This document shows, one piece after another, positions 1 to 64,000 of a DNA stretch of 64,000 bases. A program made the position numbers and the translations under genes. The notes under the pieces are model-generated. The model was given only the letters and a program-made list of their open reading frames with translations, ran no database searches and was not told where the DNA came from. Origin of the DNA: Ruminococcus sp. 210702-SL.1.03. GTDB taxonomy: Bacteria > Bacillota > Clostridia > Oscillospirales > Ruminococcaceae. The stretch's first letter is position 1. Each line of letters starts with the position of its first letter. The stretch covers positions 1-64,000 of the forward strand of contig NZ_JAJCLZ010000004.1 in the NCBI RefSeq assembly GCF_020559915.1. Reading direction: 5' to 3'.

Positions 1-478
1 TTGCCGGAATTTCTGTAATATCTGTCACGCACTTTTGCAGCGGTGCAGCCGCTGTAAAATCACGTTTCAGAAGATCATCGGATTTGCGTGCTTCACGGTC
101 GGCTTTGGTGATTCCATTGGGCTTTCGCTTGGGTCTATGGATCAGGTTTATCTGCTCCATCACGCAGCGAACGGTTGCTTCGCACGGTATTTTTATGTTA
201 TCAAGCTTGCCGACTTCTTTTCTGTACTTAAGCGCCTGATACATACGTACTCTGCCGTAATCCGCATTTTCTTCGTCCTCATCATGAATTTTCAGCATCG
301 CATCTGCCAGCGGCTGATACTTCCATGGGGTGTCCTTACGCTCAAGATAACCGTAAAACGCCTGCCTGCTGACTTGCAGAGCTTTGCAGTAAAAGCGGAT
401 CTTTCCGGCGTTTTTGCCGTCATCGGTTCGATATGCAATATATTTCAATCGCTGCTCTTTCCGGACTTCTGACGGCAT
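1..478 (-). CDS. IS3-family transposase OrfB (DDE integrase part), partial
   Basis: Reading the minus strand from the ATG at 478 gives an open frame to the window edge that starts MPSEVRKEQRLKYIAYR. It then shows an HTH_21-like segment (YCKALQVSRQAFYGYL, then YGRVRMYQALKY). It ends with CVTDITEIPA, where the TDIT motif carries the first Asp of the DDE triad of IS3 transposases. Only about 159 residues are present; the rest of the catalytic core is outside the window. It overlaps orfA by 34 nt in the -1 frame. In this family OrfB is normally made as an OrfAB fusion through frameshifting, so the ATG at 478 may be used little or not at all. Confidence 0.85.
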   Translation of the reverse strand, partial: MPSEVRKEQRLKYIAYRTDDGKNAGKIRFYCKALQVSRQAFYGYLERKDTPWKYQPLADAMLKIHDEDEENADYGRVRMYQALKYRKEVGKLDNIKIPCEATVRCVMEQINLIHRPKRKPNGITKADREARKSDDLLKRDFTAAAPLQKCVTDITEIPA

Positions 479-783
479 GCAGCGAAAAAAGCCGCCGCAT
501 CCTCCAAAAACTCATTCATTTCGCTTAAGCGTTTGTTTTCCTTTTCCAATGCTTTGATCCGCTTCCTCAGCTGCTGGTTTTCTTCGGCGATATTCAGGGA
601 TTCTTCCGGGCTGCGTTCTCCACAGCCGATATCAAGGCTTCCGATTTTTGCTTTTCTGATCCAGCCGTACAGCGTATTTACAGGAATTTGAAGTTCATTT
701 GCTGCATTTACCGCACCAATCTTTTTTGCAAGCTTTACCGCCTGCACCTTGTACTCATTTTCATATTGTTTATTTTCTGACAT
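445..783 (-). CDS. IS3-family transposase OrfA (HTH_Tnp_1)
   Basis: A 112-residue protein. The N-terminal half is a helix-turn-helix (YKVQAVKLAKKIGAVNAANE, then NTLYGWIRK) of the HTH_Tnp_1 type that binds the IS ends. The C-terminal half is a leucine-zipper-like coiled coil (ENQQLRKRIKALEKENKRL). This length and layout are normal for IS3 OrfA. The start is supported by GGAGGT six bases upstream (790-795) and by a clear promoter. A slippery heptamer near the 3' end should shift a fraction of ribosomes into orfB. Confidence 0.9.
   Translation of the reverse strand: MSENKQYENEYKVQAVKLAKKIGAVNAANELQIPVNTLYGWIRKAKIGSLDIGCGERSPEESLNIAEENQQLRKRIKALEKENKRLSEMNEFLEDAAAFFAACRQKSGKSSD
484..490 (-). promoter_or_regulatory. 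Programmed -1 frameshift heptamer T TTT TTC in orfA
   Basis: On the minus strand the orfA codons GCT TTT TTC contain T-TTT-TTC in the zero frame, a canonical X-XXY-YYZ slippery heptamer. After a -1 slip the next codons are CGC TGC ATG CCG, which enter the orfB frame directly. This fits OrfAB production in IS3 elements. No downstream pseudoknot was worked out. Confidence 0.7.
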
Positions 784-810
784 TTCTTTACCTCCATTTT
801 TTCTCTTTCT

Positions 811-839
811 ATTTTACTTCTTTGAGGTTGGAGTGTCAA
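811..839 (-). promoter_or_regulatory. Promoter of the IS3 transposase
   Basis: The minus strand has TTGACA (834-839), 17 bp, then TAAAAT (811-816). It is followed by the GGAGGT ribosome site and the orfA ATG at 783. Confidence 0.75.
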
Positions 840-858
840 GTTTTATTATACTATATCA

Positions 859-1572
859 GTGGCAACGACAGCAGAGTGGGAGACACAACTGCAAAGGATA
901 GCAAAGGGGCAGATCTCTGCTGACAGCTTCATTGATGAAATAGAAAACCACGTTAAAAACATGACAAAGAGTTATTCATCACCAGCAGAAAATACAGTCC
1001 TCTCTACGCGCTTTGAAGCTATCGGCAAGTGTCCTAGGTGCGGCGCAGAGGTGAGGTCATACAGCAAGGTCTACGCTTGCGAGAAAGGCAAGGAAGCTTG
1101 TGGATTCGGTTTGCCGAAAAATATATGCAAGAAAGATATATCTGAAACACAGGCGGCAAAGCTACTCGAAAAAGGGAGAACAGATGTGCTGAAAGGTTTT
1201 ATCGGAAAATCGGGCAAAAGCTTTTCAGCTTTTTTATCTTTACAAGACGATATGAGCGTAAAGCTTGAGCTGCCTGAGTATGAAACAAAAGTCGTAGGTA
1301 TATGTCCGCGTTGCGGCTGCGATGTGACGGAAACACCAAAGGCATTTAGCTGCTGCGGCGGTAAGGGCTGCGGCTTCACACTTTGGAAAGAGGATAAAAA
1401 GCGTGGCATAAAAGTCAGTGCGGCTTCCGCCGCCAGTCTTTTAAAGGGAAAAACGGCAACTCTGAGTGCAGTAAATTCAAAAGGTGAAAAATACAAAGGG
1501 ACGTTTGAGCTTGTTGATACGGGAAAGTATGTTAATCTTAGATATGTTGCGAAAAAATACAATGGAGGTTGA
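859..1572 (+). pseudogene. topB: DNA topoisomerase III, C-terminal fragment cut by the IS element
   Basis: This is the 3' end of a topB-like gene. The frame is open from about 826, and the GTG at 859 is only the first possible start, not a natural one. The fragment begins with TTAEWETQLQRIAKG, the segment that precedes the C-terminal tail of topoisomerase III, so the toprim and catalytic domains are missing. Two zinc-ribbon repeats follow: CPRCGAEV with a second Cys group around residues 57-82, and CPRCGCDV with a Cys group around residues 148-170. Such zinc-tailed topoisomerase III proteins are common on integrative conjugative elements. The IS element sits directly upstream. The fragment cannot have topoisomerase activity. 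Confidence 0.8.
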
Positions 1573-1636
1573 CAATGATGTGGTCAAATGGTAATTGACA
1601 GCGAAACTAAATCATGATAAAATGAGAGGTACTTTA

Positions 1637-1999
1637 ATGAATAAAAAGAGCAAAATGATCGCTGCTAGCAGAAGCGAAGAAAAACGTTTGTTATCGTTAC
1701 TTGACAAAAGAGAATTCGGTAAGACAGAAATAAATAAACAGCTCATTTCGGAGTTTTTTTCAGAACTTAAGCGCCTTGATATGATTCCCCCTATTTTGAA
1801 AGATGATATTACAGAAATAACATTTAAAAACAAGCTGAAATATATGAATGACTTTAGAGAATATTATATTGATGGGGATTATTTCAATGCGATCGGTGCA
1901 ATAAATGATTTTATCAGATTTTCCCTTAGCTTATTCGAGCCTTCTGCCAAAGCAATGCTTCTAGCTGCATGGAAAATGGTGAATGAAAATGATTTTTAG
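1637..1999 (+). CDS. Hypothetical protein, first gene of an AT-rich two-gene module
   Basis: A 120-residue, lysine-rich, mostly helical protein with no family that I recognise. Longer starts exist at 1595 and 1622. I chose the ATG at 1637 because GAGAGG precedes it at a normal distance. The 3' end overlaps the next gene by 17 nt, so the two are probably translationally coupled. Base composition is clearly more AT-rich than the surrounding chromosome, which suggests acquisition by transfer. The small-then-large overlapping layout resembles toxin-antitoxin or small defence modules, but nothing in the sequence proves this. Confidence 0.6.
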   Translation: MNKKSKMIAASRSEEKRLLSLLDKREFGKTEINKQLISEFFSELKRLDMIPPILKDDITEITFKNKLKYMNDFREYYIDGDYFNAIGAINDFIRFSLSLFEPSAKAMLLAAWKMVNENDF

Positions 2000-2831
2000 C
2001 AAAGAATGTATGTCTATAAATGATGCCAAAAAGTTAATAGAAATTGAAACTAATAATTCCAAAAAGTATTTTATTGTTTTAAAAGAATTACTCGAAAGAC
2101 TTAATTGCTTTAGTGAAATAAAAGAAAAATTGATTTTCTTGGATTACAATATAACATTGATCAAGGAATCGGTAATAGCTGAGTATGCCGCCTTGGCAAC
2201 TCTTCCATATTACTGCAATGCGACAGACGATTACATAATAAGGCTACATAGCTGCATAATGACTTTTTCCTCCTATAATAGCCATGACGGGATAGTAAAT
2301 TCCTATAAAAAATCAATATTAACGACTGCAGTTAAACCTAAGAGTATCGTTGAGTTTATAAAGAATAAAAAACTTGACAATATTCATCAAGCAGTTTTTG
2401 TTTCAGAACTTAACATGATAGCAGCTTACGAGGACGGCTATCACAGATTGGCGGCAGTAAAGTATTTAAGAGAGAGCATTGATATTCCTGTTCGCATAAT
2501 TGATTTCGAAAATCAGTATGATCATATTTCAACTAACGGAGTTTATTGGTTCGATTTTAATGGCAATTATAAAGAGCTTTCGTCGGATTACAGATTTCCG
2601 TTGTTGTATACTCTTTGCAAAATAAAAAGTGTTATATGTGGATCATCTTGTCGGCAAATACTTGATTTTGACGGTATTCACTATAGTAATGATAACACTA
2701 TAGCCTATGATCCGGAACCGCTTATTACTTTTTCAAAAGATCACAACATAAAGCTTTCGCTTTCAACTATTAACTCAAAAGCTATTTACAATAAAGCAAA
2801 AACAACTTTACTAAAAATCAAAGAAAAATGA
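1983..2831 (+). CDS. Hypothetical protein with ParB-like DGYHR motif
   Basis: A 282-residue protein. The middle contains AYEDGYHRLAAVKYL followed by IDIPVRIIDFE, at about residues 148-177. This pattern, D-G-(Y/H)-H-R-L-A-A, a helix, then a hydrophobic strand after IPV, is typical of the ParB/sulfiredoxin fold that binds or cleaves nucleotides. The rest is not recognisable. The N-terminal ~100 residues are helical, and the C-terminal part has aromatic-rich strands (GVYWFDFNGNYKEL). It overlaps the preceding gene by 17 nt and ends just before a strong terminator, so the pair is one transcription unit. Function is unknown; nucleotide or DNA binding is an inference from the motif only. Confidence 0.6.
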   Translation: MKMIFSKECMSINDAKKLIEIETNNSKKYFIVLKELLERLNCFSEIKEKLIFLDYNITLIKESVIAEYAALATLPYYCNATDDYIIRLHSCIMTFSSYNSHDGIVNSYKKSILTTAVKPKSIVEFIKNKKLDNIHQAVFVSELNMIAAYEDGYHRLAAVKYLRESIDIPVRIIDFENQYDHISTNGVYWFDFNGNYKELSSDYRFPLLYTLCKIKSVICGSSCRQILDFDGIHYSNDNTIAYDPEPLITFSKDHNIKLSLSTINSKAIYNKAKTTLLKIKEK

Positions 2832-2834
2832 TTT

Positions 2835-2861
2835 AAAGCAGCTATAAATGGCTGCTTTTTT
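2835..2861 (+). terminator. Rho-independent terminator of the two-gene module
   Basis: AAAGCAGC, an 8-nt loop, then GCTGCTTTTTT directly after the stop codon at 2831. Confidence 0.75.
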
Positions 2862-2921
2862 ATATACAAAAAAAGAGAACAGCATAGTGCGAATATGCCG
2901 TCCTCAGAAAGAAGAATTAAT

Positions 2922-3614
2922 ATGAAAATACCAAATGCAATTTTAACCCAAACCAAAGGAAATGCTCTGAAAGTTGCCTGCAAGCTTTACAGTCTTGTCA
3001 ATGAGAATAGAAAGAGCCGTAACGGTTACGAGATCTGTGTGAAACAATCTACTCTCTCTAAAGCCTGCGGACTTAGTGTGTCTACAGTCAAGCGTGCCCT
3101 TTCGGAACTCGCTGAGAAGAATATAATAGTAAACAGATACAGGACCACTCGTGAAAACGGTCATCAAAGCAGTTATCATTACACTATGGCGTTTTTCAAC
3201 AAGTTTTTTTATATGCGCTATGATGTTTTTTCATATGCTCTCACGGCGCAGGAATTTACGCTGTACGCCGCAATGTGCAAGCTGCGTACTAATACTATCA
3301 ATTCATTTTATCAGTCTTTAAACGACCTTTCACGCATTCTGAATGCGGATAAATCAGATATATGCCGCACTTGCAGCAGGCTGATCGAAAAAGGGCTTAT
3401 AGTAAAGCAGCTAAAGCGTACAAAGCTTGGCGACTATACTGATAACACATACTTCGTGGTAGTACGCTTGCGCGGTACTATAAAAAAGAAGAGACGGTCG
3501 CGTTGTCACCATAAATTCACATATATTATATCACCTAAATTTGACTATGTCAATAGCTGCCGCAGAAAATCTATGCATATCTGCTCTGAAAGTTTTATAG
3601 GGGGTAGTGGGTAA
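2922..3614 (+). CDS. Winged-helix DNA-binding protein (mobile-element replication or regulation type)
   Basis: A 230-residue protein from the ATG at 2922; an upstream ATG at 2895 lacks a better ribosome site. It holds two winged-helix units. The first (about residues 20-75) has QSTLSKACGLSVSTVKRALS, a textbook HTH with recognition helix. The second (about 105-160) has LNDLSRILNADKSDICRTCS. A basic tail (KKKRRSRCHHK) follows. Similar two-wing proteins sit beside integrases in Clostridia elements, where they act as replication initiators or regulators. Its position 280 nt upstream of the integrase fits that setting. Confidence 0.6.
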   Translation: MKIPNAILTQTKGNALKVACKLYSLVNENRKSRNGYEICVKQSTLSKACGLSVSTVKRALSELAEKNIIVNRYRTTRENGHQSSYHYTMAFFNKFFYMRYDVFSYALTAQEFTLYAAMCKLRTNTINSFYQSLNDLSRILNADKSDICRTCSRLIEKGLIVKQLKRTKLGDYTDNTYFVVVRLRGTIKKKRRSRCHHKFTYIISPKFDYVNSCRRKSMHICSESFIGGSG

Positions 3615-3891
3615 AATGAACCCTCATTATATAAACCCACTTAGTCATGTCTTTTAGAGAGTAAAAAATATGATCTAAGATATATAACTTTGTTAAGTAT
3701 ATATACATACGAACACTCGGGGTTTGTCAGCTGCGCTGCGCTTTGCATTGTTATGAGTACAAAATTATCTTTTTTTCTTTAAAAGAAATTTTAAATATTG
3801 CTATATAATTGACTTTATGCCAATGATGTTATATAATATATGATGTCTGTAAAAAGACTTGTGTAAAAATACTATAAGGAGAAAGAGAATA

Positions 3892-4881
3892 ATGGAAAAT
3901 CAAATGAAGTCACTAACGTTCGCAGAGCACGCAAAAACCGTGCTAATGATCAAACAGTACAAGGTGCGTGATAATACATATCAGTTGCACTGGGAATCGC
4001 TGTGCAGAAATCATCTTTTGCCGTATTTCGGCGCACTGCCTATAGACAGTATCAAGCGCAACGATATTGAGATGTATTTTATCTTGTACCGCGATTATGC
4101 GAGAGAAACTCTTAAATCACATTTTTCTGTGCTTAACGAAATAATGGATAATGCGTATGTCAATGATATTATACCAAAAAATCCATGTGAGCATTTCAAG
4201 ATTCAGGTGGGCGGCAAAACAAAGAAAAAACGCGTCTACACACCTGAGCAAGCTGATCTTGTTTTGGCATACTCAAAGTATCACCGCTTTGGGCTTGAAA
4301 TTGATCTGTTATTGAATTGTGGATTGACGCGCTCTGAACTGCTGGGTATTAAGTGGGACGATATAGATAATCAAAATCAACTGATATATATCCAGCGAGG
4401 TGTTACAGTGCGTCAGGGCGGCAGCAGTGCCGAAAGCAGCCGTGTCGTCATCAACGATACAAAGAACGAGTACCGTGAAAGGGTGATAGCCGTATCTGAC
4501 GAAACGATGGAGCACATAAACCGCGCTCCGCGTGAGCTGCTGCTAGGTAGGAATGTTCAAAAGAAAACGCCAGGGCACTATGTGTATCCGGAATTTCTCA
4601 TATATAACCGCTTCGGAAAAGTGTGCAGTCCTGATTCATGGTACATTCGCAGATACAAAGTTTTCATGCAGGAAATGCACAATCACTATCTCAAGCAAGG
4701 CGTAAACGTTCCGATGCTTACACCTCACGAGCTGCGACACACACGCGCTTCGATATGGGTCAACGAAGGTAAGAACCCATATGCGATAGCCGCACAGCTC
4801 GGCTGGTCAGATCTCGATATGCTCAGCCGTGTTTATGGACATAGGGATATACAGTTGTTGCGAAAGCAGCTGGGGATTTGA
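3892..4881 (+). CDS. Tyrosine recombinase (integrase)
   Basis: A 329-residue site-specific recombinase. The start at 3892 has AAGGAG ten bases upstream; the longer start at 3859 has no ribosome site. Residues 1-105 form the SAM-like core-binding domain (VRDNTYQLHWESLCRNHLLP). The catalytic domain shows Arg147 (GLTRSELLGIKW), Lys191 as candidate beta-hairpin lysine, H279-E-L-R282-H283, Trp305 in the His/Trp position, and nucleophile Tyr315 in SRVYGH. All catalytic residues are present, so it may be active. It is the likely integrase of the island between the IS element and the tRNA-Pro gene. No excisionase or relaxase is visible. Confidence 0.9.
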   Translation: MENQMKSLTFAEHAKTVLMIKQYKVRDNTYQLHWESLCRNHLLPYFGALPIDSIKRNDIEMYFILYRDYARETLKSHFSVLNEIMDNAYVNDIIPKNPCEHFKIQVGGKTKKKRVYTPEQADLVLAYSKYHRFGLEIDLLLNCGLTRSELLGIKWDDIDNQNQLIYIQRGVTVRQGGSSAESSRVVINDTKNEYRERVIAVSDETMEHINRAPRELLLGRNVQKKTPGHYVYPEFLIYNRFGKVCSPDSWYIRRYKVFMQEMHNHYLKQGVNVPMLTPHELRHTRASIWVNEGKNPYAIAAQLGWSDLDMLSRVYGHRDIQLLRKQLGI

Positions 4882-4891
4882 CTGTAACTAC

Positions 4892-4920
4892 TTGACATTA
4901 TATTATCAATGTGATATAAT
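4892..4920 (+). promoter_or_regulatory. Promoter of the small membrane protein gene
   Basis: TTGACA (4892-4897), 17 bp, TATAAT (4915-4920). The block around its -35 box is nearly repeated at 5500-5520. Confidence 0.75.
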
Positions 4921-4955
4921 ATACCAAAGAATTACTAGAAAAACGGGGTAGGAAC

Positions 4956-5423
4956 ATGAATCGTATCGATGAAAAACAAAAAGTCAAAGTCATAGTCCAT
5001 AAGGAATCAACATTTGATAATGTAATAGCCATTTTAGCATTTTTGGCAGTTGTATTTTCTATATTTATGATCGTGACATTTTGGCCGACAATTTTCTCGC
5101 TAATTGATTCACCAAAAGATTTTTTAAAATTTTTGCCTATGCTATTATCATTTACTGTTCCGGCAATATTTTTAGAAGTGAAAAACAAGATTCCTGTTTT
5201 ATTAAGACCTTTGATAGTGTCCTTAGTTGTAACATTTTTTACGGAACTAGAAAGGGTTATAAAAAGTGGTTTCTCAATAATACGGATCGAGGGCATAGAG
5301 AAAATAGCGTTATATTATCTAATCTTCCTATTTGGATCAATTCCACTAGTGCTAGTATTATTTATTATTGGTTTTATAGTAAGAAGCATAATCAGAGCAG
5401 TAGAAAAACATAAGGAAAACTAA
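4956..5423 (+). CDS. Small multi-pass membrane protein
   Basis: A 155-residue protein with a short charged N-terminus (MNRIDEKQKVKVIVHKE). About four hydrophobic segments follow: residues 22-46, 54-73, 80-97 and 113-143. The C-terminus is basic and probably cytoplasmic (RSIIRAVEKHKEN). I do not recognise the family. It has its own consensus promoter and a strong terminator, so it is a single-gene unit. Base composition is AT-rich like other genes of the island. A cargo or immunity-type role is possible but not shown. Confidence 0.65.
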   Translation: MNRIDEKQKVKVIVHKESTFDNVIAILAFLAVVFSIFMIVTFWPTIFSLIDSPKDFLKFLPMLLSFTVPAIFLEVKNKIPVLLRPLIVSLVVTFFTELERVIKSGFSIIRIEGIEKIALYYLIFLFGSIPLVLVLFIIGFIVRSIIRAVEKHKEN

Positions 5424-5457
5424 AGGAGCTGCACTTCTCGTGCAGCTCCTTTTTTTT
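5422..5457 (+). terminator. Strong Rho-independent terminator
   Basis: A 13-bp GC-rich stem (AAAGGAGCTGCAC with its complement) closed by a 5-nt loop and followed by eight T. It overlaps the stop codon of the membrane protein gene. Confidence 0.9.
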
Positions 5458-5509
5458 GCCTAAAGGCAGATATTCTACCAAAAAAATTCATAAAATTTAC
5501 TGTGACTAC

Positions 5510-5538
5510 TTGACATTATGCCGCCAATATGTTATAAT
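5510..5538 (+). promoter_or_regulatory. Plus-strand promoter of the convergent RNA pair
   Basis: TTGACA (5510-5515), 17 bp, TATAAT (5533-5538). No ORF with a ribosome site follows. The transcript would end at the terminator at 5685-5720. Confidence 0.7.
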
Positions 5539-5552
5539 ATAAGAGTAAAATA

Positions 5553-5648
5553 AATAACAAAACGGGCTGCTCAGTGTTACCAGCACCAAACAGCCCATCA
5601 CCCTAAACGATACGGTCATATCGTCAGGACTTAGTTTTGCGTTCATTG
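5553..5648 (-). ncRNA. Candidate minus-strand small RNA of a convergent pair
   Basis: A consensus minus-strand promoter is TTGACA (5677-5682), 17 bp, TATAAT (5654-5659). The transcript contains a small hairpin (ACGATA/TATCGT, about 5608-5625). It then has a terminator-like hairpin with GGGCTG/CAGCCC arms (5564-5596) followed by a T-rich tail. The length is about 95 nt. A 60-codon frame with a hydrophobic stretch runs through it, but it passes through the terminator and its start lies upstream of the promoter. Confidence 0.5.
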
Positions 5649-5653
5649 CTACC

Positions 5654-5682
5654 ATTATAGCATGAATAATAGATTTTGTCAA
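5654..5682 (-). promoter_or_regulatory. Minus-strand promoter of the convergent RNA pair
   Basis: TTGACA (5677-5682) and TATAAT (5654-5659) on the minus strand, spaced by 17 bp. Confidence 0.7.
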
Positions 5683-5872
5683 GGCCATACCTAGTATCTT
5701 TTAGGTATGGTTCTTTATTTTATCACAATATCTTCACAGTGTGGTTGACAGCTTGCAGATATTAGAATCTTGAAAATTGAATCCTCATGCTCTCCGGACT
5801 AATGATAAGGTAGATTGGAAGTGTCCGGTATTAAGCTGATGATGGCCACCCGATGACAAGGGAGTGACCTAA

Positions 5873-5989
5873 ATGCGTATGAACATCATATGCTCCCACG
5901 AGGAGCTGCGCACCATGTGCAACGCCCGGAGCATAGCAGCCTATGCAATGATATACAGTCTGCAAGAAAGACCCACACCGGTTAGGTGA
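5873..5989 (+). CDS. Possible 38-residue small protein
   Basis: The ATG at 5873 follows AAGGGAG with an 8-nt spacer, one of the better ribosome sites in this stretch. The peptide starts MRMNIICSHEELRTMC and ends QERPTPVR. It has three Met in the first 15 residues and a predicted helical middle (RSIAAYAMIYSLQ). The ribosome site can pair with GGCCACCC just upstream, so translation might be structure-controlled. No homolog is known to me. It is the only plausible coding content in 5720-6340. Confidence 0.35.
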   Translation: MRMNIICSHEELRTMCNARSIAAYAMIYSLQERPTPVR

Positions 5990-6339
5990 TTTTAATTTTT
6001 TTCTTTCAAAGAAAGACTGTGAGCATACAGCGCCGCCGCGATCCTGAAACGGCTGTGCCGCCTATGAGCCTGCACGCTGATCCAACTGAGATCACAAAAG
6101 CTTAATTTACAATACAAGCAAGCCTGTATAAGCCCTTTCGGCTGCTCGACATAGAGTGCGATACAAGCTGTAAGAGCAGAGGTCGAAAATGCGATCCGCA
6201 GTTTATACTGTTTATATATTACTCAACCGATTATCGGTTGAGATGAACGCATCAGTTTTGGTGCTTTCATCTTTGCCGATAATGGCTTATTAACACAATA
6301 GCGTGACCACTTTTACAATGATCACGCATTAGTTGTTGG
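5990..6339. other. Gene-free stretch between the island and tRNA-Pro
   Basis: No reading frame with a ribosome site was seen. The stretch contains a perfect 21-bp palindrome (6222-6242) and a hairpin downstream of the tRNA (GCGTGATCA and TGGTCACGC on the minus strand, 6301-6327). A few short stems, such as AAGCCctttcGGCT near 6133, could belong to a structured RNA. I recognise no known RNA family. Confidence 0.4.
6222..6242. repeat. Perfect palindrome, 10-bp arms around one base
   Basis: CTCAACCGAT, one T, ATCGGTTGAG. There is no T-run on either side, so it looks like a protein-binding site or recombination site rather than a terminator. Confidence 0.5.
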
Positions 6340-6413
6340 TCGGAGTGACGGGACTTGAACCCACGGCCTCTACCACCCCAAGGTAGCGCGCTACCAATCT
6401 GCGCCACACCCCG
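6340..6413 (-). tRNA. tRNA-Pro (anticodon UGG)
   Basis: The minus strand folds as a complete cloverleaf. The acceptor stem CGGGGTG pairs with CACTCCG and is followed by discriminator A at 6340. The anticodon stem CTACC/GGTAG encloses the loop TTGGGGT with anticodon TGG. The T arm contains GGTTCAAGTCC. CCA is not encoded. The 3' end faces the integrase-bearing island, as usual for tRNA genes used as integration sites, but I found no second copy of the tRNA 3' end in the window. Confidence 0.95.
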
Positions 6414-6713
6414 ACGACTTTAATATTATAGCACATAATTTCACCCGTGTCAACAATTTTTGCACGGAAATTTGTTAATATTCAGTAAATAAAAATAGAA
6501 GATATTATTAACTACGGTTTTTGCAATACTTGTGCGACAAAAAATAGATTTTGTCCGTATAAAGTGTGTATTTTTTATTGTTTGTAAGAAAAAATACATA
6601 AATTCATAACAAAATATGCCCTATCTTGCTGATATAATGTATATATAAATATAGTATAGCGCTGGTTTTGTCGCTTTTTCAGACTTTTTACAAACATTAT
6701 ACAGCGCTCTGCC
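6414..6713. other. Intergenic stretch upstream of ppk1
   Basis: AT-rich, with no credible gene. It holds the divergent upstream regions of the tRNA-Pro gene and ppk1. The only clear signal is the ppk1 promoter just after it. Confidence 0.5.
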
Positions 6714-6742
6714 TTGTAACATGCGCATATTTGCGGTATAAT
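6714..6742 (+). promoter_or_regulatory. Promoter of ppk1
   Basis: TTGTAA (6714-6719), 17 bp, TATAAT (6737-6742), about 50 nt before the start codon. Confidence 0.65.
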
Positions 6743-6794
6743 AGCATTATGCACCGCTTTTACATAGCGCGGCGGCAGTTCAGGAGGAGATAAT

Positions 6795-8879
6795 ATGCCA
6801 AAAAACACCGATAAATACATTTGTTATGTCAATCGAGAGCTTTCGTGGCTCAAATTTAACGAACGCGTGCTCGAAGAAGCTGAGGACGAAAGCGTGCCAC
6901 TGCTCGAAAGGCTCAATTTCATCTCGATTTTTCAGAGCAATCTTGATGAATTCTTCATGGTACGCGTTGGCGGTCTGCATGACGCCATGCTCGTTTCCGA
7001 TCGCTCGCGCGATAATAAGACGGGCATGACCCCGCAGGAACAGCTTAGCGCTGTTCTCGCACGCGCAAAAAAGCTGCTCAAACGCAAGGACGAGGCTTAC
7101 TCGCGTATCATGGCGGAGATCGACACTCGCGGCGTGCGCGTCGCCCGATTTTCCGAGCTTAACGAGCGCGAGCAGGAGTATGTTCGCCTGAAATTTGAAG
7201 CGGATATTCAGCCGCTGCTTTTCCCCGCGCTTATTGGCAAAAAACAGCCTTTTCCATTTCTGAAAAATAAAGAGGTCTACGGTATCGCCGTGCTCCAAAG
7301 TAAAAACGGTAAACGCCGCCTGGCCATCGTTCCCTCGATAACCCTGCTTTTCCCGAACGCTATTGAGATACCGCCCATGGCTTCCTCAAAGGGCACTGTT
7401 TATATGCTCACCGATGAGATGATCCTGCACTTTTTTGCCAACATTTTTCCAGGCTATAAGGTCATCGAAAAGTCGCTGATAAAGATAATCCGCAACGCCG
7501 ATATAGATGAATCACGCGTTTACGATGAAGATCTCGATTACCGCGACCATATGGCTGAGGTCATCAAAATGCGCAAAAAGCTCTGCCCTGTGCGCCTTGA
7601 TATGACTCGCCGACTTAGCGACGGCGTTGTGGAAGAACTTTGCGAATACCTACACCTCGAGAAAAAGTGCGTTTTCACCAGCGATTCTCCGCTCTCGCTC
7701 GACTTCGTAAAGATTATTCGCGAAAAGCTTTCCGACGACCCCGAGCTTAGCTATAAGCCCCGCACTCCGCAGAAATCGCCAGCTCTCACTGATTCCGCGA
7801 TAATCCCGCAGGTGCTGAAAAAAGACGTGCTGCTGCACTATCCGTATGAGAGTATAACGCCTTTCCTTAATATGCTCAGTGAGGCTGCACGTGACAAAAA
7901 TGTTATCTCTATCCAAATGACTCTTTACCGCCTTGCCCGCCATAGTAAGGTAATAGAAGCGCTGGTCGAAGCTGCCGAAAACGGCAAAGAGGTCAACGTT
8001 TTGGTAGAACTGAAAGCGCGCTTTGATGAAGAAAATAACATAAATTGGTCTAAACGCCTTGAAAAGGCGGGCTGCCGCGTTATTTACGGCATAGATAGGC
8101 TTAAAGTTCATTCCAAGATCTGCCTTATCACTCGCAAGAGCGGCAAGAACGTTCAGTACATCACGCAGGTCGGCACCGGCAACTACAACGAATCTACCGC
8201 GCGGCTTTACACCGACCTTTGCCTTATCACCGCGAACAGCGATATTGGCAAGGAGACCGCCGAGGTATTCCGCCGCCTGCTGATGGGCGAAACTATCTCA
8301 GAAACAAATCTGCTCATGGTAGCGCCGCACTGCCTGCAAGATAAAGTAATAGACCTTATCGAGCGTGAAACGGCAAAGGCGCGCGAGGGCAGGGAAGCCT
8401 ACATCGGGCTGAAGCTCAATTCGCTGACCGATAAGAAGATAATGGAAAGCCTGATAGAAGCTTCGCAGGCGGGCGTGAAGATCGAAATGGTCATTCGCGG
8501 TATCTGCTGTCTGCGCCCGGGCATCGAGGGCTACACCGAAAATATCCGCATTGTGAGCATCGTCGGCAGACTTCTCGAGCACTCGCGTATATACATTTTC
8601 GGCAGCGGCGATGACCGCCAGATCTACATAGCCTCCGCCGACCTCATGACACGCAACACTTTGAAGCGCGTAGAGGTGGCCGCGCCGATACTTGACGAGC
8701 AGCTTAAACGCCGCGTTGAGCAGATTTTTACCGCCATGATGAGCGACAACACTTCGGCGAGAGTTATGCTGCCCGACGGTACTTACGAGCGTCAAGAGCC
8801 TGTCGGCGAGCCTTTCAACGTGCAGGAATTTCTTTATGATACCGCTTATAAGGCGGCAGGATCTCGAAAATCTAAATAA
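6795..8879 (+). CDS. ppk1: Polyphosphate kinase 1
   Basis: A 694-residue enzyme that makes polyphosphate from the gamma-phosphate of ATP, reversibly. The N domain (SWLKFNERVLEEA, SNLDEFFMVRVGG) and the two phospholipase-D-like C domains are complete, at the usual length. The conserved His383 (RHSK) and the phosphorylated catalytic His439 (KVHSKICLI) are both visible, as is the ITQVGTGNYNESTARLYTD signature. CAGGAGGAG precedes the ATG. It is a single-gene unit with its own promoter and terminator. Confidence 0.97.
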   Translation: MPKNTDKYICYVNRELSWLKFNERVLEEAEDESVPLLERLNFISIFQSNLDEFFMVRVGGLHDAMLVSDRSRDNKTGMTPQEQLSAVLARAKKLLKRKDEAYSRIMAEIDTRGVRVARFSELNEREQEYVRLKFEADIQPLLFPALIGKKQPFPFLKNKEVYGIAVLQSKNGKRRLAIVPSITLLFPNAIEIPPMASSKGTVYMLTDEMILHFFANIFPGYKVIEKSLIKIIRNADIDESRVYDEDLDYRDHMAEVIKMRKKLCPVRLDMTRRLSDGVVEELCEYLHLEKKCVFTSDSPLSLDFVKIIREKLSDDPELSYKPRTPQKSPALTDSAIIPQVLKKDVLLHYPYESITPFLNMLSEAARDKNVISIQMTLYRLARHSKVIEALVEAAENGKEVNVLVELKARFDEENNINWSKRLEKAGCRVIYGIDRLKVHSKICLITRKSGKNVQYITQVGTGNYNESTARLYTDLCLITANSDIGKETAEVFRRLLMGETISETNLLMVAPHCLQDKVIDLIERETAKAREGREAYIGLKLNSLTDKKIMESLIEASQAGVKIEMVIRGICCLRPGIEGYTENIRIVSIVGRLLEHSRIYIFGSGDDRQIYIASADLMTRNTLKRVEVAAPILDEQLKRRVEQIFTAMMSDNTSARVMLPDGTYERQEPVGEPFNVQEFLYDTAYKAAGSRKSK

Positions 8880-8884
8880 TACCA

Positions 8885-8914
8885 AAAGCGCGGCTTCGGC
8901 TGCGCTTTCTTTTA
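8885..8914 (+). terminator. Terminator of ppk1
   Basis: A GC-rich hairpin AAAGCGCgGC, TTCG tetraloop, GCtGCGCTTT, followed by CTTTTATTT. Confidence 0.85.
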
Positions 8915-8930
8915 TTTACAAAAAGTTTTT

Positions 8931-9000
8931 TTGTAATCGTTATTGTAAACGTTTAAGCCCGCGCGCGCCTATTGCATTTTTTTTCGCGATATAGTATAAT
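8931..9000 (+). promoter_or_regulatory. LacI-type operators and promoter of mgp
   Basis: Two operator-like sites lie side by side: TTGTAATCGT (8931-8940) and TTGTAAACGTTTAA (8943-8956, near-palindromic). The promoter follows: TTGCAT (8972-8977), 17 bp, TATAAT (8995-9000). The same operator motif occurs upstream of the LacI gene and both sugar-binding protein genes. Confidence 0.6.
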
Positions 9001-9036
9001 ATATTTATCACAAATAACCATGAAAGGAAACGTAAT

Positions 9037-10212
9037 ATGAACGAATTTGAAACAAACAAAGCTTATGTTACCTCGAGATATGAGGAGCTTATCAACCGCA
9101 AAAACCGCAAGGCGGACAGCTATAACGGCATTTACGACCGCTATGTAAATCCTGTGCTTACCGCCGAGCACGCGCCTATCATCTGGAAATACGACCTTGA
9201 CCCCGCGACCAACCCGCACTTTATGGAGCGCCTCGGCATAAACGCCGTGCTTAATTCGGGCGCTATCTATCTCAATGGCAAATACTGCCTTGTAGCGCGC
9301 GTTGAGGGCAGCGACCGCAAGTCTTTCTTCGCAGTTGCCGAAAGCGACAGCCCTACCGAGGGTTTCCGTTTCCGCGATTATCCCGTTATCCTGCCCGATA
9401 CCGAGCCTGACGAAACCAACGTTTACGATATGCGCCTTACTCAGCACGAGGACGGCTGGATATACGGCGTTTTCTGCTCTGAGAGCAAGGATACTTCCGT
9501 CAACGACCTTTCCGCGGCTACCGCGCAGGCGGGCATAGTTCGCACTAAAGACCTCGTTACATGGGAGCGTCTGCCGAATTTGAGATCTAAGTCGCCGCAG
9601 CAGAGAAACGTAGTTCTCCACCCGGAATTTGTTGATGGCAAATACGCTTTCTACACCCGTCCGCAGGACGATTTTATAGAAACAGGCTCGGGCGGCGGCG
9701 TTTGTTTCGGTCTTTGTGATGACATCACGAACCCCGTCATCTGCACCGAGGAAAAGGTCATATCCCCCCGCCGCTACCACACCATAACCGAGGTCAAGAA
9801 CGGCGCGGGCGCTGTTCCGATAAAGACACCCAAGGGCTGGATACATATAGCGCACGGTGTAAGAAACACCGCCGCAGGTCTGCGCTACGTTATCTACGTT
9901 TTCGCGACCGACCTTAACGACCCCTCTAAGCTTATCGCCGAGCCTTCGGGACTTTTCATCGCTCCGCACGGCGCTGAGAGAGTCGGCGATGTTTCAAACG
10001 TTTGCTTTACTAACGGCGCTATCGTCCGTGAAAACGGCGATGTTTACATCTACTACGCTTCCTCCGATACCCGCGTGCACGTTGCTTCGACTACTATCGA
10101 GAAACTGATGGACTACACTTTCAACACTCCGTCTGACCCGCTGCGTTCGGTAGACTGCGTAAAACAGCGCTGCGAGCTTATCGAGAAAAATCTGAAATTC
10201 ATGGGCAAGTGA
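9037..10212 (+). CDS. mgp: 4-O-beta-D-mannosyl-D-glucose phosphorylase (GH130 subfamily 1)
   Basis: A 391-residue cytoplasmic enzyme of family GH130. It phosphorolyses beta-1,4-mannosyl-glucose to mannose 1-phosphate and glucose, the last step of intracellular (gluco)mannan breakdown. Family features include the five-bladed propeller pattern, the catalytic-Asp region ([16 protein letters not shown]), [15 protein letters not shown], and the basic phosphate-binding stretch SPRRYHTI. The length and these motifs match subfamily 1, including R. albus RaMP1, better than the shorter mannooligosaccharide phosphorylases. GAAAGGAAAC precedes the ATG. It stands alone between two terminators, with LacI-type operators upstream. 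Confidence 0.88.
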
Positions 10213-10226
10213 CCTCGTAAAATAGT

Positions 10227-10257
10227 AAGACCTCCGAGCTTTTCGGAGGTCTTTTTT
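10227..10257. terminator. Bidirectional terminator between mgp and the zinc-ribbon gene
   Basis: An 11-bp stem, AAGACCTCCGA with its complement, a 5-nt loop, and a T-run on the plus side. The convergent genes on both sides can share it. Confidence 0.9.
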
Positions 10258-10270
10258 GTTTGTTGAGTTT

Positions 10271-11077
10271 TTATTCCGCGCTTTCAGCAGCGCTTTCCGC
10301 CGCACTGTCCGTATCGCTCTCCGCGAATGAAGAGGTTATCTCCATATCGGGCGTGATGATTCCCGGCTCGTATTGCAGATTGAAAAGCTTCCAATGTCTG
10401 CCGACCTTGCCGACGTAGAAATTCATGCGGAAAGTTTCTTCGCCTTTTGAGCCTTTGAACGTAACGTCGGTGACTACCAAATTCGCCTCGCTTATGTCTG
10501 GAACAGTGCCGTAGGCTTCCTTGTAGCCGTCTAAACTGTACTCGGTAAGCTCGTCGGCTCTCTGTATTTTCCAGCCGATGGTGAAATCGTCGCCATAGGT
10601 ATCTGCAAAATCGGCGGCAAAAGTTTCCATGTATTTCTTGTCGCCAATTTCGGAAATCTTGAGGTCGCTCTCATAGTCTTTTTGCATCTCTTTTGGGAAG
10701 CATGAGCTGTATTTGTCGAAATCGCGTTCGTTTATCGCCGTCAGGTATTTGTCCACAACGTCGCTGCTCTTCTCGCTAAAGCCTATAACGCCAGTGCCGA
10801 AAAGCGTGCCTACCACGATAAGCATCGCCGCGATAGTCAACACAATCAGTAGGCGCACCATCTTCGGGTCGCGCTTTTTCTTGCCGTTTTTATCGCGCTG
10901 AGCCTCTTTCAACTTTTTGTAATGTTCTTCCTTTTCTTCAGCTGTCATAAAGCGCACTGGCTTATTGGTCTGGTATTTCTTGACGGCTTTTATTTCGAGG
11001 TCAGGGTCGCCGTAGCCGCAGTGCTCGCAAAATTCGCCCTTGTACTCTTTGCCGCATGATTTACATATTTTAGACAT
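10271..11077 (-). CDS. Zinc-ribbon membrane protein with extracytoplasmic NTF2-like region
   Basis: A 268-residue protein. The N-terminus is a rubredoxin-like zinc ribbon (CKSCGKEY and CEHCGYG, residues 5-22). A charged cytoplasmic linker and one membrane helix follow (LLIVLTIAAMLIVVGTLFG, about 94-112). The outer domain of about 140 residues (DVVDKYLTAINERDFDKYSS) resembles DUF4878/NTF2-like folds. The C-terminus is low-complexity Ser/Ala/Glu. Function unknown; this layout is common in Clostridia. It has its own promoter (TTGAAA, 17 bp, TATAAT at 11110-11138). Confidence 0.7.
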   Translation of the reverse strand: MSKICKSCGKEYKGEFCEHCGYGDPDLEIKAVKKYQTNKPVRFMTAEEKEEHYKKLKEAQRDKNGKKKRDPKMVRLLIVLTIAAMLIVVGTLFGTGVIGFSEKSSDVVDKYLTAINERDFDKYSSCFPKEMQKDYESDLKISEIGDKKYMETFAADFADTYGDDFTIGWKIQRADELTEYSLDGYKEAYGTVPDISEANLVVTDVTFKGSKGEETFRMNFYVGKVGRHWKLFNLQYEPGIITPDMEITSSFAESDTDSAAESAAESAE

Positions 11078-11109
11078 TTGTCAAATTTCCTTTCGCTAAG
11101 TATAGAATT

Positions 11110-11138
11110 ATTATACCACGTTCCAGAATTTTTTTCAA
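11110..11138 (-). promoter_or_regulatory. Promoter of the zinc-ribbon gene
   Basis: The minus strand has TTGAAA (11133-11138), 17 bp, TATAAT (11110-11115). Confidence 0.65.
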
Positions 11139-11488
11139 GTGTGCACGGCAATTTTTCTGCAAAGACTTGTAGCACTGCGATCTATCTCAAATTTTCTTTC
11201 ATTTCGCACTTGACATATCTGCTAAAATATTGTATCATAAAATCAATTATCTGAAAAGCAACTATTTGTCATGCAGATCATTGCAATTGCAAATGGAAAG
11301 GCGTTACAAAAAATGTTCGAGCGCCGTGCACCGTACAGAATTTGCACAAAAAGACAATCGGCGCAAGCAGGAAGAGATATATGTTTCACTCTGCACGATG
11401 AAAAATCCGCACCGCTCGCCGTGCAGCGTTTTGCTGAATATTTAGACCACAGAAACGATAAAAACGACCTAGATAAGGAGATGGAAAA
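11139..11488 (+). other. Long leader of the AraC gene
   Basis: A promoter TTGACA (11210-11215), 17 bp, TATCAT (11233-11238) leaves about 245 nt of leader before the AraC start. The leader includes an ATTGCAATTGCAAAT dyad near 11280-11294, a possible operator. A 73-codon frame at 11271-11492 overlaps the AraC ATG by 4 nt, but it has no ribosome site and unconvincing composition, so I do not call it a gene. I recognise no riboswitch. Confidence 0.45.
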
Positions 11489-12274
11489 ATGAAAATAGGC
11501 TCGATCGGCTACAACCACAGCCACGACAGATCATTCGTAATGGACAGACCCGCAGGCCCGGGCGCATGGCTGTTTTTGCTAGTAAAATCAACGGCTTTGT
11601 TCGAGTTAGACGGCGTTCGGCAGAACGTTGCGGCGAACTCCTGCGTGCTCATTTCGCCCAACACGCCATGTATGTACACCGCCCTAGATGACAACTACAC
11701 CGACGATTGGTTCTACTTCTCGGAAGAGGTCGGCGACATGGATCATTTTGCAAAACTAGGGCTGCCGATCAACCAGATTGTGCACCTCGGGGCGGTGGAG
11801 GAGCTGAGTCAGATAATGCACATTTTGACCTATGAGCACTACTCGGCAGACGCTTTTCACGAAGAGATCGAGCAGCGCTATCTCGATATACTTTTTATGA
11901 AGATCGGCAGGTTGATCGCAGACAAAAAGCATCTCTGCACACGCGCGTTCGCAAAGAAAAATGACAGCTTCACGCACATTCGCAGCCGCATTTACACCCA
12001 GCCCGATTTGGTCGGCAGCGTTGATGAGCTAGCCGCAGAGGCGGGGATGAGCCGTTCGGGCTTCCAGCATATGTATAAAAAAATGTTCGGTGTGAGCGTT
12101 ATTGCCGATGTCATAACCAGCAGGGTCGAGCGCGCAAAACGTTTATTGACATCGACCACGCTGACGGTCGATGAGATCGCCGCGCGGTGCGGGTACTCCG
12201 GCTCGTATACCTTTATTCGTCAATTCAAACAGCGCTGCGGCAAAACGCCGACAGCCTACCGGAAAGGTCTCTGA
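11489..12274 (+). CDS. AraC-family transcriptional regulator
   Basis: A 261-residue regulator. The N-terminal half is a cupin-type sensing domain (GAWLFLLVKSTALFELDG, LISPNTPCMYTA). The C-terminal ~100 residues carry two HTH motifs (VDELAAEAGMSRSGFQHMYK and VDEIAARCGYSGSYTFIRQF) ending in GKTPTAYRK, the standard AraC/XylS signature. AAGGAGATGG precedes the ATG. It lies directly upstream of a GH43 gene in the same orientation, with direct repeats in the gap, and so probably controls that enzyme in response to a pentose-type sugar (inference). Confidence 0.93.
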   Translation: MKIGSIGYNHSHDRSFVMDRPAGPGAWLFLLVKSTALFELDGVRQNVAANSCVLISPNTPCMYTALDDNYTDDWFYFSEEVGDMDHFAKLGLPINQIVHLGAVEELSQIMHILTYEHYSADAFHEEIEQRYLDILFMKIGRLIADKKHLCTRAFAKKNDSFTHIRSRIYTQPDLVGSVDELAAEAGMSRSGFQHMYKKMFGVSVIADVITSRVERAKRLLTSTTLTVDEIAARCGYSGSYTFIRQFKQRCGKTPTAYRKGL

Positions 12275-12305
12275 CATATCGCCGTCCGTTTGCGCTGGTG
12301 GATTT

Positions 12306-12370
12306 TGCACAAAATGATACTAAATTGAGCTTTTTTTGATATTACAATCGTGCACAAAATGTAGTATACT
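12306..12370 (+). promoter_or_regulatory. Direct repeats and promoter upstream of the GH43 gene
   Basis: TGCACAAAATG occurs twice, at 12306-12316 and 12350-12360. The 44 bp between them is about four helical turns, the kind of tandem same-orientation sites that AraC proteins bind. A promoter is TTACAA (12341-12346), 18 bp, TATACT (12365-12370). The second repeat lies between the boxes. Confidence 0.5.
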
Positions 12371-12402
12371 ATTTGTAGAGAAATTATATTGAGGTGATCA
12401 AT

Positions 12403-13728
12403 ATGCCAAATCCTATCCTGCCGCTTTGGGAATATATACCTGATGGAGAACCGCGCGTTTTCGGCGACCGCGTTTATCTTTACGGCTCGCACGACAGAGC
12501 AGCCAGCGACGTTTTTTGCGATTTTAAATTGAAAGTTTGGTCGGCGAGCGTGGATGATCTTAATAACTGGACTTGCCACGGCGACAGCTTCAAGACCCGC
12601 AGCAGCGGCGACCGCAAGCCTGATACGCCATGGACTGACCACGAACTTTTTGCCCCCGATGTTATAGAAAAAGACGGTAAATACTACCTTTACGCATATA
12701 TTGTGGGTTCTAAAGGAGCAGTTGGTGTTTCAGACCGTCCTGAAGGCCCGTTTGAACTGCTTTCCAACTATAAATATGATACAAAAGTGGGCGATGATGG
12801 TATTTTTAACGATGCTGGCGTGTTGGTAGATGATGACGGAAAAGTCTATATCTACTACGGATTTACCGAGTCGAACATGAACGAACTTGACCCCGCGAAT
12901 ATGTACGAAATCAAGGCGGGCAGTTACAAGCGCCCGGTGATTGACGACACAGAGAACGTTCCGCGGGAACAGCGCTTTTTTGAAGCCAGCTCGCCGCGAA
13001 AGATCAACGGAAAATATTACATGATTTACTCGCCCTGCGTCGGCAGCCGACTTGCATACGCGACCTCCGACTCGCCGAGAGGCCCTTTCATATACCGCGG
13101 ATACATCATTGACAACGGCGTTGATTACCCCGGCGGAAATAACCACGGCTCTGTCTGCTGCATAAAAGGTCAATGGTATGTTTTTTACCATAGAATGACA
13201 AATGGCACAATAATGAGCCGCCGTGCCTGCGTTGAAAAAATCGAGATCCTGCCCGACGGAACTATCCCGACGGTCGAAATGACCTCGCTCGGGTTTGAGG
13301 ATTCGCTCGATCCGTATAAACTCACGCCAGCCGAGATCGCGTGTGTACTAAAAGGCGGCTGTTTTGTTACTGAGAAGGACATTTTCACGCGAACTGTTAC
13401 CGACATCACCGACGGCTGTGTTATCGGATACAAATATTTTGATTTTGGTGATGATTTTACCAATGATGGAATGACAATAGCAATGAAAGTCAAAGGCGGC
13501 GGAGCGAAGTGCCGCGTGCGCGTTCTGCTAGACGATCCTGAAAATGGCGAGGAAATCGGAAGCATACAGATCGGCACGGGCGACGGCGTTTACACGGCAA
13601 AAACTGCGAAAGTTATTGGCAGACACGCACTTTATTTCGTTGCCGAGCACGGCGTTGAGGGCTGGACGGCGCAGTATTTTGAGGGCAGAAAGCTATTTGA
13701 ACTGGAAGAATTTGTGTTTATGAAATGA
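12403..13728 (+). CDS. Glycoside hydrolase family 43 enzyme with C-terminal CBM6-like domain
   Basis: A 441-residue protein. The start is the ATG at 12403, seven bases after GAGGTG; a GTG at 12394 overlaps the ribosome site itself. Residues 1-300 are a GH43 five-bladed propeller: catalytic Asp region RVFGDRVYLYGSHD, FAPDVIEKDGKYYLYA, and the general-acid Glu in RFFEASSPRKI. About 120 residues of beta-sandwich resembling CBM6 follow (FGDDFTNDGMTIAMKVKGGG). GH43 members act mostly on arabinose and xylose side chains; the exact specificity cannot be read here. There is no signal peptide, so it acts inside the cell on imported oligosaccharides. Confidence 0.88.
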   Translation: MPNPILPLWEYIPDGEPRVFGDRVYLYGSHDRAASDVFCDFKLKVWSASVDDLNNWTCHGDSFKTRSSGDRKPDTPWTDHELFAPDVIEKDGKYYLYAYIVGSKGAVGVSDRPEGPFELLSNYKYDTKVGDDGIFNDAGVLVDDDGKVYIYYGFTESNMNELDPANMYEIKAGSYKRPVIDDTENVPREQRFFEASSPRKINGKYYMIYSPCVGSRLAYATSDSPRGPFIYRGYIIDNGVDYPGGNNHGSVCCIKGQWYVFYHRMTNGTIMSRRACVEKIEILPDGTIPTVEMTSLGFEDSLDPYKLTPAEIACVLKGGCFVTEKDIFTRTVTDITDGCVIGYKYFDFGDDFTNDGMTIAMKVKGGGAKCRVRVLLDDPENGEEIGSIQIGTGDGVYTAKTAKVIGRHALYFVAEHGVEGWTAQYFEGRKLFELEEFVFMK

Positions 13729-13854
13729 CGAAAAGAGGAAGAAGATCTGTGCGCTGACGGCTTTGATGGCAACAACAGCCTTGCCGATTTGCTGTTTATC
13801 CGCTCCTTGCAGAAGTACGCTGAGAACGATTTGATGACTAGTAGTATAATATAT

Positions 13855-13890
13855 AAGACCGTCTGCAATATATCAGACGGTCTTTATACT
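13855..13890 (+). terminator. Terminator after the GH43 gene
   Basis: AAGACCGTCTG (13855-13865), 8-nt loop, CAGACGGTCTT (13874-13884), then a T-rich tail. It lies 127 nt after the stop codon. The interval stays open in the GH43 frame and may contain a gene remnant. Confidence 0.8.
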
Positions 13891-13932
13891 TTATATTGAT
13901 GTGCATATTTCATTCAGAATCTATATGTGGTA

Positions 13933-14472
13933 TTATATTAACAAATATGCGATTGCTGAGATCAACATCAACCCAACTCCGCATGACAATAAAACTATCC
14001 CTGCGGTCTTTGCAGATGTCACTACCTTATCTATATATGCACATTTCGGCTTTTTCGGGTCATATATCACCTTTACATCGCTGCCGATATGCCATACCTG
14101 CTCCCCAAGCACCCTGTAATTGTGATATATGCCCGTCGTGTGGATATGAAATATATCATTTTCGGATATATAAAAACCGTCGCCCTGCCCAAATACCTTT
14201 TCCATTTCGGGCGTGCTTATATTAGTCGAAACTACGCCTTTGTAATGTCTGTAAGCCGTGTATGTCCTGCCATTCACGCTGAATTCTGCGACAGGCGCGA
14301 CAGACTTTGCGTTAGATCCGCCAGCTATGCGGTGTTTTATAACTTTTCCGACCGTTTCAGCTGTGCATCTCCTGCGCAATGATCTGCCGCGCATGAAAAA
14401 CGGCATCGACAACAGCGCTGCAACAAGTCCTGCCGCGCCTACACATATGCAGCCGATAGTATTTGCGTCCAT
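13933..14472 (-). CDS. DUF3592-like membrane protein
   Basis: A 179-residue protein with an N-terminal membrane helix (TIGCICVGAAGLVAALLSMPFF) and a C-terminal one (TAGIVLLSCGVGLMLISAIAYLL). The beta-rich region between them (APVAEFSVNGRTYTA, then GSDVKVIYDPKKPKCAYI) matches the DUF3592 pattern of surface or membrane-associated proteins of unknown role. It is a single gene divergent from pnuC. Confidence 0.7.
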   Translation of the reverse strand: MDANTIGCICVGAAGLVAALLSMPFFMRGRSLRRRCTAETVGKVIKHRIAGGSNAKSVAPVAEFSVNGRTYTAYRHYKGVVSTNISTPEMEKVFGQGDGFYISENDIFHIHTTGIYHNYRVLGEQVWHIGSDVKVIYDPKKPKCAYIDKVVTSAKTAGIVLLSCGVGLMLISAIAYLLI

Positions 14473-14531
14473 ATATCTTCACCTCGAAGTTATTATATCA
14501 CAAACTTGCCTTAGTGTCAAGTTTTTATGGG

Positions 14532-14560
14532 TTGACAGGCACAAAAAAATGTGCTATAAT
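14532..14560 (+). promoter_or_regulatory. Promoter of pnuC with a dyad in the spacer
   Basis: TTGACA (14532-14537), 17 bp, TATAAT (14555-14560). The spacer contains GCACA-N6/7-TGTGC, an inverted repeat ideally placed for a repressor, possibly a niacin/NAD regulator. A ~115-nt leader follows; I see no known riboswitch in it. Confidence 0.65.
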
Positions 14561-14676
14561 AGCTTTTGAAATTCGGGATCGGATGATCTGATGATATTAA
14601 ATAAACGTTCGGTACCTAAAATAGACCATCACAATATCGCTTTAAAGTGATATATATATTTGAAAGGCGTGATATA

Positions 14677-15366
14677 TTGAATGATCCTATAAAAACATTG
14701 ACGAAAATGGATCGGCTGCTTTGGATATGCTCGCTTGTCGCTGTTTTTTTATCTAATATCCTGCCGGGTCAGCTTGACATATTGACATTGGCGGCGGCGA
14801 TGATAGGTGTTACATCGCTGATATTCGCGGCAAAAGGCAACGTTTGGGCGCAGATATTGATGATAGTTTTCAGCATATTGTACGGCATAATATCGTACAG
14901 ATTCAGATATTGGGGCGAGATGGTAACATATCTTGGCATGACATTGCCTATGGCGGTGTGGTCTATGATAACGTGGATACGAAATCCCTCTGCGGAAAAC
15001 GACTCGGAGGTAGAGATACAGCGGCTCAATCGAAAGCATATCGTGGGGCTTGTGATATTCACCGCGGCGGTATCTGTGGTATTTTACTATACTTTAAAAG
15101 CGCTCGGTACACCAAATATGGTATTCAGCACTATTTCAGTAACCACAAGCTTTCTGGCTGCATCGCTTACGATGCTTCGCTCATCGTATTACGCGCTGGG
15201 ATATGCCGCAAATGATATAGTCCTAATAGTTTTGTGGATATTGGCGTCGCTGAAAGACCCTTCATATATACCCGTTGCGGTCAATTTCAGCATATTTTTC
15301 CTAAACGATATGTACGGTTTCATAAGCTGGAAGAAACGTGAGATAAGGCACGCGCAGATAGCTTGA
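14677..15366 (+). CDS. pnuC: Nicotinamide riboside / nicotinamide mononucleotide transporter PnuC
   Basis: A 229-residue membrane protein with seven hydrophobic segments and the C-terminal DMYGFISWKKRE motif, with ALGYAANDIVLIVLWIL before it, typical of PnuC. It takes up nicotinamide riboside for NAD synthesis by facilitated diffusion. I use the TTG at 14677, which follows GAAAGGCGTG. An in-frame start at 14647 would add residues without a ribosome site. Confidence 0.88.
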   Translation: MNDPIKTLTKMDRLLWICSLVAVFLSNILPGQLDILTLAAAMIGVTSLIFAAKGNVWAQILMIVFSILYGIISYRFRYWGEMVTYLGMTLPMAVWSMITWIRNPSAENDSEVEIQRLNRKHIVGLVIFTAAVSVVFYYTLKALGTPNMVFSTISVTTSFLAASLTMLRSSYYALGYAANDIVLIVLWILASLKDPSYIPVAVNFSIFFLNDMYGFISWKKREIRHAQIA

Positions 15367-15374
15367 TATACATG

Positions 15375-15403
15375 AACGCAGTCGAAAAAGGCTGCGTTTT
15401 TTT
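15375..15403 (+). terminator. Terminator of pnuC
   Basis: AACGCAG, 10-nt loop, CTGCGTT and a run of T. Confidence 0.75.
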
Positions 15404-15439
15404 GCTTAAAAATATAGTAATGATCGTTGCTTGATTCTC

Positions 15440-15473
15440 TTGATTTTCACATTGCTTTGTGCTATACTATAAT
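15440..15473 (+). promoter_or_regulatory. Promoter of the GH5 lipoprotein gene
   Basis: TTGATT (15440-15445), 17 bp, TATACT (15463-15468), with a second -10-like TATAAT overlapping at 15468-15473. Confidence 0.5.
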
Positions 15474-15528
15474 ATGGCGGAGTGGGGCGCTTCGCTATTT
15501 ATGATACAATTTTTAGGAGGTATTTTCT

Positions 15529-16665
15529 ATGACGCTTGAAAATGTCATTAGAAGAACTGCCGCGCTGATAATCTGTGCGGCGGTGTGCGTCGGCACAGCG
15601 GCCTGCGGCAAGTCCGATAAAAAGGCTGACGAAACAAAGGAAAGCGGCCCTTCGGCAAGGGTCACGGTAGACGGCACAAAATTCATGGTCGATGGCAAAC
15701 AGCTTTGGATCAACGGTGTAAACACCCCGTGGATCAACTGGAACGACTTTACAGGCTCGATGGACACCGATGCTTGGGAGCAGACTTTTACTCAGCTCGA
15801 GGCTGACGGCGTGAACTGTACCCGTATCTGGGTCAACTGTGCGGGCGAAAATATCGTTCGCTTAAAAACAACGGGCGCAATTAAAAATATCAACGAGAAC
15901 CACTGGAGCGACCTCGATAAGCTTTTCGAGATGGCTGAAAAGCATAAGATCTACGTTATGCCGACCATCACATCATTCGACCACTGCAAGGGCGAGAACG
16001 GCAGCGGCGAAAAGTGGCGCACTCTGCTCACCAGCAAGGAGAATGTTGACGATTTCGCTGAGCAGTACGTCAAGGAATTTTGCAAGCGCTACAATGACAA
16101 TGAGTACATCTTCGCGGTCGATATTATGAACGAGCCCGACTGGGTCCACGAAAATGAGGAGTGCGGCCAGCTCGAGTGGGACGACCTCAGCTACTTCTTC
16201 GGCAAGTGCGCGGCGACTATCCACGAAAATTCTGATATGCTCGCGACCGTCGGCATGGGTATAATCAAGTACAATTCCGCCAATTACGAGGGCAACGTTA
16301 TCGCCGACGATACGCTCAAAAAGCTCACCGGCGATGATAATGCTTATGTGGATTTTTATAGTACACATTACTATATGTGGCAGAAGCCGTACTTTGGTTT
16401 CCCTTTCAACGTTACCCCGCAGGAGTTCGGTCTTGACGATACCAAGCCTTGCCTCGTCGGTGAAACTTCCAACGATGATTCGGGCGAGTGCGGCTACGAG
16501 CTGACTGAAAAATATGAAATAGCTTACGAGAACGGCTGGCAGGGTCTTATGGTCTGGATGGAGCGCAAGGAGGACGGCACATGGTATGAGTATGGGCTGA
16601 CTCAGGCGGCTACTTCTGCCTTTGCTGAAAAGCATAAAGACCTCGTTTATCCGCTCGGCAAATAA
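15529..16665 (+). CDS. Glycoside hydrolase family 5 lipoprotein, probably beta-mannan or beta-glucan active
   Basis: A 378-residue exported lipoprotein. The lipobox is VGTAAC with Cys26, followed by a short charged linker. The catalytic TIM barrel starts with VDGKQLWINGVNTPWINWND. It carries the acid/base Glu202 in DIMNEPDW and the nucleophile Glu312 in CLVGETSND, with HYYMWQ between them, the clan-A pattern. The opening FW/LWINGVNTPW segment resembles GH5 mannanases of rumen clostridia, so mannan is a reasonable substrate, but cellulose-type substrates are not excluded. AGGAGG precedes the ATG. It stands alone between terminators. Confidence 0.82.
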   Translation: MTLENVIRRTAALIICAAVCVGTAACGKSDKKADETKESGPSARVTVDGTKFMVDGKQLWINGVNTPWINWNDFTGSMDTDAWEQTFTQLEADGVNCTRIWVNCAGENIVRLKTTGAIKNINENHWSDLDKLFEMAEKHKIYVMPTITSFDHCKGENGSGEKWRTLLTSKENVDDFAEQYVKEFCKRYNDNEYIFAVDIMNEPDWVHENEECGQLEWDDLSYFFGKCAATIHENSDMLATVGMGIIKYNSANYEGNVIADDTLKKLTGDDNAYVDFYSTHYYMWQKPYFGFPFNVTPQEFGLDDTKPCLVGETSNDDSGECGYELTEKYEIAYENGWQGLMVWMERKEDGTWYEYGLTQAATSAFAEKHKDLVYPLGK

Positions 16666-16686
16666 TAAAATTTGAACATACTTTTC

Positions 16687-16720
16687 AGACCCTGCAGAGC
16701 TTTTTGCGGGGTCTTTTTTA
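16687..16720 (+). terminator. Terminator of the GH5 gene
   Basis: AGACCCTGC (16687-16695), loop, GCGGGGTCT (16706-16714), then six T. Confidence 0.85.
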
Positions 16721-16855
16721 GCCCTCTGAGATAATAAAATATTCACAAATTGTTATGAATATACTGCTTGTTTCATTCGTCAAAAGTGCTATAATGTGTC
16801 TTAGAAAAATGTTGTTTTTTTACGTTTTTCATAATAGATCGGAGGTTGATTTTTT

Positions 16856-17953
16856 ATGATGGGAAGACTCAGAGCAATGCGCGAGCCGCTTAAATATGTT
16901 CAGGGAAGAGATGCGCTGCTGAAATTTCAGGAAGAAATGGGCTATATGGGCAAGAGATGGCTCTTTGTATGTTCAAACAGCGGTTATAAAGCCTGTCATG
17001 ATAAGATAGAGAAAAGCTTTGGCACGCTCGATGATTACAGACGTTACGAGATCTTCGGCGGTATCTCCAGCAAGGGCGAGATCGCTAAGATGGAGGCTAT
17101 CGTTAAGGAAGATAAGATAGATACCGTTGTTGCGGTAGGCGGCGGAAGCGCTGTCGATACCGCTAAGGCTACGGCTTACTACACCGGCAAACACATCGTT
17201 ATCCTGCCTACCGTTGCCGCTACCGACGCCCCCTGCACAGGTCTTTCGGTAATTTATAATGACGACCACAGCTTTGATAAATACCTTTTCTACCCAACTA
17301 ACCCCGACGCCGTAATGGTAGACACTACCGTTATCGCAAACGCTCCCGTTAAGTTCCTTATCGCGGGCATGGGCGACGCGCTGGGTACATATTTCGAGGG
17401 CAGAGCTTCTATCCGCACCGAGTCTGCCAGCCTTGAGGGCACGGGCATCACTCGTGCAGGTCAGGCGCTCGCAAGACTTTGCTACGATACCCTTCGCGAG
17501 TACGGCAAGCAGGCTGTTGAAGCTTGCAAAGTTCACGCCGTTACCCCCGCCCTCGAAAATATCATCGAGGCGAACGTTTATCTCTCGGGCGTTGGCGCTG
17601 ATAACGTCAACTGCGCCGCTGCACACTCTTTCTACAATGGCGTTACGTCGCTGGGCATCAAGCACGCCGACCATGGCTGCTGCGTAGCTCTCGGCACGCT
17701 CGTTCAGCTCGTTCTCGAGGGCGCGTCCAAAGAGGAGTTCAAGGAAGTTCAGGACTTCTGCATCGAGGTAGGTCTGCCTGTAACTCTTGAAGAGATCGGC
17801 GTTACTACCCCCGAGCAGGTCAAGACCATTTCCGAAAACGCTTGTATCCCCGGCGAAACTATCCATAACCTCGCGGGCGATGTTCAGCCCGTAGAGCTTT
17901 ACGACGCTATCATGCAGGCTGACGCTATGGGCAAGCTTGCTCTCGGCAAATAA
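16856..17953 (+). CDS. Glycerol dehydrogenase-like iron/zinc-dependent dehydrogenase
   Basis: A 365-residue protein of the GldA branch. The NAD-binding site is VAVGGGSAVDTAKATAYY, followed by LPTVAATDAPCTGLSVIY. The metal ligands are the Asp of GMGDALGTYFE and the His residues of AAHSFYNG and KHADHG. It would oxidise glycerol or reduce dihydroxyacetone or a related small carbonyl. GGAGG is well placed before the ATG. Promoter TTGTTT (16768-16773), 16 bp, TATAAT (16790-16795). It is a single-gene unit. The gene at 28338 is a distant family member. Confidence 0.88.
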   Translation: MMGRLRAMREPLKYVQGRDALLKFQEEMGYMGKRWLFVCSNSGYKACHDKIEKSFGTLDDYRRYEIFGGISSKGEIAKMEAIVKEDKIDTVVAVGGGSAVDTAKATAYYTGKHIVILPTVAATDAPCTGLSVIYNDDHSFDKYLFYPTNPDAVMVDTTVIANAPVKFLIAGMGDALGTYFEGRASIRTESASLEGTGITRAGQALARLCYDTLREYGKQAVEACKVHAVTPALENIIEANVYLSGVGADNVNCAAAHSFYNGVTSLGIKHADHGCCVALGTLVQLVLEGASKEEFKEVQDFCIEVGLPVTLEEIGVTTPEQVKTISENACIPGETIHNLAGDVQPVELYDAIMQADAMGKLALGK

Positions 17954-17974
17954 TTTTTCAAACAGCAAAAAATT

Positions 17975-18010
17975 TCGGGCAGAGGTCAATTCCTCCGCCC
18001 GATTTTTTAT
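17975..18010 (+). terminator. Terminator of the glycerol dehydrogenase-like gene
   Basis: TCGGGCAGAGG (17975-17985), 6-nt loop, CCTCCGCCCGA (17992-18002), then ATTTTTTATTTT. Confidence 0.85.
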
Positions 18011-18066
18011 TTTGTCGTAATAAAGAAGAACCGCGGAAATCTGAAAATTATCTCGCCGTTTGTCAA

Positions 18067-18202
18067 TAAAAAAAGACCTCCGTCAGTAACGGAGATCTTC
18101 AAAAAGGGAATAGGCGCTTTTAAAAATGGGGTATCATAAGTCATTTTCTCGTTGCGCCAAATTATCAAAAAAACCTGTCTTGCTAAGTTGTTTTCTTTCC
18201 CT
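18067..18202 (-). ncRNA. Candidate orphan small RNA
   Basis: A minus-strand promoter at 18209-18237 is followed about 120 nt later by a strong terminator: AAGATCTCCGT, 5-nt loop, ACGGAGGTCTT and seven or eight T (18067-18099). No reading frame with a good ribosome site lies between. The predicted 135-nt RNA has an AGGGAA near its 5' end that can pair with TTCCCT near the 3' end. It lies outside the upstream operon, which has its own terminator at 18307-18333. Confidence 0.5.
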
Positions 18203-18208
18203 AATACT

Positions 18209-18237
18209 ATTGTATAATTTTTTCGTGCGTTTGTCAA
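18209..18237 (-). promoter_or_regulatory. Promoter of the candidate small RNA
   Basis: The minus strand has TTGACA (18232-18237), 17 bp, TACAAT (18209-18214). Confidence 0.65.
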
Positions 18238-18306
18238 TAGCAATGTCATGAACTGCTGGGGAAATGTAAAAACTCGCACGAGTCGCTGGCAAAATTATAG
18301 AAAAAG

Positions 18307-18333
18307 CACTGCTTCTGTCTGTCAAAAGCAGTG
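18307..18333 (-). terminator. Terminator of the yabP-to-DUF4321 cluster
   Basis: On the minus strand CACTGCTT pairs with AAGCAGTG across an 11-nt loop, followed by CTTTTTC. Confidence 0.75.
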
Positions 18334-18348
18334 TCTATGTACTATTTC

Positions 18349-18603
18349 TTATAGTCCTTTACAGGTCTTGGCATATACGATAAGACCCACAGGTATCGTT
18401 ATAAGCTGAGAGATCGTGAACGTAACGTTCAGCGAAAATGAGAATTTTAAAACGTAAAGATCTATCGCCACGTTATCTATTCCCATGCTTTTTCCCCAAG
18501 CCAGCCAGCTCAAAAAAGCTACGTTCCTGCCAAGGTAGGCAAGCGCCGCGCCCAAAATTATCGCCGCCAGCATGAAGAAGATGAATGCAAAAGTTTTTTT
18601 CAA
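18349..18603 (-). CDS. DUF4321 membrane protein
   Basis: An 84-residue protein with two membrane segments (FAFIFFMLAAIILGAALAYL and SQLITIPVGLIVYA). The size and the LKFSFSLNVTFTISQLI-type segment fit DUF4321, a Firmicutes-specific family of unknown role usually found near cell-division and sporulation genes. It is the last gene of the minus-strand cluster and lies 15 nt after the S1-domain gene. Confidence 0.75.
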   Translation of the reverse strand: MKKTFAFIFFMLAAIILGAALAYLGRNVAFLSWLAWGKSMGIDNVAIDLYVLKFSFSLNVTFTISQLITIPVGLIVYAKTCKGL

Positions 18604-18618
18604 TTTTCTCTCCGCTCC

Positions 18619-19215
18619 TTATTTTCTTCTTGAGGAACTCCTGCGCTTGTTGTCCATGACGTGCTTGAGGTCGGAAAAACGCTCCTCGCTCGAAGCCTTG
18701 AATTTCGCCATCATGTCCTCAAAGTCCGCGTCGCCCGAATTTGTTCTCACGTCGTATACAGGGGGCGGGTTTTTAGCAAAGTCCTGCGGCTGCGGTCTTT
18801 CGTAAGTTCTCGCGCGGCGTTGACCCTGTCCCTGTCCTCTTGCGCCGTCGTTCTGCTGGCGGTGATCTCCGCGTTCGTTTCTGCCGTGGTTCTGTCCGCC
18901 CTGTCGCGCGCCATCTCTCTTGAAATCGCCTCTGCCGCCGCGGTTGTTGAACTGCTTTTTCTCGGGCATAGGCAGCGCTTTCTTTATCGAAAGGCTTATC
19001 TTTCCGTTTTCACCCAGCGCCAGTACCTTCACCTTTACGGTCTCGCCTTCGGTGATGTGGTCTTTTATTTCACTGACGTAAGTATTGGCGATCTCGGAAA
19101 TATGTACCATTCCCGTCGTACCCTTCTCCAGCTCAACAAATGCACCGAATTTCGTAATGCCGGTTACTTTTCCTTCGTAAATTTTTCCTACTTCAAGCTG
19201 CATATTCTTTTTCAA
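18619..19215 (-). CDS. yabR: S1 RNA-binding domain protein (YabR type)
   Basis: A 198-residue protein. Residues 1-72 are one S1 domain (GKIYEGKVTGITKFGAFVEL, MVHISEIANTYVSEIKDHI). The rest is a long Gly/Arg/Gln-rich disordered tail (RGGRGDFKRDGARQGG). Single-S1 proteins at this position after divIC are YabR-like and may associate with ribosomes or RNA. The gene order divIC-yabR is the same as in Bacillus. Confidence 0.85.
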   Translation of the reverse strand: MKKNMQLEVGKIYEGKVTGITKFGAFVELEKGTTGMVHISEIANTYVSEIKDHITEGETVKVKVLALGENGKISLSIKKALPMPEKKQFNNRGGRGDFKRDGARQGGQNHGRNERGDHRQQNDGARGQGQGQRRARTYERPQPQDFAKNPPPVYDVRTNSGDADFEDMMAKFKASSEERFSDLKHVMDNKRRSSSRRK

Positions 19216-19283
19216 TACCTCTCATATTTATTTAACGCCCGCCGCTACTGTAAAAACGGGTCGGAACGTGCTTCCCAAGGGGT

Positions 19284-19619
19284 TCACTGCGCTTCTACTA
19301 CGTAAAAGCGTCTTTCGTTAGGGTAGGCGTAGCCCAGCTTTTCCACGGCTATCCTCTCCATATATTCCGTTTCGTCCTCGCTCGCCAGCCTGCGCGAATA
19401 CTCGTCGTTAAGCTGTTTCGCTTCTGAGATCTGCGCGTTTATCTCGCTGCGCTGCTGCTTTAGCTGCGCTATCTGCACCTGCTGCGAGATTATGGTAACT
19501 ATCGAGTATATCACGAGGATAAATGCTGCAAATCCCGCAATAGGCCCGAAAATTCCCGCACCATCTTTTTTCTTTTTAGCGGACCTTACAGCGTCGTCCG
19601 CGTAAGTTTTACTTTTCAA
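19284..19619 (-). CDS. divIC: Septum formation initiator DivIC/FtsB
   Basis: A 111-residue bitopic protein. A basic N-terminus is followed by one membrane helix (GFAAFILVIYSIVTII), a coiled coil (QLKQQRSEINAQISEAKQLN) and a C-terminal IAVEKLGYAYPNER, the classic FtsB/DivIC signature. It joins FtsL and DivIB in the divisome. It lies between yabQ and yabR as in other Firmicutes. Confidence 0.88.
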   Translation of the reverse strand: MKSKTYADDAVRSAKKKKDGAGIFGPIAGFAAFILVIYSIVTIISQQVQIAQLKQQRSEINAQISEAKQLNDEYSRRLASEDETEYMERIAVEKLGYAYPNERRFYVVEAQ

Positions 19620-19754
19620 TTTTTTTCAACTCCTGAATTTTTACACAAAAAGCAGCCGCGCATGAAACGCTTCTGCCGTACTGCCGCTTGTATGTAGATA
19701 CAGTTTCTCCGTCAGTACCTACATCTATAATTATATCTTTTTCGCGGCGAAGTT

Positions 19755-20180
19755 TCAAGTGCTTTTTTGCACTTTTTTTGATTTTTTTGAATTTGGGTAC
19801 TTTTTCACAAACATTCGTCTGCTTTTAGCTGATATTTTGTGCATAGATCTGACTGCCGGCTTAGCCGCTGCGCCAAAAACCGCCGCTGCCCCGCGCACGG
19901 CAAATCTGCCTATCGCGAAATGCCAGCCCGCCGCGCCGCCTATCATGCCCAGCAGCACGAATCCGCGCAGATAATTCGTCTGCGCCAGCGTGAATACAAA
20001 ATACACCGCGCCGAACATCAGTGTGTAAGTCAGGTCGCAGATCAGCCGCACCGCTGCAAAGTTTAGCAGTCGCGCCACTATCTGAAAAAGCCCGTATATT
20101 AGCCCCATAGCCGCGCCCGCCGTCACCGCCAGACCCAGTATGTCCAGCTCTGCCTGCGTGCCCAGCTGCATTGGCGTCAT
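19755..20180 (-). CDS. yabQ: Spore cortex protein YabQ-like
   Basis: A 141-residue membrane protein with four predicted helices (about residues 13-34, 43-62, 67-84, 94-104) and a basic C-terminal tail (KKYPNSKKSKKVQKST). The length, topology and position directly after yabP identify it as YabQ, which in Bacillus sits in the forespore outer membrane and is needed for cortex formation. It starts 12 nt after yabP ends. Confidence 0.78.
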   Translation of the reverse strand: MTPMQLGTQAELDILGLAVTAGAAMGLIYGLFQIVARLLNFAAVRLICDLTYTLMFGAVYFVFTLAQTNYLRGFVLLGMIGGAAGWHFAIGRFAVRGAAAVFGAAAKPAVRSMHKISAKSRRMFVKKYPNSKKSKKVQKST

Positions 20181-20192
20181 GCCGCGCCTCCC

Positions 20193-20477
20193 TTACTTAA
20201 AGAGCTTGCCCAGCAGCCGCAGCCGCTTCGTGGCATTTTTGTCGCCGTATATCAGCGCCGTTATGCTTCCCTCTATGGTCAGGCTGCCGCTTTCTACGCT
20301 CATCTCGTTGACGTGCAGGTCTTCGCCGTATATGCAAAGCTCGCCGCACTCGGTAAATACGCGTATCTTTTTTTCGTCAAAGCTGTCCGCGTCCGTAACG
20401 CCCGAAATGCTCAGGCTTCGGCAGTTTTGTAATATCAGGCTGTGTCTTTCTCCGCTGTTTTCGTTCATATGATTCAC
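20193..20477 (-). CDS. yabP: Sporulation protein YabP
   Basis: A 94-residue protein of the YabP/YqfC family. The pattern SLILQNCRSLSISGVTDADS, then FTECGELCIYGEDLHVNEM with GSLTIEGSI, matches YabP closely. In spore formers it has a role in spore coat assembly or cortex formation with YabQ. It is the first gene of the cluster. Its presence implies that the lineage forms spores or descends from spore formers. Confidence 0.85.
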   Translation of the reverse strand: MNHMNENSGERHSLILQNCRSLSISGVTDADSFDEKKIRVFTECGELCIYGEDLHVNEMSVESGSLTIEGSITALIYGDKNATKRLRLLGKLFK

Positions 20478-20526
20478 CTCAGTTTATCATATGCCGCAGC
20501 TTTGAGATTCATTCGGTTTTTTCAGC

Positions 20527-20928
20527 TTAGCTTTTGCCGATATTCTGGTGATATTTCTTTATGTGCTCTTTCAGCCTGTCAAATGATGTCGAGCTGATGG
20601 CGTGCTCCATGCGGCAGGCGTCCTCCGCGGCGGTCTTTTCGTCTACGCCTAGGCTTACCAGCCAGTCGGTCAGCACGCGGTGGCGCTCGTAGATGGTCTC
20701 TGCCACCTGTCTGCCATCTTCTGTAAGCGTTATGTATCCGTTTTCGTCAATGAGTATAAATCCGCCCTCTTTTAAAATTCCCATAGCGCGGCTTACGCTT
20801 GGCTTTGAAAGCTCCATCTCGCGCACGATGTCTATCGAGCGCACCTCGCCGTGTCGGTTAAAAAGTACCAGTATTGTTTCCAGATAATTTTCTCCGGATT
20901 CATACAGCTTTTTCATTTCTGTTTCCAC
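20527..20928 (-). CDS. DtxR/MntR-family metal-dependent repressor
   Basis: A 133-residue regulator. An N-terminal winged helix (SGENYLETILVLFNRHGEVR, SIDIVREMELSKPSVSRAMG) is followed by a metal-binding dimer domain with ERHRVLTDWL, DACRMEHAISSTSFDRL. There is no SH3-like C-terminal domain, as in MntR. It probably represses Mn or Fe uptake genes, but no transporter is adjacent. The annotated start is GTG at 20928 with AAAGGAC upstream; the in-frame ATG at 20916 is equally possible. Confidence 0.85.
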   Translation of the reverse strand: METEMKKLYESGENYLETILVLFNRHGEVRSIDIVREMELSKPSVSRAMGILKEGGFILIDENGYITLTEDGRQVAETIYERHRVLTDWLVSLGVDEKTAAEDACRMEHAISSTSFDRLKEHIKKYHQNIGKS

Positions 20929-20989
20929 CGTCCTTTCAATAGTGGTCTTTTATCCTATGATATAAAATTCTACCAAGAACATATGCCTC

Positions 20990-21180
20990 AGGCAATAACG
21001 CACAACTACCGCCTTCGGCTTTGTGCACGTCTTGCTTGCGTTTTTGCGAAGCCAAAACAATTTTCCTTCATAATGCCCTAAAACTCCTTGACTAACGCCA
21101 GTTAGCCTGCGTCGCTTTAAAACACTTTTACGAAAAATTTGACGGCGCAATACGCACACAATAGTTGTGCGTTATTGCCT
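20990..21180. repeat. 191-bp element with 19-bp perfect terminal inverted repeats
   Basis: AGGCAATAACGCACAACTA at 20990-21008 is repeated in perfect inverse orientation at 21162-21180. The 153 bp between contain no gene. The size and ends suggest a MITE-like non-autonomous element or a very long hairpin RNA. No obvious target duplication flanks it. It fills most of the 320-bp gap between hemL and the DtxR-type gene. Confidence 0.6.
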
Positions 21181-21247
21181 TTATATTTTAACATATTTTT
21201 CACTATTCGTCAACCATTTAAACGATAATTTTTTTGCTTTCGCGACA

Positions 21248-22513
21248 TTATTCGCCATTGAAAGCCTTGATGATCTCCGCCGTGCGCTCAATGTCCTCCG
21301 CTGTGTGCGCGTATGATACGAACATCGCTTCAAATTGCGAGGGCGCGGCGTATATGCCGTTTCTCAGCAGATGCCTGTAATATTTCGCGTATTTTTCTGT
21401 GTCGCAGGCGCGCGATTCGTCGTAGCTTACTACCTTTTTGCTGTTGGAAAAAGCCGTCATGAGCGAGCCGCAGCGGTTCACGTTCAGCCCCGCCGACTTC
21501 ATAGCTTCCTCCAGCACTGCCGACTTTTTGTCCAGAGCTTCGTAAATATCCGGCGTGCTCTCTATCTGCTTTAGCGTCGCGATGCCCGCCGCTACCGCGC
21601 ATGGGTTGCCCGAAAGCGTGCCCGCCTGATATACCGAGCCGAGCGGCGCTACGCACTCCATTATCTCGCGCCTGCCGCCGTAAGCCGCCAGCGGCATTCC
21701 TCCGCCGACTATCTTGCCAAGCGTTGTGAGGTCGGGCGTTACGCCGTAAAGCTTCTGCGCGCCGCCGTCTGAAAGGCGAAAGCCTGTTATAACTTCGTCG
21801 AATATCAGCATAGCTCCGTGCTCGGCGGTAATGTCGCGCAGGAACTGCAAAAAGCCCTCCTTAGGCGGCACAACGCCCATGTTCGCCGCGCATGGCTCGA
21901 CTATCAGCGCCGCTATCTCTCCGCCGTGTTCGTCAAAAAGCGCGCGTACCGAGCTTTCGTCGTTGTACTTCGCCAGCAGAGTGTCCCGCGTACAGCCCTC
22001 GGTGACTCCCGCACCCGATGGTATCGACTGCGTCATAAGTCCAGAGCCTGCTTTTACCAGCAGTCCGTCCGAATGTCCGTGGTAACAGCCCTCGAATTTG
22101 ATTATCTTATCCTTGCCCGTAAAGCCGCGCGCCGCTCTTATCGCGCTCATCACGGCTTCCGTGCCCGAGTTTACCAGCCTCAGCATTTCCATAGAGGGGA
22201 AGTGCTTTCTGATGAGCCGCGCCAGCTCTATCTCGCTCTTGTGGCAAGCGCCGAAAGTCAGCCCCTTTTCGCATGCGGCTTTCACGGCTGATATGACTGG
22301 CTCGCAGGCGTGCCCGAGTATGTTCGGCCCCCATGAGCAAACGTAGTCGATAAATTCGTTGCCGTCCTCGTCCCATATCCGCGAGCCTTTCGCGCGCTCG
22401 ATGAATAGGGGAGTAGTGCCTACCGAGCGGCAGGCGCGTACAGGGCTGTTCACTCCGCCGGGCATATATCCGCAGGCTTCGGCGTACAGTTTCTCCGATC
22501 TTTCAGTTATCAT
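21248..22513 (-). CDS. hemL: Glutamate-1-semialdehyde 2,1-aminomutase
   Basis: A 421-residue PLP enzyme that converts glutamate-1-semialdehyde to 5-aminolevulinate. The motifs include YAEACGYMPGGVNSPVRA at the N-terminus, NSGTEAVMSAIRAARG, FEGCYHGHSDG, LIFDEVITGFR, and the PLP lysine in TTLGKIVGGGMP. The length is normal. It is the last gene of the tetrapyrrole operon and starts 1 nt after hemB ends. Confidence 0.96.
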   Translation of the reverse strand: MITERSEKLYAEACGYMPGGVNSPVRACRSVGTTPLFIERAKGSRIWDEDGNEFIDYVCSWGPNILGHACEPVISAVKAACEKGLTFGACHKSEIELARLIRKHFPSMEMLRLVNSGTEAVMSAIRAARGFTGKDKIIKFEGCYHGHSDGLLVKAGSGLMTQSIPSGAGVTEGCTRDTLLAKYNDESSVRALFDEHGGEIAALIVEPCAANMGVVPPKEGFLQFLRDITAEHGAMLIFDEVITGFRLSDGGAQKLYGVTPDLTTLGKIVGGGMPLAAYGGRREIMECVAPLGSVYQAGTLSGNPCAVAAGIATLKQIESTPDIYEALDKKSAVLEEAMKSAGLNVNRCGSLMTAFSNSKKVVSYDESRACDTEKYAKYYRHLLRNGIYAAPSQFEAMFVSYAHTAEDIERTAEIIKAFNGE

Positions 22514-22514
22514 C

Positions 22515-23483
22515 TTAGTCGTCCTCCCTCAGCCATTTTGCAGCGTCCAGTGCGTGGTATGTGATGATTATGTCCGCGCCCGCGCGCTTTATAGCCGTCA
22601 TGTTTTCCATTACTATCCGCTTTTCGTCTATCCAGCCCAGCTTTGCCGCCGCCTTTACCATCGAAAATTCGCCGCTTACGTTGTAAGCCGCCAGCGGCAG
22701 GTCTGTCATGTCGCGCGCCTCGCGCAGTATGTCGAGGTAGGGCAGTGCGGGCTTTACCATCACCATGTCTGCCCCCTCTTCGATGTCGTCAGCTATCTCG
22801 CGCAGTGCTTCGCGGCGGTTGGCGGGATCCATCTGGTAGGTCTTTCTGTCGCCGAATGAGGGCGCTGAGTCTGCCGCGTCGCGGAAAGGCGAGTAGTAGC
22901 CAGACGCAAACTTCGCGCTGTACGACATTATCGGCACGTCGATATATCCATTCTCGTCAAGCGCCGCGCGTATCGCCGCCACTCTTCCGTCCATCATGTC
23001 TGAGGGCGCAATGATGTCCGCCCCCGCTTTTGCCATGCTTACAGCCATCTTGCTCAGCAAAGGCAGCGTTTCGTCGTTGAGTATCTTTTCGCCGCAGATA
23101 ACTCCGCAGTGTCCGTGGTTAGTGTATTCGCAAAGGCAAACGTCGGCGATCACTATCAGCTCGGGATAATTTTTCTTGATGTACCGTATCGCCTGCTGGG
23201 TAACGCCCTCGTCGCAGTACGCTTCGGTCGCAAATTCGTCCTTGTGCTTCGGTACGCCGAATATCAGCAGTCCCGCTATCCCGCTCTCCGCTATCTGCGG
23301 CAGTATCTCCTCCAGCCTGTCGATAGAGTAGCGGTAGACCGTCGGCATAGATTCTACCGGCGCGGTCAAGCCCTCGCCCTCCTCGACGAAAATCGGGTAT
23401 ATCATGTCCGCCGCGCTCAGCCGCGTTTCGCGTACCATTTTTCTCATTGCGGGCGTAGCCCTCAGCCTTCTGAATCTTCGCAT
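22515..23483 (-). CDS. hemB: Porphobilinogen synthase (5-aminolevulinate dehydratase)
   Basis: A 322-residue enzyme that condenses two aminolevulinates to porphobilinogen. The zinc site DVCLCEYTNHGHCG has the three-cysteine pattern of Zn-dependent forms. The Schiff-base lysines are in SYSAKFASGYYSPFR and MVKPALPYLD. The start overlaps the end of cobA-hemD by 22 nt. Confidence 0.96.
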   Translation of the reverse strand: MRRFRRLRATPAMRKMVRETRLSAADMIYPIFVEEGEGLTAPVESMPTVYRYSIDRLEEILPQIAESGIAGLLIFGVPKHKDEFATEAYCDEGVTQQAIRYIKKNYPELIVIADVCLCEYTNHGHCGVICGEKILNDETLPLLSKMAVSMAKAGADIIAPSDMMDGRVAAIRAALDENGYIDVPIMSYSAKFASGYYSPFRDAADSAPSFGDRKTYQMDPANRREALREIADDIEEGADMVMVKPALPYLDILREARDMTDLPLAAYNVSGEFSMVKAAAKLGWIDEKRIVMENMTAIKRAGADIIITYHALDAAKWLREDD

Positions 23484-24934
23484 TTTACTTCCTCCAAGAT
23501 CTTTTCGATTATTCCGTCAGCCGTGCTTTCGCGCGGTATCGCGATGTTTTTTACTCCATGCCGTTTCAGCTCCGCCGCGGTCACTTCGCCTATCGCAATG
23601 GCTTTCGCACCGCCTAGCGTGCCGTTTCCGCTAAAGAAATTCCGCGCGCCGCCCGCGCTCGTAAATACCGCAAAGTCTGCCGAAACAGCTGTTCCGCCGC
23701 CGTAAATCGGCTCGTAGATGTTTACGTCGTCAAATTTTATACCTTTATAAATAAGCGGCGCTGTAAGCTCGGGCGAGCCGTCGCTAGAGCGCATTATCAG
23801 CAGTTTTTCGCCGTCCGTCAGCCGCTCCGCGAGCGTTTTGCCCAGCTCCGCCGCCGTGAATTTTTCGGGAACTATGTCGGCGTAAAGCCCCGCTTCCGCC
23901 AGCCGCTTAGCCGTGCCGCTGCCGATAGCCGCGAGCTTTATCCCGCTCAGCCGCCGTATATCTATTCGCTTTTCGCGCAGTTTTTTGATGAATACCTCCG
24001 CGCCGTTCGGGCTTGAAAGCGCTATCGCCGAGTAGCTTTCCAGTTCTGCGAACGCCCTGTCTATCTCGCCGCCGAAAAGCTCGCGCGTGTCGAAATCCGC
24101 CGCTCTGAATGCATATGCGCCGAGGTCGGTGAACGCGCCGATAAGCCGTGTGGAAAGCGCAGGTGTCGCCGTTATCGCGATGCTCTTCCCGTAAAGCGGC
24201 GGCGCGCTCTCAGCCGAAAAGTCAAAAGCCGCTGTTTCGCCGACTACGATCACAGCGGGCGCTTTCATCTCTAAACGCTCGCTCTCCGTCGCGATGTCTT
24301 TCAGCATAGCCCTTGCCACACGCGACCTTGCCGTCGCACCGCTCGATATTACCGCCGCGGGCGTTTTGCCGCTCATGCCGTTCTCGGTCAGCCGCCGCGC
24401 TATCTCGGGCAGATGTTTCAGCCCCATCAGAAATACCAGCGTGCCGCCGCATTTCGCGTAGCTTTCAAAATTCTCGGGCAGCAGATCGTCTGCCGTGTGC
24501 CCCGTTATTACATGAAAACTCCGCGCCATTCCGCGGTGTGTAACGGGTATCCCCGCAAGGTCGGGCACTGCCACGCACGATGTCACCCCCGGCACAACGC
24601 TGTACGCTATCCCCGCTGCCCTCAGCGCCAGTATCTCCTCGCCGCCGCGCCCGAAAACGAATGGGTCGCCGCCTTTCAGCCGCGCTACGTTTCGCCCCTC
24701 GCTCGCCTTGCGCACCAGCAGTTCGTTGATCTCCTCCTGCTTGCTCGAGTGCCGCCCCGCACGCTTGCCGACGCATATCTTCTCCGCCCCCTCGCGGCAG
24801 TTGTCCAGCAGGCGCTCGTCTATCAGCGCGTCGTATATCACGGTGTCGCACCTCTCTAGTGCACGCTTTCCGCGCAGTGTTATGAGGTCGTAGTCGCCGC
24901 AGCCTGCGCCGATAAGCGTTACTTTGCCATTCAT
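23462..24934 (-). CDS. cobA-hemD: Fused uroporphyrinogen-III C-methyltransferase and uroporphyrinogen-III synthase
   Basis: A 490-residue bifunctional protein. Residues 1-240 are the SUMT methyltransferase (VTLIGAGCGDYDLITLRGKR, LKGGDPFVFGRGGEE, VPGVTSCVAVPDLAGIPVTHRG). Residues 250-490 are HemD (ITATPALSTRLIGAF, ALSSPNGAEVFI, AAIGSGTAKRLAEAG, VFTSAGGARNFF). It cyclises hydroxymethylbilane and then makes precorrin-2. This fusion is common in Clostridia. It overlaps hemC by 4 nt (ATGA). Confidence 0.95.
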   Translation of the reverse strand: MNGKVTLIGAGCGDYDLITLRGKRALERCDTVIYDALIDERLLDNCREGAEKICVGKRAGRHSSKQEEINELLVRKASEGRNVARLKGGDPFVFGRGGEEILALRAAGIAYSVVPGVTSCVAVPDLAGIPVTHRGMARSFHVITGHTADDLLPENFESYAKCGGTLVFLMGLKHLPEIARRLTENGMSGKTPAAVISSGATARSRVARAMLKDIATESERLEMKAPAVIVVGETAAFDFSAESAPPLYGKSIAITATPALSTRLIGAFTDLGAYAFRAADFDTRELFGGEIDRAFAELESYSAIALSSPNGAEVFIKKLREKRIDIRRLSGIKLAAIGSGTAKRLAEAGLYADIVPEKFTAAELGKTLAERLTDGEKLLIMRSSDGSPELTAPLIYKGIKFDDVNIYEPIYGGGTAVSADFAVFTSAGGARNFFSGNGTLGGAKAIAIGEVTAAELKRHGVKNIAIPRESTADGIIEKILEEVKCEDSEG

Positions 24935-25782
24935 AGCTTCTCCGTCAGCTCCTTTGCAAGTGTGTATCTTTCGCCGATGCCGCTCTCGCCGCGCACTTTT
25001 CCGCCGCGCCCGTCTGAGATGATGCCGCTTATCGCGCCGCCGCGCACCTCGCTGAATACTCCTATCGGCGAAGTGCAGTCAGCGCCCAAAAGCCGTATAA
25101 CTTCGCGCTCGAATTCAAAACAGCGCATGGTCCTCTCGTCTGAAATTATCGCTAGCACTTCCGCCGCCCTGCTGTTCGCCTTGCATTCCGCCGCGATGAT
25201 CCCTTGACACGGCGCGGGCACAAATTCGTAGCTGTCCAAATATTCGTACTTGTAACCGCTCATATCCAACCCCAGTCGTTCAATTCCCGCCGCGCATAAT
25301 ATTATCGCGTCGTACTCGCCCGCCGTCAGCTTTTTCAGCCGCGTGTCAACGTTTCCGCGTATGTCGGCAAACCGCGCGTTCGGGTACACCTCGCGCAGAT
25401 TAGCCCGCCGCCTGCCGCTTCCCGTGCCGACGGTGAAGATTTCGTCCCGCGCAAATTTCCTGCCCGCGCTTATCAGCATATCTCGCTGGTCGCCTCGCGG
25501 CAGTACGCCGCCTATCTCCAGTTCCGCTCCAAGCTCCAGCGGCAGGTCTTTCGCGCTGTGCACCGCTATGTCTATCTCGCCGCTTTGCAGCGCCGCCTCT
25601 ATCTCCGCAACGAATACGCCTTTGCCGCCTATCTTCTCGAGCGGCTTGTCGAGTATCCTGTCGCCGCGCGTGGTAAACGGCACTATCTCTGCCTCCGCGC
25701 CCGCCTGCTCTAGCGCCGCTTTCACCATTTCCGTCTGCGCCATCGCGAGCGCGCTCCGCCGCGTACCTATTTTAAATGTCAT
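24931..25782 (-). CDS. hemC: Porphobilinogen deaminase (hydroxymethylbilane synthase)
   Basis: A 283-residue enzyme. I use the ATG at 25782 (MTFKIGTRRSALAMAQ), preceded by AGAGGACAG; a longer frame to 25824 reaches into the preceding gene. Family motifs are FTTRGDRI, GKGVFVAEIEAAL, VHSAKDLP, and the dipyrromethane-cofactor cysteine in LLGADCTSPIGVF. It overlaps the precorrin-2 dehydrogenase gene by 11 nt. Confidence 0.95.
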   Translation of the reverse strand: MTFKIGTRRSALAMAQTEMVKAALEQAGAEAEIVPFTTRGDRILDKPLEKIGGKGVFVAEIEAALQSGEIDIAVHSAKDLPLELGAELEIGGVLPRGDQRDMLISAGRKFARDEIFTVGTGSGRRRANLREVYPNARFADIRGNVDTRLKKLTAGEYDAIILCAAGIERLGLDMSGYKYEYLDSYEFVPAPCQGIIAAECKANSRAAEVLAIISDERTMRCFEFEREVIRLLGADCTSPIGVFSEVRGGAISGIISDGRGGKVRGESGIGERYTLAKELTEKL

Positions 25783-26401
25783 CTTCTGTCCTCTTTGTTT
25801 CACAAGATTTTTCAAGCTTCGCAAGGCTCGGCAGATCGCCTTCGCTGCTCATGCAGATCTCCAGCGCCGCGCTCATAACGTCCCTGCGCTGCTTTTCCGT
25901 CGGAAAATTCGTCTTTACAAATTCTCTCAGCTCGCCCATCAGCGCGCATATCTCCGCCGTCCGTTCGGTGATCTTTTCCTCTAAGCGCCTGCGTATCTCC
26001 GCCGCCAGCGTAGGGCAGTTGCCCGCCGTCGATATGCCTATGGATACCTCGCCGCGCTGTACCAGTGCAGGGAAGTAGAAAGAGCAGTTTTCGGGGCTGT
26101 CTACCGCGTTGCATAGCAGCCCGCGCTCACGGCAAAGTGCCGAGATGCGCTCGTTCAGCCGCTCGCCGCCCGCCGCCGCTATTACGAACGCTGCGCCGTC
26201 AAGGTCGTTCTCGCAAAACTCCCTCTCGCGTATCTCTATCCCGCCGATACCGCGTATCTCTGGCAAGATCTCGGGCGCGACGACCGTTATCCGCGGATTG
26301 AAAGGCATCAGCTTTTCGATCTTCCTCAGCGCGACTTTTCCAGCGCCGACTACTAAACAGCGCGAATTTTCTATGTTCACAAAAAACGGGAAATATGGCA
26401 T
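25772..26401 (-). CDS. Precorrin-2 dehydrogenase (SirC/Met8-like)
   Basis: A 209-residue NAD-dependent enzyme. The N-terminal Rossmann motif is CLVVGAGKVALRKIEKL, followed by VIAAAGGERLNERIS and a central NCPTLAAEIRRRLEE. It oxidises precorrin-2 to sirohydrochlorin. Whether it also has ferrochelatase activity, as in Met8, cannot be told. No separate sirohydrochlorin chelatase is seen in the window. Confidence 0.92.
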   Translation of the reverse strand: MPYFPFFVNIENSRCLVVGAGKVALRKIEKLMPFNPRITVVAPEILPEIRGIGGIEIREREFCENDLDGAAFVIAAAGGERLNERISALCRERGLLCNAVDSPENCSFYFPALVQRGEVSIGISTAGNCPTLAAEIRRRLEEKITERTAEICALMGELREFVKTNFPTEKQRRDVMSAALEICMSSEGDLPSLAKLEKSCETKRTEDDI

Positions 26402-26404
26402 ATT

Positions 26405-27547
26405 TCAGTCCTCTTGATATGTTTTTACTGTTTCGACGACCTGCGCGAAAGCCTCGCTCGTCAGCCGCGAGCGCAGACGGTAGAAAAATTCCTCCGCCCC
26501 CGCCGCTTTCAGTTTCGGCGCTATCTCTTTGAACTGCGGCATAAGGTCGTGCATGGCGAGCTGCTTTTTCAGCTCGTCCATATCCTGCGCTATCATCTCT
26601 TTCGAGCGCTCTACGCTGCCGCGTTTCAGCTCGTTGTTCTCGGCGGCGAGTTTTGCAAAATGGTCTATCGTGATAAGCTCCGCACCGCGTATCTCCACCG
26701 CTTCGGGGTCTATGTCGCGCGGCACGGCGAGGTCTATCAGCAGCCGCTTTCGCCAGTCGCCGCATACTTCGCCCAGCCTGTCCGCCGTGATGGTAAAGTG
26801 CGGGCCGGCTGTCGCCGAGATGATGCACCCGCTCTTAGCTGCATATTCGTACCTCTCGTCATATGGCACTACTTTCATGCGCGGGTCGCCCGCCGCTATG
26901 CCGAAGTCTGCGCCGTGCTTTCTTTCGGTGACGTACACCCTTACGTTTTTGTACGAGATAAGATTTTTCAGCAGGCTTCCGCCGATCTTTCCGCTTGCGC
27001 CTATCAGCGTCACGCTTATCTCCTCGCCGCCGTAAAATCTTGCCGCTTTCTTAGCCGCCAGCGTCGCCGTCGATACCGATGTTTTTGAGATCTCGGTCTG
27101 TGTTTTTATCCGCTTAGCCGCCGCTGCCGCCGCCTGAAATATCATGTGCGCTTCGGGGCAAAGCTCCAGCCGCTCTTTTGAGAAAGCGTAGGCGCTCTTT
27201 ACCTGCCCCAGTATCTCGTCTTCGCCGACAACCATCGAGTCTATGCCGCTGCAAACGTTAAAAAGGTGCTTCGCCGCACCCTCTCCGCTGAATATCATCA
27301 CCTTTTGTTTCAGCTGCTCGCGCGGTATGCCGCCCGCTTCGCTCAGCAGTTCTATGCCGCTTTCAGTCCCGCCAAAAAAGTAAAGCTCGGTGCGGTTGCA
27401 GGTGCATACCAGTACGGGACTGCTTTCCCGCACGGAAAAAAGCAGCTTTTCACGCTCACTCTCGCCGAATGTGAAAAGGCTGCGAAAGGCTTCGTCGCAA
27501 AGCCTGTGGTTTATGCTCACGCAAGTGAAATTTTCCAAAAAGCTCAC
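26405..27547 (-). CDS. hemA: Glutamyl-tRNA reductase
   Basis: A 380-residue enzyme that commits glutamate to tetrapyrroles. It has the catalytic cysteine in VLVCTCNRTELYFF, the GEDEILGQVKSAY motif, the NADPH site VTLIGASGKIGGSLLKNL, IDLAVPRDIDPE, and a C-terminal dimer helix. The start is a GTG 6 nt after the preceding gene. Confidence 0.95.
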   Translation of the reverse strand: MSFLENFTCVSINHRLCDEAFRSLFTFGESEREKLLFSVRESSPVLVCTCNRTELYFFGGTESGIELLSEAGGIPREQLKQKVMIFSGEGAAKHLFNVCSGIDSMVVGEDEILGQVKSAYAFSKERLELCPEAHMIFQAAAAAAKRIKTQTEISKTSVSTATLAAKKAARFYGGEEISVTLIGASGKIGGSLLKNLISYKNVRVYVTERKHGADFGIAAGDPRMKVVPYDERYEYAAKSGCIISATAGPHFTITADRLGEVCGDWRKRLLIDLAVPRDIDPEAVEIRGAELITIDHFAKLAAENNELKRGSVERSKEMIAQDMDELKKQLAMHDLMPQFKEIAPKLKAAGAEEFFYRLRSRLTSEAFAQVVETVKTYQED

Positions 27548-27553
27548 CGCCGT

Positions 27554-28090
27554 TTAGTTTTCAAAAATATTTTCGTAATCCTGCTGCGTAAATCTGTGGT
27601 AGGTTATCCCGCCAAGGTCGTTCGCAAGGCAGTATTTGTAAGCGTCCGGCTCGCCGTCGGGAAAATACGCCAGTACGTCAAATTCGTCGTCGTCCATATC
27701 TTCCAGTACGGTATTATCGCTGTACTTTTTGAATATAGCCTTAGCCTTTTCCATAGTGCAGCCCTCTTTCACCGCGGCTATGAACTCGGTGAGGAAAGCG
27801 CTCGCCTCGGTGTTCTCGTGTATCGCGCGCACGCTCTCGGCAGATACCACAACGCCTATCTTGTCCTCGAAAACGTTGCAGCTAAGACCGCTCAACACGC
27901 CGCTCTTGAAGGCCGAGATAGCCGCCGTCATCTCGCTCATGCTGAGGTCAGCGCCCGTCAGCAGGTTTAGCGACTCCAGCGGGTAGAAAAGCGTCACGGG
28001 GTTCGGCGTAAAGCCCAGCTTCAGCTGCGATTCTTTTATAGTGTCAACTATGTTTTTCTCAAGCGCTTTGAGGTTCGGTTTGCTGTTCAT
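27554..28090 (-). CDS. Uncharacterised Clostridia protein leading the tetrapyrrole operon (DUF3793/DUF3877-like)
   Basis: A 178-residue soluble protein from the ATG at 28090, which has AGGAGTG upstream; a GTG at 28099 is part of the ribosome site. The middle contains AISAFKSGVLSGLSCNVFED, and the end contains FDVLAYFPDGEPDAYKYC. I associate this loosely with small Clostridia DUF families but cannot name it firmly. It is the first gene after the operon promoter and lies 6 nt from hemA. Its constant position beside tetrapyrrole genes would suggest a role in regulation or metal/heme handling (inference). Confidence 0.65.
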   Translation of the reverse strand: MNSKPNLKALEKNIVDTIKESQLKLGFTPNPVTLFYPLESLNLLTGADLSMSEMTAAISAFKSGVLSGLSCNVFEDKIGVVVSAESVRAIHENTEASAFLTEFIAAVKEGCTMEKAKAIFKKYSDNTVLEDMDDDEFDVLAYFPDGEPDAYKYCLANDLGGITYHRFTQQDYENIFEN

Positions 28091-28138
28091 ATATATCACT
28101 CCTGTTACATCATTTCATATATTTCATACTATCTATAT

Positions 28139-28167
28139 ATAATATCACAAATAAACATAGTTGTCAA
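28139..28167 (-). promoter_or_regulatory. Promoter of the tetrapyrrole operon
   Basis: The minus strand has TTGACA (28162-28167), 17 bp, TATTAT (28139-28144), about 50 nt before the first gene. Confidence 0.7.
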
Positions 28168-28247
28168 TCGCTTACCGCATAAACTTGTTTCATGCGTTTC
28201 ATAAATTTAGCACACTAAATCATTAACATTTTATTCATCAAATGCCG

Positions 28248-28292
28248 TTGCAATATACTATATTTTGCAATATAATGTTCTGTATATTGCAA
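28248..28292 (+). promoter_or_regulatory. Three TTGCAATATA repeats upstream of the dehydrogenase gene
   Basis: TTGCAATATAC (28248-28258), TTGCAATATAA (28265-28275) and the inverse GTATATTGCAA (28282-28292). The outer two form an 11-bp inverted repeat. The middle copy contains a TATAAT. This looks like a cluster of operator sites on the promoter. Confidence 0.5.
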
Positions 28293-28337
28293 ATTGGGCG
28301 CTGAAATGCCCGTATTTCTTATGAAAAGAGTGGAACT

Positions 28338-29399
28338 ATGAATAATTACTGCATGACTCTGCCGAGTTACACTATCGGCGAGAGGGCTTACGAAGATATT
28401 TACCGCTTTTGCTCGCCTTTCGGCAAGACCGCTGTCATGATAGGCGGCAGAACTGCGCTTTCCGTTGCTTCCGAAAAGATAATCGCAAACTGCGGCGGTA
28501 TAAGCGTTTCTGCTAAGATATGGTACGGCGGTGAGTCCAGCTACGAAAATGTCGAGATACTCAGCGGCGTTGACGAAGTGAAGTCGGCTGATATGATCTT
28601 CGCGGTCGGCGGCGGCAAGGCGCTCGATACCTGCAAGTGCCTTTCCGATAAGCTCGGCAAGCCCGTGTTTACTTTCCCGACGGTCGCTTCAAACTGCGCC
28701 TGCTGTACCGCCGTCGCGATAATGTACCGCCCCGACGGCAGCTTTATAGAGCCGTATTTCTTCGAAAACGCCCCCGTGCACGCTTTTATCGACACTGATA
28801 TTATGTGCGAAGCGCCAGAAAAATATCTATGGGCTGGTATGGGCGATACTTACGCTAAATATTACGAATCGCAGATCTCGGCGCGCGGCGAAGAGCCCGA
28901 GCATTTCAAGGCGCTGGGGCTTGCGATGTCCTCTATGTGCAGCGAGCCGATATTCGCTCACGGCGTTTCCGCTTTCAGCGCGAACAAGTGCCATGTAAAT
29001 TCTGAGGATTTTAAAGAAACCGTCCTTGCGATAGCCGTTTCCACGGGCTTAGTTTCCATAATGCTCACCCGCGACCATACGCCCGATTACAACAGCGGTC
29101 TGGCGCACGCGGTGTTCTACGAGCTGACGACCATCGGCATAGAGGAAGAGCACCTGCACGGCGAGGTGGTAGCTTTCGGCACGCTCATCTGCCTGCTGTA
29201 TGACGGTCAGGTGGACGAATATATGCGCGTCCGCGAATTTAACGAGCGTGTTGGTCTGCCCACAGCCGTCAGCGACCTCGGTCTAGAGCCTGCGCAGCTC
29301 GACTCCCTCGCTGAGATGATAGCGGGTATGTCCGACGTTCGTCATTACCCCTACCCGATCGACCCCGAAAAGCTCAGAAGCGTTTTCGCAATGCTCTGA
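28338..29399 (+). CDS. Iron-containing alcohol dehydrogenase family protein
   Basis: A 353-residue protein of the glycerol dehydrogenase / dehydroquinate synthase-like superfamily. The nucleotide site is IFAVGGGKALDTCKCL, followed by FPTVASNCACCTAVAIMY. The metal-ligand positions are the Asp of GMGDTYAKYYES and the His residues of LAHAVFYEL and EEHLHGEVVAFGTL. The cysteine-rich ASNCACCT loop differs from the ATDAPCTG of the gene at 16856, so the substrate is probably different. A TrpXYZ-like importer operon follows after 41 nt. Confidence 0.82.
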   Translation: MNNYCMTLPSYTIGERAYEDIYRFCSPFGKTAVMIGGRTALSVASEKIIANCGGISVSAKIWYGGESSYENVEILSGVDEVKSADMIFAVGGGKALDTCKCLSDKLGKPVFTFPTVASNCACCTAVAIMYRPDGSFIEPYFFENAPVHAFIDTDIMCEAPEKYLWAGMGDTYAKYYESQISARGEEPEHFKALGLAMSSMCSEPIFAHGVSAFSANKCHVNSEDFKETVLAIAVSTGLVSIMLTRDHTPDYNSGLAHAVFYELTTIGIEEEHLHGEVVAFGTLICLLYDGQVDEYMRVREFNERVGLPTAVSDLGLEPAQLDSLAEMIAGMSDVRHYPYPIDPEKLRSVFAML

Positions 29400-29440
29400 T
29401 CTATATAATCTACAGTAATTTTTGATAGGAGAAATCTTCA

Positions 29441-30430
29441 ATGAAAAAAGGTATTTTGAAAAAGGCTGCCGCGATAATTATCGCCGCGGCTATCGGCATG
29501 GCCTCCGTTTCCTGCGGAAAAGGTTCTGATAAGGACACCGTTTACGTTGTAATGATGGTTGAAAACGGCGCTTTCGTTGATATGAAAGACGGCTTTATTC
29601 AAGAGCTTCGCGATAAGGGCTACTCTGAGGATAAGCTGGATATAGTTTACAAATGCGCTCAGGGCGACGCCACTAACCTTAATACGATAGTGCAGGAGGC
29701 TGTAAACGCCGAGCCTAAGGCGATTGCTACCATCGGCACACCCGCTTCGCAGGCGGTAGTCGGTATGAACAGCGATGTTCCGAACTTCTTCATCTCTGTT
29801 AGCGACCCCGTAAGCGCGGGTCTTATCAGCGATATGAATAAAGCCCCCGATAAGAACGCTACCGGTACTTCAAACTATATCCCGATAAACGATATTTTCG
29901 AGTTTGCCGATAAGCTCACCCCCGGCATACAGACCTACGGCATACTTTATAATACCGGCGAGGTAAACGCCGTGACCACCGCTCAGAACGCTATGAAGTA
30001 CCTCGATGAAAAGGGCATAAAGTACGTTGAAAAGACCGTTACCTCCGCAGGCGAGGTTCAGACCGCGGCAGAGTCGCTCGCTGGCAGCGTAGACGCTATC
30101 TTCGTTCCGAACGATTCTATTATCCAGTCGGCAATGCCGATAGTTTCGCAGGTAGCGCGCGATAATAAGATACCTGTTTACGGCTCCAGCGCTGTAATGG
30201 TAAACAGCGGTGCTTTCGCTACTAAGGCTATCAGCGATAAGAAGATAGGTGCTATCACCGCCGATAAGTTCATAGATTACCTTGAGGGCAAGGCTATAAA
30301 GGACATCAAGGCTGAGGTAGTAGACGCCGACGATATTGTCGTAAATTCCGACGCGGCGGCGGCTATCGGCGTTACCATTCCCGACGATGTCAAGAACGAA
30401 GCGACTATCGTAAAGGATTCTAACGGCTAA
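29441..30430 (+). CDS. ABC importer substrate-binding lipoprotein (TrpX-like)
   Basis: A 329-residue lipoprotein with lipobox VSCGKG after a hydrophobic signal. The body matches the ABC_sub_bind family (VVMMVENGAFVDMKDGFIQE, IGTPASQAV, FISVSDPVSAGL, IFVPNDSIIQSAMP). Together with the next two genes it forms a TrpXYZ-type system that usually imports tryptophan, tyrosine or related compounds. I see no T-box leader, so the substrate is uncertain. Confidence 0.85.
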   Translation: MKKGILKKAAAIIIAAAIGMASVSCGKGSDKDTVYVVMMVENGAFVDMKDGFIQELRDKGYSEDKLDIVYKCAQGDATNLNTIVQEAVNAEPKAIATIGTPASQAVVGMNSDVPNFFISVSDPVSAGLISDMNKAPDKNATGTSNYIPINDIFEFADKLTPGIQTYGILYNTGEVNAVTTAQNAMKYLDEKGIKYVEKTVTSAGEVQTAAESLAGSVDAIFVPNDSIIQSAMPIVSQVARDNKIPVYGSSAVMVNSGAFATKAISDKKIGAITADKFIDYLEGKAIKDIKAEVVDADDIVVNSDAAAAIGVTIPDDVKNEATIVKDSNG

Positions 30431-30443
30431 GGAGTATCTGCAC

Positions 30444-31340
30444 ATGAGCTTTATTTTCGGAACGCTCCAGCTCGGGCTTATCTACGGTCTGCTGGCTGTG
30501 GGCATCTATATCTCTTTCCGCGTGCTCAATATCCCTGACCTTACCGCCGAGGGCTCGTTTACTTTCGGGCTTGCGGTATCATCAGTAATGGCGGCGGGCG
30601 GTCACTCGTGGCTGGGCATACTCTGCGCGGCGCTCGCGGGCGCGGCGGCGGGCGCTGTAACGGCGCTTCTCCAGACCCGCCTAAAGATCCACCCCGTCCT
30701 CGCGGGAATACTCACCATGAGCGGGCTTTACTCGATAAATATGTACGTCATGGGCGAGCGCGCGAACGTTACCCTCATCGGCTGCGACACTATTTTCACA
30801 TGGTTCGCGGGACTTTTTCCTTCGGCGGATAAAAATGTGCTGAAACTTATCATCGCTGCCGCGGCGGCTGTTATCGGCGCGGCTCTCGCAATACTTTTCT
30901 TCCGCACACATCTGGGTCTTTGCGTTCGTGCGGCGGGCGATAACGAAACTATGGTGCGCGCTTCCTCGATAAACGTTGACCGCGTGAAGCTTATAGCCCT
31001 CGCCGTTTCAAACGCTTACATCGCGCTCTGCGGCGGAATAATCGCGCAGTATCAGTCATTTGCGGATATAAACTCGGGCGTGGGCATACTGGTAGTAGGT
31101 CTGGCTTCCGTGATAATCGGCGAAGTCATCGTTGGCAGGAGGGGAGTCACCGCGGGCGTTATCTCGGCAGTGGCAGGCTCGCTGGCGTACCGCATAATAA
31201 TAGCGCTTGCTACCCGCTACACCCTTCTGCCCGCGTATATGCTCAAGCTCATCTCGGCGGTGATAGTAGCGGCGGCGCTCTCAGTGCCCGCGATAAAGCA
31301 GTCTATCTCGCTGTACAAGACTAAGAGAGGCGGTGTGTGA
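30444..31340 (+). CDS. ABC importer permease (TrpY-like, BPD_transp_2)
   Basis: A 298-residue membrane protein with eight to nine hydrophobic segments. Family motifs include IPDLTAEGSFTFGLAVSSV near the N-terminus and GLASVIIGEVIVGRRGV. AAGGAG precedes the ATG, 13 nt after the binding-protein gene. It pairs with the ATPase that starts directly at its stop codon. Confidence 0.88.
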   Translation: MSFIFGTLQLGLIYGLLAVGIYISFRVLNIPDLTAEGSFTFGLAVSSVMAAGGHSWLGILCAALAGAAAGAVTALLQTRLKIHPVLAGILTMSGLYSINMYVMGERANVTLIGCDTIFTWFAGLFPSADKNVLKLIIAAAAAVIGAALAILFFRTHLGLCVRAAGDNETMVRASSINVDRVKLIALAVSNAYIALCGGIIAQYQSFADINSGVGILVVGLASVIIGEVIVGRRGVTAGVISAVAGSLAYRIIIALATRYTLLPAYMLKLISAVIVAAALSVPAIKQSISLYKTKRGGV

Positions 31341-32150
31341 ATGCTTAAAATAGAATCAGCCGTAAAGACGTTCTTTAAGGGTACGCCTAACGAGCATACC
31401 GCGCTCGACCACGTTTCCCTCTCGCTCGAGAACGGCGAATTCGTAACGCTGGTAGGCTCGAACGGCGCGGGAAAATCTACCCTCTTCAACGCGATATGCG
31501 GCAGCTTTATGCTCGACGGCGGCGCTGTTATGCTCGATGGCAAGGATATTACTTATCAGCCCGATTACCGCCGAGCCGCCGATATAGGCAGAGTTTTCCA
31601 AGACCCCATGAAAGGCACAGCGCCGAATCTCACTATCGAGGAAAACTTAGCACTTGCCTATTCGCGCAAAAAGAAGCACGCTTTCTCGCTTGCGGTGAAT
31701 AAGCGCGATATTGCCTACTTCCGCGAACGCTTAGCCGCTATGGATATGGGGCTTGAGGACAGAATGAAAACAAAAGTCGGTCTGCTTTCTGGCGGTCAGC
31801 GGCAGGTGGTAACGCTGCTGATGTGTACGCTCAATATGCCGAAGCTTCTGCTTCTCGACGAGCATACCGCCGCTCTCGACCCGCAGACCAGCGATAAGAT
31901 AATGAAGATCACCAACGATATAGTTAAGGAAAATAACCTTACAACGATGATGATAACGCATAATCTTAACGCAGCCCTGCGCACGGGTACGCGCACGGTG
32001 ATGATGGATTCGGGTAAGGTGATCCTAGACATCAGCGGCAGCGAGCGCGATGGTATGACGCTCAATGACCTGCTTGAAATGTACTCGCAGAAGTCTGATA
32101 AGCAGTTCGATAATGACAGAATGCTGCTTACAAAAGACCGCAGTGAATAA
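31341..32150 (+). CDS. ABC importer ATP-binding protein (TrpZ-like)
   Basis: A 269-residue ATPase. Walker A is GSNGAGKST, the Q-loop is VFQDPMKGT, the signature is LLSGGQRQVVTLL, and Walker B is LLLLDEHTAALD followed by the His switch MMITHNL. It completes the TrpXYZ-like importer. Confidence 0.92.
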   Translation: MLKIESAVKTFFKGTPNEHTALDHVSLSLENGEFVTLVGSNGAGKSTLFNAICGSFMLDGGAVMLDGKDITYQPDYRRAADIGRVFQDPMKGTAPNLTIEENLALAYSRKKKHAFSLAVNKRDIAYFRERLAAMDMGLEDRMKTKVGLLSGGQRQVVTLLMCTLNMPKLLLLDEHTAALDPQTSDKIMKITNDIVKENNLTTMMITHNLNAALRTGTRTVMMDSGKVILDISGSERDGMTLNDLLEMYSQKSDKQFDNDRMLLTKDRSE

Positions 32151-32163
32151 TTTTGCAATCTAA

Positions 32164-32201
32164 AAACGGCATAACTTGCTTCGGCGCAGGCTATGCCGTT
32201 T
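32164..32201 (+). terminator. Hairpin after the importer operon
   Basis: AAACGGCATA (32164-32173) pairs with TATGCCGTTT (32192-32201) across a small second stem. The T-run is weak, so termination efficiency is uncertain. Confidence 0.55.
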
Positions 32202-32221
32202 GCTGCGTTAATTGTTTGTTT

Positions 32222-32270
32222 ATAAAATAGTTACAAAAACACGCAAACTTTTTTAGCATAGTTTTAGTCT
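32222..32270 (+). promoter_or_regulatory. Putative autoregulated ECF-type promoter of the sensor sigma factor
   Basis: TTACAA (32231-32236), 8 nt, AAACTTTTT (32245-32253), then TCTTTA from 32268. The same block with the same internal distances occurs before the BspA/FN3 gene (34720-34768). AAAC and TCTnTA would be the -35 and -10 elements, 19 nt apart, in the ECF style. No TATAAT-type promoter with good spacing is seen between here and the start codon. Confidence 0.55.
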
Positions 32271-32355
32271 TTAATATTAGAACTATCTGCATTTTTATTA
32301 TACAAATTCTGTAATATAAATGGGGATATAAGAAATTAAAAGGGGTTTTTTGCAA

Positions 32356-34644
32356 ATGTCGCAGGAAAATATGACGGTATTGGATAGTGAAAAGGAAGAA
32401 AAAGTAACCGAAAGCGAAAAGATGATTGAGTGCCTAAAAAGCGGGGACGACGAAGCTTTCGGCAAATTTTACGAGAGCTATAAAGCGCCGCTTTACGATT
32501 TTCTTTCAAAACGGACTAAGCACACTCAGTACATAGAGGATATAATCTCGGAAACTTTCATGGCTGCCGTGAAAAATATCGACTCGCTGAGGGACGCGCA
32601 GAAATTCGAGCAGTGGCTAAAAGCGATCGCTGTCAACGAGATGTACGCCTATATCAAAAAGGAAAACAAACATTCCGAAAACAGAATGTCGGGCGATTAC
32701 AGCGAGATAGCTGAGGTAGTGGACGATGAAACTATAATGCTGCCCGAGGATTTCAGCGCCGATGAGGAGAAAAAGCAGCTTGTAGCCGACGCGGTCAATT
32801 CGCTCAGCGAAACTCAGCGCGAAGCTATATACTGCTACTACTATATGGGTATGTCGATCTCTGAGATAGCGCAGACTACCGGCGTTTCGGAAAACACGGT
32901 AAAGTCGCGTATGCTTCTCGCAAAAAAGTATCTGAAAAGACGGCTGGAGAAGCTCAGAAAGCAGGGCTATGTGTTCTCCGCTTTCCCGATCTCCGTGCTC
33001 TTTGTCGAGCTTGGCGATATGGTGAATGTCAGCTTTCTTACCACGGCTTCGGTGGCTTCGCCCTCTTCGGCAGGCTTTATCGGCGGGATATCGGTGGTAG
33101 GCGTTAGCGCGGCGGTGCTGATAGGCGTTACGCTGCTTTCAAATTTAAGCGATGATCTCGATATAGATAACACCCGCGGCGATAAAAAGCCTACCGACCA
33201 TAGCTCGAGCACCGACACCATGCCCGACCTTACCGACTCTATGGTGATAAATACTTCAAACAGCAGCTACCTTCTCTCGATGACCGATACCAGCAGCGAT
33301 ATTGCCGTTACCGCGCTGAACAGTTCGGCAAGCAGCGGAGCGGGCGCTAACACCAATACCAACAACAATAACAACACTAACAATAATACAAATAACAACG
33401 GCGATCAAACTGACTATAACGATAATAACAGTGATAGTGATACTGCCTCAAATGATGATTGGGATGTAATACCTATAGTAAACGAAAATGGCGAGCAGGT
33501 GCCAAAAAGATATTTTAGCCCTGATAAGCTAAGACCATTTTCATTTTTTTATGTTATTTATGATGTCAGATATAAAGATGGAAAGCTTGCTGTAAAGTAT
33601 TCATTTGAGCCGTTTAAGTCAGGTCAAACTATTTATCTCGAACATAGCTTTAGCTTTTGTATATATGACTCTGGTTCTGATCCGGAGCATAGGATCTATC
33701 AAACACCGTATTCGACCACTTACGATGTAGATGGCTATAATACAGCACTGGCTATGTTTACTGTGCCATCGTCTATGTCTGTTGAAGAAGCCGCAAATCA
33801 TCTTACATTCTTGGGCACGTCCGAGTATTACAGCGGTGATGATTACGGCTACTACCAAAAACAAGGCGATTGTATTTATCCTTCTTATATTAAAGTGCCT
33901 TTAGACGGCAATTTTGTTGCAAATGAAAAACTGAGCTTTTTCCCCGTATATGGTGTATGGACGAAAGAGATCAGCTCTGATTCCACCGGATACAGTAGAG
34001 CAAGACCGGTATTCTCTAATTATGCGTCTGAAATAAAAATTGTTACGCTTGATAACTGCAAATATTTGCACTTTACTGATGGAGTTTTGTATAATACTTC
34101 TGAACATGATACCGAAGATCCAAACCGTAAAGCTATCATATGGGCTCCCGAAAACTTTAACGTCGATTCTCTTTCGCTCGAAGATAATGTAACGGTGTTC
34201 GAGAAGTATGCTCTCGACAGACTGCATTCTACTGATCTTAACGTCGGAAGAAATGTTATGCTCTTGGAATATTTGCCCGATAATTTTCAGAATATCACGG
34301 TTAAACTGGGCTCAAATGAAGACGGCAAATATTTTGATGTTAACGAGCATAGTGATTATAATGAACTATGTATAGAAACTCTCCGCATTCATAACATGAA
34401 CGAGTTAAAGACATTGACTATAACATCTGATGTCGGAAATCTTTGCAATTTACAGATACAGGATTGTAAAAACCTTGAAACTATCACAATAGATAAAGAT
34501 GTTGAGATGTATCAATATGGCTTTTTCCCTATTATGAGAAATTGTGATAACCTTGTTTTTCGTGTCTACAGAGATTCAAGTGCAGCAAAAGTGCTGGAAG
34601 AGTGGGCATCAGGACTCGACCTCAAATACGAATACATCGACTAA
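32356..34644 (+). CDS. Membrane-anchored ECF sigma factor with large extracellular domain
   Basis: A 762-residue single protein; the start at ATG 32356 has AGGGG upstream. Residues about 25-95 are sigma region 2 (FGKFYESYKAPLYDFLSKR, YIEDIISETFMAAVKNI). Residues about 140-198 are sigma region 4 (LSETQREAIYCYYYMGMSIS, EIAQTTGVSENTVKSRMLLA). An amphipathic stretch and one membrane helix follow (GFIGGISVVGVSAAVLIGVTLL, about 240-261). Outside the membrane is a Ser/Thr/Asn-rich linker with a poly-Asn tract. A domain of about 380 residues follows, with beta-rich modules and an LRR-like end (LETITIDKDVEMYQYGF). The sigma half appears intact. This is a one-component signal transducer: an outer sensor joined to a sigma factor, with no separate anti-sigma. 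Related surface proteins follow downstream. Confidence 0.85.
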   Translation: MSQENMTVLDSEKEEKVTESEKMIECLKSGDDEAFGKFYESYKAPLYDFLSKRTKHTQYIEDIISETFMAAVKNIDSLRDAQKFEQWLKAIAVNEMYAYIKKENKHSENRMSGDYSEIAEVVDDETIMLPEDFSADEEKKQLVADAVNSLSETQREAIYCYYYMGMSISEIAQTTGVSENTVKSRMLLAKKYLKRRLEKLRKQGYVFSAFPISVLFVELGDMVNVSFLTTASVASPSSAGFIGGISVVGVSAAVLIGVTLLSNLSDDLDIDNTRGDKKPTDHSSSTDTMPDLTDSMVINTSNSSYLLSMTDTSSDIAVTALNSSASSGAGANTNTNNNNNTNNNTNNNGDQTDYNDNNSDSDTASNDDWDVIPIVNENGEQVPKRYFSPDKLRPFSFFYVIYDVRYKDGKLAVKYSFEPFKSGQTIYLEHSFSFCIYDSGSDPEHRIYQTPYSTTYDVDGYNTALAMFTVPSSMSVEEAANHLTFLGTSEYYSGDDYGYYQKQGDCIYPSYIKVPLDGNFVANEKLSFFPVYGVWTKEISSDSTGYSRARPVFSNYASEIKIVTLDNCKYLHFTDGVLYNTSEHDTEDPNRKAIIWAPENFNVDSLSLEDNVTVFEKYALDRLHSTDLNVGRNVMLLEYLPDNFQNITVKLGSNEDGKYFDVNEHSDYNELCIETLRIHNMNELKTLTITSDVGNLCNLQIQDCKNLETITIDKDVEMYQYGFFPIMRNCDNLVFRVYRDSSAAKVLEEWASGLDLKYEYID

Positions 34645-34657
34645 CATCTATCTTTTA

Positions 34658-34697
34658 AACCGCCTTTTGGTATAACACCCTAAAGGCGGTTTTTTTA
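34658..34697 (+). terminator. Terminator of the sensor sigma gene
   Basis: AACCGCCTTT (34658-34667), loop, AAAGGCGGTT (34682-34691), then seven T. Confidence 0.9.
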
Positions 34698-34719
34698 TTC
34701 GCAAAATCGCAGAAACTTA

Positions 34720-34768
34720 ATAAACTATTTACAAGTTAATCAAAACTTTTTGCGCTTTTTCTCCCTCT
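34720..34768 (+). promoter_or_regulatory. Putative sigma-dependent promoter of the BspA/FN3 gene
   Basis: TTACAA (34729-34734), 8 nt, AAACTTTTT (34743-34751), then TCTATA from 34766. Distances are identical to the block before the sigma gene. It lies 70-120 nt before the start codon. Confidence 0.55.
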
Positions 34769-34840
34769 ATATATGTAGAACGGTTTTTAATAATCCGTTA
34801 AATTTACATGATATGGCAATAAATTGTAGGAGGAAAAATT

Positions 34841-36916
34841 ATGAAGAAAATCATTGCAAGTGTAGTGGCTGTAACTATCGCGTTCGGCGGACTGGCTCTG
34901 CTTGCGGCGGAAAGCGGGCTTTCATTCTCCGCGGCTATTTCGGCTAGCGCGGACGAATCTACCGCGGCTGATTTCAATTACACCGTGCTCTCTGACGGCA
35001 CTCTCAAGATCACGAAGTATAAGGGCAAGGCTAGTAACGTAGTTATCCCCGAAACTATCGACGGCAAAAAGGTGACCGTCATCGGTACGCGCGCTTTCTA
35101 CGATTATACGAGAAAAAACAGCCTTACTATCCCCTCAACTCTGAAAACTATCGAGGGTGATGGCTTTCATTACTTCTCGTTCGACAGCGTATTTATCGGC
35201 AGTCTGAAACAGTGGTGCGAGCTTGGTAATAACCCCGAGTGCGGCACTATCTTTATAAACGATGTCAAGCTGACAGGCGCGGTAACTATCCCGAACGGAA
35301 CTGAATACATAGGCGACAGCGCTTTTAATAACAGAGGTGAGATCACCAGCGTTTCTATACCCGACAGCGTTACCAGCATCGGCTATCATGCTTTTGCGAA
35401 ATGCGGCAACCTGACGAGCGTGAAAATGTCCAACAAGGTGCAGACGATAGGCGAGGGCGCATTCAGCAACTGCGAGAAGCTCACCGCTATAACGCTTCCG
35501 AATACGCTTACTGATATGGGGAGGGACGCATTTCTCAATTGCTATAAGCTTGAAAAAGCCAACATTCCCTCAAAAGTTAAGGTGCTCAAAGCGAGTACGT
35601 TTGAGAGCTGCGGTTCTCTTAAAAACGTTACACTTTCCGAGGGTCTTACCGATATAGAGAAAGAGGCGTTTTACAGCTGCTACTCTCTGAGCAGCATAAA
35701 GTTCCCGAGCACCCTTAAAACTATCGGTTACCACTCTTTTTACCGCACAAGCTTAACAAGAGCAGAACTCCCCAGCGGTCTTACTACTATCGGACAAGAA
35801 GCGTTCTATATGTGCGGTTCGCTACAGAGCGTATTCGTTCCCAAGAGCGTTGATTCTATCGGTATGTGGGCATTTAGTGCCGGATCAGATGATTCTAAGC
35901 TTTTCTATGAAGGCTCGGAAGCTTCGTGGATAAAGATAGGCGGCAGTAAGGCTTTTCCCGATGGCTGTGAATTTAATGTAGTTTACAATTACGACCCCAA
36001 CCACAAGCACAGCTACACCACTAAGATAACTAAGCAGGCTACCTGCACCGCCGCCGGCGAAAAGGTTCTCACCTGCTCCATCTGCGGCGACAGCTATACT
36101 CAAACTATCCCCGCTAAGGGCCACAGCTACGGCGCAGGCAAGGTCACTAAACAGCCTACCTGCACGGCTACAGGCACAAGAGAATACACCTGCTCCTCCT
36201 GCGGAAGCAAAAAGACCGAAACTATAAAGGCTAAGGGTCATAGCTATAAGACCAGCGTGGTAGCGCCTACATATGAAGCGCAGGGCTATACTCTGCACAA
36301 GTGCTCTTCCTGCGGCAACAGCTACAAGGATAACTACACGGCTAAAAAGACCGTAGGCAAGGCTGCGGGCAACGGCTTTACCTGCACCGCAACTTCTGTA
36401 AACTTCGGCTGGAACAAGGTCGCGAACGCAAGCGGTTATAAGATCTACGCTTACAATACCTCTACCAAAAAGTGGAAGCTCGTTACTACCGTTTCCGCCA
36501 ATACCTTTACATACAAGCAGAGCGGATTAAAGTCTGGCACTACTTACAAGTATAAGGTCAAGGCTTTCGTTAAGGAAAACGGCAAGAAATACTACGGCGA
36601 AAGCTCTGACACCATCGTTACCACCACCAAGCCCGCCAAGGTGACTATCAAGTCCGCTTCCGTATCAAAGACCGCTGTAAAGCTCAAGTGGGGCGCAGTA
36701 AACGGCGCTAACGGCTACCGCGTGTACAGATACGATTCCGCTTCCAAGAAGTGGGTCACCGTATCTACCGTAAAGAATGGCAAGACTGCTTCTTATAAGG
36801 AAAGCAAGCTGAAGTCAGGCACATCGTACAAGTACAAGGTAAAGGCGTACCGCAAAGTAGGCGGCAATACCTACTGGGGAACAGCCAGCGCAGTAAAGAC
36901 CTACAAGACCAAGTAA
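34841..36916 (+). CDS. Secreted BspA-type leucine-rich-repeat protein with FN3 domains
   Basis: A 691-residue exported protein. The signal peptide covers residues 1-38 (IIASVVAVTIAFGGLALLAA, ends ASA-DE). Residues about 45-370 hold BspA/LRR_5 repeats of the type LTAITLPNTLTDMGRDAFLN. Three Cys-containing repeats follow (HSYTTKITKQATCTAAGEK, CSICGDSY; about 385-490). Two fibronectin type III domains complete the protein (about 500-595 and 600-691), each ending near YKVKAYRKVGGNTYWG. Such proteins mediate surface contact with substrate or host. AGGAGG precedes the ATG. It is the likely main target of the upstream sensor sigma factor. Confidence 0.88.
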   Translation: MKKIIASVVAVTIAFGGLALLAAESGLSFSAAISASADESTAADFNYTVLSDGTLKITKYKGKASNVVIPETIDGKKVTVIGTRAFYDYTRKNSLTIPSTLKTIEGDGFHYFSFDSVFIGSLKQWCELGNNPECGTIFINDVKLTGAVTIPNGTEYIGDSAFNNRGEITSVSIPDSVTSIGYHAFAKCGNLTSVKMSNKVQTIGEGAFSNCEKLTAITLPNTLTDMGRDAFLNCYKLEKANIPSKVKVLKASTFESCGSLKNVTLSEGLTDIEKEAFYSCYSLSSIKFPSTLKTIGYHSFYRTSLTRAELPSGLTTIGQEAFYMCGSLQSVFVPKSVDSIGMWAFSAGSDDSKLFYEGSEASWIKIGGSKAFPDGCEFNVVYNYDPNHKHSYTTKITKQATCTAAGEKVLTCSICGDSYTQTIPAKGHSYGAGKVTKQPTCTATGTREYTCSSCGSKKTETIKAKGHSYKTSVVAPTYEAQGYTLHKCSSCGNSYKDNYTAKKTVGKAAGNGFTCTATSVNFGWNKVANASGYKIYAYNTSTKKWKLVTTVSANTFTYKQSGLKSGTTYKYKVKAFVKENGKKYYGESSDTIVTTTKPAKVTIKSASVSKTAVKLKWGAVNGANGYRVYRYDSASKKWVTVSTVKNGKTASYKESKLKSGTSYKYKVKAYRKVGGNTYWGTASAVKTYKTK

Positions 36917-36935
36917 TTAGAATGGAGAAAAGATC

Positions 36936-37670
36936 ATGAGTAAAAGAACAACAGCATTTATAGCAGCTGCCATAATGGCATTATCCCTCGCGGCTTGCGG
37001 CGAAACCTCGGGCGAGAGCAAATCCGACAAATCGGCAGTAAATTCCACTGCTGAAACCACCGCCGCCGCCGATAACGCAGAAGAGGACTCCGCCGCCGAA
37101 ACGACTACAACAACTACCACCGCTGAAAGCGCGGCAGAAAGCGCGGAAACTTCGTCGGCTGAGGAAGCGACAAGTGTTGCAGGCATGAGCATGACTTTGC
37201 CCGAGATCGACACTTTCTTTTCGGATATTGACGGAAAAACTTTAGATGAATTAAAAGCATACATGGACGAGAAATTTCCTAACACACAATACGAAGAAAG
37301 CATCAACGCATACATGATTGGCGGCGAACAGGTGGATAATTATTATTGGCATTTTCCCGAAGGCTTGGACATCGAAGGGGAAAAATTCGATTACATTGGA
37401 GTATCTTATTTAAGTAATAAACTAGACAATGCTTCGTTCGCCAAACAAGAAGGCAACGAGATCAATAAGGCCATCGGAAAGCCTGACAGTGAGTATAATT
37501 TAGAGAACAAGGCTAGAGAGTATGGGTATGAACAGATCTTTGATAATGATATTCAACAATTCTATCGTCAGATGAACTGCGGGCGCGTATTTATCGATAC
37601 ATTGAATGAAACTGGCACGCTCAGTATCACTCACTCTTATTATCAGCAGGAGATAGATAGCAATGAATAA
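36936..37670 (+). CDS. Lipoprotein, first of a tandem duplicated pair
   Basis: A 244-residue lipoprotein. The signal ends in the lipobox LSLAAC. A low-complexity Thr/Ala/Glu/Ser linker follows, then MTLPEIDTFFSDIDGKTLDE and a C-terminal domain of about 130 residues with no family that I recognise. It starts 19 nt after the BspA gene and may be co-transcribed. It shares near-identical DNA with the next gene over the first ~100 codons; the C-terminal halves differ. Confidence 0.75.
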   Translation: MSKRTTAFIAAAIMALSLAACGETSGESKSDKSAVNSTAETTAAADNAEEDSAAETTTTTTTAESAAESAETSSAEEATSVAGMSMTLPEIDTFFSDIDGKTLDELKAYMDEKFPNTQYEESINAYMIGGEQVDNYYWHFPEGLDIEGEKFDYIGVSYLSNKLDNASFAKQEGNEINKAIGKPDSEYNLENKAREYGYEQIFDNDIQQFYRQMNCGRVFIDTLNETGTLSITHSYYQQEIDSNE

Positions 37671-38376
37671 AAGAACAACAGCATTTATAGCCGCCGCAGT
37701 AATGGCACTATCCCTCGCGGCTTGCGGCGAAACATCGGGCGAGAGCAAGTCTGACAAATCGGCAGTTTATTCCACTGCTGAAACCACCGCCGCTAACGAT
37801 AACGCCGAAGCAAATACCAATGACGAGGAGGACTCCGCCGCCGAAACTACTACAACAACCGCCGCCGAATCTAGCGCGGCAGAAAGCGCTGAAACTTCGT
37901 CGGCTGAGGAAGCGACAAGCGTTGCAGGCATGAGCATGACTTTGCCCGAGATCGACACTTTCTTTTCGGATATTGACGGAAAGACATTAGATGAAGTAAA
38001 AGCCGCCGTTGAAAGCAAATTCCAAGTCGGCGAGTGCGAAGAGAAAATCGACGCATTCAGACTGCCCGACGGAACAGACTTGACCGCGATACAGGTCGAT
38101 ATGTATACTTGGAATTTCTCCTCGGGCTTTAATATCGAAGACGTATCGTTCGACAGCCTTGGCGTAAGCGTGGCAAACGGCGCGGTATACAGCTTTTCGT
38201 TCTACAAAAGTGATGCCAGCTTTTCTGACGAGTCAAGCTTGCAGAAAAAAGCTGATTCATACGGATATGAAAAAACATCGAATGGATATTCTGAATACTA
38301 TATCATGAACTGCGGTGAGGTGACTATCGAAAGATATACCGATGATACGTTGATCGTCAGCCGCGATTATCAGTAA
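37663..38376 (+). CDS. Lipoprotein, second of a tandem duplicated pair
   Basis: A 237-residue paralog of the preceding gene. The first ~30 residues, the acidic Thr-rich linker and the MTLPEIDTFFSDIDGKTLDE block are almost identical. The C-terminal domain (about residues 110-237) has diverged but keeps the same outline, with MNCGEVTIERY matching MNCGRVFIDTL. The start overlaps the upstream stop by 8 nt, and AGGAG precedes it. Function unknown. Confidence 0.75.
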   Translation: MNKRTTAFIAAAVMALSLAACGETSGESKSDKSAVYSTAETTAANDNAEANTNDEEDSAAETTTTTAAESSAAESAETSSAEEATSVAGMSMTLPEIDTFFSDIDGKTLDEVKAAVESKFQVGECEEKIDAFRLPDGTDLTAIQVDMYTWNFSSGFNIEDVSFDSLGVSVANGAVYSFSFYKSDASFSDESSLQKKADSYGYEKTSNGYSEYYIMNCGEVTIERYTDDTLIVSRDYQ

Positions 38377-38434
38377 ACATATACAAAAAGATTTCTTCAT
38401 AGATCTCCTAGTATAGTTGCGAAAGCAATTTCAG

Positions 38435-38475
38435 AAACAGCAGGCGTGCACAAAGCATACCTGCTGTTTTTGTAT
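38435..38475 (+). terminator. Terminator after the lipoprotein pair
   Basis: AAACAGCAGG (38435-38444), loop, CCTGCTGTTT (38460-38469), T-rich tail. Confidence 0.85.
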
Positions 38476-38514
38476 TGTACGCCCTTAAATTTCTCTTAAA
38501 AAATCTGTATTTTG

Positions 38515-38543
38515 TTGACGTTTGATTTTATGTATGCTATAAT
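38515..38543 (+). promoter_or_regulatory. Promoter of the exporter operon
   Basis: TTGACG (38515-38520), 17 bp, TATAAT (38538-38543). Confidence 0.7.
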
Positions 38544-38611
38544 GAATGTGCGGGGGGCGTACTACGCCCGCGCGATAGAAAGAGCAAAAGCTTTTTAAGG
38601 AGGAACAAAAA

Positions 38612-40105
38612 ATGGCAAAAGGTAAAAAGATAGCTGTCACGCTGGTGGCGGTGGTGGTAGCCGCAGCGGTAGGTGTTACAGCTTACAGACTTTGGAAAAA
38701 GAAAGACTCTTCCGCTTCCAAAGGAAAGGTTTTTGTAACGCAGGTCTCCGACGTGAATACGGCTGCGGGCGTTAGCCTCAGCGGCAGTAAATTTTCAGGC
38801 GTTATCGAGGCTCAGAAAACGGTAGATTATAAATACGACAGCTCGAAAACGGTGAAATCACTCGCGGTAAAAGAAGGCGACGAGGTAAAAAAAGGCGACC
38901 TGCTTTTTACATATGATGTAGAAGCCATGCAGCTAGAGCTCGATCAGGGCAAGATAGAAGTAGAGCGCATGAAGAACGAGGTAGAGACCAATAAACTCCA
39001 GTTACAACAACTCGAGGAAGAGAAGAAAAAGACCCCGCAGGACGGTCAGACCTCGCTCAATACGCAGATACTCTCGCTGCAAAGCGACGTTGCAAAGGCT
39101 GAGTACGATATAAAGACCAAAAAGGCTGAGAATAAAAAGATAAAGAAATCTATAAAGAACGCCAAGGTATACTCAGAAGTTGACGGTACTGTAAAATCTA
39201 CCCTCGACCTTGAGAATATCCAAAACGCCGAATCGAACGTTATGGTAAGCATTTCCCGCGGCGGCAGCTACCTTGTAAAGGGCACTGTAAACGAGCAGAT
39301 GATAAATAATATCTACGTCGATATGCCCGTAGTTATCCGCTCGCGCGTTGACGAAAATACCACATGGACAGGCAAGATCTCTTCTATAGAGACCAGCCCG
39401 CAGAAAGATAATTCCGATATATACTCCGACGGCGACAGCGACAGCTCATCTAAATCTTCTAAGTACGCATTTTATGTAGAGCCCGACTCGCTCGACGGAC
39501 TCATGCTCGGTCAGCATATCCTTATCGAGCCTGACCTTGGCGAGGAAAGCGGCATAGATAAAAAGGGCATTTGGCTTTACAGCGATTATGTGTTCACCGA
39601 AAAGGGCAAGAGCTACGTTTGGACGCAGGATAAGAATGAAAAGATAGAAAAGCGCGAAGTAAAGCTCGGTCAAAAAGACGAGAATATGGGCGATGTAGAG
39701 ATACTTTCGGGTCTGAAAAAGGACGACTATATTGCTTACCCCTCTAAGAATATCAAGGAGGGCATGGCTGTTACTACCAACGCGGAAGACCCTGATCTTA
39801 TCGAGGACGATACAGATAACGATGCTGACGGCGATGCTGGTAACGATGGCGATGATGAAATCATGCCGATGGACGGCGATACCGATGGCGATAACGCCGA
39901 CGATCCTTTCGCAGGCTACACGATAGACGATGACGGCAATTTCGTTGACTCAGAGGGCAACGTGCTCTCTGACGAGGAAGTAGAAGCGATGATGGAAGAG
40001 GCTTACGGCTCGCTCGACGCCGACGCTGACGACGCCGATATAAATACCGCAAATGAAGCAGATATGGACACCGCAGGTGCGCAGGCACTGCCCGCAGATG
40101 AATAA
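38612..40105 (+). CDS. Membrane-fusion adaptor of a MacAB-like exporter, first copy
   Basis: A 497-residue HlyD/MacA-type subunit. One N-terminal membrane helix (IAVTLVAVVVAAAVGVTAY) is followed by a lipoyl-like half (VKSLAVKEGDEVKKGDLLFT). A coiled-coil hairpin (VERMKNEVETNKLQLQQLEE) and a beta-barrel part come next. The last ~100 residues are a very acidic Asp-rich tail (DNDADGDAGNDGDDE) that adaptors usually lack. AAGGAGG precedes the ATG. First gene of a four-gene operon. Confidence 0.85.
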   Translation: MAKGKKIAVTLVAVVVAAAVGVTAYRLWKKKDSSASKGKVFVTQVSDVNTAAGVSLSGSKFSGVIEAQKTVDYKYDSSKTVKSLAVKEGDEVKKGDLLFTYDVEAMQLELDQGKIEVERMKNEVETNKLQLQQLEEEKKKTPQDGQTSLNTQILSLQSDVAKAEYDIKTKKAENKKIKKSIKNAKVYSEVDGTVKSTLDLENIQNAESNVMVSISRGGSYLVKGTVNEQMINNIYVDMPVVIRSRVDENTTWTGKISSIETSPQKDNSDIYSDGDSDSSSKSSKYAFYVEPDSLDGLMLGQHILIEPDLGEESGIDKKGIWLYSDYVFTEKGKSYVWTQDKNEKIEKREVKLGQKDENMGDVEILSGLKKDDYIAYPSKNIKEGMAVTTNAEDPDLIEDDTDNDADGDAGNDGDDEIMPMDGDTDGDNADDPFAGYTIDDDGNFVDSEGNVLSDEEVEAMMEEAYGSLDADADDADINTANEADMDTAGAQALPADE

Positions 40106-40119
40106 AGGCGGTGGAAAAT

Positions 40120-40803
40120 ATGCTGTTGCAGTTAAAAGATATAGATAAAGATTATATGCAGGATAAACTGCCCGTGCCGGTTCTAAAAAAGATAAATTTC
40201 AATGTCAGCGACGGCGAATATGTCGCGATAATGGGGCCTTCCGGCTCGGGAAAATCCACCATGATGAACATTATCGGCTGCCTGGATAAACAGACTGCGG
40301 GCGAATTTTTATTCGACGGTACAGATATAGCGCAGTGCAGCGATAAACAGCTTTCTATAATAAGGAACAAAAAGATAGGCTTTGTATTTCAGAATTTTAA
40401 CCTCATGCCCCGCCAGAGCGCAGTGGAAAATGTAGAACTTCCCCTGCTGTACGCGGGCGTGAAAAAGAGCGAGCGCAGAAAGCGCGCGAAAGAAGCTCTC
40501 GTTCGCGTAGGCCTTGAAGAGAGAATGTATTTCAAGCCCACGCAGCTTTCTGGCGGACAGAAACAGCGCGTTGCGATAGCTAGAGCGATAGTAAATAAGC
40601 CCCGTCTGCTTCTCGCCGATGAGCCTACCGGCGCGCTCGATACAAAATCGGGCGACCAGGTAATGGAGCTTTTTAAGGAACTGAACGATGAAGGAGTAAC
40701 AATAGTAATGATAACCCACGAACCCGAGATAGCTCAGTGCGCGAAGCGGATAGTATATATCCGCGACGGTGAGCTTTTCGCCAGAGAGGGGGAGTCGCTT
40801 TGA
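40120..40803 (+). CDS. ABC exporter ATPase (MacB/LolD-like)
   Basis: A 227-residue ATPase. Walker A is GPSGSGKST, the signature is LSGGQKQRVAIARAI, Walker B is LLLADEPTGALD, and the His switch is MITHEPEIA. I use the ATG at 40120 because AAAGGCGG precedes it at a normal distance; the GTG at 40111 overlaps that site. It energises the FtsX-like permease two genes downstream. Confidence 0.93.
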   Translation: MLLQLKDIDKDYMQDKLPVPVLKKINFNVSDGEYVAIMGPSGSGKSTMMNIIGCLDKQTAGEFLFDGTDIAQCSDKQLSIIRNKKIGFVFQNFNLMPRQSAVENVELPLLYAGVKKSERRKRAKEALVRVGLEERMYFKPTQLSGGQKQRVAIARAIVNKPRLLLADEPTGALDTKSGDQVMELFKELNDEGVTIVMITHEPEIAQCAKRIVYIRDGELFAREGESL

Positions 40804-42647
40804 AAACTGCTAAGAGAATAGCGATAGCCTCCGTAGCGGTAGTAGTTGCGGGCGGCGGATGCTTTGGCGGATATACAAGATACCAGAAGAAAAAGGACAG
40901 CAAGCGCGTAGTGGACGTAGTTCCGGTAAACCTGCTCGTTACCGATTACTGGGCGGACGAGTCCACCACCGATGCTACCGTGGCTTCCGGCGGCTCGCAG
41001 AACGTTTATCTCGACAGCGAAAAGCTTGTGAAAAAGCTGTATGTCAAGGTCGGCGATAAAGTCAAAAAGGGCGACGTACTGCTGAAATACGATATGACGG
41101 TGGTAGAGCTATCCGTTCAGCAGAAAAAGAGCCAGATAGCCCTCGTTCGTCAGCAGATAAAAGAGGAAGAGAAAAAGCTCGCGAAGCTCAAAACGCTGCG
41201 CCCCTCTGAGGAAGCGCCTGCCGAGCCGACCTACCCCGATGATCCCGACGTTCCAGATGATCCCGATACGCCCGATACCCCCGATGTTCCCGTAAAGTTG
41301 CTAGATAAAGTAAGCAGCCTTGCGCAGGCGGAGGAAGAGGACGAAAACGGCGCACTGGTATTTTATTGCAGCGAAAAGGCAGCGGTAGATAGAAATTTCA
41401 TGGGCGCGCTGATAATCTCGCACAAGACTGCGCTTCTCAATGTCTGCGACGAAAGCGGCACTCTGCTTTACACATGGTATCTCGACGGCGCGAATACGCC
41501 TAAAGAACTTATCGAGGATTGGAACGTCGCCGACGGCGTGGAAAAGACGGACGAAAGCGTTTCGTTCAACTCGCTGAAATTCAAAGCGCACGGCATTTTC
41601 CAAGTGCCTGCCGATACTGCCGAGCCCGACGACGGTGATGATGGTGACGACAGCGGTATTGACGATACCGACCCCGATGACGGCGACGATACCGATATAG
41701 ACGATACAGATCCCGGCGGCGATTATACGCCGGATGATAATTCCGGCGACGACGGCGACAGCGGCGATGAGAACTATATGTACTCGCGCAAAGAGCTGGC
41801 AAACATGATCTCGGAAAAGGAAACAGAGATAAAGTCACTTAAACTTGACCTGAAATCTGCCAAACTGGAATACAAAAACAGCCTAAAGCAGAAGAAAGAC
41901 GGCAAGGTGGTAGCCGAGCAGGACGGTATAGTTACCCGCGCGGGCGATGATGACGATACCGACAGCGGTTCTGACGCTTCAGATGATAATGGCGAAGGCA
42001 TGGACGACGGCTCGGATGCTTTTGACGCTATAGATTCTTCTTACTCCGATGGCAGTTACAGCGACGATGAGGATTATTCTGACGAAGAAACATCAGATAA
42101 TGGCGATAAGCCCTACATCACGGTGCGCGGCAGTAAAAAGACCCGCATAAATATCAACGTCGGCGAAATGAACCTCGATAAATTCCAAGAGGGCGCGGTA
42201 GTGCAGGGAATGTCTTACGATACCAGCGAGAGCTTCTCGGCTAAGGTTCTCAGCATAGACCCAGAGCCCGTTTCCTACTCCTCTAACAACTACTCAGATA
42301 ACCCCAACAGCAGTACATACAGCGTGCTCGCCGAGGTGCAGGAGGACGACGTTACTTTCAGCGTGGATAACTACCTCTCGGTAACTATACCGCAGACCGA
42401 TACCGATAACGGTGGAATGTACCTGCCTTTGCAGTACGTTCGCAAGGACGGCGCAAATTATTACGTTATGAAAGCGGACAAAAAAGGCAAGCTGAAAAAG
42501 CAGTACGTTGCAACCGGCAAGGTCATCTGGGGCAGCTATATCGAGATCAAAAAGGGCATTTCTGACAGCGATATGATATGCTTTCCATACGGCAAAAACG
42601 TTAAAGAGGGCGTAAAGACCCGCGAGACCGACAGCGTGGAAGAGTAA
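40800..42647 (+). CDS. Membrane-fusion adaptor of a MacAB-like exporter, second copy with large acidic insert
   Basis: A 615-residue adaptor. An N-terminal helix (IAIASVAVVVAGGGCFGGY) is followed by a lipoyl half (KLYVKVGDKVKKGDVLLKY) and coiled-coil arms (KKSQIALVRQQIKEEEKKL and EKETEIKSLKLDLKSAKLEY). Between the two arms sits an insert of about 190 residues, flanked by Pro/Asp-rich tracts (YPDDPDVPDDPDTPDTPDVP, then long Asp-Gly-Asp runs). A second acidic stretch lies near residues 385-435. The start overlaps the ATPase stop by 4 nt. Two distinct adaptors in one operon is unusual; they may form a mixed channel. Confidence 0.82.
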   Translation: MKTAKRIAIASVAVVVAGGGCFGGYTRYQKKKDSKRVVDVVPVNLLVTDYWADESTTDATVASGGSQNVYLDSEKLVKKLYVKVGDKVKKGDVLLKYDMTVVELSVQQKKSQIALVRQQIKEEEKKLAKLKTLRPSEEAPAEPTYPDDPDVPDDPDTPDTPDVPVKLLDKVSSLAQAEEEDENGALVFYCSEKAAVDRNFMGALIISHKTALLNVCDESGTLLYTWYLDGANTPKELIEDWNVADGVEKTDESVSFNSLKFKAHGIFQVPADTAEPDDGDDGDDSGIDDTDPDDGDDTDIDDTDPGGDYTPDDNSGDDGDSGDENYMYSRKELANMISEKETEIKSLKLDLKSAKLEYKNSLKQKKDGKVVAEQDGIVTRAGDDDDTDSGSDASDDNGEGMDDGSDAFDAIDSSYSDGSYSDDEDYSDEETSDNGDKPYITVRGSKKTRININVGEMNLDKFQEGAVVQGMSYDTSESFSAKVLSIDPEPVSYSSNNYSDNPNSSTYSVLAEVQEDDVTFSVDNYLSVTIPQTDTDNGGMYLPLQYVRKDGANYYVMKADKKGKLKKQYVATGKVIWGSYIEIKKGISDSDMICFPYGKNVKEGVKTRETDSVEE

Positions 42648-42660
42648 GGAGGCATGGCAG

Positions 42661-43917
42661 ATGTTTGAAAATATAAGATTATCTTTTCAGGGTATTTTTT
42701 CGCATAAGATACGCTCGTTCCTCACCATGCTTGGTATAATAATAGGTATAGCGGCGATCATCGCGATAGTATCTACGATAAAAGGCACGCAGGAGCAGAT
42801 AAAGAACAACCTCATCGGTTCCGGCAACAACACGGTAACGGTAACGCTAAAAAAAGGCGACGACCAAATAGATTACCAGTGGGAGGGCGTGCCGGACGGC
42901 GTGCCTGTTATAACTAAGGACGTAAAGAAGCAGATAGAGGACGTAGAGCAGGTGCAGAGCTGCACGGTATACCGCTACCGCAGCTATATCGACAGTCTGT
43001 TTTACAAAAATAAAATGCTCGACTCCGGTTCAGTCTACGGTATCGACGAAGATTATCTCGATACGGCGGGATATCAGATAGAGCGCGGCAAGGGCTTTTC
43101 GCCCGCCGACTACAAGGGTACTTCTAAAGTTTGCCTTGTGGACGATACGGTGGTAGCCTCAGTTTTCGGCGACGTAGACCCTATCGGCAAGATACTAGAC
43201 ATTCGGGGCGAGCCTTTTACGGTGCTCGGCGTTGTCACAGAATCTACAGACTTCGAGCCGGTGATCAACTCGATCGAAGATTACTGGATGTACAATCAGC
43301 AGAGCGGCGGAAAGATATACATTCCCAGCGAGGCATGGCCGATAATTTTCAGCTATGACGAGCCGCAGAACGTTATCGCCAAAGCCGTAGATACCGACAG
43401 CATGACGCAGGCGGGCAAAAAGACCGCCGATATACTTAACGAAACGCTTTCGGTAAACGATGATTCGGGCATAAAGTACAAGAGCGAGGACTTGCTGGAC
43501 CAGGCAAAATCGCTCCAAGACCTTAGCTCTTCCACTAATAATATGCTTATCTGGATAGCCAGCATCTCGCTGCTCGTCGGTGGTATCGGCGTTATGAACA
43601 TAATGCTGGTTTCCGTTACCGAGCGTACTCGCGAGATAGGTCTGAAAAAGGCTCTCGGCGCACGCCGCGGCAGGATACTCATGCAGTTCCTCACCGAAGC
43701 TTCCGTGCTGACGAGCATTGGCGGACTTATCGGCGTAGCGGCGGGCATAGGCTTGGCGCAGGTGGTGTCGAAGATGGCGGAAGTACCCGTTGCTATCTCT
43801 ACCCCCGCGATAATAGTTTCAGTGCTTTTCTCGATGGTGGTCGGCATAGTTTTCGGACTTATCCCCTCTATCAAGGCGGCAAGACTTAACCCTATCGACG
43901 CACTGAGATACGAATAA
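42661..43917 (+). CDS. ABC exporter permease (MacB/FtsX-like)
   Basis: A 418-residue protein with an N-terminal helix (SHKIRSFLTMLGIIIGIAAI), a large outer MacB-PCD domain (about 50-270), and three C-terminal helices (LLVGGIGVMNIMLVSVTERT, REIGLKKALGARRG). This is the standard MacB permease without a fused ATPase. Last gene of the operon. It is likely to export a peptide or lipid-like compound across the envelope; the substrate is unknown. Confidence 0.92.
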   Translation: MFENIRLSFQGIFSHKIRSFLTMLGIIIGIAAIIAIVSTIKGTQEQIKNNLIGSGNNTVTVTLKKGDDQIDYQWEGVPDGVPVITKDVKKQIEDVEQVQSCTVYRYRSYIDSLFYKNKMLDSGSVYGIDEDYLDTAGYQIERGKGFSPADYKGTSKVCLVDDTVVASVFGDVDPIGKILDIRGEPFTVLGVVTESTDFEPVINSIEDYWMYNQQSGGKIYIPSEAWPIIFSYDEPQNVIAKAVDTDSMTQAGKKTADILNETLSVNDDSGIKYKSEDLLDQAKSLQDLSSSTNNMLIWIASISLLVGGIGVMNIMLVSVTERTREIGLKKALGARRGRILMQFLTEASVLTSIGGLIGVAAGIGLAQVVSKMAEVPVAISTPAIIVSVLFSMVVGIVFGLIPSIKAARLNPIDALRYE

Positions 43918-43937
43918 CAGCATAGTTTTGATTAAGC

Positions 43938-44009
43938 AAAATGCACAGATGTAACCGTTTACATTTGTGCATTTTGTGCATTTCAAAAGAGCGAAAATTA
44001 TGTTATAAT
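43938..44009 (+). promoter_or_regulatory. LacI operator inside a long dyad, and lacI promoter
   Basis: TGTAACCGTTTACA (43950-43963) is a near-perfect LacI-type operator. It is the centre of a larger dyad: AAAATGCACA (43938-43947) and TGTGCATTTT (43966-43975). The same hairpin could terminate the exporter operon. The promoter is TTTCAA (43981-43986), 17 bp, TATAAT (44004-44009), so bound repressor would sit next to the -35 box and autoregulate the gene. Confidence 0.6.
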
Positions 44010-44049
44010 ATAAAATAATGATACAAAAAAGAAAGGGCTGTTATACAAA

Positions 44050-45054
44050 ATGAGCGCAACAATAAAAGACGTTGCTAACGAAGCCGGACTTTCGGTCGCT
44101 ACCGTTTCGCGTGTGCTGAATAATAGCGCAAACGTTTCTGAGGACGCGGCGCAGAGGGTAAATCAGGCGATAGATAAGCTGGGCTACTCGCCAAACTTTC
44201 TCGGCAGAAATCTGAGAAAGCGCGAGACCAACGTTATCCTCGTTATAATGCCGACTTCCGAACATTCATTTTATATGAAAATAGTTGCGGGTATACAGAA
44301 GTATGCCCAAACACGCGGCTACGACGTTATCTGCGCTTCCTCAAACTCTACTTCCGAGATAGAGGTGCGCCAGATGAATATGCTTTTCAACCGCACGGTA
44401 GATGGCGTTATTCTGCTGGGTACTCAGTACGACGCCGATACGCTCAATAAGCTTTCTAAAAATTATGATATAGCCCTCTGCTGCGAGGGCGTTGACGGCG
44501 CTGACGTGCTTACTGTAGTGGTTGACGATGAGCAGGGCGGTTACGACGCGGCTAAGGCGCTTATTCGGCTGGGCCACCGCAAGATAGCTTTTGTCGGCGC
44601 GAATGAGAATGCGGTGTCTTCCTCGAGAAGGCGCGACGGCTTCCTGCGCGCTATGAAAGAATACGGCATCACAGTAGACCCCGACTATATTTACAGCGGC
44701 TCGTTCGAGTACGAAAACGGCGAGGCGGCTATACGCTATTTCATGAGCCTGCCCGAACCGCCTACGGCTGTGTTCTGTGTTTCAGATCTGCTGGCTATCT
44801 CGGCGATACACGGCGCGGCAGACCTCGGGCTGAAAGTCGGCAAGGATATTTCCATCATTGGTTTTGATAACATCACAATGTGCGAGATGATGCTGCCGAG
44901 CGTTTCTACTATAGAGCAGCCCTGCGAAAAGCTGGGCGAGATGGTAGTTCGCAAGCTTATAGCGAATATAACATCGCCTGCGGGCAGTAAGGACAACCGC
45001 ACATACACCGTAGAGCACCGCGTTATCCTGCGCGACTCAACGGGAAGCGCATGA
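44050..45054 (+). CDS. LacI-family transcriptional regulator
   Basis: A 334-residue repressor. The HTH is at residues 4-25 (IKDVANEAGLSVATVSRVLN), followed by the hinge (YSPNFLGRNLRKRETNVI). The periplasmic-binding-protein-like sensor domain includes FNRTVDGVILLGTQYD, ALIRLGHRKIAFVGA, CVSDLLAISAIHGAADLGLK and ISIIGFDNI. It lies directly before a sugar-binding protein gene. Operators of one type precede lacI, both binding proteins and mgp, so it probably responds to a mannan-derived oligosaccharide (inference). Confidence 0.94.
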   Translation: MSATIKDVANEAGLSVATVSRVLNNSANVSEDAAQRVNQAIDKLGYSPNFLGRNLRKRETNVILVIMPTSEHSFYMKIVAGIQKYAQTRGYDVICASSNSTSEIEVRQMNMLFNRTVDGVILLGTQYDADTLNKLSKNYDIALCCEGVDGADVLTVVVDDEQGGYDAAKALIRLGHRKIAFVGANENAVSSSRRRDGFLRAMKEYGITVDPDYIYSGSFEYENGEAAIRYFMSLPEPPTAVFCVSDLLAISAIHGAADLGLKVGKDISIIGFDNITMCEMMLPSVSTIEQPCEKLGEMVVRKLIANITSPAGSKDNRTYTVEHRVILRDSTGSA

Positions 45055-45162
45055 TGCATTGACTGAATGATCTTGAATATTTGAACTTTAAATCGGCTTT
45101 ATTTCCAAAAAGCCGATTTTCTTTTGTGCATAATACCTAATTATATATCCGGAATGTGAAAA

Positions 45163-45205
45163 GTTAATCGTTTTCATTGACAAATAGCATAAAGCGTGAT
45201 ATAAT
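45163..45205 (+). promoter_or_regulatory. LacI-type operator and promoter of the first sugar-binding protein
   Basis: GTTAATCGTTTTCA (45163-45176) directly touches TTGACA (45177-45182), which is 17 bp from TATAAT (45200-45205). A repressor bound here would block the polymerase. Confidence 0.65.
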
Positions 45206-45255
45206 AATGATGATAAGATGAAGCCTTTATGGCAATTATTTGGAGGTGAGTTCAT

Positions 45256-46668
45256 ATGTTTAAGGCAAAAAAGATCGCAGCAGGGGCTTTTGCTCTTTGC
45301 TTTGCAGCGGCGGCAGTAGGTTGCGGCGGCAGTAAAGACGACAGTTCTTCTCATGTAGATCAGGTGAAAATAGAAGATACTGACAAGATCGAGGCTATTC
45401 CCGACGGCGCTGATAACGAGCTGGAATGGCTCTCTTATTTCGACATCAATCCCACTAAGGGCGCTGAAAAGAGAGCAGACCTTACCCTTTTCGAGAAGAA
45501 GGGCGGTAAGATAAATTACACAAACACCACTTCGATGACTAAGTACGATACGCTCGCTAACCGCGTGCTGGCCAACGATGTTCCCGATATGTTCTGGTAT
45601 GAGCAGAAAATGACTTTTCCGAACTACTGCGTAAAGGGAATGTTCCAGCCTGTCGACGATATAGTTGATTTTGACAGCGACCTTTGGGCAGACGTTAAGG
45701 ACACCGCAGATCAGTTCACGCTGAAGGGCGAGCATTACGTAGCACCTGTAAAGTACGTTGCGAACTCTGTTCTTACATATGATAAGGACGTTATCGAAGC
45801 CTGCGCGCTCGATGATCCTTATGAGCTTTACATGAACGACGAGTGGAACTGGGATACTTGGTACGATATGATGGACGAATACGTCAAGGGCGCTGAGGGC
45901 GATGAGCAGAGATACGGCGTAAACGGCTGGTTCGCACCTTTCATCTTCCAGTCTACCGGTCACACCCTTATCGAATATGATGCTGACAAGGACGAATATG
46001 TTTCCAACATCACCGACCCGAATTTCGACCGCGCTACCGATCTGCTTTACAACATCTCGAAGAACGGTATGTATTACGGCGATTGGGTAGGTCAGGCTTC
46101 CGACTGCTTCAAAAAGAATATCCTCTTCTTCGCTATGGGACCTTGGGCTGCGAGCGATACCCACACCCCGAGAGACGGCTCTAACTGGGGCATAGTTCCT
46201 ATTCCTTCCGACCCGAATGCAGACGCTAAGTACACCAGCGTCGAGATCAACGCTTATATGTGGGTAAAGGGTTCGACAAAGAAGGAAGCTATGAAAACTT
46301 GGCTGGAGTGCGCTAAGCTTGTCAATACAGACCCCACCTACATCGAAGCTGACAAGGAAAAGTTCTTTGTAAACAACCCGAACTGGACAGAAGAAATGTA
46401 CCAGATGGCATACTCTGAGCTTTCTAGCAGCAACTGGGTACAGCTTATCGACCCCGGCTACGGTATCTCCACCACGCTTTCCAACGACGACGCGGCGGCG
46501 AACGATACTAAGGAAGCGGTAGTTGCTTATATGTACTCGTCGGTAATGAAGACTGATGATGACGGTGCGCAGTATACATGGACTCAGCTCCGCGAAACTT
46601 ACAGCGGCACTATCGACTCCGAGCTGAAAACTTTCAACGAAGAGTACAAGAAATTCATAGGCAAATAA
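45256..46668 (+). CDS. ABC sugar-binding lipoprotein, family 1, first copy
   Basis: A 470-residue lipoprotein with lipobox AVGCGG. The body is an extracellular solute-binding protein type 1 (LEWLSYFDINPTKGAEKRAD, NRVLANDVPDMFWYEQK, MTFPNYCVKGMFQPVDD, NDEWNWDTWYDMM). It shares length and these blocks with the gene at 48292. No permease or ATPase is next to it. It probably delivers an oligosaccharide to an importer encoded elsewhere. AATTATTTGGAGGTG precedes the ATG. Confidence 0.88.
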   Translation: MFKAKKIAAGAFALCFAAAAVGCGGSKDDSSSHVDQVKIEDTDKIEAIPDGADNELEWLSYFDINPTKGAEKRADLTLFEKKGGKINYTNTTSMTKYDTLANRVLANDVPDMFWYEQKMTFPNYCVKGMFQPVDDIVDFDSDLWADVKDTADQFTLKGEHYVAPVKYVANSVLTYDKDVIEACALDDPYELYMNDEWNWDTWYDMMDEYVKGAEGDEQRYGVNGWFAPFIFQSTGHTLIEYDADKDEYVSNITDPNFDRATDLLYNISKNGMYYGDWVGQASDCFKKNILFFAMGPWAASDTHTPRDGSNWGIVPIPSDPNADAKYTSVEINAYMWVKGSTKKEAMKTWLECAKLVNTDPTYIEADKEKFFVNNPNWTEEMYQMAYSELSSSNWVQLIDPGYGISTTLSNDDAAANDTKEAVVAYMYSSVMKTDDDGAQYTWTQLRETYSGTIDSELKTFNEEYKKFIGK

Positions 46669-46685
46669 TTTCAAAGCATAAAAAT

Positions 46686-46720
46686 AAGCGGTTCGCAGTA
46701 AAATGCGGGCCGCTTTTGTG
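46686..46720 (+). terminator. Terminator of the first sugar-binding protein gene
   Basis: AAGCGG with an inner CGC/GCG stem and CCGCTT, followed by TTGTGTT. Confidence 0.7.
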
Positions 46721-46741
46721 TTACGCAAATCCAGACAAAAT

Positions 46742-46769
46742 AAAAAAGCCGCCTGAAAAAGACGGCTTT
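46742..46769 (-). terminator. Terminator of rpsT
   Basis: On the minus strand AAAGCCG pairs with CGGCTTT and is followed by TTTTT; 10 nt after the rpsT stop codon. Confidence 0.8.
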
Positions 46770-46778
46770 AATAATCAA

Positions 46779-47033
46779 TTACTTGTTAAGGGACTTAGCA
46801 AGAGCAGACTTCTTTCTGGAAGCGTTGTTCTTGTGAAGAATACCCTTCGAGCAAGCCATATCGACCTTCTTGATTGCGGTCTTGATAACGGCTTCCTTAT
46901 CGTCAGCATTGTTAGCAACAGCGAGATCAGCTTTCTTGAGCGCGGTCTTGAGATCAGACTTAACAGCCTTGTTTCTCATAGCCTTAGCCTCGTTGATCCT
47001 TACTCTCTTCTTAGCAGACTTGATGTTTGGCAT
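46779..47033 (-). CDS. rpsT: Ribosomal protein S20
   Basis: An 84-residue basic helical protein starting MPNIKSAKKRVRINEAKAMR and ending GILHKNNASRKKSALAKSLN, the standard bS20 sequence at standard length. GGGAGGGTAAT precedes the ATG. It lies divergent from gpr, as in many Firmicutes. Confidence 0.97.
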   Translation of the reverse strand: MPNIKSAKKRVRINEAKAMRNKAVKSDLKTALKKADLAVANNADDKEAVIKTAIKKVDMACSKGILHKNNASRKKSALAKSLNK

Positions 47034-47133
47034 TTGATTACCCTCCCTTTATGAATAATTTTCACTTATTCGTATAAACTAACTGCGTGACTGAGAGGGA
47101 AACGCAATCAGCTATTAAACAAGCATTGTAAAT

Positions 47134-47162
47134 ATTATAACACATACAGTCACAAATTGCAA
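47134..47162 (-). promoter_or_regulatory. Promoter of rpsT
   Basis: The minus strand has TTGCAA (47157-47162), 17 bp, TATAAT (47134-47139). A leader of about 95 nt follows, which could carry S20 autoregulation. Confidence 0.7.
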
Positions 47163-47234
47163 GAGATTTTTTGAAGATTTTAAGAACATTTCTGAAACTT
47201 TATTTATACATTTTGCACAAAAAGGGGCAGTAAT

Positions 47235-48068
47235 ATGGCACTTGATACAGATCTCGCGCTGGAATCATATGTAAGCGAAAGGGCAGGGAAGCTTGAGGGA
47301 GTTCGCACTCGCGAGCGTTTCGATGAAGCGGCGGAATTTACGATAACCGAGATAACGGTAGAGAGCGAAGCGGCGGCAAAACGTCTGCAAAAACCCTGCG
47401 GAACGTACATCACTTTGGAAACTGAAGCCCCACTTTACGAGTATCACCCGAACTTTTCGGCGCGGTGCGAAGCCATTGCGCGCGAGCTTTCCAAAGTCTG
47501 CAAGGGCGGGAGCACGCTTTTTGTCGGGCTGGGCAACCGCAGGATAACTGCCGACAGCCTTGGCCCGCTCGCCGCCGACAGCGTTTTTGCGACCCGCCAT
47601 ATCAAACGTTTGGCGCGCGAACTTGACACTTCCGAGCTTACCGAAACTACCGTGATCTCGCCCGGCGTGATGGCGCAGACGGGCGCGGAATCCTCAGAAA
47701 TTGCGGCAGCGGTGTGCAGGGAAGTGCGTCCTCAGCAGGTGATAGTCTGCGATGCGCTCGCCTGTTCTCAGCCCGCACACATGGGTCATACTATACAAAT
47801 AAGCAGCGCGGGGATTGCTCCGGGCAGCGGTGTTGACAATTCTCGCGCCGAGCTTTCTGAAAAGTACCTAGGCGTGCCGACTGTCGCGATAGGCGTTCCG
47901 ACCGTTTCGCGCCTTCTTTTTTCGCATGAAGGCATGTCTGATCTGCTGATAACCCCGAAACCGATCGACAAACTGGCTGCGCAGGCGGGCACGCTGATCT
48001 CTGCGGCGGTAAATATTTATTTGCATCCGAGCCTTTCGGCAGAGGACATCGCGTCACTAATAATGTAA
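47235..48068 (+). CDS. gpr: GPR endopeptidase (spore germination protease)
   Basis: A 277-residue protease that degrades small acid-soluble spore proteins during germination. Family features are the N-terminal DTDLALESY region with the processing site, FVGLGNRRITADSLGPLA, VISPGVMAQTGAESSEI, and CDALACSQPAHMGHTIQIS. The length is slightly shorter than Bacillus GPR. AAGGGG precedes the ATG. Together with yabP and yabQ it shows that this lineage keeps spore genes. Confidence 0.92.
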   Translation: MALDTDLALESYVSERAGKLEGVRTRERFDEAAEFTITEITVESEAAAKRLQKPCGTYITLETEAPLYEYHPNFSARCEAIARELSKVCKGGSTLFVGLGNRRITADSLGPLAADSVFATRHIKRLARELDTSELTETTVISPGVMAQTGAESSEIAAAVCREVRPQQVIVCDALACSQPAHMGHTIQISSAGIAPGSGVDNSRAELSEKYLGVPTVAIGVPTVSRLLFSHEGMSDLLITPKPIDKLAAQAGTLISAAVNIYLHPSLSAEDIASLIM

Positions 48069-48099
48069 ATATTCAGTTAATTAGTACAATGTTTTTTAG

Positions 48100-48222
48100 G
48101 TAATCGTTTTCTGTAAACGTATTCTATGTTCATTTCGTGAGGGTTTCGTTAAAATTACTAAAGAAGAGCTTTGTTTATATTGCAAAATGCCGATTGAAAT
48201 TGAAACTGGATTTTGGTATAAT
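48100..48222 (+). promoter_or_regulatory. Double LacI-type operator and promoter of the second sugar-binding protein
   Basis: GTAATCGTTTTCT (48100-48112) and TGTAAACGTATTC (48112-48124) abut each other. The promoter is TTGAAA (48194-48199), 17 bp, TATAAT (48217-48222). The operators lie about 70-95 bp upstream of the -35 box, so another promoter or looping is possible. Confidence 0.55.
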
Positions 48223-48291
48223 ATTATTAGTTGAAAAGGCTAGTTACGCAATTTTTCTATTTTTTTTAATATTTCTAGGAGGTTTTTTCAC

Positions 48292-49704
48292 ATGAAAGCA
48301 ATGAAAAGAATTTTTGCAGGTGCTCTTGCTCTTACAATGGCGGCTGCAGTTACCGCATGCGGCAATTCTAAGGGCAACAGCTCTTCCGATGCCGGCGGAA
48401 AAGATCTTACTGACGACCAGAAGAAGCAGGTAGAAGATATCGGTGCTTCTCTTGAGGACGTAGATCTTGCTAATAAGACTATAAAGTGGATGGCTCACTA
48501 CGACATCAACCCCTCTAAGGGTCAGGTAAAGTCCCCTGCGCTCGAGCTTTTTGAGAGCAAGTACGGCGGAAAAGTTGAGTACGTTCAGACCACTTGGGAT
48601 AAGAGATATGATGACCTTGCTACAGCAGTTATGGGCAAGAAATCACCTGACTTCTTCCCGGCTTCTGATATGGATACTTTCCCTAAGGGCGCTATCAAGG
48701 GAATGTTCCAGCCGATAGATGATTATATTGATCTTGATTCCGACCTTTGGTCCAGCACCAAGACTGCTAGCGACTCCTTCATGTTCCAGGGCAGTCACTA
48801 CATAGCTGTTATCGATGTATCGCCTAACTATGTTTGCACTTACAACAAGACCACCATCACTGAGAACGGTCTTGACGATCCTGCTGAGCTGTTTGCTGAC
48901 GATAACTGGAATTGGGATACTTTCAGCGATATGTGCAACGAATTCGTTGATCAGGATAACGATAAGTATGCTCTCGACGGTTACTGGTATGTAAAGGCTC
49001 TTTCTGAGACTTCCGGTAAGCCTATGATAGGACTTGCTGATGGTAAGATCGTAAACAATATGTCTGATCCTGATATAGAAAAGGCTCAGAATTTCATGTA
49101 TAACCTCGAAAAGAACAATGTAGTATTTGACCGTTCTTCTAACGATTGGAATACTCGCGGCGACGGCACTACCGGTAACGGACTTGGTACTTACCAGACT
49201 CTGTTTATTCCTGTTGGTCTGTGGGCTCTCGAAGCTCCTCTGGAAACTACTGCTCCTTTCGGCGATATGGAAGCGGGCGAGATCATGTTCGTTCCTATGC
49301 CTAAGAATCCTGACAGCGATACTTATTATATGTCTTCGCACGTTGAGGGCTACAACCTTTGTAAGGGTGCTCCTAACCCCGAGGGATTTGCAGTATACAT
49401 GAACTGCCTCCAGGCTTGCAAGGATAAGGCTTCCAGCATCACTGAGGATACTCTCGTTAACGAGTACAAGTGGAATCAGGATATGCTCGATATGAGAGCT
49501 AAGGTATATGACATGGCTGCCGAGAACCCTGTATTCGACATTCAGGAAGGCGTATCTGATGACCTGTCCACAACTATGATGAGTGTATCTCAGGCTACCA
49601 TGATCACGGGCGGCGGCGCTACTACTTGGACTGCTACACGCTCCGAGTACGAGAAGGCTGTTGACTATATCGTTGAAGAGTGCAACGCTAAGATCGAAGG
49701 CTAA
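48292..49704 (+). CDS. ABC sugar-binding lipoprotein, family 1, second copy
   Basis: A 470-residue lipoprotein with lipobox AVTACGN. It is homologous to the gene at 45256 (IKWMAHYDINPSKGQVKSPA, SPDFFPASDMDTFPKGAIKG, DDNWNWDTFSDMCNEF). Codon use is smoother and more biased than in its paralog, which suggests high expression. AGGAGG precedes the ATG. Again no permease is adjacent. Confidence 0.88.
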   Translation: MKAMKRIFAGALALTMAAAVTACGNSKGNSSSDAGGKDLTDDQKKQVEDIGASLEDVDLANKTIKWMAHYDINPSKGQVKSPALELFESKYGGKVEYVQTTWDKRYDDLATAVMGKKSPDFFPASDMDTFPKGAIKGMFQPIDDYIDLDSDLWSSTKTASDSFMFQGSHYIAVIDVSPNYVCTYNKTTITENGLDDPAELFADDNWNWDTFSDMCNEFVDQDNDKYALDGYWYVKALSETSGKPMIGLADGKIVNNMSDPDIEKAQNFMYNLEKNNVVFDRSSNDWNTRGDGTTGNGLGTYQTLFIPVGLWALEAPLETTAPFGDMEAGEIMFVPMPKNPDSDTYYMSSHVEGYNLCKGAPNPEGFAVYMNCLQACKDKASSITEDTLVNEYKWNQDMLDMRAKVYDMAAENPVFDIQEGVSDDLSTTMMSVSQATMITGGGATTWTATRSEYEKAVDYIVEECNAKIEG

Positions 49705-49738
49705 TATCTGAGTTAAATAGTTTTGATATAAGATATAA

Positions 49739-49768
49739 AAGAGCGTCGCGTATATGCGGCGCTTTTTT
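49739..49768 (+). terminator. Terminator of the second sugar-binding protein gene
   Basis: AAGAGCGtCGC, 6-nt loop, GCGgCGCTTTTTT. Confidence 0.8.
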
Positions 49769-49771
49769 GTG

Positions 49772-49806
49772 TATAGCAAAAAGCGGAGTCCAAAAACTCC
49801 GCTTTG
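49772..49806 (-). terminator. Terminator of the htrA operon
   Basis: On the minus strand AAGCGGAGT pairs with ACTCCGCTT across a 6-nt loop, followed by TTTTTGC. Confidence 0.85.
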
Positions 49807-49809
49807 CTT

Positions 49810-51162
49810 TTATTCTTTACTCTTTTCTTTCTGCTCGATCATCGAGGTCTTGTCTGAATTGAGCTTGAATTCTATCTCGAAATACTCGCCGTCCTCTAGC
49901 TTCGCGCCCTCTTTCTGCGAGGGTCGGTAGACTTTGCAGGTCATGCTGTCGCCCGCTTTCAGACCGCTCATGATCCCCGTCACAACGTCCGTGTCGGTAA
50001 CAGCCTTGCCGTTCATCTCGGTGATTATGTCGCCGACTTTGAGTTCGGTCTTTGCAACGTTGCAGTCGTCGCTGATGTCCATGACGTAAATTCCCGCCTC
50101 GACGTTGTTCAGCTTCGCCGCCTCCGCGCTCACGATGTAGTACGAAATGCCGATGCGCGGCTTGTCGGGAATGTAGCCCTTCTCCATCAGCTCCTCTATT
50201 ATCGGCTTGGCGGAATTTACAGTAATTGCAAATCCGATGTTGTCGTAGCTTGTCGAAACAAGCTTAGAAGAAGTTATGCCGATGACCTGTCCCCACATAT
50301 TAAAGAGCGGGCCGCCCGAGTTGCCGGGGTTTATCGCCGCGTCGATCTGTATGCACTGCATCGGCGTGGCGCTGTTTTCCGCGTGTATCTGCCTGTTCAG
50401 ACCCGAAACGATGCCCTTTGTTACGGTGTTTTCGTAGCCCGCAGGCGCACCCACAGTGATAACTTCGTCGCCCAGCTCGCATTTGTCCGAGTCGGCAAAC
50501 TGCGCGGGCGTAAGCCCCTCAGCGCCGATCTTGAGCACCGCGATGTCCGTCGAGTCGTCCGAGCCGACTATCTTCGCGGCGTATTGCGTTTTGTCGTACA
50601 GCGAAACCGTTATCCCGTAGTCCGAATCGCTGATAACGTGAGCGTTTGTGACGATATAGCCGTCCTCAGAAATGATTATCCCGCTGCCTTGGCTGGTCGG
50701 CACAAGCGCGTTTTTGTTGTAGACCTGTATCTGCACCACGCTCGGCAGCACTGCCTTAGCCGCGCCCGCCGATGTGTACGAGCCGTCGGCATTGTAGTAT
50801 TTGTCGTCAAGCTCGGGCGTTTCGGCGATGGGCAGCGTGAAACTCATGTTTTCCTTGCCCTTGATTATGTTGCTGAACCACCCCTTGCCTCGCCCAAGCA
50901 TCACCGCGTATGTGCATATCGCGAGCATCAGCACTATGGCGCAGATCAGAAAGGGGAGTTTTCTCAGCCGTCCTTTGCCATTTACCGCAGCGTCTTTCCA
51001 AAAGCCGCTGTCGCCGGGGTCGGGAGGTATAAAGTTGATGTACGTTATCTTGTTGACATTGGCAGGCTCAGCGCTTTCCTCAGCGTTTTCAGCCGTTTCC
51101 GCAACCTCGCCGCTGATCTCCTCAGTCTGTTCAGTCTGTTCGATATGGTTTTCGTTCTCCAA
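49810..51162 (-). CDS. htrA: HtrA-type membrane serine protease with PDZ domain
   Basis: A 450-residue protein. The cytoplasmic N-terminus (about 1-68) is acidic, followed by one membrane helix (69-90). The trypsin-like domain has His175 (VTNAHVIS), Asp206 (STDIAVLKI) and Ser282 (NPGNSGGPLF). A PDZ domain follows (about 345-430; GIYVMDISDDCNVAKTELKV, GDIITEMNG). It degrades misfolded envelope proteins. It follows a histidine kinase gene by 19 nt, an arrangement seen with WalRK- and CssRS-like systems. Confidence 0.93.
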   Translation of the reverse strand: MENENHIEQTEQTEEISGEVAETAENAEESAEPANVNKITYINFIPPDPGDSGFWKDAAVNGKGRLRKLPFLICAIVLMLAICTYAVMLGRGKGWFSNIIKGKENMSFTLPIAETPELDDKYYNADGSYTSAGAAKAVLPSVVQIQVYNKNALVPTSQGSGIIISEDGYIVTNAHVISDSDYGITVSLYDKTQYAAKIVGSDDSTDIAVLKIGAEGLTPAQFADSDKCELGDEVITVGAPAGYENTVTKGIVSGLNRQIHAENSATPMQCIQIDAAINPGNSGGPLFNMWGQVIGITSSKLVSTSYDNIGFAITVNSAKPIIEELMEKGYIPDKPRIGISYYIVSAEAAKLNNVEAGIYVMDISDDCNVAKTELKVGDIITEMNGKAVTDTDVVTGIMSGLKAGDSMTCKVYRPSQKEGAKLEDGEYFEIEFKLNSDKTSMIEQKEKSKE

Positions 51163-51181
51163 AATTATCCCACCTTTCGGG

Positions 51182-52612
51182 TCAGCTTATGTCCTTGTTA
51201 GGCAGCGAGAACATGAATTCAGTGTATTCGCCCAGCACCGAGCGCACCTGTATCTTTCCGCCGTGCAGCTTGATTATCGAGCGCACGATGTTCAGACCCA
51301 GACCCACGCCCGTAGCGTCCATGCCGCGCGATTTGTCTGTTTTGTAAAATCTGTCAAATACCAGCGAAAGCTCTTCCTGTGAAAGCCCCTCGCCGCTGTT
51401 TCTGATGTATATAACGGTCAGATAGCCAACTTCCTCAAAATGGAAGCTAATATATCCACCCTTGTCAACAAATTTGATGGCATTTTCCAGCAGGTTGTAG
51501 ATAACTTGGTGTATAAGGTCGTTGTCCGCCCAAAGTCTGTAAATTTTGTCGGTGTCCAGCCCGCGTATCTCTATCTGCTTTTCTTCAAGCCGCTTTTCAA
51601 ACGTAACAAGTGTGTCGACTATAGGGTCGAGCACCGAGAACGATGTGAAATTGGGCTTCAGCTCGCCCGCTTCGATTTTCGCAAGGTTGAGCATCGAGCG
51701 CACCAAACGCGTCAGACGGTGTACCTCAGAGGAGATTATTTTCAGATAATGCTCCTGCTCCTCGGGCGGTATGGTCTTGTCCAGCATTCCGTCAACAAAT
51801 CCGCCGATAGATGTCATAGGCGTGCGCAGCTCGTGCGAAACGTTTGCGATGAAACTGTTACGCATCGTGTCATAGCTTTTCAGCGATGCCGCCATTTCGT
51901 TGAAAGCTGAAGCAAGGTCGTTGAACTCGCTCTCCGAATATTCGGGAAGCTGTATGTCAAAGTCGCCGCGGCCTATCTTCTTAGCCGCCGCCGCCATCTC
52001 TTTGATAGGCGCGACCATGCGTATAGTCGTGAAATAGATTATAACGGTCGAGATAACAAGCACGATAACGGCAGATATTATAAATATTTCCATTATATTG
52101 CTTGTGTACCCGTTCTTAGATGTCTGCGATTCAATAGCTACTACCAGATATTTCGGTCCATTGCCCGTAAAATGCTGACCGATAGTCATCACGTTTGTGG
52201 CGTATAGCCCATTCATATCCGTGTAAACGCAGGTGGGGTCCTGCCCGTACTGGCTGAGAAATCTCTTATCTGCTTTAAAATCCGCCAGACCGCTCGTTTT
52301 GCTGTCCAGCTCGGAGTGCAGTATTATTTCACCGCTGCTGTTGAAAAGCAGAATCTTGCTTTCTGAATTTTTAGCATATTCGTTTATACTGATCTGGATA
52401 CCTTTCGTCCATTCGTCGGGCGTGTTCTTCATCGTGCGTGCTATTCCTGCAGAGAGATTTTCCATATTTTTTTTCAAGGCTATCTCTTTTTCATTATTAA
52501 AGTACCGTGAAGAAATAAGCAGTAATACTGCGCCCAAGCATATGAAGCTTATCAGTATTACTGCTGTACAGATCAAAAAGTATTTAAAGAATATGCTCCG
52601 GCGATCAGTCAT
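51182..52612 (-). CDS. Sensor histidine kinase
   Basis: A 476-residue membrane kinase. Membrane helices are at residues 11-33 and 174-196, with an extracellular sensor loop of about 140 residues between. HAMP follows (197-250). The phospho-acceptor is His260 (ANVSHELRTPMTSIGGFV). The ATPase domain has the N box DNDLIHQVIYNLLENAIKF and the G boxes GEGLS and GVGLGLNIV. It overlaps the regulator gene by 8 nt. Its partner and the downstream htrA suggest control of envelope stress. Confidence 0.94.
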   Translation of the reverse strand: MTDRRSIFFKYFLICTAVILISFICLGAVLLLISSRYFNNEKEIALKKNMENLSAGIARTMKNTPDEWTKGIQISINEYAKNSESKILLFNSSGEIILHSELDSKTSGLADFKADKRFLSQYGQDPTCVYTDMNGLYATNVMTIGQHFTGNGPKYLVVAIESQTSKNGYTSNIMEIFIISAVIVLVISTVIIYFTTIRMVAPIKEMAAAAKKIGRGDFDIQLPEYSESEFNDLASAFNEMAASLKSYDTMRNSFIANVSHELRTPMTSIGGFVDGMLDKTIPPEEQEHYLKIISSEVHRLTRLVRSMLNLAKIEAGELKPNFTSFSVLDPIVDTLVTFEKRLEEKQIEIRGLDTDKIYRLWADNDLIHQVIYNLLENAIKFVDKGGYISFHFEEVGYLTVIYIRNSGEGLSQEELSLVFDRFYKTDKSRGMDATGVGLGLNIVRSIIKLHGGKIQVRSVLGEYTEFMFSLPNKDIS

Positions 52613-53306
52613 TATTCTCGTTTACTTCAAATTTGTATCCAACGCCCCAAACGGTCTTGAGCGACCACTGATCGGATACGCCTTCGAGTTTTTCACGAAG
52701 TCTTTTTACATGAACGTCGATGGTTCTGGAATCTCCGTAATATTCAAAGCCCCATACTTCGTCAAGAAGCTGATCTCTGGTATATACGCGGTTCGGGTTG
52801 GAAGCGAGGTGGAAGAGCAGCTCCAGCTCCTTAGGCGGTGTGTCGAGCACTACGCCGTTTACTTTCAGCTCGTATCTCGTCATGTTTACCGAAAGCTTGT
52901 CGTACTTTACTTCCTTGACCTCAGCCTCGCTTGCAGACTGACCTACGCGGCGGTAAACAGCCTTTATTCTTGCGATGACTTCCTTAGTGTCGAAAGGCTT
53001 TACAACGTAGTCGTCGGCGCCAAGCTCCAGACCCAGTACTTTATCAAAGGTCTCCTGCTTAGCGGTTATCATGATTATCGGAACATTTGACTTTTTGCGG
53101 ATCTCGCGGCATACCTGCCAGCCGTCGATACCGGGCAGCATGATGTCGAGAAGTATGATGTCGGGCTTCAGCGCGTTGAATTTTACAACAGCCTCTTCGC
53201 CATCGTGCGCAAGTATTACGCCGTAGCCTTCTTTTTCGAGATAAAGACGAAGCAGTTCGCATATATTTTTGTCATCGTCTACTACAAGTACTCTGCCTAA
53301 TGACAT
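52605..53306 (-). CDS. OmpR-family response regulator
   Basis: A 233-residue regulator. The start at 53306 (MSLGRVLVVDDDKNI) has GGAGGGAAT upstream; the longer frame to 53369 has none. The receiver domain has the acidic pocket VVDDD, phospho-acceptor Asp54 (IILLDIMLPG) and the KPF-type switch lysine (YVVKPF). The winged-helix domain ends with TIDVHVKRLREKLEG and TVWGVGYKF. It forms a pair with the kinase encoded next. Confidence 0.95.
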   Translation of the reverse strand: MSLGRVLVVDDDKNICELLRLYLEKEGYGVILAHDGEEAVVKFNALKPDIILLDIMLPGIDGWQVCREIRKKSNVPIIMITAKQETFDKVLGLELGADDYVVKPFDTKEVIARIKAVYRRVGQSASEAEVKEVKYDKLSVNMTRYELKVNGVVLDTPPKELELLFHLASNPNRVYTRDQLLDEVWGFEYYGDSRTIDVHVKRLREKLEGVSDQWSLKTVWGVGYKFEVNENND

Positions 53307-53725
53307 AAAATTCCCTCCTAGAATACAGCGGCATTTGACTAATGATATAGTATATTTTTCATCAGTCATGCCAATTTTGAATATTTCCTATAATAAATTC
53401 TAATTGATAATTTCATTATAACAAATTCACAAACAGCTTTGGTGAACATAAATAAAACTAATTATTAACTAAATGTAAAAGTTGCTATAAAATCGTAAAC
53501 AAAAAATATTTGTGTTTATAATTATTTCATTTAGCAGTTAGCGCACGCTTACTTTGTTAACATTTGCGTCAGATAGTGCTATTTTGTTAAAAGTATTCTG
53601 ATGGAACTAATTACAATACAAACCAAATAATTATGATGATGCTTGTTGAAAGTGGCAAACTGCTTAATAATATAGGCTTAAAATTGTGCAAGTATACAAA
53701 AATAAAAAAATATTGCAAATACCCC
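53307..53725. other. Divergent intergenic region between the two-component operon and groES
   Basis: Very AT-rich and gene-free. On the minus strand two TATAAT hexamers (about 53390-53425) could serve the regulator gene, but I find no well-spaced -35 box. Nothing else is recognisable before the groE promoter. Confidence 0.5.
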
Positions 53726-53784
53726 TTGCATTTTTCTGAAAAGGTGCTAAAATATAATTAGCACTCAAAGAGATTGAGTGCTAA
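53726..53784 (+). promoter_or_regulatory. groE promoter with CIRCE operator
   Basis: TTGCAT (53726-53731), 16 bp, TAAAAT (53748-53753), then the CIRCE element TTAGCACTC (53758-53766), 9 nt, GAGTGCTAA (53776-53784). The arms are perfect. This is the binding site of the heat-shock repressor HrcA, so the groE genes are HrcA-controlled. The hrcA gene is not in the window. Confidence 0.95.
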
Positions 53785-54162
<378 letters not shown>

Positions 54163-54201
54163 GCTATTTATAATAGTATATAGAGATAATATTGGAGGTA
54201 A

Positions 54202-55845
<1,644 letters not shown>

Positions 55846-55873
55846 TTCCTCAAACATCAAACCGATAAATAAT

Positions 55874-55909
55874 AAGAACGCTGTGAGCATATCGCAGCGT
55901 TCTTTTTTT
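55874..55909 (+). terminator. Terminator of the groE operon
   Basis: AAGAACGCTG (55874-55883), loop, CAGCGTTCTT (55895-55904), T-run. Confidence 0.9.
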
Positions 55910-55929
55910 ATTCGCACTTTTTCATACAT

Positions 55930-55968
55930 ATAAAAAATCCGCCGACCGACTTTTGCCGATCAGCGGAT
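55930..55968 (-). terminator. Terminator of the lipoprotein gene at 55988
   Basis: On the minus strand ATCCGC pairs with GCGGAT with further GC pairs inside, followed by TTTTTTA. Confidence 0.8.
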
Positions 55969-55987
55969 AAATCATATTCAGTTTAAA

Positions 55988-56938
55988 TTACTGAGCGGGA
56001 GTAAAAGCGTCAACTTCGGGGAAAGTCTTAACTTCGCCAAGACCCTCGATGGTGAAGGTTACTTCCAGCGACTCTGCAAAGTTGATAGCGGTGAGCGGAT
56101 CAAATGCAGGATCTTCTGCGGTAGAACCGTAGGAGTTGTATATCTCGATTCTGTAGCAGTTGTTGTTGTCCTCGATGTTGCCGTATCTGATCTTGCTTGC
56201 GTCGAATTCAACTTCCTTGCCGTCGCACTTGATAGAGGTTACTTCTACTTTGAGGTTCTCAATATCGTAGTCACCAATGGTGCTGTTATCGTAGTGGTTG
56301 TCGCCCTCTTTGAGCTTGTTCTTTTCGTTAGCAGAAACTTCCCACTCGCCGGTCTCCTTGTTTTTGCCGGAAACCTTGTTGCCGTCGCAGATACCGATAA
56401 TATCTACGCAGAATACTACTGTACCGGTAGCAGGGGAGTCAGTTCCAAGAGTAGCGTCCATGTTGGGGTTGGTGTAACCGTTGTTGCCGCCTATAGAATC
56501 TTTGGTAATAGCAACAGTGTACTCGCCGTCGCCTACGATGTCAGCGTCAACGCCGTAGCCGTAAGATCCGGGATCAGTCTCGTCAAAGTCAGACTCGTTA
56601 TGTACGTTGCCCTGACCCTTCCAGTTGCCCCAGAACCAGTTGGTATCTGCGAACATAAGGAAAGCGTCGTAGCCCTGATATTCATACTGAGGAGTGTAGG
56701 TGCTTGCAGGCTCTGCAGCAGCGCTCTCATCAGCAGCAGCGCTCTCATCAGTAGCAGCGCTTTCATCGGTAGCGCTCTCATCAGCGGTGCTCTCGTCAGC
56801 CGCAGCAGCAGACTCAGCAACCTTGATCTCGGTCTTAGAATCGTCCTTGCTGTCGTTAGAATCTCCGCAGGAAGCCATCATGCCGCAAGCTAAAGACATA
56901 GCGAGAATAGCGGCAGTAATCTTTTTGATTTTTTCCAT
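55988..56938 (-). CDS. Secreted lipoprotein of unknown function
   Basis: A 316-residue lipoprotein; the start at 56938 has GGAGGAAC upstream. The lipobox is MMASCG. A linker with repeats of (T/A)DESA follows (about residues 40-80). The ~230-residue C-terminal part is rich in aromatic residues and Asp/Gly/Asn (FADTNWFWGNWKGQG, DADIVGDGEYTVAITKDSIG) and is predicted all-beta. It could be a carbohydrate-binding-module-like or calcium-binding beta-sandwich domain, but I cannot assign a family. It is a single-gene unit. Confidence 0.7.
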   Translation of the reverse strand: MEKIKKITAAILAMSLACGMMASCGDSNDSKDDSKTEIKVAESAAAADESTADESATDESAATDESAAADESAAAEPASTYTPQYEYQGYDAFLMFADTNWFWGNWKGQGNVHNESDFDETDPGSYGYGVDADIVGDGEYTVAITKDSIGGNNGYTNPNMDATLGTDSPATGTVVFCVDIIGICDGNKVSGKNKETGEWEVSANEKNKLKEGDNHYDNSTIGDYDIENLKVEVTSIKCDGKEVEFDASKIRYGNIEDNNNCYRIEIYNSYGSTAEDPAFDPLTAINFAESLEVTFTIEGLGEVKTFPEVDAFTPAQ

Positions 56939-56941
56939 TTT

Positions 56942-57291
56942 AGTTCCTCCAATAAAAAAATTAATCATAGTGATCTGTGATCGGTCGGCAGGTGCTTTTT
57001 CAGCGCACCGAAAAGTTTTAGGAAACGTTTTCATGCTTGTTATCACTGAATATACACATATCCGATAATACTATAATACTAAATTTTCGTGATTTTTTCA
57101 ATATACATTTCGCACGAATTACCATCTTGTTTTTTGGCGTTTTTACACAAATAGATCGTGCCGCGCGGGGATATGTTTGTGCATGGGTTTTTCTTGATAT
57201 TAAAATATGAAACTTTATTTGAAAACGCCGGTTTCATACATCTATTATTTGAATGTATAATGCTTTTTTAGCCGACGCCGACTTTTGTACA
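56942..57291. other. Intergenic region upstream of the lipoprotein gene
   Basis: AT-rich, with no gene. It includes the upstream region of the lipoprotein gene (minus strand) and the 3' flank of the long permease gene. No clear promoter with both boxes was identified. Confidence 0.4.
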
Positions 57292-57335
57292 GTAAAAAAG
57301 CTTCCGAAATAGTACGAAAACTGTTTCAGAAGCTT
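57292..57335 (-). terminator. Terminator of the adaptor-permease pair
   Basis: On the minus strand AAGCTTCtGAAA pairs with TTTCgGAAGCTT and is followed by TTTTTT. Confidence 0.8.
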
Positions 57336-57355
57336 TGTAAATTTTTTGTTAAGGC

Positions 57356-60300
57356 TTAATCTTCGCCGAGTTTCAGCGCCTTTGAAATGTTTATCTTCTG
57401 TATCAGCCTGCCCAGTACGGCGAGCGAGATCAGCAGCATTACGAGTATTATCGCGTAAACTTTCAGGTAGTCGCTGCGCTGCGGTATCACCACAAATCCC
57501 GGTACCTGCTCCTCGCGGCTGTACAGATACTGGAACAGCGGCACGAATAGGTCGCTCGCGATACCGCCTATGAATATCGCTGCAAATATCGCCGCGCCCG
57601 AAACAAGCAGCTGCTCGTACATTATCATCGCGATTATCTCGCGGTACTTCATGCCCATCGCGCGCATTATTCCGAATTGCAGCGTGCGGCTCTTTATCGA
57701 GAGTATCCAGTACATCAGGAAGCCGATTATGCACATTATCATGATGATCAGAAAGCCCAGCGTCAGTGCGCCGTTCATGCCCTGCAGCATCGGATCGTTT
57801 TTTTCGGTGATTATCTCCTGACTTGCCACGCGCAGCAGGGTAGGCTCTATGTCAGATTTTTCGATTGACTTGTAGAGGTCTTCCGTCAGCGCGCCGTTCT
57901 CCATGTTTATCCATACTTGATACGGCTCGATGTTCGTCATTACGTTGACGTAATCGAGGTTCATTACTGCGAAATTCATGTATGTGCCGTCTTTTGCAAC
58001 GTCATACGGATTCATCGAGGGCCAGTATTCTACGAACGCCAGCACCGTGGCTTCAAAGCTGTCGTTAGCGCCCCAGCTAACGTTTACCGTGTCGCCCTGC
58101 TTCAAGCCGTATGTGTCGCGGAATGCGGTCGAGAGTATTATGCCCTGCTGATATTCGCTCAGCGCTTCGAGGTAGTTGTTTATCTGAACGGGAAGCAGCC
58201 TGTCGGCAAACCAGCATACCTTAGAAAATTCTCCCGGCGACACCGCCATCAGATTAACGTTTGACGTTGTGTTTGAAGAGCTTTTAGCGTCCGCTTCGTT
58301 CGCCGCTATCTCGTAGTCTGTCTTGTAGTCGTCCTCAAAACCGCGCTTGCCCGTGTTTTTCTGCACGGCGGGAACTCTCATCCTGTCGCTCTGTACAGTA
58401 ATGCCCTCTTTCACGAAAACTCTCGCTACGTTCTTTACGCCCGCAAGTTTTTCGTACCGCTCTATCGGCGGTTCGGTGTACTGTATAACGCTCTCGCTGT
58501 CGTCGCTCTCGTCAGAGCTGTCGGCGGCAGTGTCCTGTGTCGAGCCGCTCTTCTGCGAATTGAATTTCGCCAGCGCTTCGTCGGCCTTCTGCGCCGCGTC
58601 AGAGGCTCTGTTTTCGCCCGATGTGTTCTCCCACTGCTCCTGCATTACCACGTCAGCGCCTATCGCATATGAAACTCTTTCCTCAGCGTTGCGGTTGAGA
58701 GCGCGTGCCGTGTTGGCAAAGTACAGTCCCAGTGAAACGGTGAGTATCAGGAATATCATGAGAAATCTTTCTTTGCCTGAAGCTGTTCTGCCTATGTTGT
58801 TGAACGAAACATACGCCGCAGGCGAAAGCACGCGGCTGAATATCTTAGAGATAAGTCTGATTATCAGCGGGTGTATCCTTATTATAAATAACCCGCAGCC
58901 GAGTATGAACGCCGTAGAAGCTACGAACATCATCGGGTTTATAGCCTGCGCTTCTCCGCCGCCCTCGGCCATAACGTCTGCCTGCTGCTTGTTGTAGTAG
59001 ATGAGCCACGCTGCCGAGCCGCCTATCAGTATGAAGTCCAGGCATAGCTTTTCCCATAACGGCAGCTTGCGCTTTTTCGCTTTCGACTGCTTGTGCTCTA
59101 CTATCGTGGTCTTTGTGGCGGGGATTATCGGCGCCATGGTGGTTATGAAGAATACTACTACCGCTGCCAGCGCGTAGATGAATGCGTCGAGCGCCAGCTT
59201 TACGGGCAGCGATTTTCTGTTTACAAATTCGAGGAAGCCGTTTGAAGCGCCGAGTATCTTGCAAAGTCCAAGTCCCGCAAAAGGCGCGGCAACAGCCGTC
59301 ACAGCGCCCAGCAGCAACGATTCCAGCGCGTATATGAATATTATCTGCCCTCTGCTCGCGCCGCGGCTCTTGAATACCGCTATCTCGTTGCGCTCCTGCT
59401 CGATATTTAGCTGCGATACCATAAAGAGGTATACCAGTATCATCAGAATTACTGGTATCTGCAAAAGCCAAAGCGTGTTCCTAAGCTGCGAAGCGCGGCT
59501 CGCATAATCGGTGAATATGCTTTTCGCAGGCAGCGAGAGCGTAATGTCGTTTTCGTCAAATATGCGCTCCTGCTCGCTGATTCGCTCGCTTATTCCGCCC
59601 AGCCCGTTCATATCCATATTCGGGTAGTCCATAGCGTAGCGAACAGCCATCTCAGAAACGTTCACAGCGCCCGTGTCGAGTATCTCGCCGTACATGGTAT
59701 CGTAGTCGGTGAACATGTTTGAAACGTATCCGCTTAAGCCCTCGGCCCAGTATGCCTCGCAGCCGTCCTTTACGTCGAATATGCCGACTATCTCTATCTT
59801 TATGGTCTTGTCCGCGCCGAAAACGTTGCCTATCTCATAAACGGTGTTCATGGCAAGCTCTGAAACTTTCAGCGCTTTTTCAGTAGCCACACATTCGTAA
59901 ACGCCGTCGCTGCGCTTGCCCGGCTCGTACATCCTGCCCGATTTTATCTCTATCTTGTCGTCAAAGTTGCTCATTGCCGAAAGCGAGAGGCGGGAAGCCG
60001 ATTTGCCCTCTGAAACGTCTATCGAGGTAACGTACAGATATGTGTCTGAAATAAATGTCTTGTCGTATTTCGCAGGACAGCCCATCTCGTCGTAGCCGTT
60101 CTGCACTATATTCTGAACTTTCTCTATCTCCTGCCGCTGTTTTTCAGCGGGTATGTCTAGCGTTACGTCGTGCTCGGCGCTGAATTCGCCGGGGTAAACG
60201 TTGTTTTCCGTCTGGTAGCTCTCCATGTCCTTTACCAGCATACGCTGGAGCGAGGCGTTCATGTATATAGGTATGGTGCTCGTCATAGCCGCAGCCATTA

Positions 60301-60370
60301 TGAAGCCGATGAGCAGACACAGCACCATCCACTTTGTGTTGCGCATCTTGCGCAGTAGCAGTGTAAGCAT
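57356..60370 (-). CDS. Large ABC exporter permease with two FtsX domains
   Basis: A 1004-residue membrane protein. An N-terminal helix (MVLCLLIGFIMAAAMTSTIP) is followed by an outer domain and a first FtsX group of three helices (about 300-430; NEIAVFKSRGASRGQIIFIY). A central hydrophobic part with a second outer domain follows. The second FtsX group is at about 865-1000 (QFGIMRAMGMKYREIIAMIM). The architecture is of the large clostridial permeases that export lipids or peptides or act in antibiotic stress. Its gene follows an adaptor gene by 28 nt. No ATPase gene is next to it. Confidence 0.9.
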   Translation of the reverse strand: MLTLLLRKMRNTKWMVLCLLIGFIMAAAMTSTIPIYMNASLQRMLVKDMESYQTENNVYPGEFSAEHDVTLDIPAEKQRQEIEKVQNIVQNGYDEMGCPAKYDKTFISDTYLYVTSIDVSEGKSASRLSLSAMSNFDDKIEIKSGRMYEPGKRSDGVYECVATEKALKVSELAMNTVYEIGNVFGADKTIKIEIVGIFDVKDGCEAYWAEGLSGYVSNMFTDYDTMYGEILDTGAVNVSEMAVRYAMDYPNMDMNGLGGISERISEQERIFDENDITLSLPAKSIFTDYASRASQLRNTLWLLQIPVILMILVYLFMVSQLNIEQERNEIAVFKSRGASRGQIIFIYALESLLLGAVTAVAAPFAGLGLCKILGASNGFLEFVNRKSLPVKLALDAFIYALAAVVVFFITTMAPIIPATKTTIVEHKQSKAKKRKLPLWEKLCLDFILIGGSAAWLIYYNKQQADVMAEGGGEAQAINPMMFVASTAFILGCGLFIIRIHPLIIRLISKIFSRVLSPAAYVSFNNIGRTASGKERFLMIFLILTVSLGLYFANTARALNRNAEERVSYAIGADVVMQEQWENTSGENRASDAAQKADEALAKFNSQKSGSTQDTAADSSDESDDSESVIQYTEPPIERYEKLAGVKNVARVFVKEGITVQSDRMRVPAVQKNTGKRGFEDDYKTDYEIAANEADAKSSSNTTSNVNLMAVSPGEFSKVCWFADRLLPVQINNYLEALSEYQQGIILSTAFRDTYGLKQGDTVNVSWGANDSFEATVLAFVEYWPSMNPYDVAKDGTYMNFAVMNLDYVNVMTNIEPYQVWINMENGALTEDLYKSIEKSDIEPTLLRVASQEIITEKNDPMLQGMNGALTLGFLIIMIMCIIGFLMYWILSIKSRTLQFGIMRAMGMKYREIIAMIMYEQLLVSGAAIFAAIFIGGIASDLFVPLFQYLYSREEQVPGFVVIPQRSDYLKVYAIILVMLLISLAVLGRLIQKINISKALKLGED

Positions 60371-60398
60371 TTTACTATGTTCTCCTTATCTCAATGGC

Positions 60399-61463
60399 TC
60401 AGCGTATCACAAGCTCGTCGCCCTCGTTTATACCAGAGGTTATCTCCGACTGCGAGCCTGTCTGCAAGCCTATCTCGACGGGCACGGCTGCCTTCTCGCC
60501 GTCTTTCAGTACATAAACTACCTTCTCGCCGTCTACTGTTTTGATAAGGTTGTTCGATACGCAAATAGCGTTCTCGGCCGTGTCGAGCACCAGTATAGTG
60601 TCTGCAAGCTGACCTACAGCGTCTGAAGGCAGGTCTTCGGTAAAGCGGATGTATACCATCTCGGCTTCGTAATCTATCCCGCCTTGTTCGAGCTTATCGT
60701 GGCTCTCGTTCTGCTTTTCCATGTAGTCTGCCAGTTCGTCGGGGTTCATGAAAACTTCGCCCTCGTAGTAATCTTCGTCAAGGCGTATCTGCACTTTTCT
60801 GCCGATGGTGAATTCAGTGCAGTCGTTCGGCTTTATGGCTATGTAAAGATTTTTCGTCTGCATTATCGTCGCGATGGTCTGTCCGGGGTTCGTGTAGTCG
60901 CCCACGCGCACGTCCGCCAGCGCGGATACCGTGCCGCTCGCTGGCGCTGTAAGCACCGCGCCATCCCGCTGATCGTAAAGCTTTTGCAGCTCTATGTCCA
61001 GTTTTTCTACGTCTACATACGCTCTGTCGTACTCCGACTGCGTAGCGCCGTTGTCGTAAAGCACCTCGGTGTACAGAAAAGCGCGCTTGCGGTCAAGCTC
61101 TTTCATAGCTATCTGGTACTCTATGTCCTTAGTGTCTATCTCGCAGATCTTGTCGCCCTTTTTCACCTTGTCGCCCGCGTGAACGTAGAATTTGCTGATA
61201 GTTCCGCCCTGCGTTTCGTATGAAAGGTTGTACTGCTTCTCGCTGTTTACCGTGCCGCTGTTTACTATCTTTTTCTCCAGCGTCTTGCGTTTCGCGGTAA
61301 CGGTGGTGTAGGTCACTTCGCTCGCTTTTACGGTAGGCGCGGCGAGTACTTCTTCCTCGTCGGGCAGCAGATAGCAGCCGCTCATAGCCGTTGCCGTCAC
61401 AGCGCAGCAGATCAGCGCCGCCGCCGCTCTCTTGGTTCGTCTGTTAAAATTTATATCTTTCAT
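60399..61463 (-). CDS. Membrane-fusion adaptor protein (HlyD-like)
   Basis: A 354-residue adaptor; the ATG at 61463 has AGGAGT upstream. The N-terminus looks like a lipoprotein signal (LICCAVTATAMSGCYLLP, lipobox Cys). A lipoyl-type half (SKFYVHAGDKVKKGDKICEI), a short helical hairpin (DRAYVDVEKLDIELQKLYDQ) and the second half ALTAPASGTVSALADVRVGD-like follow. Export role with the downstream permease. Confidence 0.88.
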   Translation of the reverse strand: MKDINFNRRTKRAAAALICCAVTATAMSGCYLLPDEEEVLAAPTVKASEVTYTTVTAKRKTLEKKIVNSGTVNSEKQYNLSYETQGGTISKFYVHAGDKVKKGDKICEIDTKDIEYQIAMKELDRKRAFLYTEVLYDNGATQSEYDRAYVDVEKLDIELQKLYDQRDGAVLTAPASGTVSALADVRVGDYTNPGQTIATIMQTKNLYIAIKPNDCTEFTIGRKVQIRLDEDYYEGEVFMNPDELADYMEKQNESHDKLEQGGIDYEAEMVYIRFTEDLPSDAVGQLADTILVLDTAENAICVSNNLIKTVDGEKVVYVLKDGEKAAVPVEIGLQTGSQSEITSGINEGDELVIR

Positions 61464-61631
61464 GTCATACTCCTGTTTTAAAAACATACTTGTACCTTAA
61501 TTATATCAAATTCCACGAAAAATTTCTATGTATTATTCTACAAAATTTAAAGCGCATTTCTGTACCATTTCACTATTTCAAAAATTTCTGCACCGATATA
61601 TCAATTATAGTGTGTAGTAATTGCGAAAATT

Positions 61632-61672
61632 TTGTAAACGTGCTTGCAAATCACGGCGATGTGTGGTATAAT
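61632..61672 (+). promoter_or_regulatory. Promoter and partial LacI-type site upstream of rlmA-GH113
   Basis: TTGTAAACGTGC (61632-61643) matches the left part of the LacI-type operator and touches TTGCAA (61644-61649), which is 17 bp from TATAAT (61667-61672). The right half of the operator is degenerate. Confidence 0.45.
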
Positions 61673-61759
61673 TCATTGATATGATGTTTTTCGCAATAAA
61701 CGAATATCAGTTTCATATTTTTATATATCACAAGCATTTTTTTGTTGGAGGGAACAGCC

Positions 61760-62581
61760 GTGTATATCTGCCCCGTGTGCGGTTCGCCGCTGAAAGAGAA
61801 TAAAAAAGGCTTTTGCTGTAAGAAAGGTCATAGGTTCGATACCGCCGCGCAGGGCTATGTCAACCTGCTCACCTCATCTCACCGCAACCCCAAAACTGCG
61901 GGGGATAACGCTATGATGGTAAAGGCGCGCACCGATTTTCTCTCGCGCGGGTATTATGAAAAGCTCGCGAACTCCGCCGCCGATGTGCTGGCGGATATTG
62001 TCGGCGATAAGCCGGCTGCCGTTATAGACAGCGGCTGCGGCGAGGGGTATTACACCAATATCTACGCCCGACGCCTGCCGCAGGCTCAGCTTTACGGCGT
62101 GGATATTTCCAAAAACGCCGTAAAGCACGGCGCTTCTCAGGCGAAGCTGCTGGGGCTTGAAAACGTTCATTACGCCGCCGCTTCCGGCTTTGAGCTGCCT
62201 TTTCCTGACCGCTGTGCCGATGCGCTGATATGCACTTTCGCGCCCGTTTCCAACGATGAATACGCACGCGTGCTCAAAAAAGGCGGCAAGCTCGTAATAG
62301 TCTGCCCCTCGCCGATACACCTCTTCGGCATGAAGTCGGTGCTCTACGAAAAGCCTTATCTCAATAAGCCGAATGAGTACGGGCTGAAAAGCTTTGCGCC
62401 CTGCGGCTCTCAGCGTATAGAGTATAACATCACGCTCGAAACTAACGCCGATATTATGAACCTCTTCGCCATGACGCCGTACTACTACAAGACCCCCGCC
62501 GAGGGCAGGGAACGCCTAAGCGCTCTGCAAACGCTGGATACCGAGTGCGGCTTTGATATTCTGATATTCCGAAAAAAGTAA
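61760..62581 (+). CDS. rlmA: 23S rRNA (guanine-N1) methyltransferase RlmA-like
   Basis: A 273-residue methyltransferase. I use the GTG at 61760, preceded by GGAGGGAACA; a frame to 61742 lacks this. The N-terminal zinc finger is CPVCGSPLKENKKGFCCKKG plus HRFD. SAM-binding motifs are VIDSGCGEGYYTNIYA and YGVDISKNAVKHGA, followed by CTFAPVSNDEYARVLKKGG. It methylates a guanine in 23S rRNA helix 35 (G745 or G748 type). The next gene starts 14 nt downstream, so the two are co-transcribed. Confidence 0.9.
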   Translation: MYICPVCGSPLKENKKGFCCKKGHRFDTAAQGYVNLLTSSHRNPKTAGDNAMMVKARTDFLSRGYYEKLANSAADVLADIVGDKPAAVIDSGCGEGYYTNIYARRLPQAQLYGVDISKNAVKHGASQAKLLGLENVHYAAASGFELPFPDRCADALICTFAPVSNDEYARVLKKGGKLVIVCPSPIHLFGMKSVLYEKPYLNKPNEYGLKSFAPCGSQRIEYNITLETNADIMNLFAMTPYYYKTPAEGRERLSALQTLDTECGFDILIFRKK

Positions 62582-62595
62582 TGGAGGAAAATTTT

Positions 62596-63573
62596 ATGAA
62601 TAAAGACTTGTTTTGTAAGGGCTACACCTGGGGCTTTTTCTCGGGCAGCGGCGCTTTTCAGACCCCCGAAGCCGAGCGCTCGATGGAGCTTCTCGCTGCT
62701 AATGGTCTGAACTGGATTTGTATACCCGTCAACTGTTTTCAGGAAACCTACTATTCGCTCAGCGTGTTCTCGCTTTTCGGCAGAACTCAGACCGACGACG
62801 ACGTTATCTTCGCGATAAAGAAAGCTAAGTCACTGGGGCTGAAAGTCTGCTTGAAGCCTATGGTCGATTGCCTTGACCGCTCGTGGCGCGCGCGTATAGA
62901 TTTCCCGCCCGAAAACCCCGCCTACTGGGAACGCTGGTTCGCGAGCTATACCCGCTTTATGCTGCACTACGCCGAGATAGCCGAGCGCACCGGCTGTGAA
63001 ATGCTCTGCACCGGCTGCGAGATGGCTGGCATGGATAAGCAGTCGGATTACTGTAAAAAGCTAATCGCCGACGTCCGTGAGGTCTACAGCGGAATAGTTA
63101 TGCACAATATAAATCACGGCGATGAATTTCGCTTCGATTGGCTCTCGGCTGTTGACGTTATCGGCGTTTCGGCGTATTACCCCTGCACTTCCGAGAGCGA
63201 AACGGGTCTTGCGCATATGAAAGAGGTCTGGCGTGGCATTGCCGATAAGCTCGAAGAGATGCATCGCCATTATGACCGCCCGATAATGTTTGCCGAGATA
63301 GGCGTGCGCAACGAGAGCGGCTGTACCCGCTACCCCTGGGATTTCAAATACCGCCCAGAAGCCGTGCTCGACGAGCAGGAACAGGCTGATTTTTACGAAG
63401 CCGCTATCTCTGAGTCGATAGACCGCGAATGGTTCTGCGGCTACTTCTGGTGGGATTGGAAAGCTATGCTCCCGCCGATAGAAAAGGCTAAGGAAAACCG
63501 CGATTTCACCGTTTACGGCAAGCTCGCCGAGCAAACGCTGAAAAAGTGGTACACCGATGAAAAATATTGCTGA
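62596..63573 (+). CDS. Glycoside hydrolase family 113 beta-mannanase
   Basis: A 325-residue (beta/alpha)8 enzyme; the ATG at 62596 follows GGAGG. It has KGYTWGFFSGSGAF at the N-terminus, LKPMVDCLDRSWRARIDFPP, the acid/base Glu142 in CTGCEMAGM, SAYYPCT, the nucleophile Glu234 in FAEIGVRN, and the C-terminal GYFWWDWKAM. These match GH113 endo-beta-1,4-mannanases. There is no signal peptide, so it acts inside the cell on mannooligosaccharides, in keeping with the cytoplasmic mannosylglucose phosphorylase at 9037. Confidence 0.88.
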   Translation: MNKDLFCKGYTWGFFSGSGAFQTPEAERSMELLAANGLNWICIPVNCFQETYYSLSVFSLFGRTQTDDDVIFAIKKAKSLGLKVCLKPMVDCLDRSWRARIDFPPENPAYWERWFASYTRFMLHYAEIAERTGCEMLCTGCEMAGMDKQSDYCKKLIADVREVYSGIVMHNINHGDEFRFDWLSAVDVIGVSAYYPCTSESETGLAHMKEVWRGIADKLEEMHRHYDRPIMFAEIGVRNESGCTRYPWDFKYRPEAVLDEQEQADFYEAAISESIDREWFCGYFWWDWKAMLPPIEKAKENRDFTVYGKLAEQTLKKWYTDEKYC

Positions 63574-63582
63574 TAAAGTGCA

Positions 63583-63622
63583 AAAGACCGCCGAGGTTCG
63601 TTTCCCTCGACGGTCTTTCTTA
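63583..63622. terminator. Bidirectional terminator between GH113 and the FN3 remnant
   Basis: AAAGACCGcCGAGG (63583-63596), loop, CCTCGaCGGTCTTT (63605-63618), and T on both sides. Confidence 0.85.
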
Positions 63623-63630
63623 TTCAGTAA

Positions 63631-64000
63631 TTATTTTGTCTTGCAGGTCTTGGTGTCGCTCGCTTCGCCCGTATAAGTATTGCCGGCCGCGCCCTTTACC
63701 GACTTCCACTTTACAGTAGCTGCGTAAAGTTCCGATCTTGTCGTGCTCAGCTTAGGCGTATCCAGTTTCGCTTTAAATTTCACCACGTTTGAATACTTGC
63801 TGTACTCTGTCTTGCCGTCGTTCACAACGCACGCGCGCACGCGGTATGCGGCTATATCACCATATCTCAGATTTTTGTCGGTATATGTCAGTTTGTCCTG
63901 GTTCGGCTTGTTCAGCACAATCGCTAGCAACTCTTAATTGCCGCCGTTCAGCCGCCTTTCTACGATGTACGAATAGCACTCCTGCGTGTTCCATGCTATC
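63631..64000 (-). pseudogene. Decayed FN3-domain surface protein, C-terminal part
   Basis: Minus-strand reading from the window edge gives WNTQECYSYIVERRLNGG, then an in-frame TAA (63934-63936). It continues in the same frame with NKPNQDKLTYTDKNLRYG and YRVRACVVNDGKTEYSKYSN, a fibronectin III domain. The last FN3 domain is shortened: VKWKSVKGAAG joins directly to NTYTGEASDTKTCKTK, while the intact protein at 34841 has about 50 residues between the equivalent parts. A nonsense codon plus an internal deletion indicate a pseudogene. The upstream part lies outside the window. Confidence 0.7.

Follow-up and report, generated by a model that had tools for sequence, protein, structure and literature searches.

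A Ruminococcus gene that joins an ECF sigma factor to a membrane helix and a large outer domain

How might a sigma factor work when it is built into the same polypeptide as a membrane helix and a large outer domain, and which genes would it serve? The question is raised by a gene at 32356..34644 on the forward strand of the window, the 64-kb stretch of Ruminococcus DNA analysed here. Its frame runs uninterrupted from an ATG to the stop over 762 codons, with an in-frame TTG two codons upstream, at 32350, as a possible other start. The original prediction took it for a one-piece signal transducer, an ECF sigma factor tethered to the membrane together with its own sensor. The fused architecture is real and is recurrent in relatives, and the sections below consider its parts, its variation and the circuit to which it may belong.

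Layout of the fusion gene and its neighbour

The 762-aa product contains sigma region 2 at residues 38-104 (32467..32667; Pfam Sigma70_r2, E 1.4e-11) and sigma region 4 at residues 141-193 (32776..32934; Pfam Sigma70_r4_2, PF08281, E 7.6e-14), both above the Pfam cut-offs. The other sigma regions are absent by Pfam, which is the composition of an ECF sigma factor, and the protein scores 93.8 bits with the NCBIfam sigma70-ECF superfamily, for which the cut-off is 42.9. A membrane helix is predicted from hydropathy at residues 240-261 (33073..33138), and the top 19-residue window of the whole protein falls there, at residues 242-260, with a mean of 2.2; a second, weaker hydrophobic stretch (hydropathy 1.5) lies at residues 205-228. 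The AlphaFold pLDDT of the membrane segment is about 20, which leaves it without a model. After the helix comes a linker rich in Asn, Ser and Thr (residues 262-365, 33139..33450), delimited from the sequence and the GC3 profile and containing a poly-Asn tract at residues 332-348. The rest of the protein is an outer domain predicted to be extracytoplasmic (residues 366-762, 33451..34641). All of these features are read on the forward strand. The C-terminal extension beyond the sigma part comes to about 560 residues, of which the outer part makes up about 400.

The unbroken frame, the helix and the poly-Asn tract are as first described, and so is the absence of an adjoining anti-sigma gene: when the nearest neighbours on both sides were examined, the upstream one proved to be an ABC ATPase and the downstream one an LRR_5/fn3 protein. 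A C-terminal extension in a protein without an anti-sigma factor is the layout of ECF sigma factors with regulatory extensions. A DNA repeat search of positions 20000-50000 detected no duplicate of the gene or of a portion of it.

The outer domain was approached by a search with residues 370-762 and by models and fold comparison. Its end had been described as LRR-like and similar to the BspA-type protein encoded next. In the model, residues ~570-762 align mostly with LRR proteins, among them cell-surface LRR proteins of gut bacteria, and the last ~190 residues are predicted to be LRR-like. The likeness to LRR proteins stood in the model, while Pfam gave no LRR_5 match in the fusion at E ≤ 1; because that match is absent, a plain BspA repeat was rejected as a description of the outer domain. 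A relative, P0010, does have an LRR_5 match. When the full fusion model was compared with known folds, the best 50 matches listed were sigma structures only; the Pro-sigmaK/SpoIVFB complex 8vjl is among the matches listed. The search with residues 370-762 returned five proteins, every one a sigma fusion, and its reach was limited, since it missed P0006 and P0007 despite their related outer parts. No fold was assigned to the first ~150 residues of the outer domain.

The downstream neighbour (34841..36916, forward strand, 691 aa) is a bspA-type protein with LRR_5 (Pfam, E 3.4e-64) and fibronectin III (fn3, E 2.5e-10) matches, and the start of the product resembles a signal peptide. Just 3' of the fusion gene the intergenic stretch shows by eye, beginning at 34657, a stem with a T run behind it; the terminator scan, which has a loop limit shorter than the loop of this stem, does not include it.

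The neighbour had been proposed as a target of the sigma factor, and the promoter regions agree with that proposal. When the intergenic stretches 5' of the two genes were compared, two 53-nt copies of an element were found in register, with the form TTACAA-N8-AAACTTTTT-N14-TCT-N7-TAGAAC, and in the window this promoter-like element stands 5' of these two genes and nowhere else. The copy 5' of the fusion gene (32231..32283, forward strand) has a -35-like AAACTTTTT at 32245, a -10-like GTCT with its TCT at 32268, and TAGAAC at 32278; in the copy 5' of bspA (34729..34781, forward strand) the same parts lie at 34743, 34766 and 34776. The layout, AAC followed by about 17 bases and GTCT, is ECF-like. 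The core AAACTTTTT-N24-TAGAAC has two sites in the 64-kb window and none in 100 shuffles, and the long form still has two sites when three mismatches are allowed. Because the core pattern was chosen after inspection, a fairer figure than the shuffle count is the best 60-nt ungapped match between the intergenic stretches, 37/60, a score that 6 in 1000 simulated pairs attained. A scan for sigma-70 promoters over 28000-40500 yielded 26 sites where 16.9 were expected, and neither copy of the element is overlapped by any of them.

Relatives and the exchange of outer domains

A frame of this kind could arise as an artefact, through a frameshift or an assembly error joining two genes, and the base composition does shift within the gene. 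Such an error has next to no chance of being the explanation, however: the clusters P0001 and P0002, with 87 and 123 member sequences, are likewise 762 aa long and show 97-98% identity to the fusion over 100% of it, P0005-P0007 have 48-69% identity over 98-100%, and many further relatives show the same layout. At E ≤ 1e-3 the protein search retrieved 386 relatives, the best 120 of which were listed. The original prediction called for the same architecture to be sought in other Ruminococcus genomes, and it is common there: of 29 genomes from a single Ruminococcus genus, that of the relative L002 (Ruminococcus sp.), 25 contain relatives, with 63 matches in all. Open frames of 350-1207 aa contain 56 of these matches. 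Fifty-five of these 56 long-frame loci were analysed with their flanks, which together with the window fusion gives a set of 56 proteins, and a hydrophobic segment follows the sigma part in 54 of them.

A family-wide draw had matches at E ≤ 1e-20 in 24 of 247 genomes, with at most four candidates scored per genome. The few named relatives include Blautia and Ruminococcus bromii proteins annotated merely as 'sigma-70 family RNA polymerase sigma factor', and soluble ECF factors also occur in relatives. In viral contigs, 81 pattern matches yielded no relative; a first scan of genome contigs likewise gave 291 matches and no relatives, and a second gave two loci from 137 matches. Two natural versions, P0121 and P0122, are shortened at an identical place and resemble a shifted frame, and the L059 fusion is divided between two frames. 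These three may reflect on-off switching by frameshift, with sequencing error as an alternative.

The two halves of the protein differ greatly in how well they are conserved. The window fusion and P0006 are 97% identical over their first 195 residues and 31% identical in the outer part. For P0008-P0010 the identity over this first stretch is 90-95%, and the helix and linker are in common too, with outer domains that differ, one being of the LRR_5 type. Nine pairs were also compared at the DNA level at fourfold sites (K4). In two orthologous control pairs the halves diverge alike (K4 0.38/0.36 both times), whereas six of the nine pairs are more diverged in the outer half. The clearest case is L060/L067, with K4 of 0.37 in the sigma half and 2.12 in the outer half, and L082/L086, from the same genome, show 0.33 and 0.90; L059/L063 go in the opposite direction (0.64 versus 0.38) on very few sites. 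Base composition also changes within the gene. GC3 in the window fusion ranges over 0.50-0.68 as far as residue ~360 and over 0.23-0.43 beyond it, a shift from ~0.6 to ~0.33 near residues 345-360, where the outer domain begins, while the other genes of the window have a mean GC3 of 0.61 and values of 0.35 or less were seen in 4 of 224 background windows. Family-wide, the drop in the outer domain is modest (mean 0.07) and has the same direction in 35 of 48 cases. From the sigma-half identity, the K4 differences and the GC3 shift, we read these proteins as probable products of module exchange at the linker, in which outer halves are swapped behind near-constant sigma halves.

A further conserved feature separates sigma region 4 from the membrane helix: alignment A3, with 56 rows drawn from across the outer-domain classes, revealed a hydrophobic 'AVP' segment at residues 205-220 (32968..33015, forward strand). 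All but one of the rows (55 of 56) have Pro at position 211, with hydrophobic residues on both sides. In the wider alignment A6, which includes Lachnospiraceae-type relatives, Pro occupies this column in 30 of 86 rows, so the motif is sharper within the Ruminococcus set. AlphaFold places a helix at residues 212-222 with low confidence. The segment could be an inhibitory element built into the protein, or else a membrane-proximal one. In the predicted membrane helix itself, position 257 is Gly in 48 of 55 members and position 259 is Pro in 31 of 56; helix-weakening residues are expected in substrates of intramembrane proteases.

One class of outer part is a transporter permease. FtsX was found in 7 of the 56 A3 members, and by length these fusions were assigned to L060 (second gene), L067, L072, L074, L076, L079 and L085. 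ABC_tran was found in 7 of the 50 genes that follow fusions, and at L072, L076 and L079 the permease fusion shares its end with an overlapping ATPase-like gene. At five other loci (L061, L066, L073, L075 and L083) a shorter fusion has beside it a large gene for this kind of permease. The FtsX-fused cluster has one TAACC...CGTC site (L072), and no element common to fusion and neighbour was found in that cluster.

Promoter versions and the proposed circuit

Every promoter pattern considered here was first read off these same loci and then tested, and the loci are related rather than independent, so that Fisher p-values are overstated. The family motif, AAC[CT]-N15-18-[ACG]TC[TA]-N5-7-[TC]AGA, is present 5' of 20 of 55 fusions and of 7 of 468 other genes. 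It occurs in full in 6 of 26 sigma clusters, and some of the remaining clusters have other versions. Of the seven sites at other genes, one is a duplicate record of a counted fusion and one belongs to the bspA gene of the window; the other five lie two genes upstream of the fusion in L057, one gene upstream in L068, at LRR genes immediately 3' of the fusion in L089 and L090, and unconnected in L082. Cut down to its -35 and -10 parts, the motif discriminates much more poorly (31 of 55 fusions versus 74 of 468 other genes).

Searches of whole genomes gave a sharper picture for single clades. In the L052/L053/L058 clade, AAAACC-N17-ATCTAA is common to the fusion and an adjoining dockerin gene, and AAAACCTTTT-N13-ATCTAA with at most one mismatch has seven sites in three genomes, all 5' of a fusion or of the adjoining dockerin gene, with none for the reversed pattern. 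TATAACC-N15-CGTCTAA in exact form has 13 sites in the 29 genomes, all 5' of fusions and spread over five genomes, five of the sites being in tandem in one of them; its reversed pattern has none in the 29 genomes, and only the exact form was counted because one mismatch also yields matches to the reversed pattern. The third version, GGGAATTWTCCG-N11-TCTRTTRTATGCA, has 12 sites at up to three mismatches in the 29 genomes and none when reversed. Seven of these are 5' of fusions, counting one in L093 that falls within an over-long frame call, and two are 5' of adjoining LRR_5 + CWB2 genes. The remaining three GGGAAT-type sites are found 5' of sigma-less membrane/outer-domain copies (L139), 5' of a 29-codon remnant whose start is like that of the LRR_5 + CWB2 genes (L143), and at the start of an unassigned open frame (L144). 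Genome-wide, then, three clade-specific promoter versions mark almost only the fusions and the surface-protein genes adjoining them. LRR proteins are likewise concentrated beside fusions, at 8 of 101 genes at positions +-1 versus 3 of 416 further off, the eight coming from about four clades. A promoter version that tracks the sigma clade and is nearly confined to fusion and neighbour is what one would look for if every fusion served a promoter of its own. The sites are best explained by a fusion that would read this promoter together with that of the surface gene next to it, and the window fits this account.

The gene at 32356..34644 probably encodes a one-protein receptor sigma factor, in which a signal would lead to release from the membrane and the released part would turn on its own gene and the adhesin-like bspA. 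The hydrophobic segment would cross the membrane, leaving the sigma part on the inner side; the outer domain would sense some signal, and the sigma half would meanwhile be kept inactive, perhaps by way of the 'AVP' segment. Cleavage in the Gly/Ala-rich helix by an intramembrane M50, RseP-like protease, as for IutY, could then free the sigma half to recognise the shared element 5' of both genes. We favour intramembrane cleavage as the release route, although its chances seem to us roughly balanced, because of the IutY precedent, the expectation for ECF48/52/53 and the presence of M50 proteases in relatives (5 of 5 relative genomes tested, and likewise 14 of 14 control genomes, such proteases being near-universal). 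The broader claim of a self-regulated one-protein receptor sigma factor with bspA as a target is better supported than cleavage. As first proposed, the outer domain and the bspA product may also bind one ligand.

Release could be unnecessary if a ligand outside the cell altered the sigma half and RNA polymerase were recruited at the membrane by the uncut protein. No cleavage motif was identified in the fusion, and a conformational signal across the membrane would be natural for the transporter-permease fusions. Action of this kind is nevertheless unlikely in our judgement. A sigma factor fixed in the membrane would have to find its promoter at that site; IutY, the nearest system to have been studied, is cleaved by Prc and RseP (PMC8999054); and the predicted helix carries the Gly 257 and Pro 259 described above. 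It is also conceivable that the shared element is read by some other sigma factor or regulator, the fusion being merely a co-member of the regulon. The uniqueness of the element covers the 64-kb window, and soluble ECF factors do occur in relatives; in those relatives, however, promoter versions differ from one sigma clade to the next and are found across whole genomes almost only at fusion and neighbour, which makes such a reader quite improbable.

The outer part might, alternatively, be mainly an anchor or adhesin that does no signalling, with synthesis and turnover setting sigma activity. Outer domains are extremely variable, few match a known family, and the shortened versions P0121 and P0122 exist in nature, all of which would suit an anchor. 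Throughout the family, though, the outer domains remain long open frames, and one class is a permease whose end, at three loci or more, is overlapped by a gene for an ABC-type ATPase, so that we regard this explanation as very unlikely.

If the receptor reading is extended to the family, these proteins could be plug-in receptor sigma factors, and we see an even chance that they are. Ever-changing outer domains would be grafted onto a near-constant sigma-membrane module, each circuit comprising one protein, its private promoter and a surface-protein gene or a pair of them, some with sigma-less outer-domain copies alongside that are possible decoys. It is just as much a toss-up whether in gut Clostridia the outer modules of such a system would range from LRR-like and orphan domains to a whole FtsX-type ABC permease. 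If so, the permease fusions would, as far as this analysis found, be the first case of a transporter itself serving as the sensor of a sigma factor. Sensing, membrane passage and promoter choice would then reside in one exchangeable protein, the adjoining surface gene would be a built-in reporter, and the swap of one module would explain how new sensors are wired in. Such proteins would offer a simple route to what gut Ruminococcus sense at the surface and compact one-gene sensors for engineering. They would also provide a testable case for the holding and release of a membrane-bound sigma factor.

Comparison with known systems

The one-piece architecture was confirmed here, but the rarity of a tethered design had been overstated, and such a design is less isolated than claimed because ECF factors with regulatory extensions have already been described. 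In the parts drawn on here, the review PMC8999054 describes such factors, some of them with membrane helices, and its Table 2 gives ECF262 (SFB89493.1, Ruminococcus albus) and ECF288 (Blautia producta) regulatory extensions, no anti-sigma factor and the mechanism 'Others'. By that table description, these groups resemble the fusion in coming from the same or related bacteria and in having an extension instead of an anti-sigma factor. The kind is thus already known; what appears new, in that we saw no description of it, are the swappable outer modules, the private shared promoters and the permease fusions. We found no account of these three in the literature as represented by titles and the openings of abstracts, a coverage that leaves the main ECF classification outside.

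Pro-sigmaK is a sigma precursor cut by the M50 membrane protease SpoIVFB, much as is proposed for the fusion; its pro-part is N-terminal and it has no outer sensor domain. The anti-sigma domain fused in ECF243 is of the FecR type, and no such domain was found in the fusion by Pfam at E ≤ 1. IutY (ECF243, Pseudomonas putida) is like the fusion in combining a sigma factor and a membrane-bound regulator in one protein; it differs in its fused anti-sigma factor and its place in Gram-negative iron-starvation cell-surface signalling, and it is freed by Prc and RseP (PMC8999054). In the text of that review drawn on here, IutY is the only case called experimentally characterised for proteolytic activation, and ECF48/52/53 are expected to follow.

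The nearest domain layout is that of ECF52, in which sigma factor, membrane part, linker and outer domain are likewise in one protein. SCO4117 of Streptomyces coelicolor, as described in the part of PMC5826349 used here, brings together an ECF sigma factor, a membrane region, a low-complexity linker and a carbohydrate-binding outer domain, with putative autoregulation and an uncharacterised protease suggested for its release. According to the same source, ECF52 has a zinc-finger domain, is confined to Actinobacteria and controls a broad regulon of 29 genes, whereas the fusion has another outer domain and the sites in its relatives are local. Pfam found no zinc-finger family in the fusion at E ≤ 1, residues 194-240 contain neither Cys nor His, and the protein thus lacks the zinc finger of ECF52, ECF48 and ECF53.

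SigI is a non-ECF sigma factor. The SigI/RsgI systems of Clostridium thermocellum are nonetheless alike in comprising many paralogous sigma circuits with their own sensors that control surface-exposed machinery, and the portion of PMC12203970 drawn on here reports that RseP of this species cuts RsgI anti-sigma factors within the membrane helix. In SigI/RsgI the sensor is on the separate RsgI protein, whereas the fusion, which has no RsgI-like neighbour, is a single polypeptide with an ECF sigma factor.

Promoter arrays and a small frame upstream of fusion genes

An ECF-type promoter occurs as three to five tandem copies, spaced approximately 66 nt apart, upstream of a single sigma fusion gene in several relatives (loci L054, L055 and L056, and G005:C10:306389-306681). 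In the genome of relative G005, all five exact sites (TATAACC-N15-CGTCTAA) fall in the tandem array before one fusion. By eye, a conserved small frame of about 40 codons, starting with ME(L/M)NELI or similar, was also seen between the promoter and the fusion start. This frame lies just upstream of the fusion in L060, L061, L066, L073, L075 and L080, and its predicted product may be a small partner protein.

Genes near the fusions

Directly after the window's bspA gene are two tandem, mutually overlapping lipoprotein-like genes (36936-37670 and 37663-38376), whose first halves are 90-92% alike at the DNA level; neither has a match in Pfam. In L001, the end of another gene (2-982), encoding an Asn-rich linker and LRR_5 repeats, lies 1.5 kb upstream of the fusion and is possibly a second fusion in tandem. 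A divergent pair of fusion genes, with a soluble ECF gene nearby, was observed in L078.

Partial, probably decayed and sigma-less copies

Some fusions are found in shortened or split form (proteins P0121 and P0122; locus L059). P0121 and P0122 share a common end point, after the linker, and these forms could reflect either phase variation or sequencing error. In L143 (1430-1536), a clade-specific GGGAAT-type promoter precedes a 29-codon remnant whose first 20 residues begin as in the fusion-adjacent LRR_5 + CWB2 genes; this remnant is probably what is left of a target gene that has decayed. L094 (6835-7668), L139 (1488-2357 and 2287-3036) and L082 (9363-10595) encode proteins that lack sigma and look like the outer portions of fusions. 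They adjoin a fusion or, in L139, are preceded by a GGGAAT-type promoter identified by eye, and a possible role for them would be as decoy receptors.

Fusions to a permease

In L060 (5414-8767), L067, L072, L074, L076, L079 and L085, the encoded protein, of 1117-1201 amino acids, carries an FtsX-type ABC permease joined directly to an ECF sigma factor. The end of the permease-fusion gene is overlapped by an ATPase-like gene in at least three loci. The ECF sigma-FtsX fusion is a predicted sigma factor and transporter in one protein.
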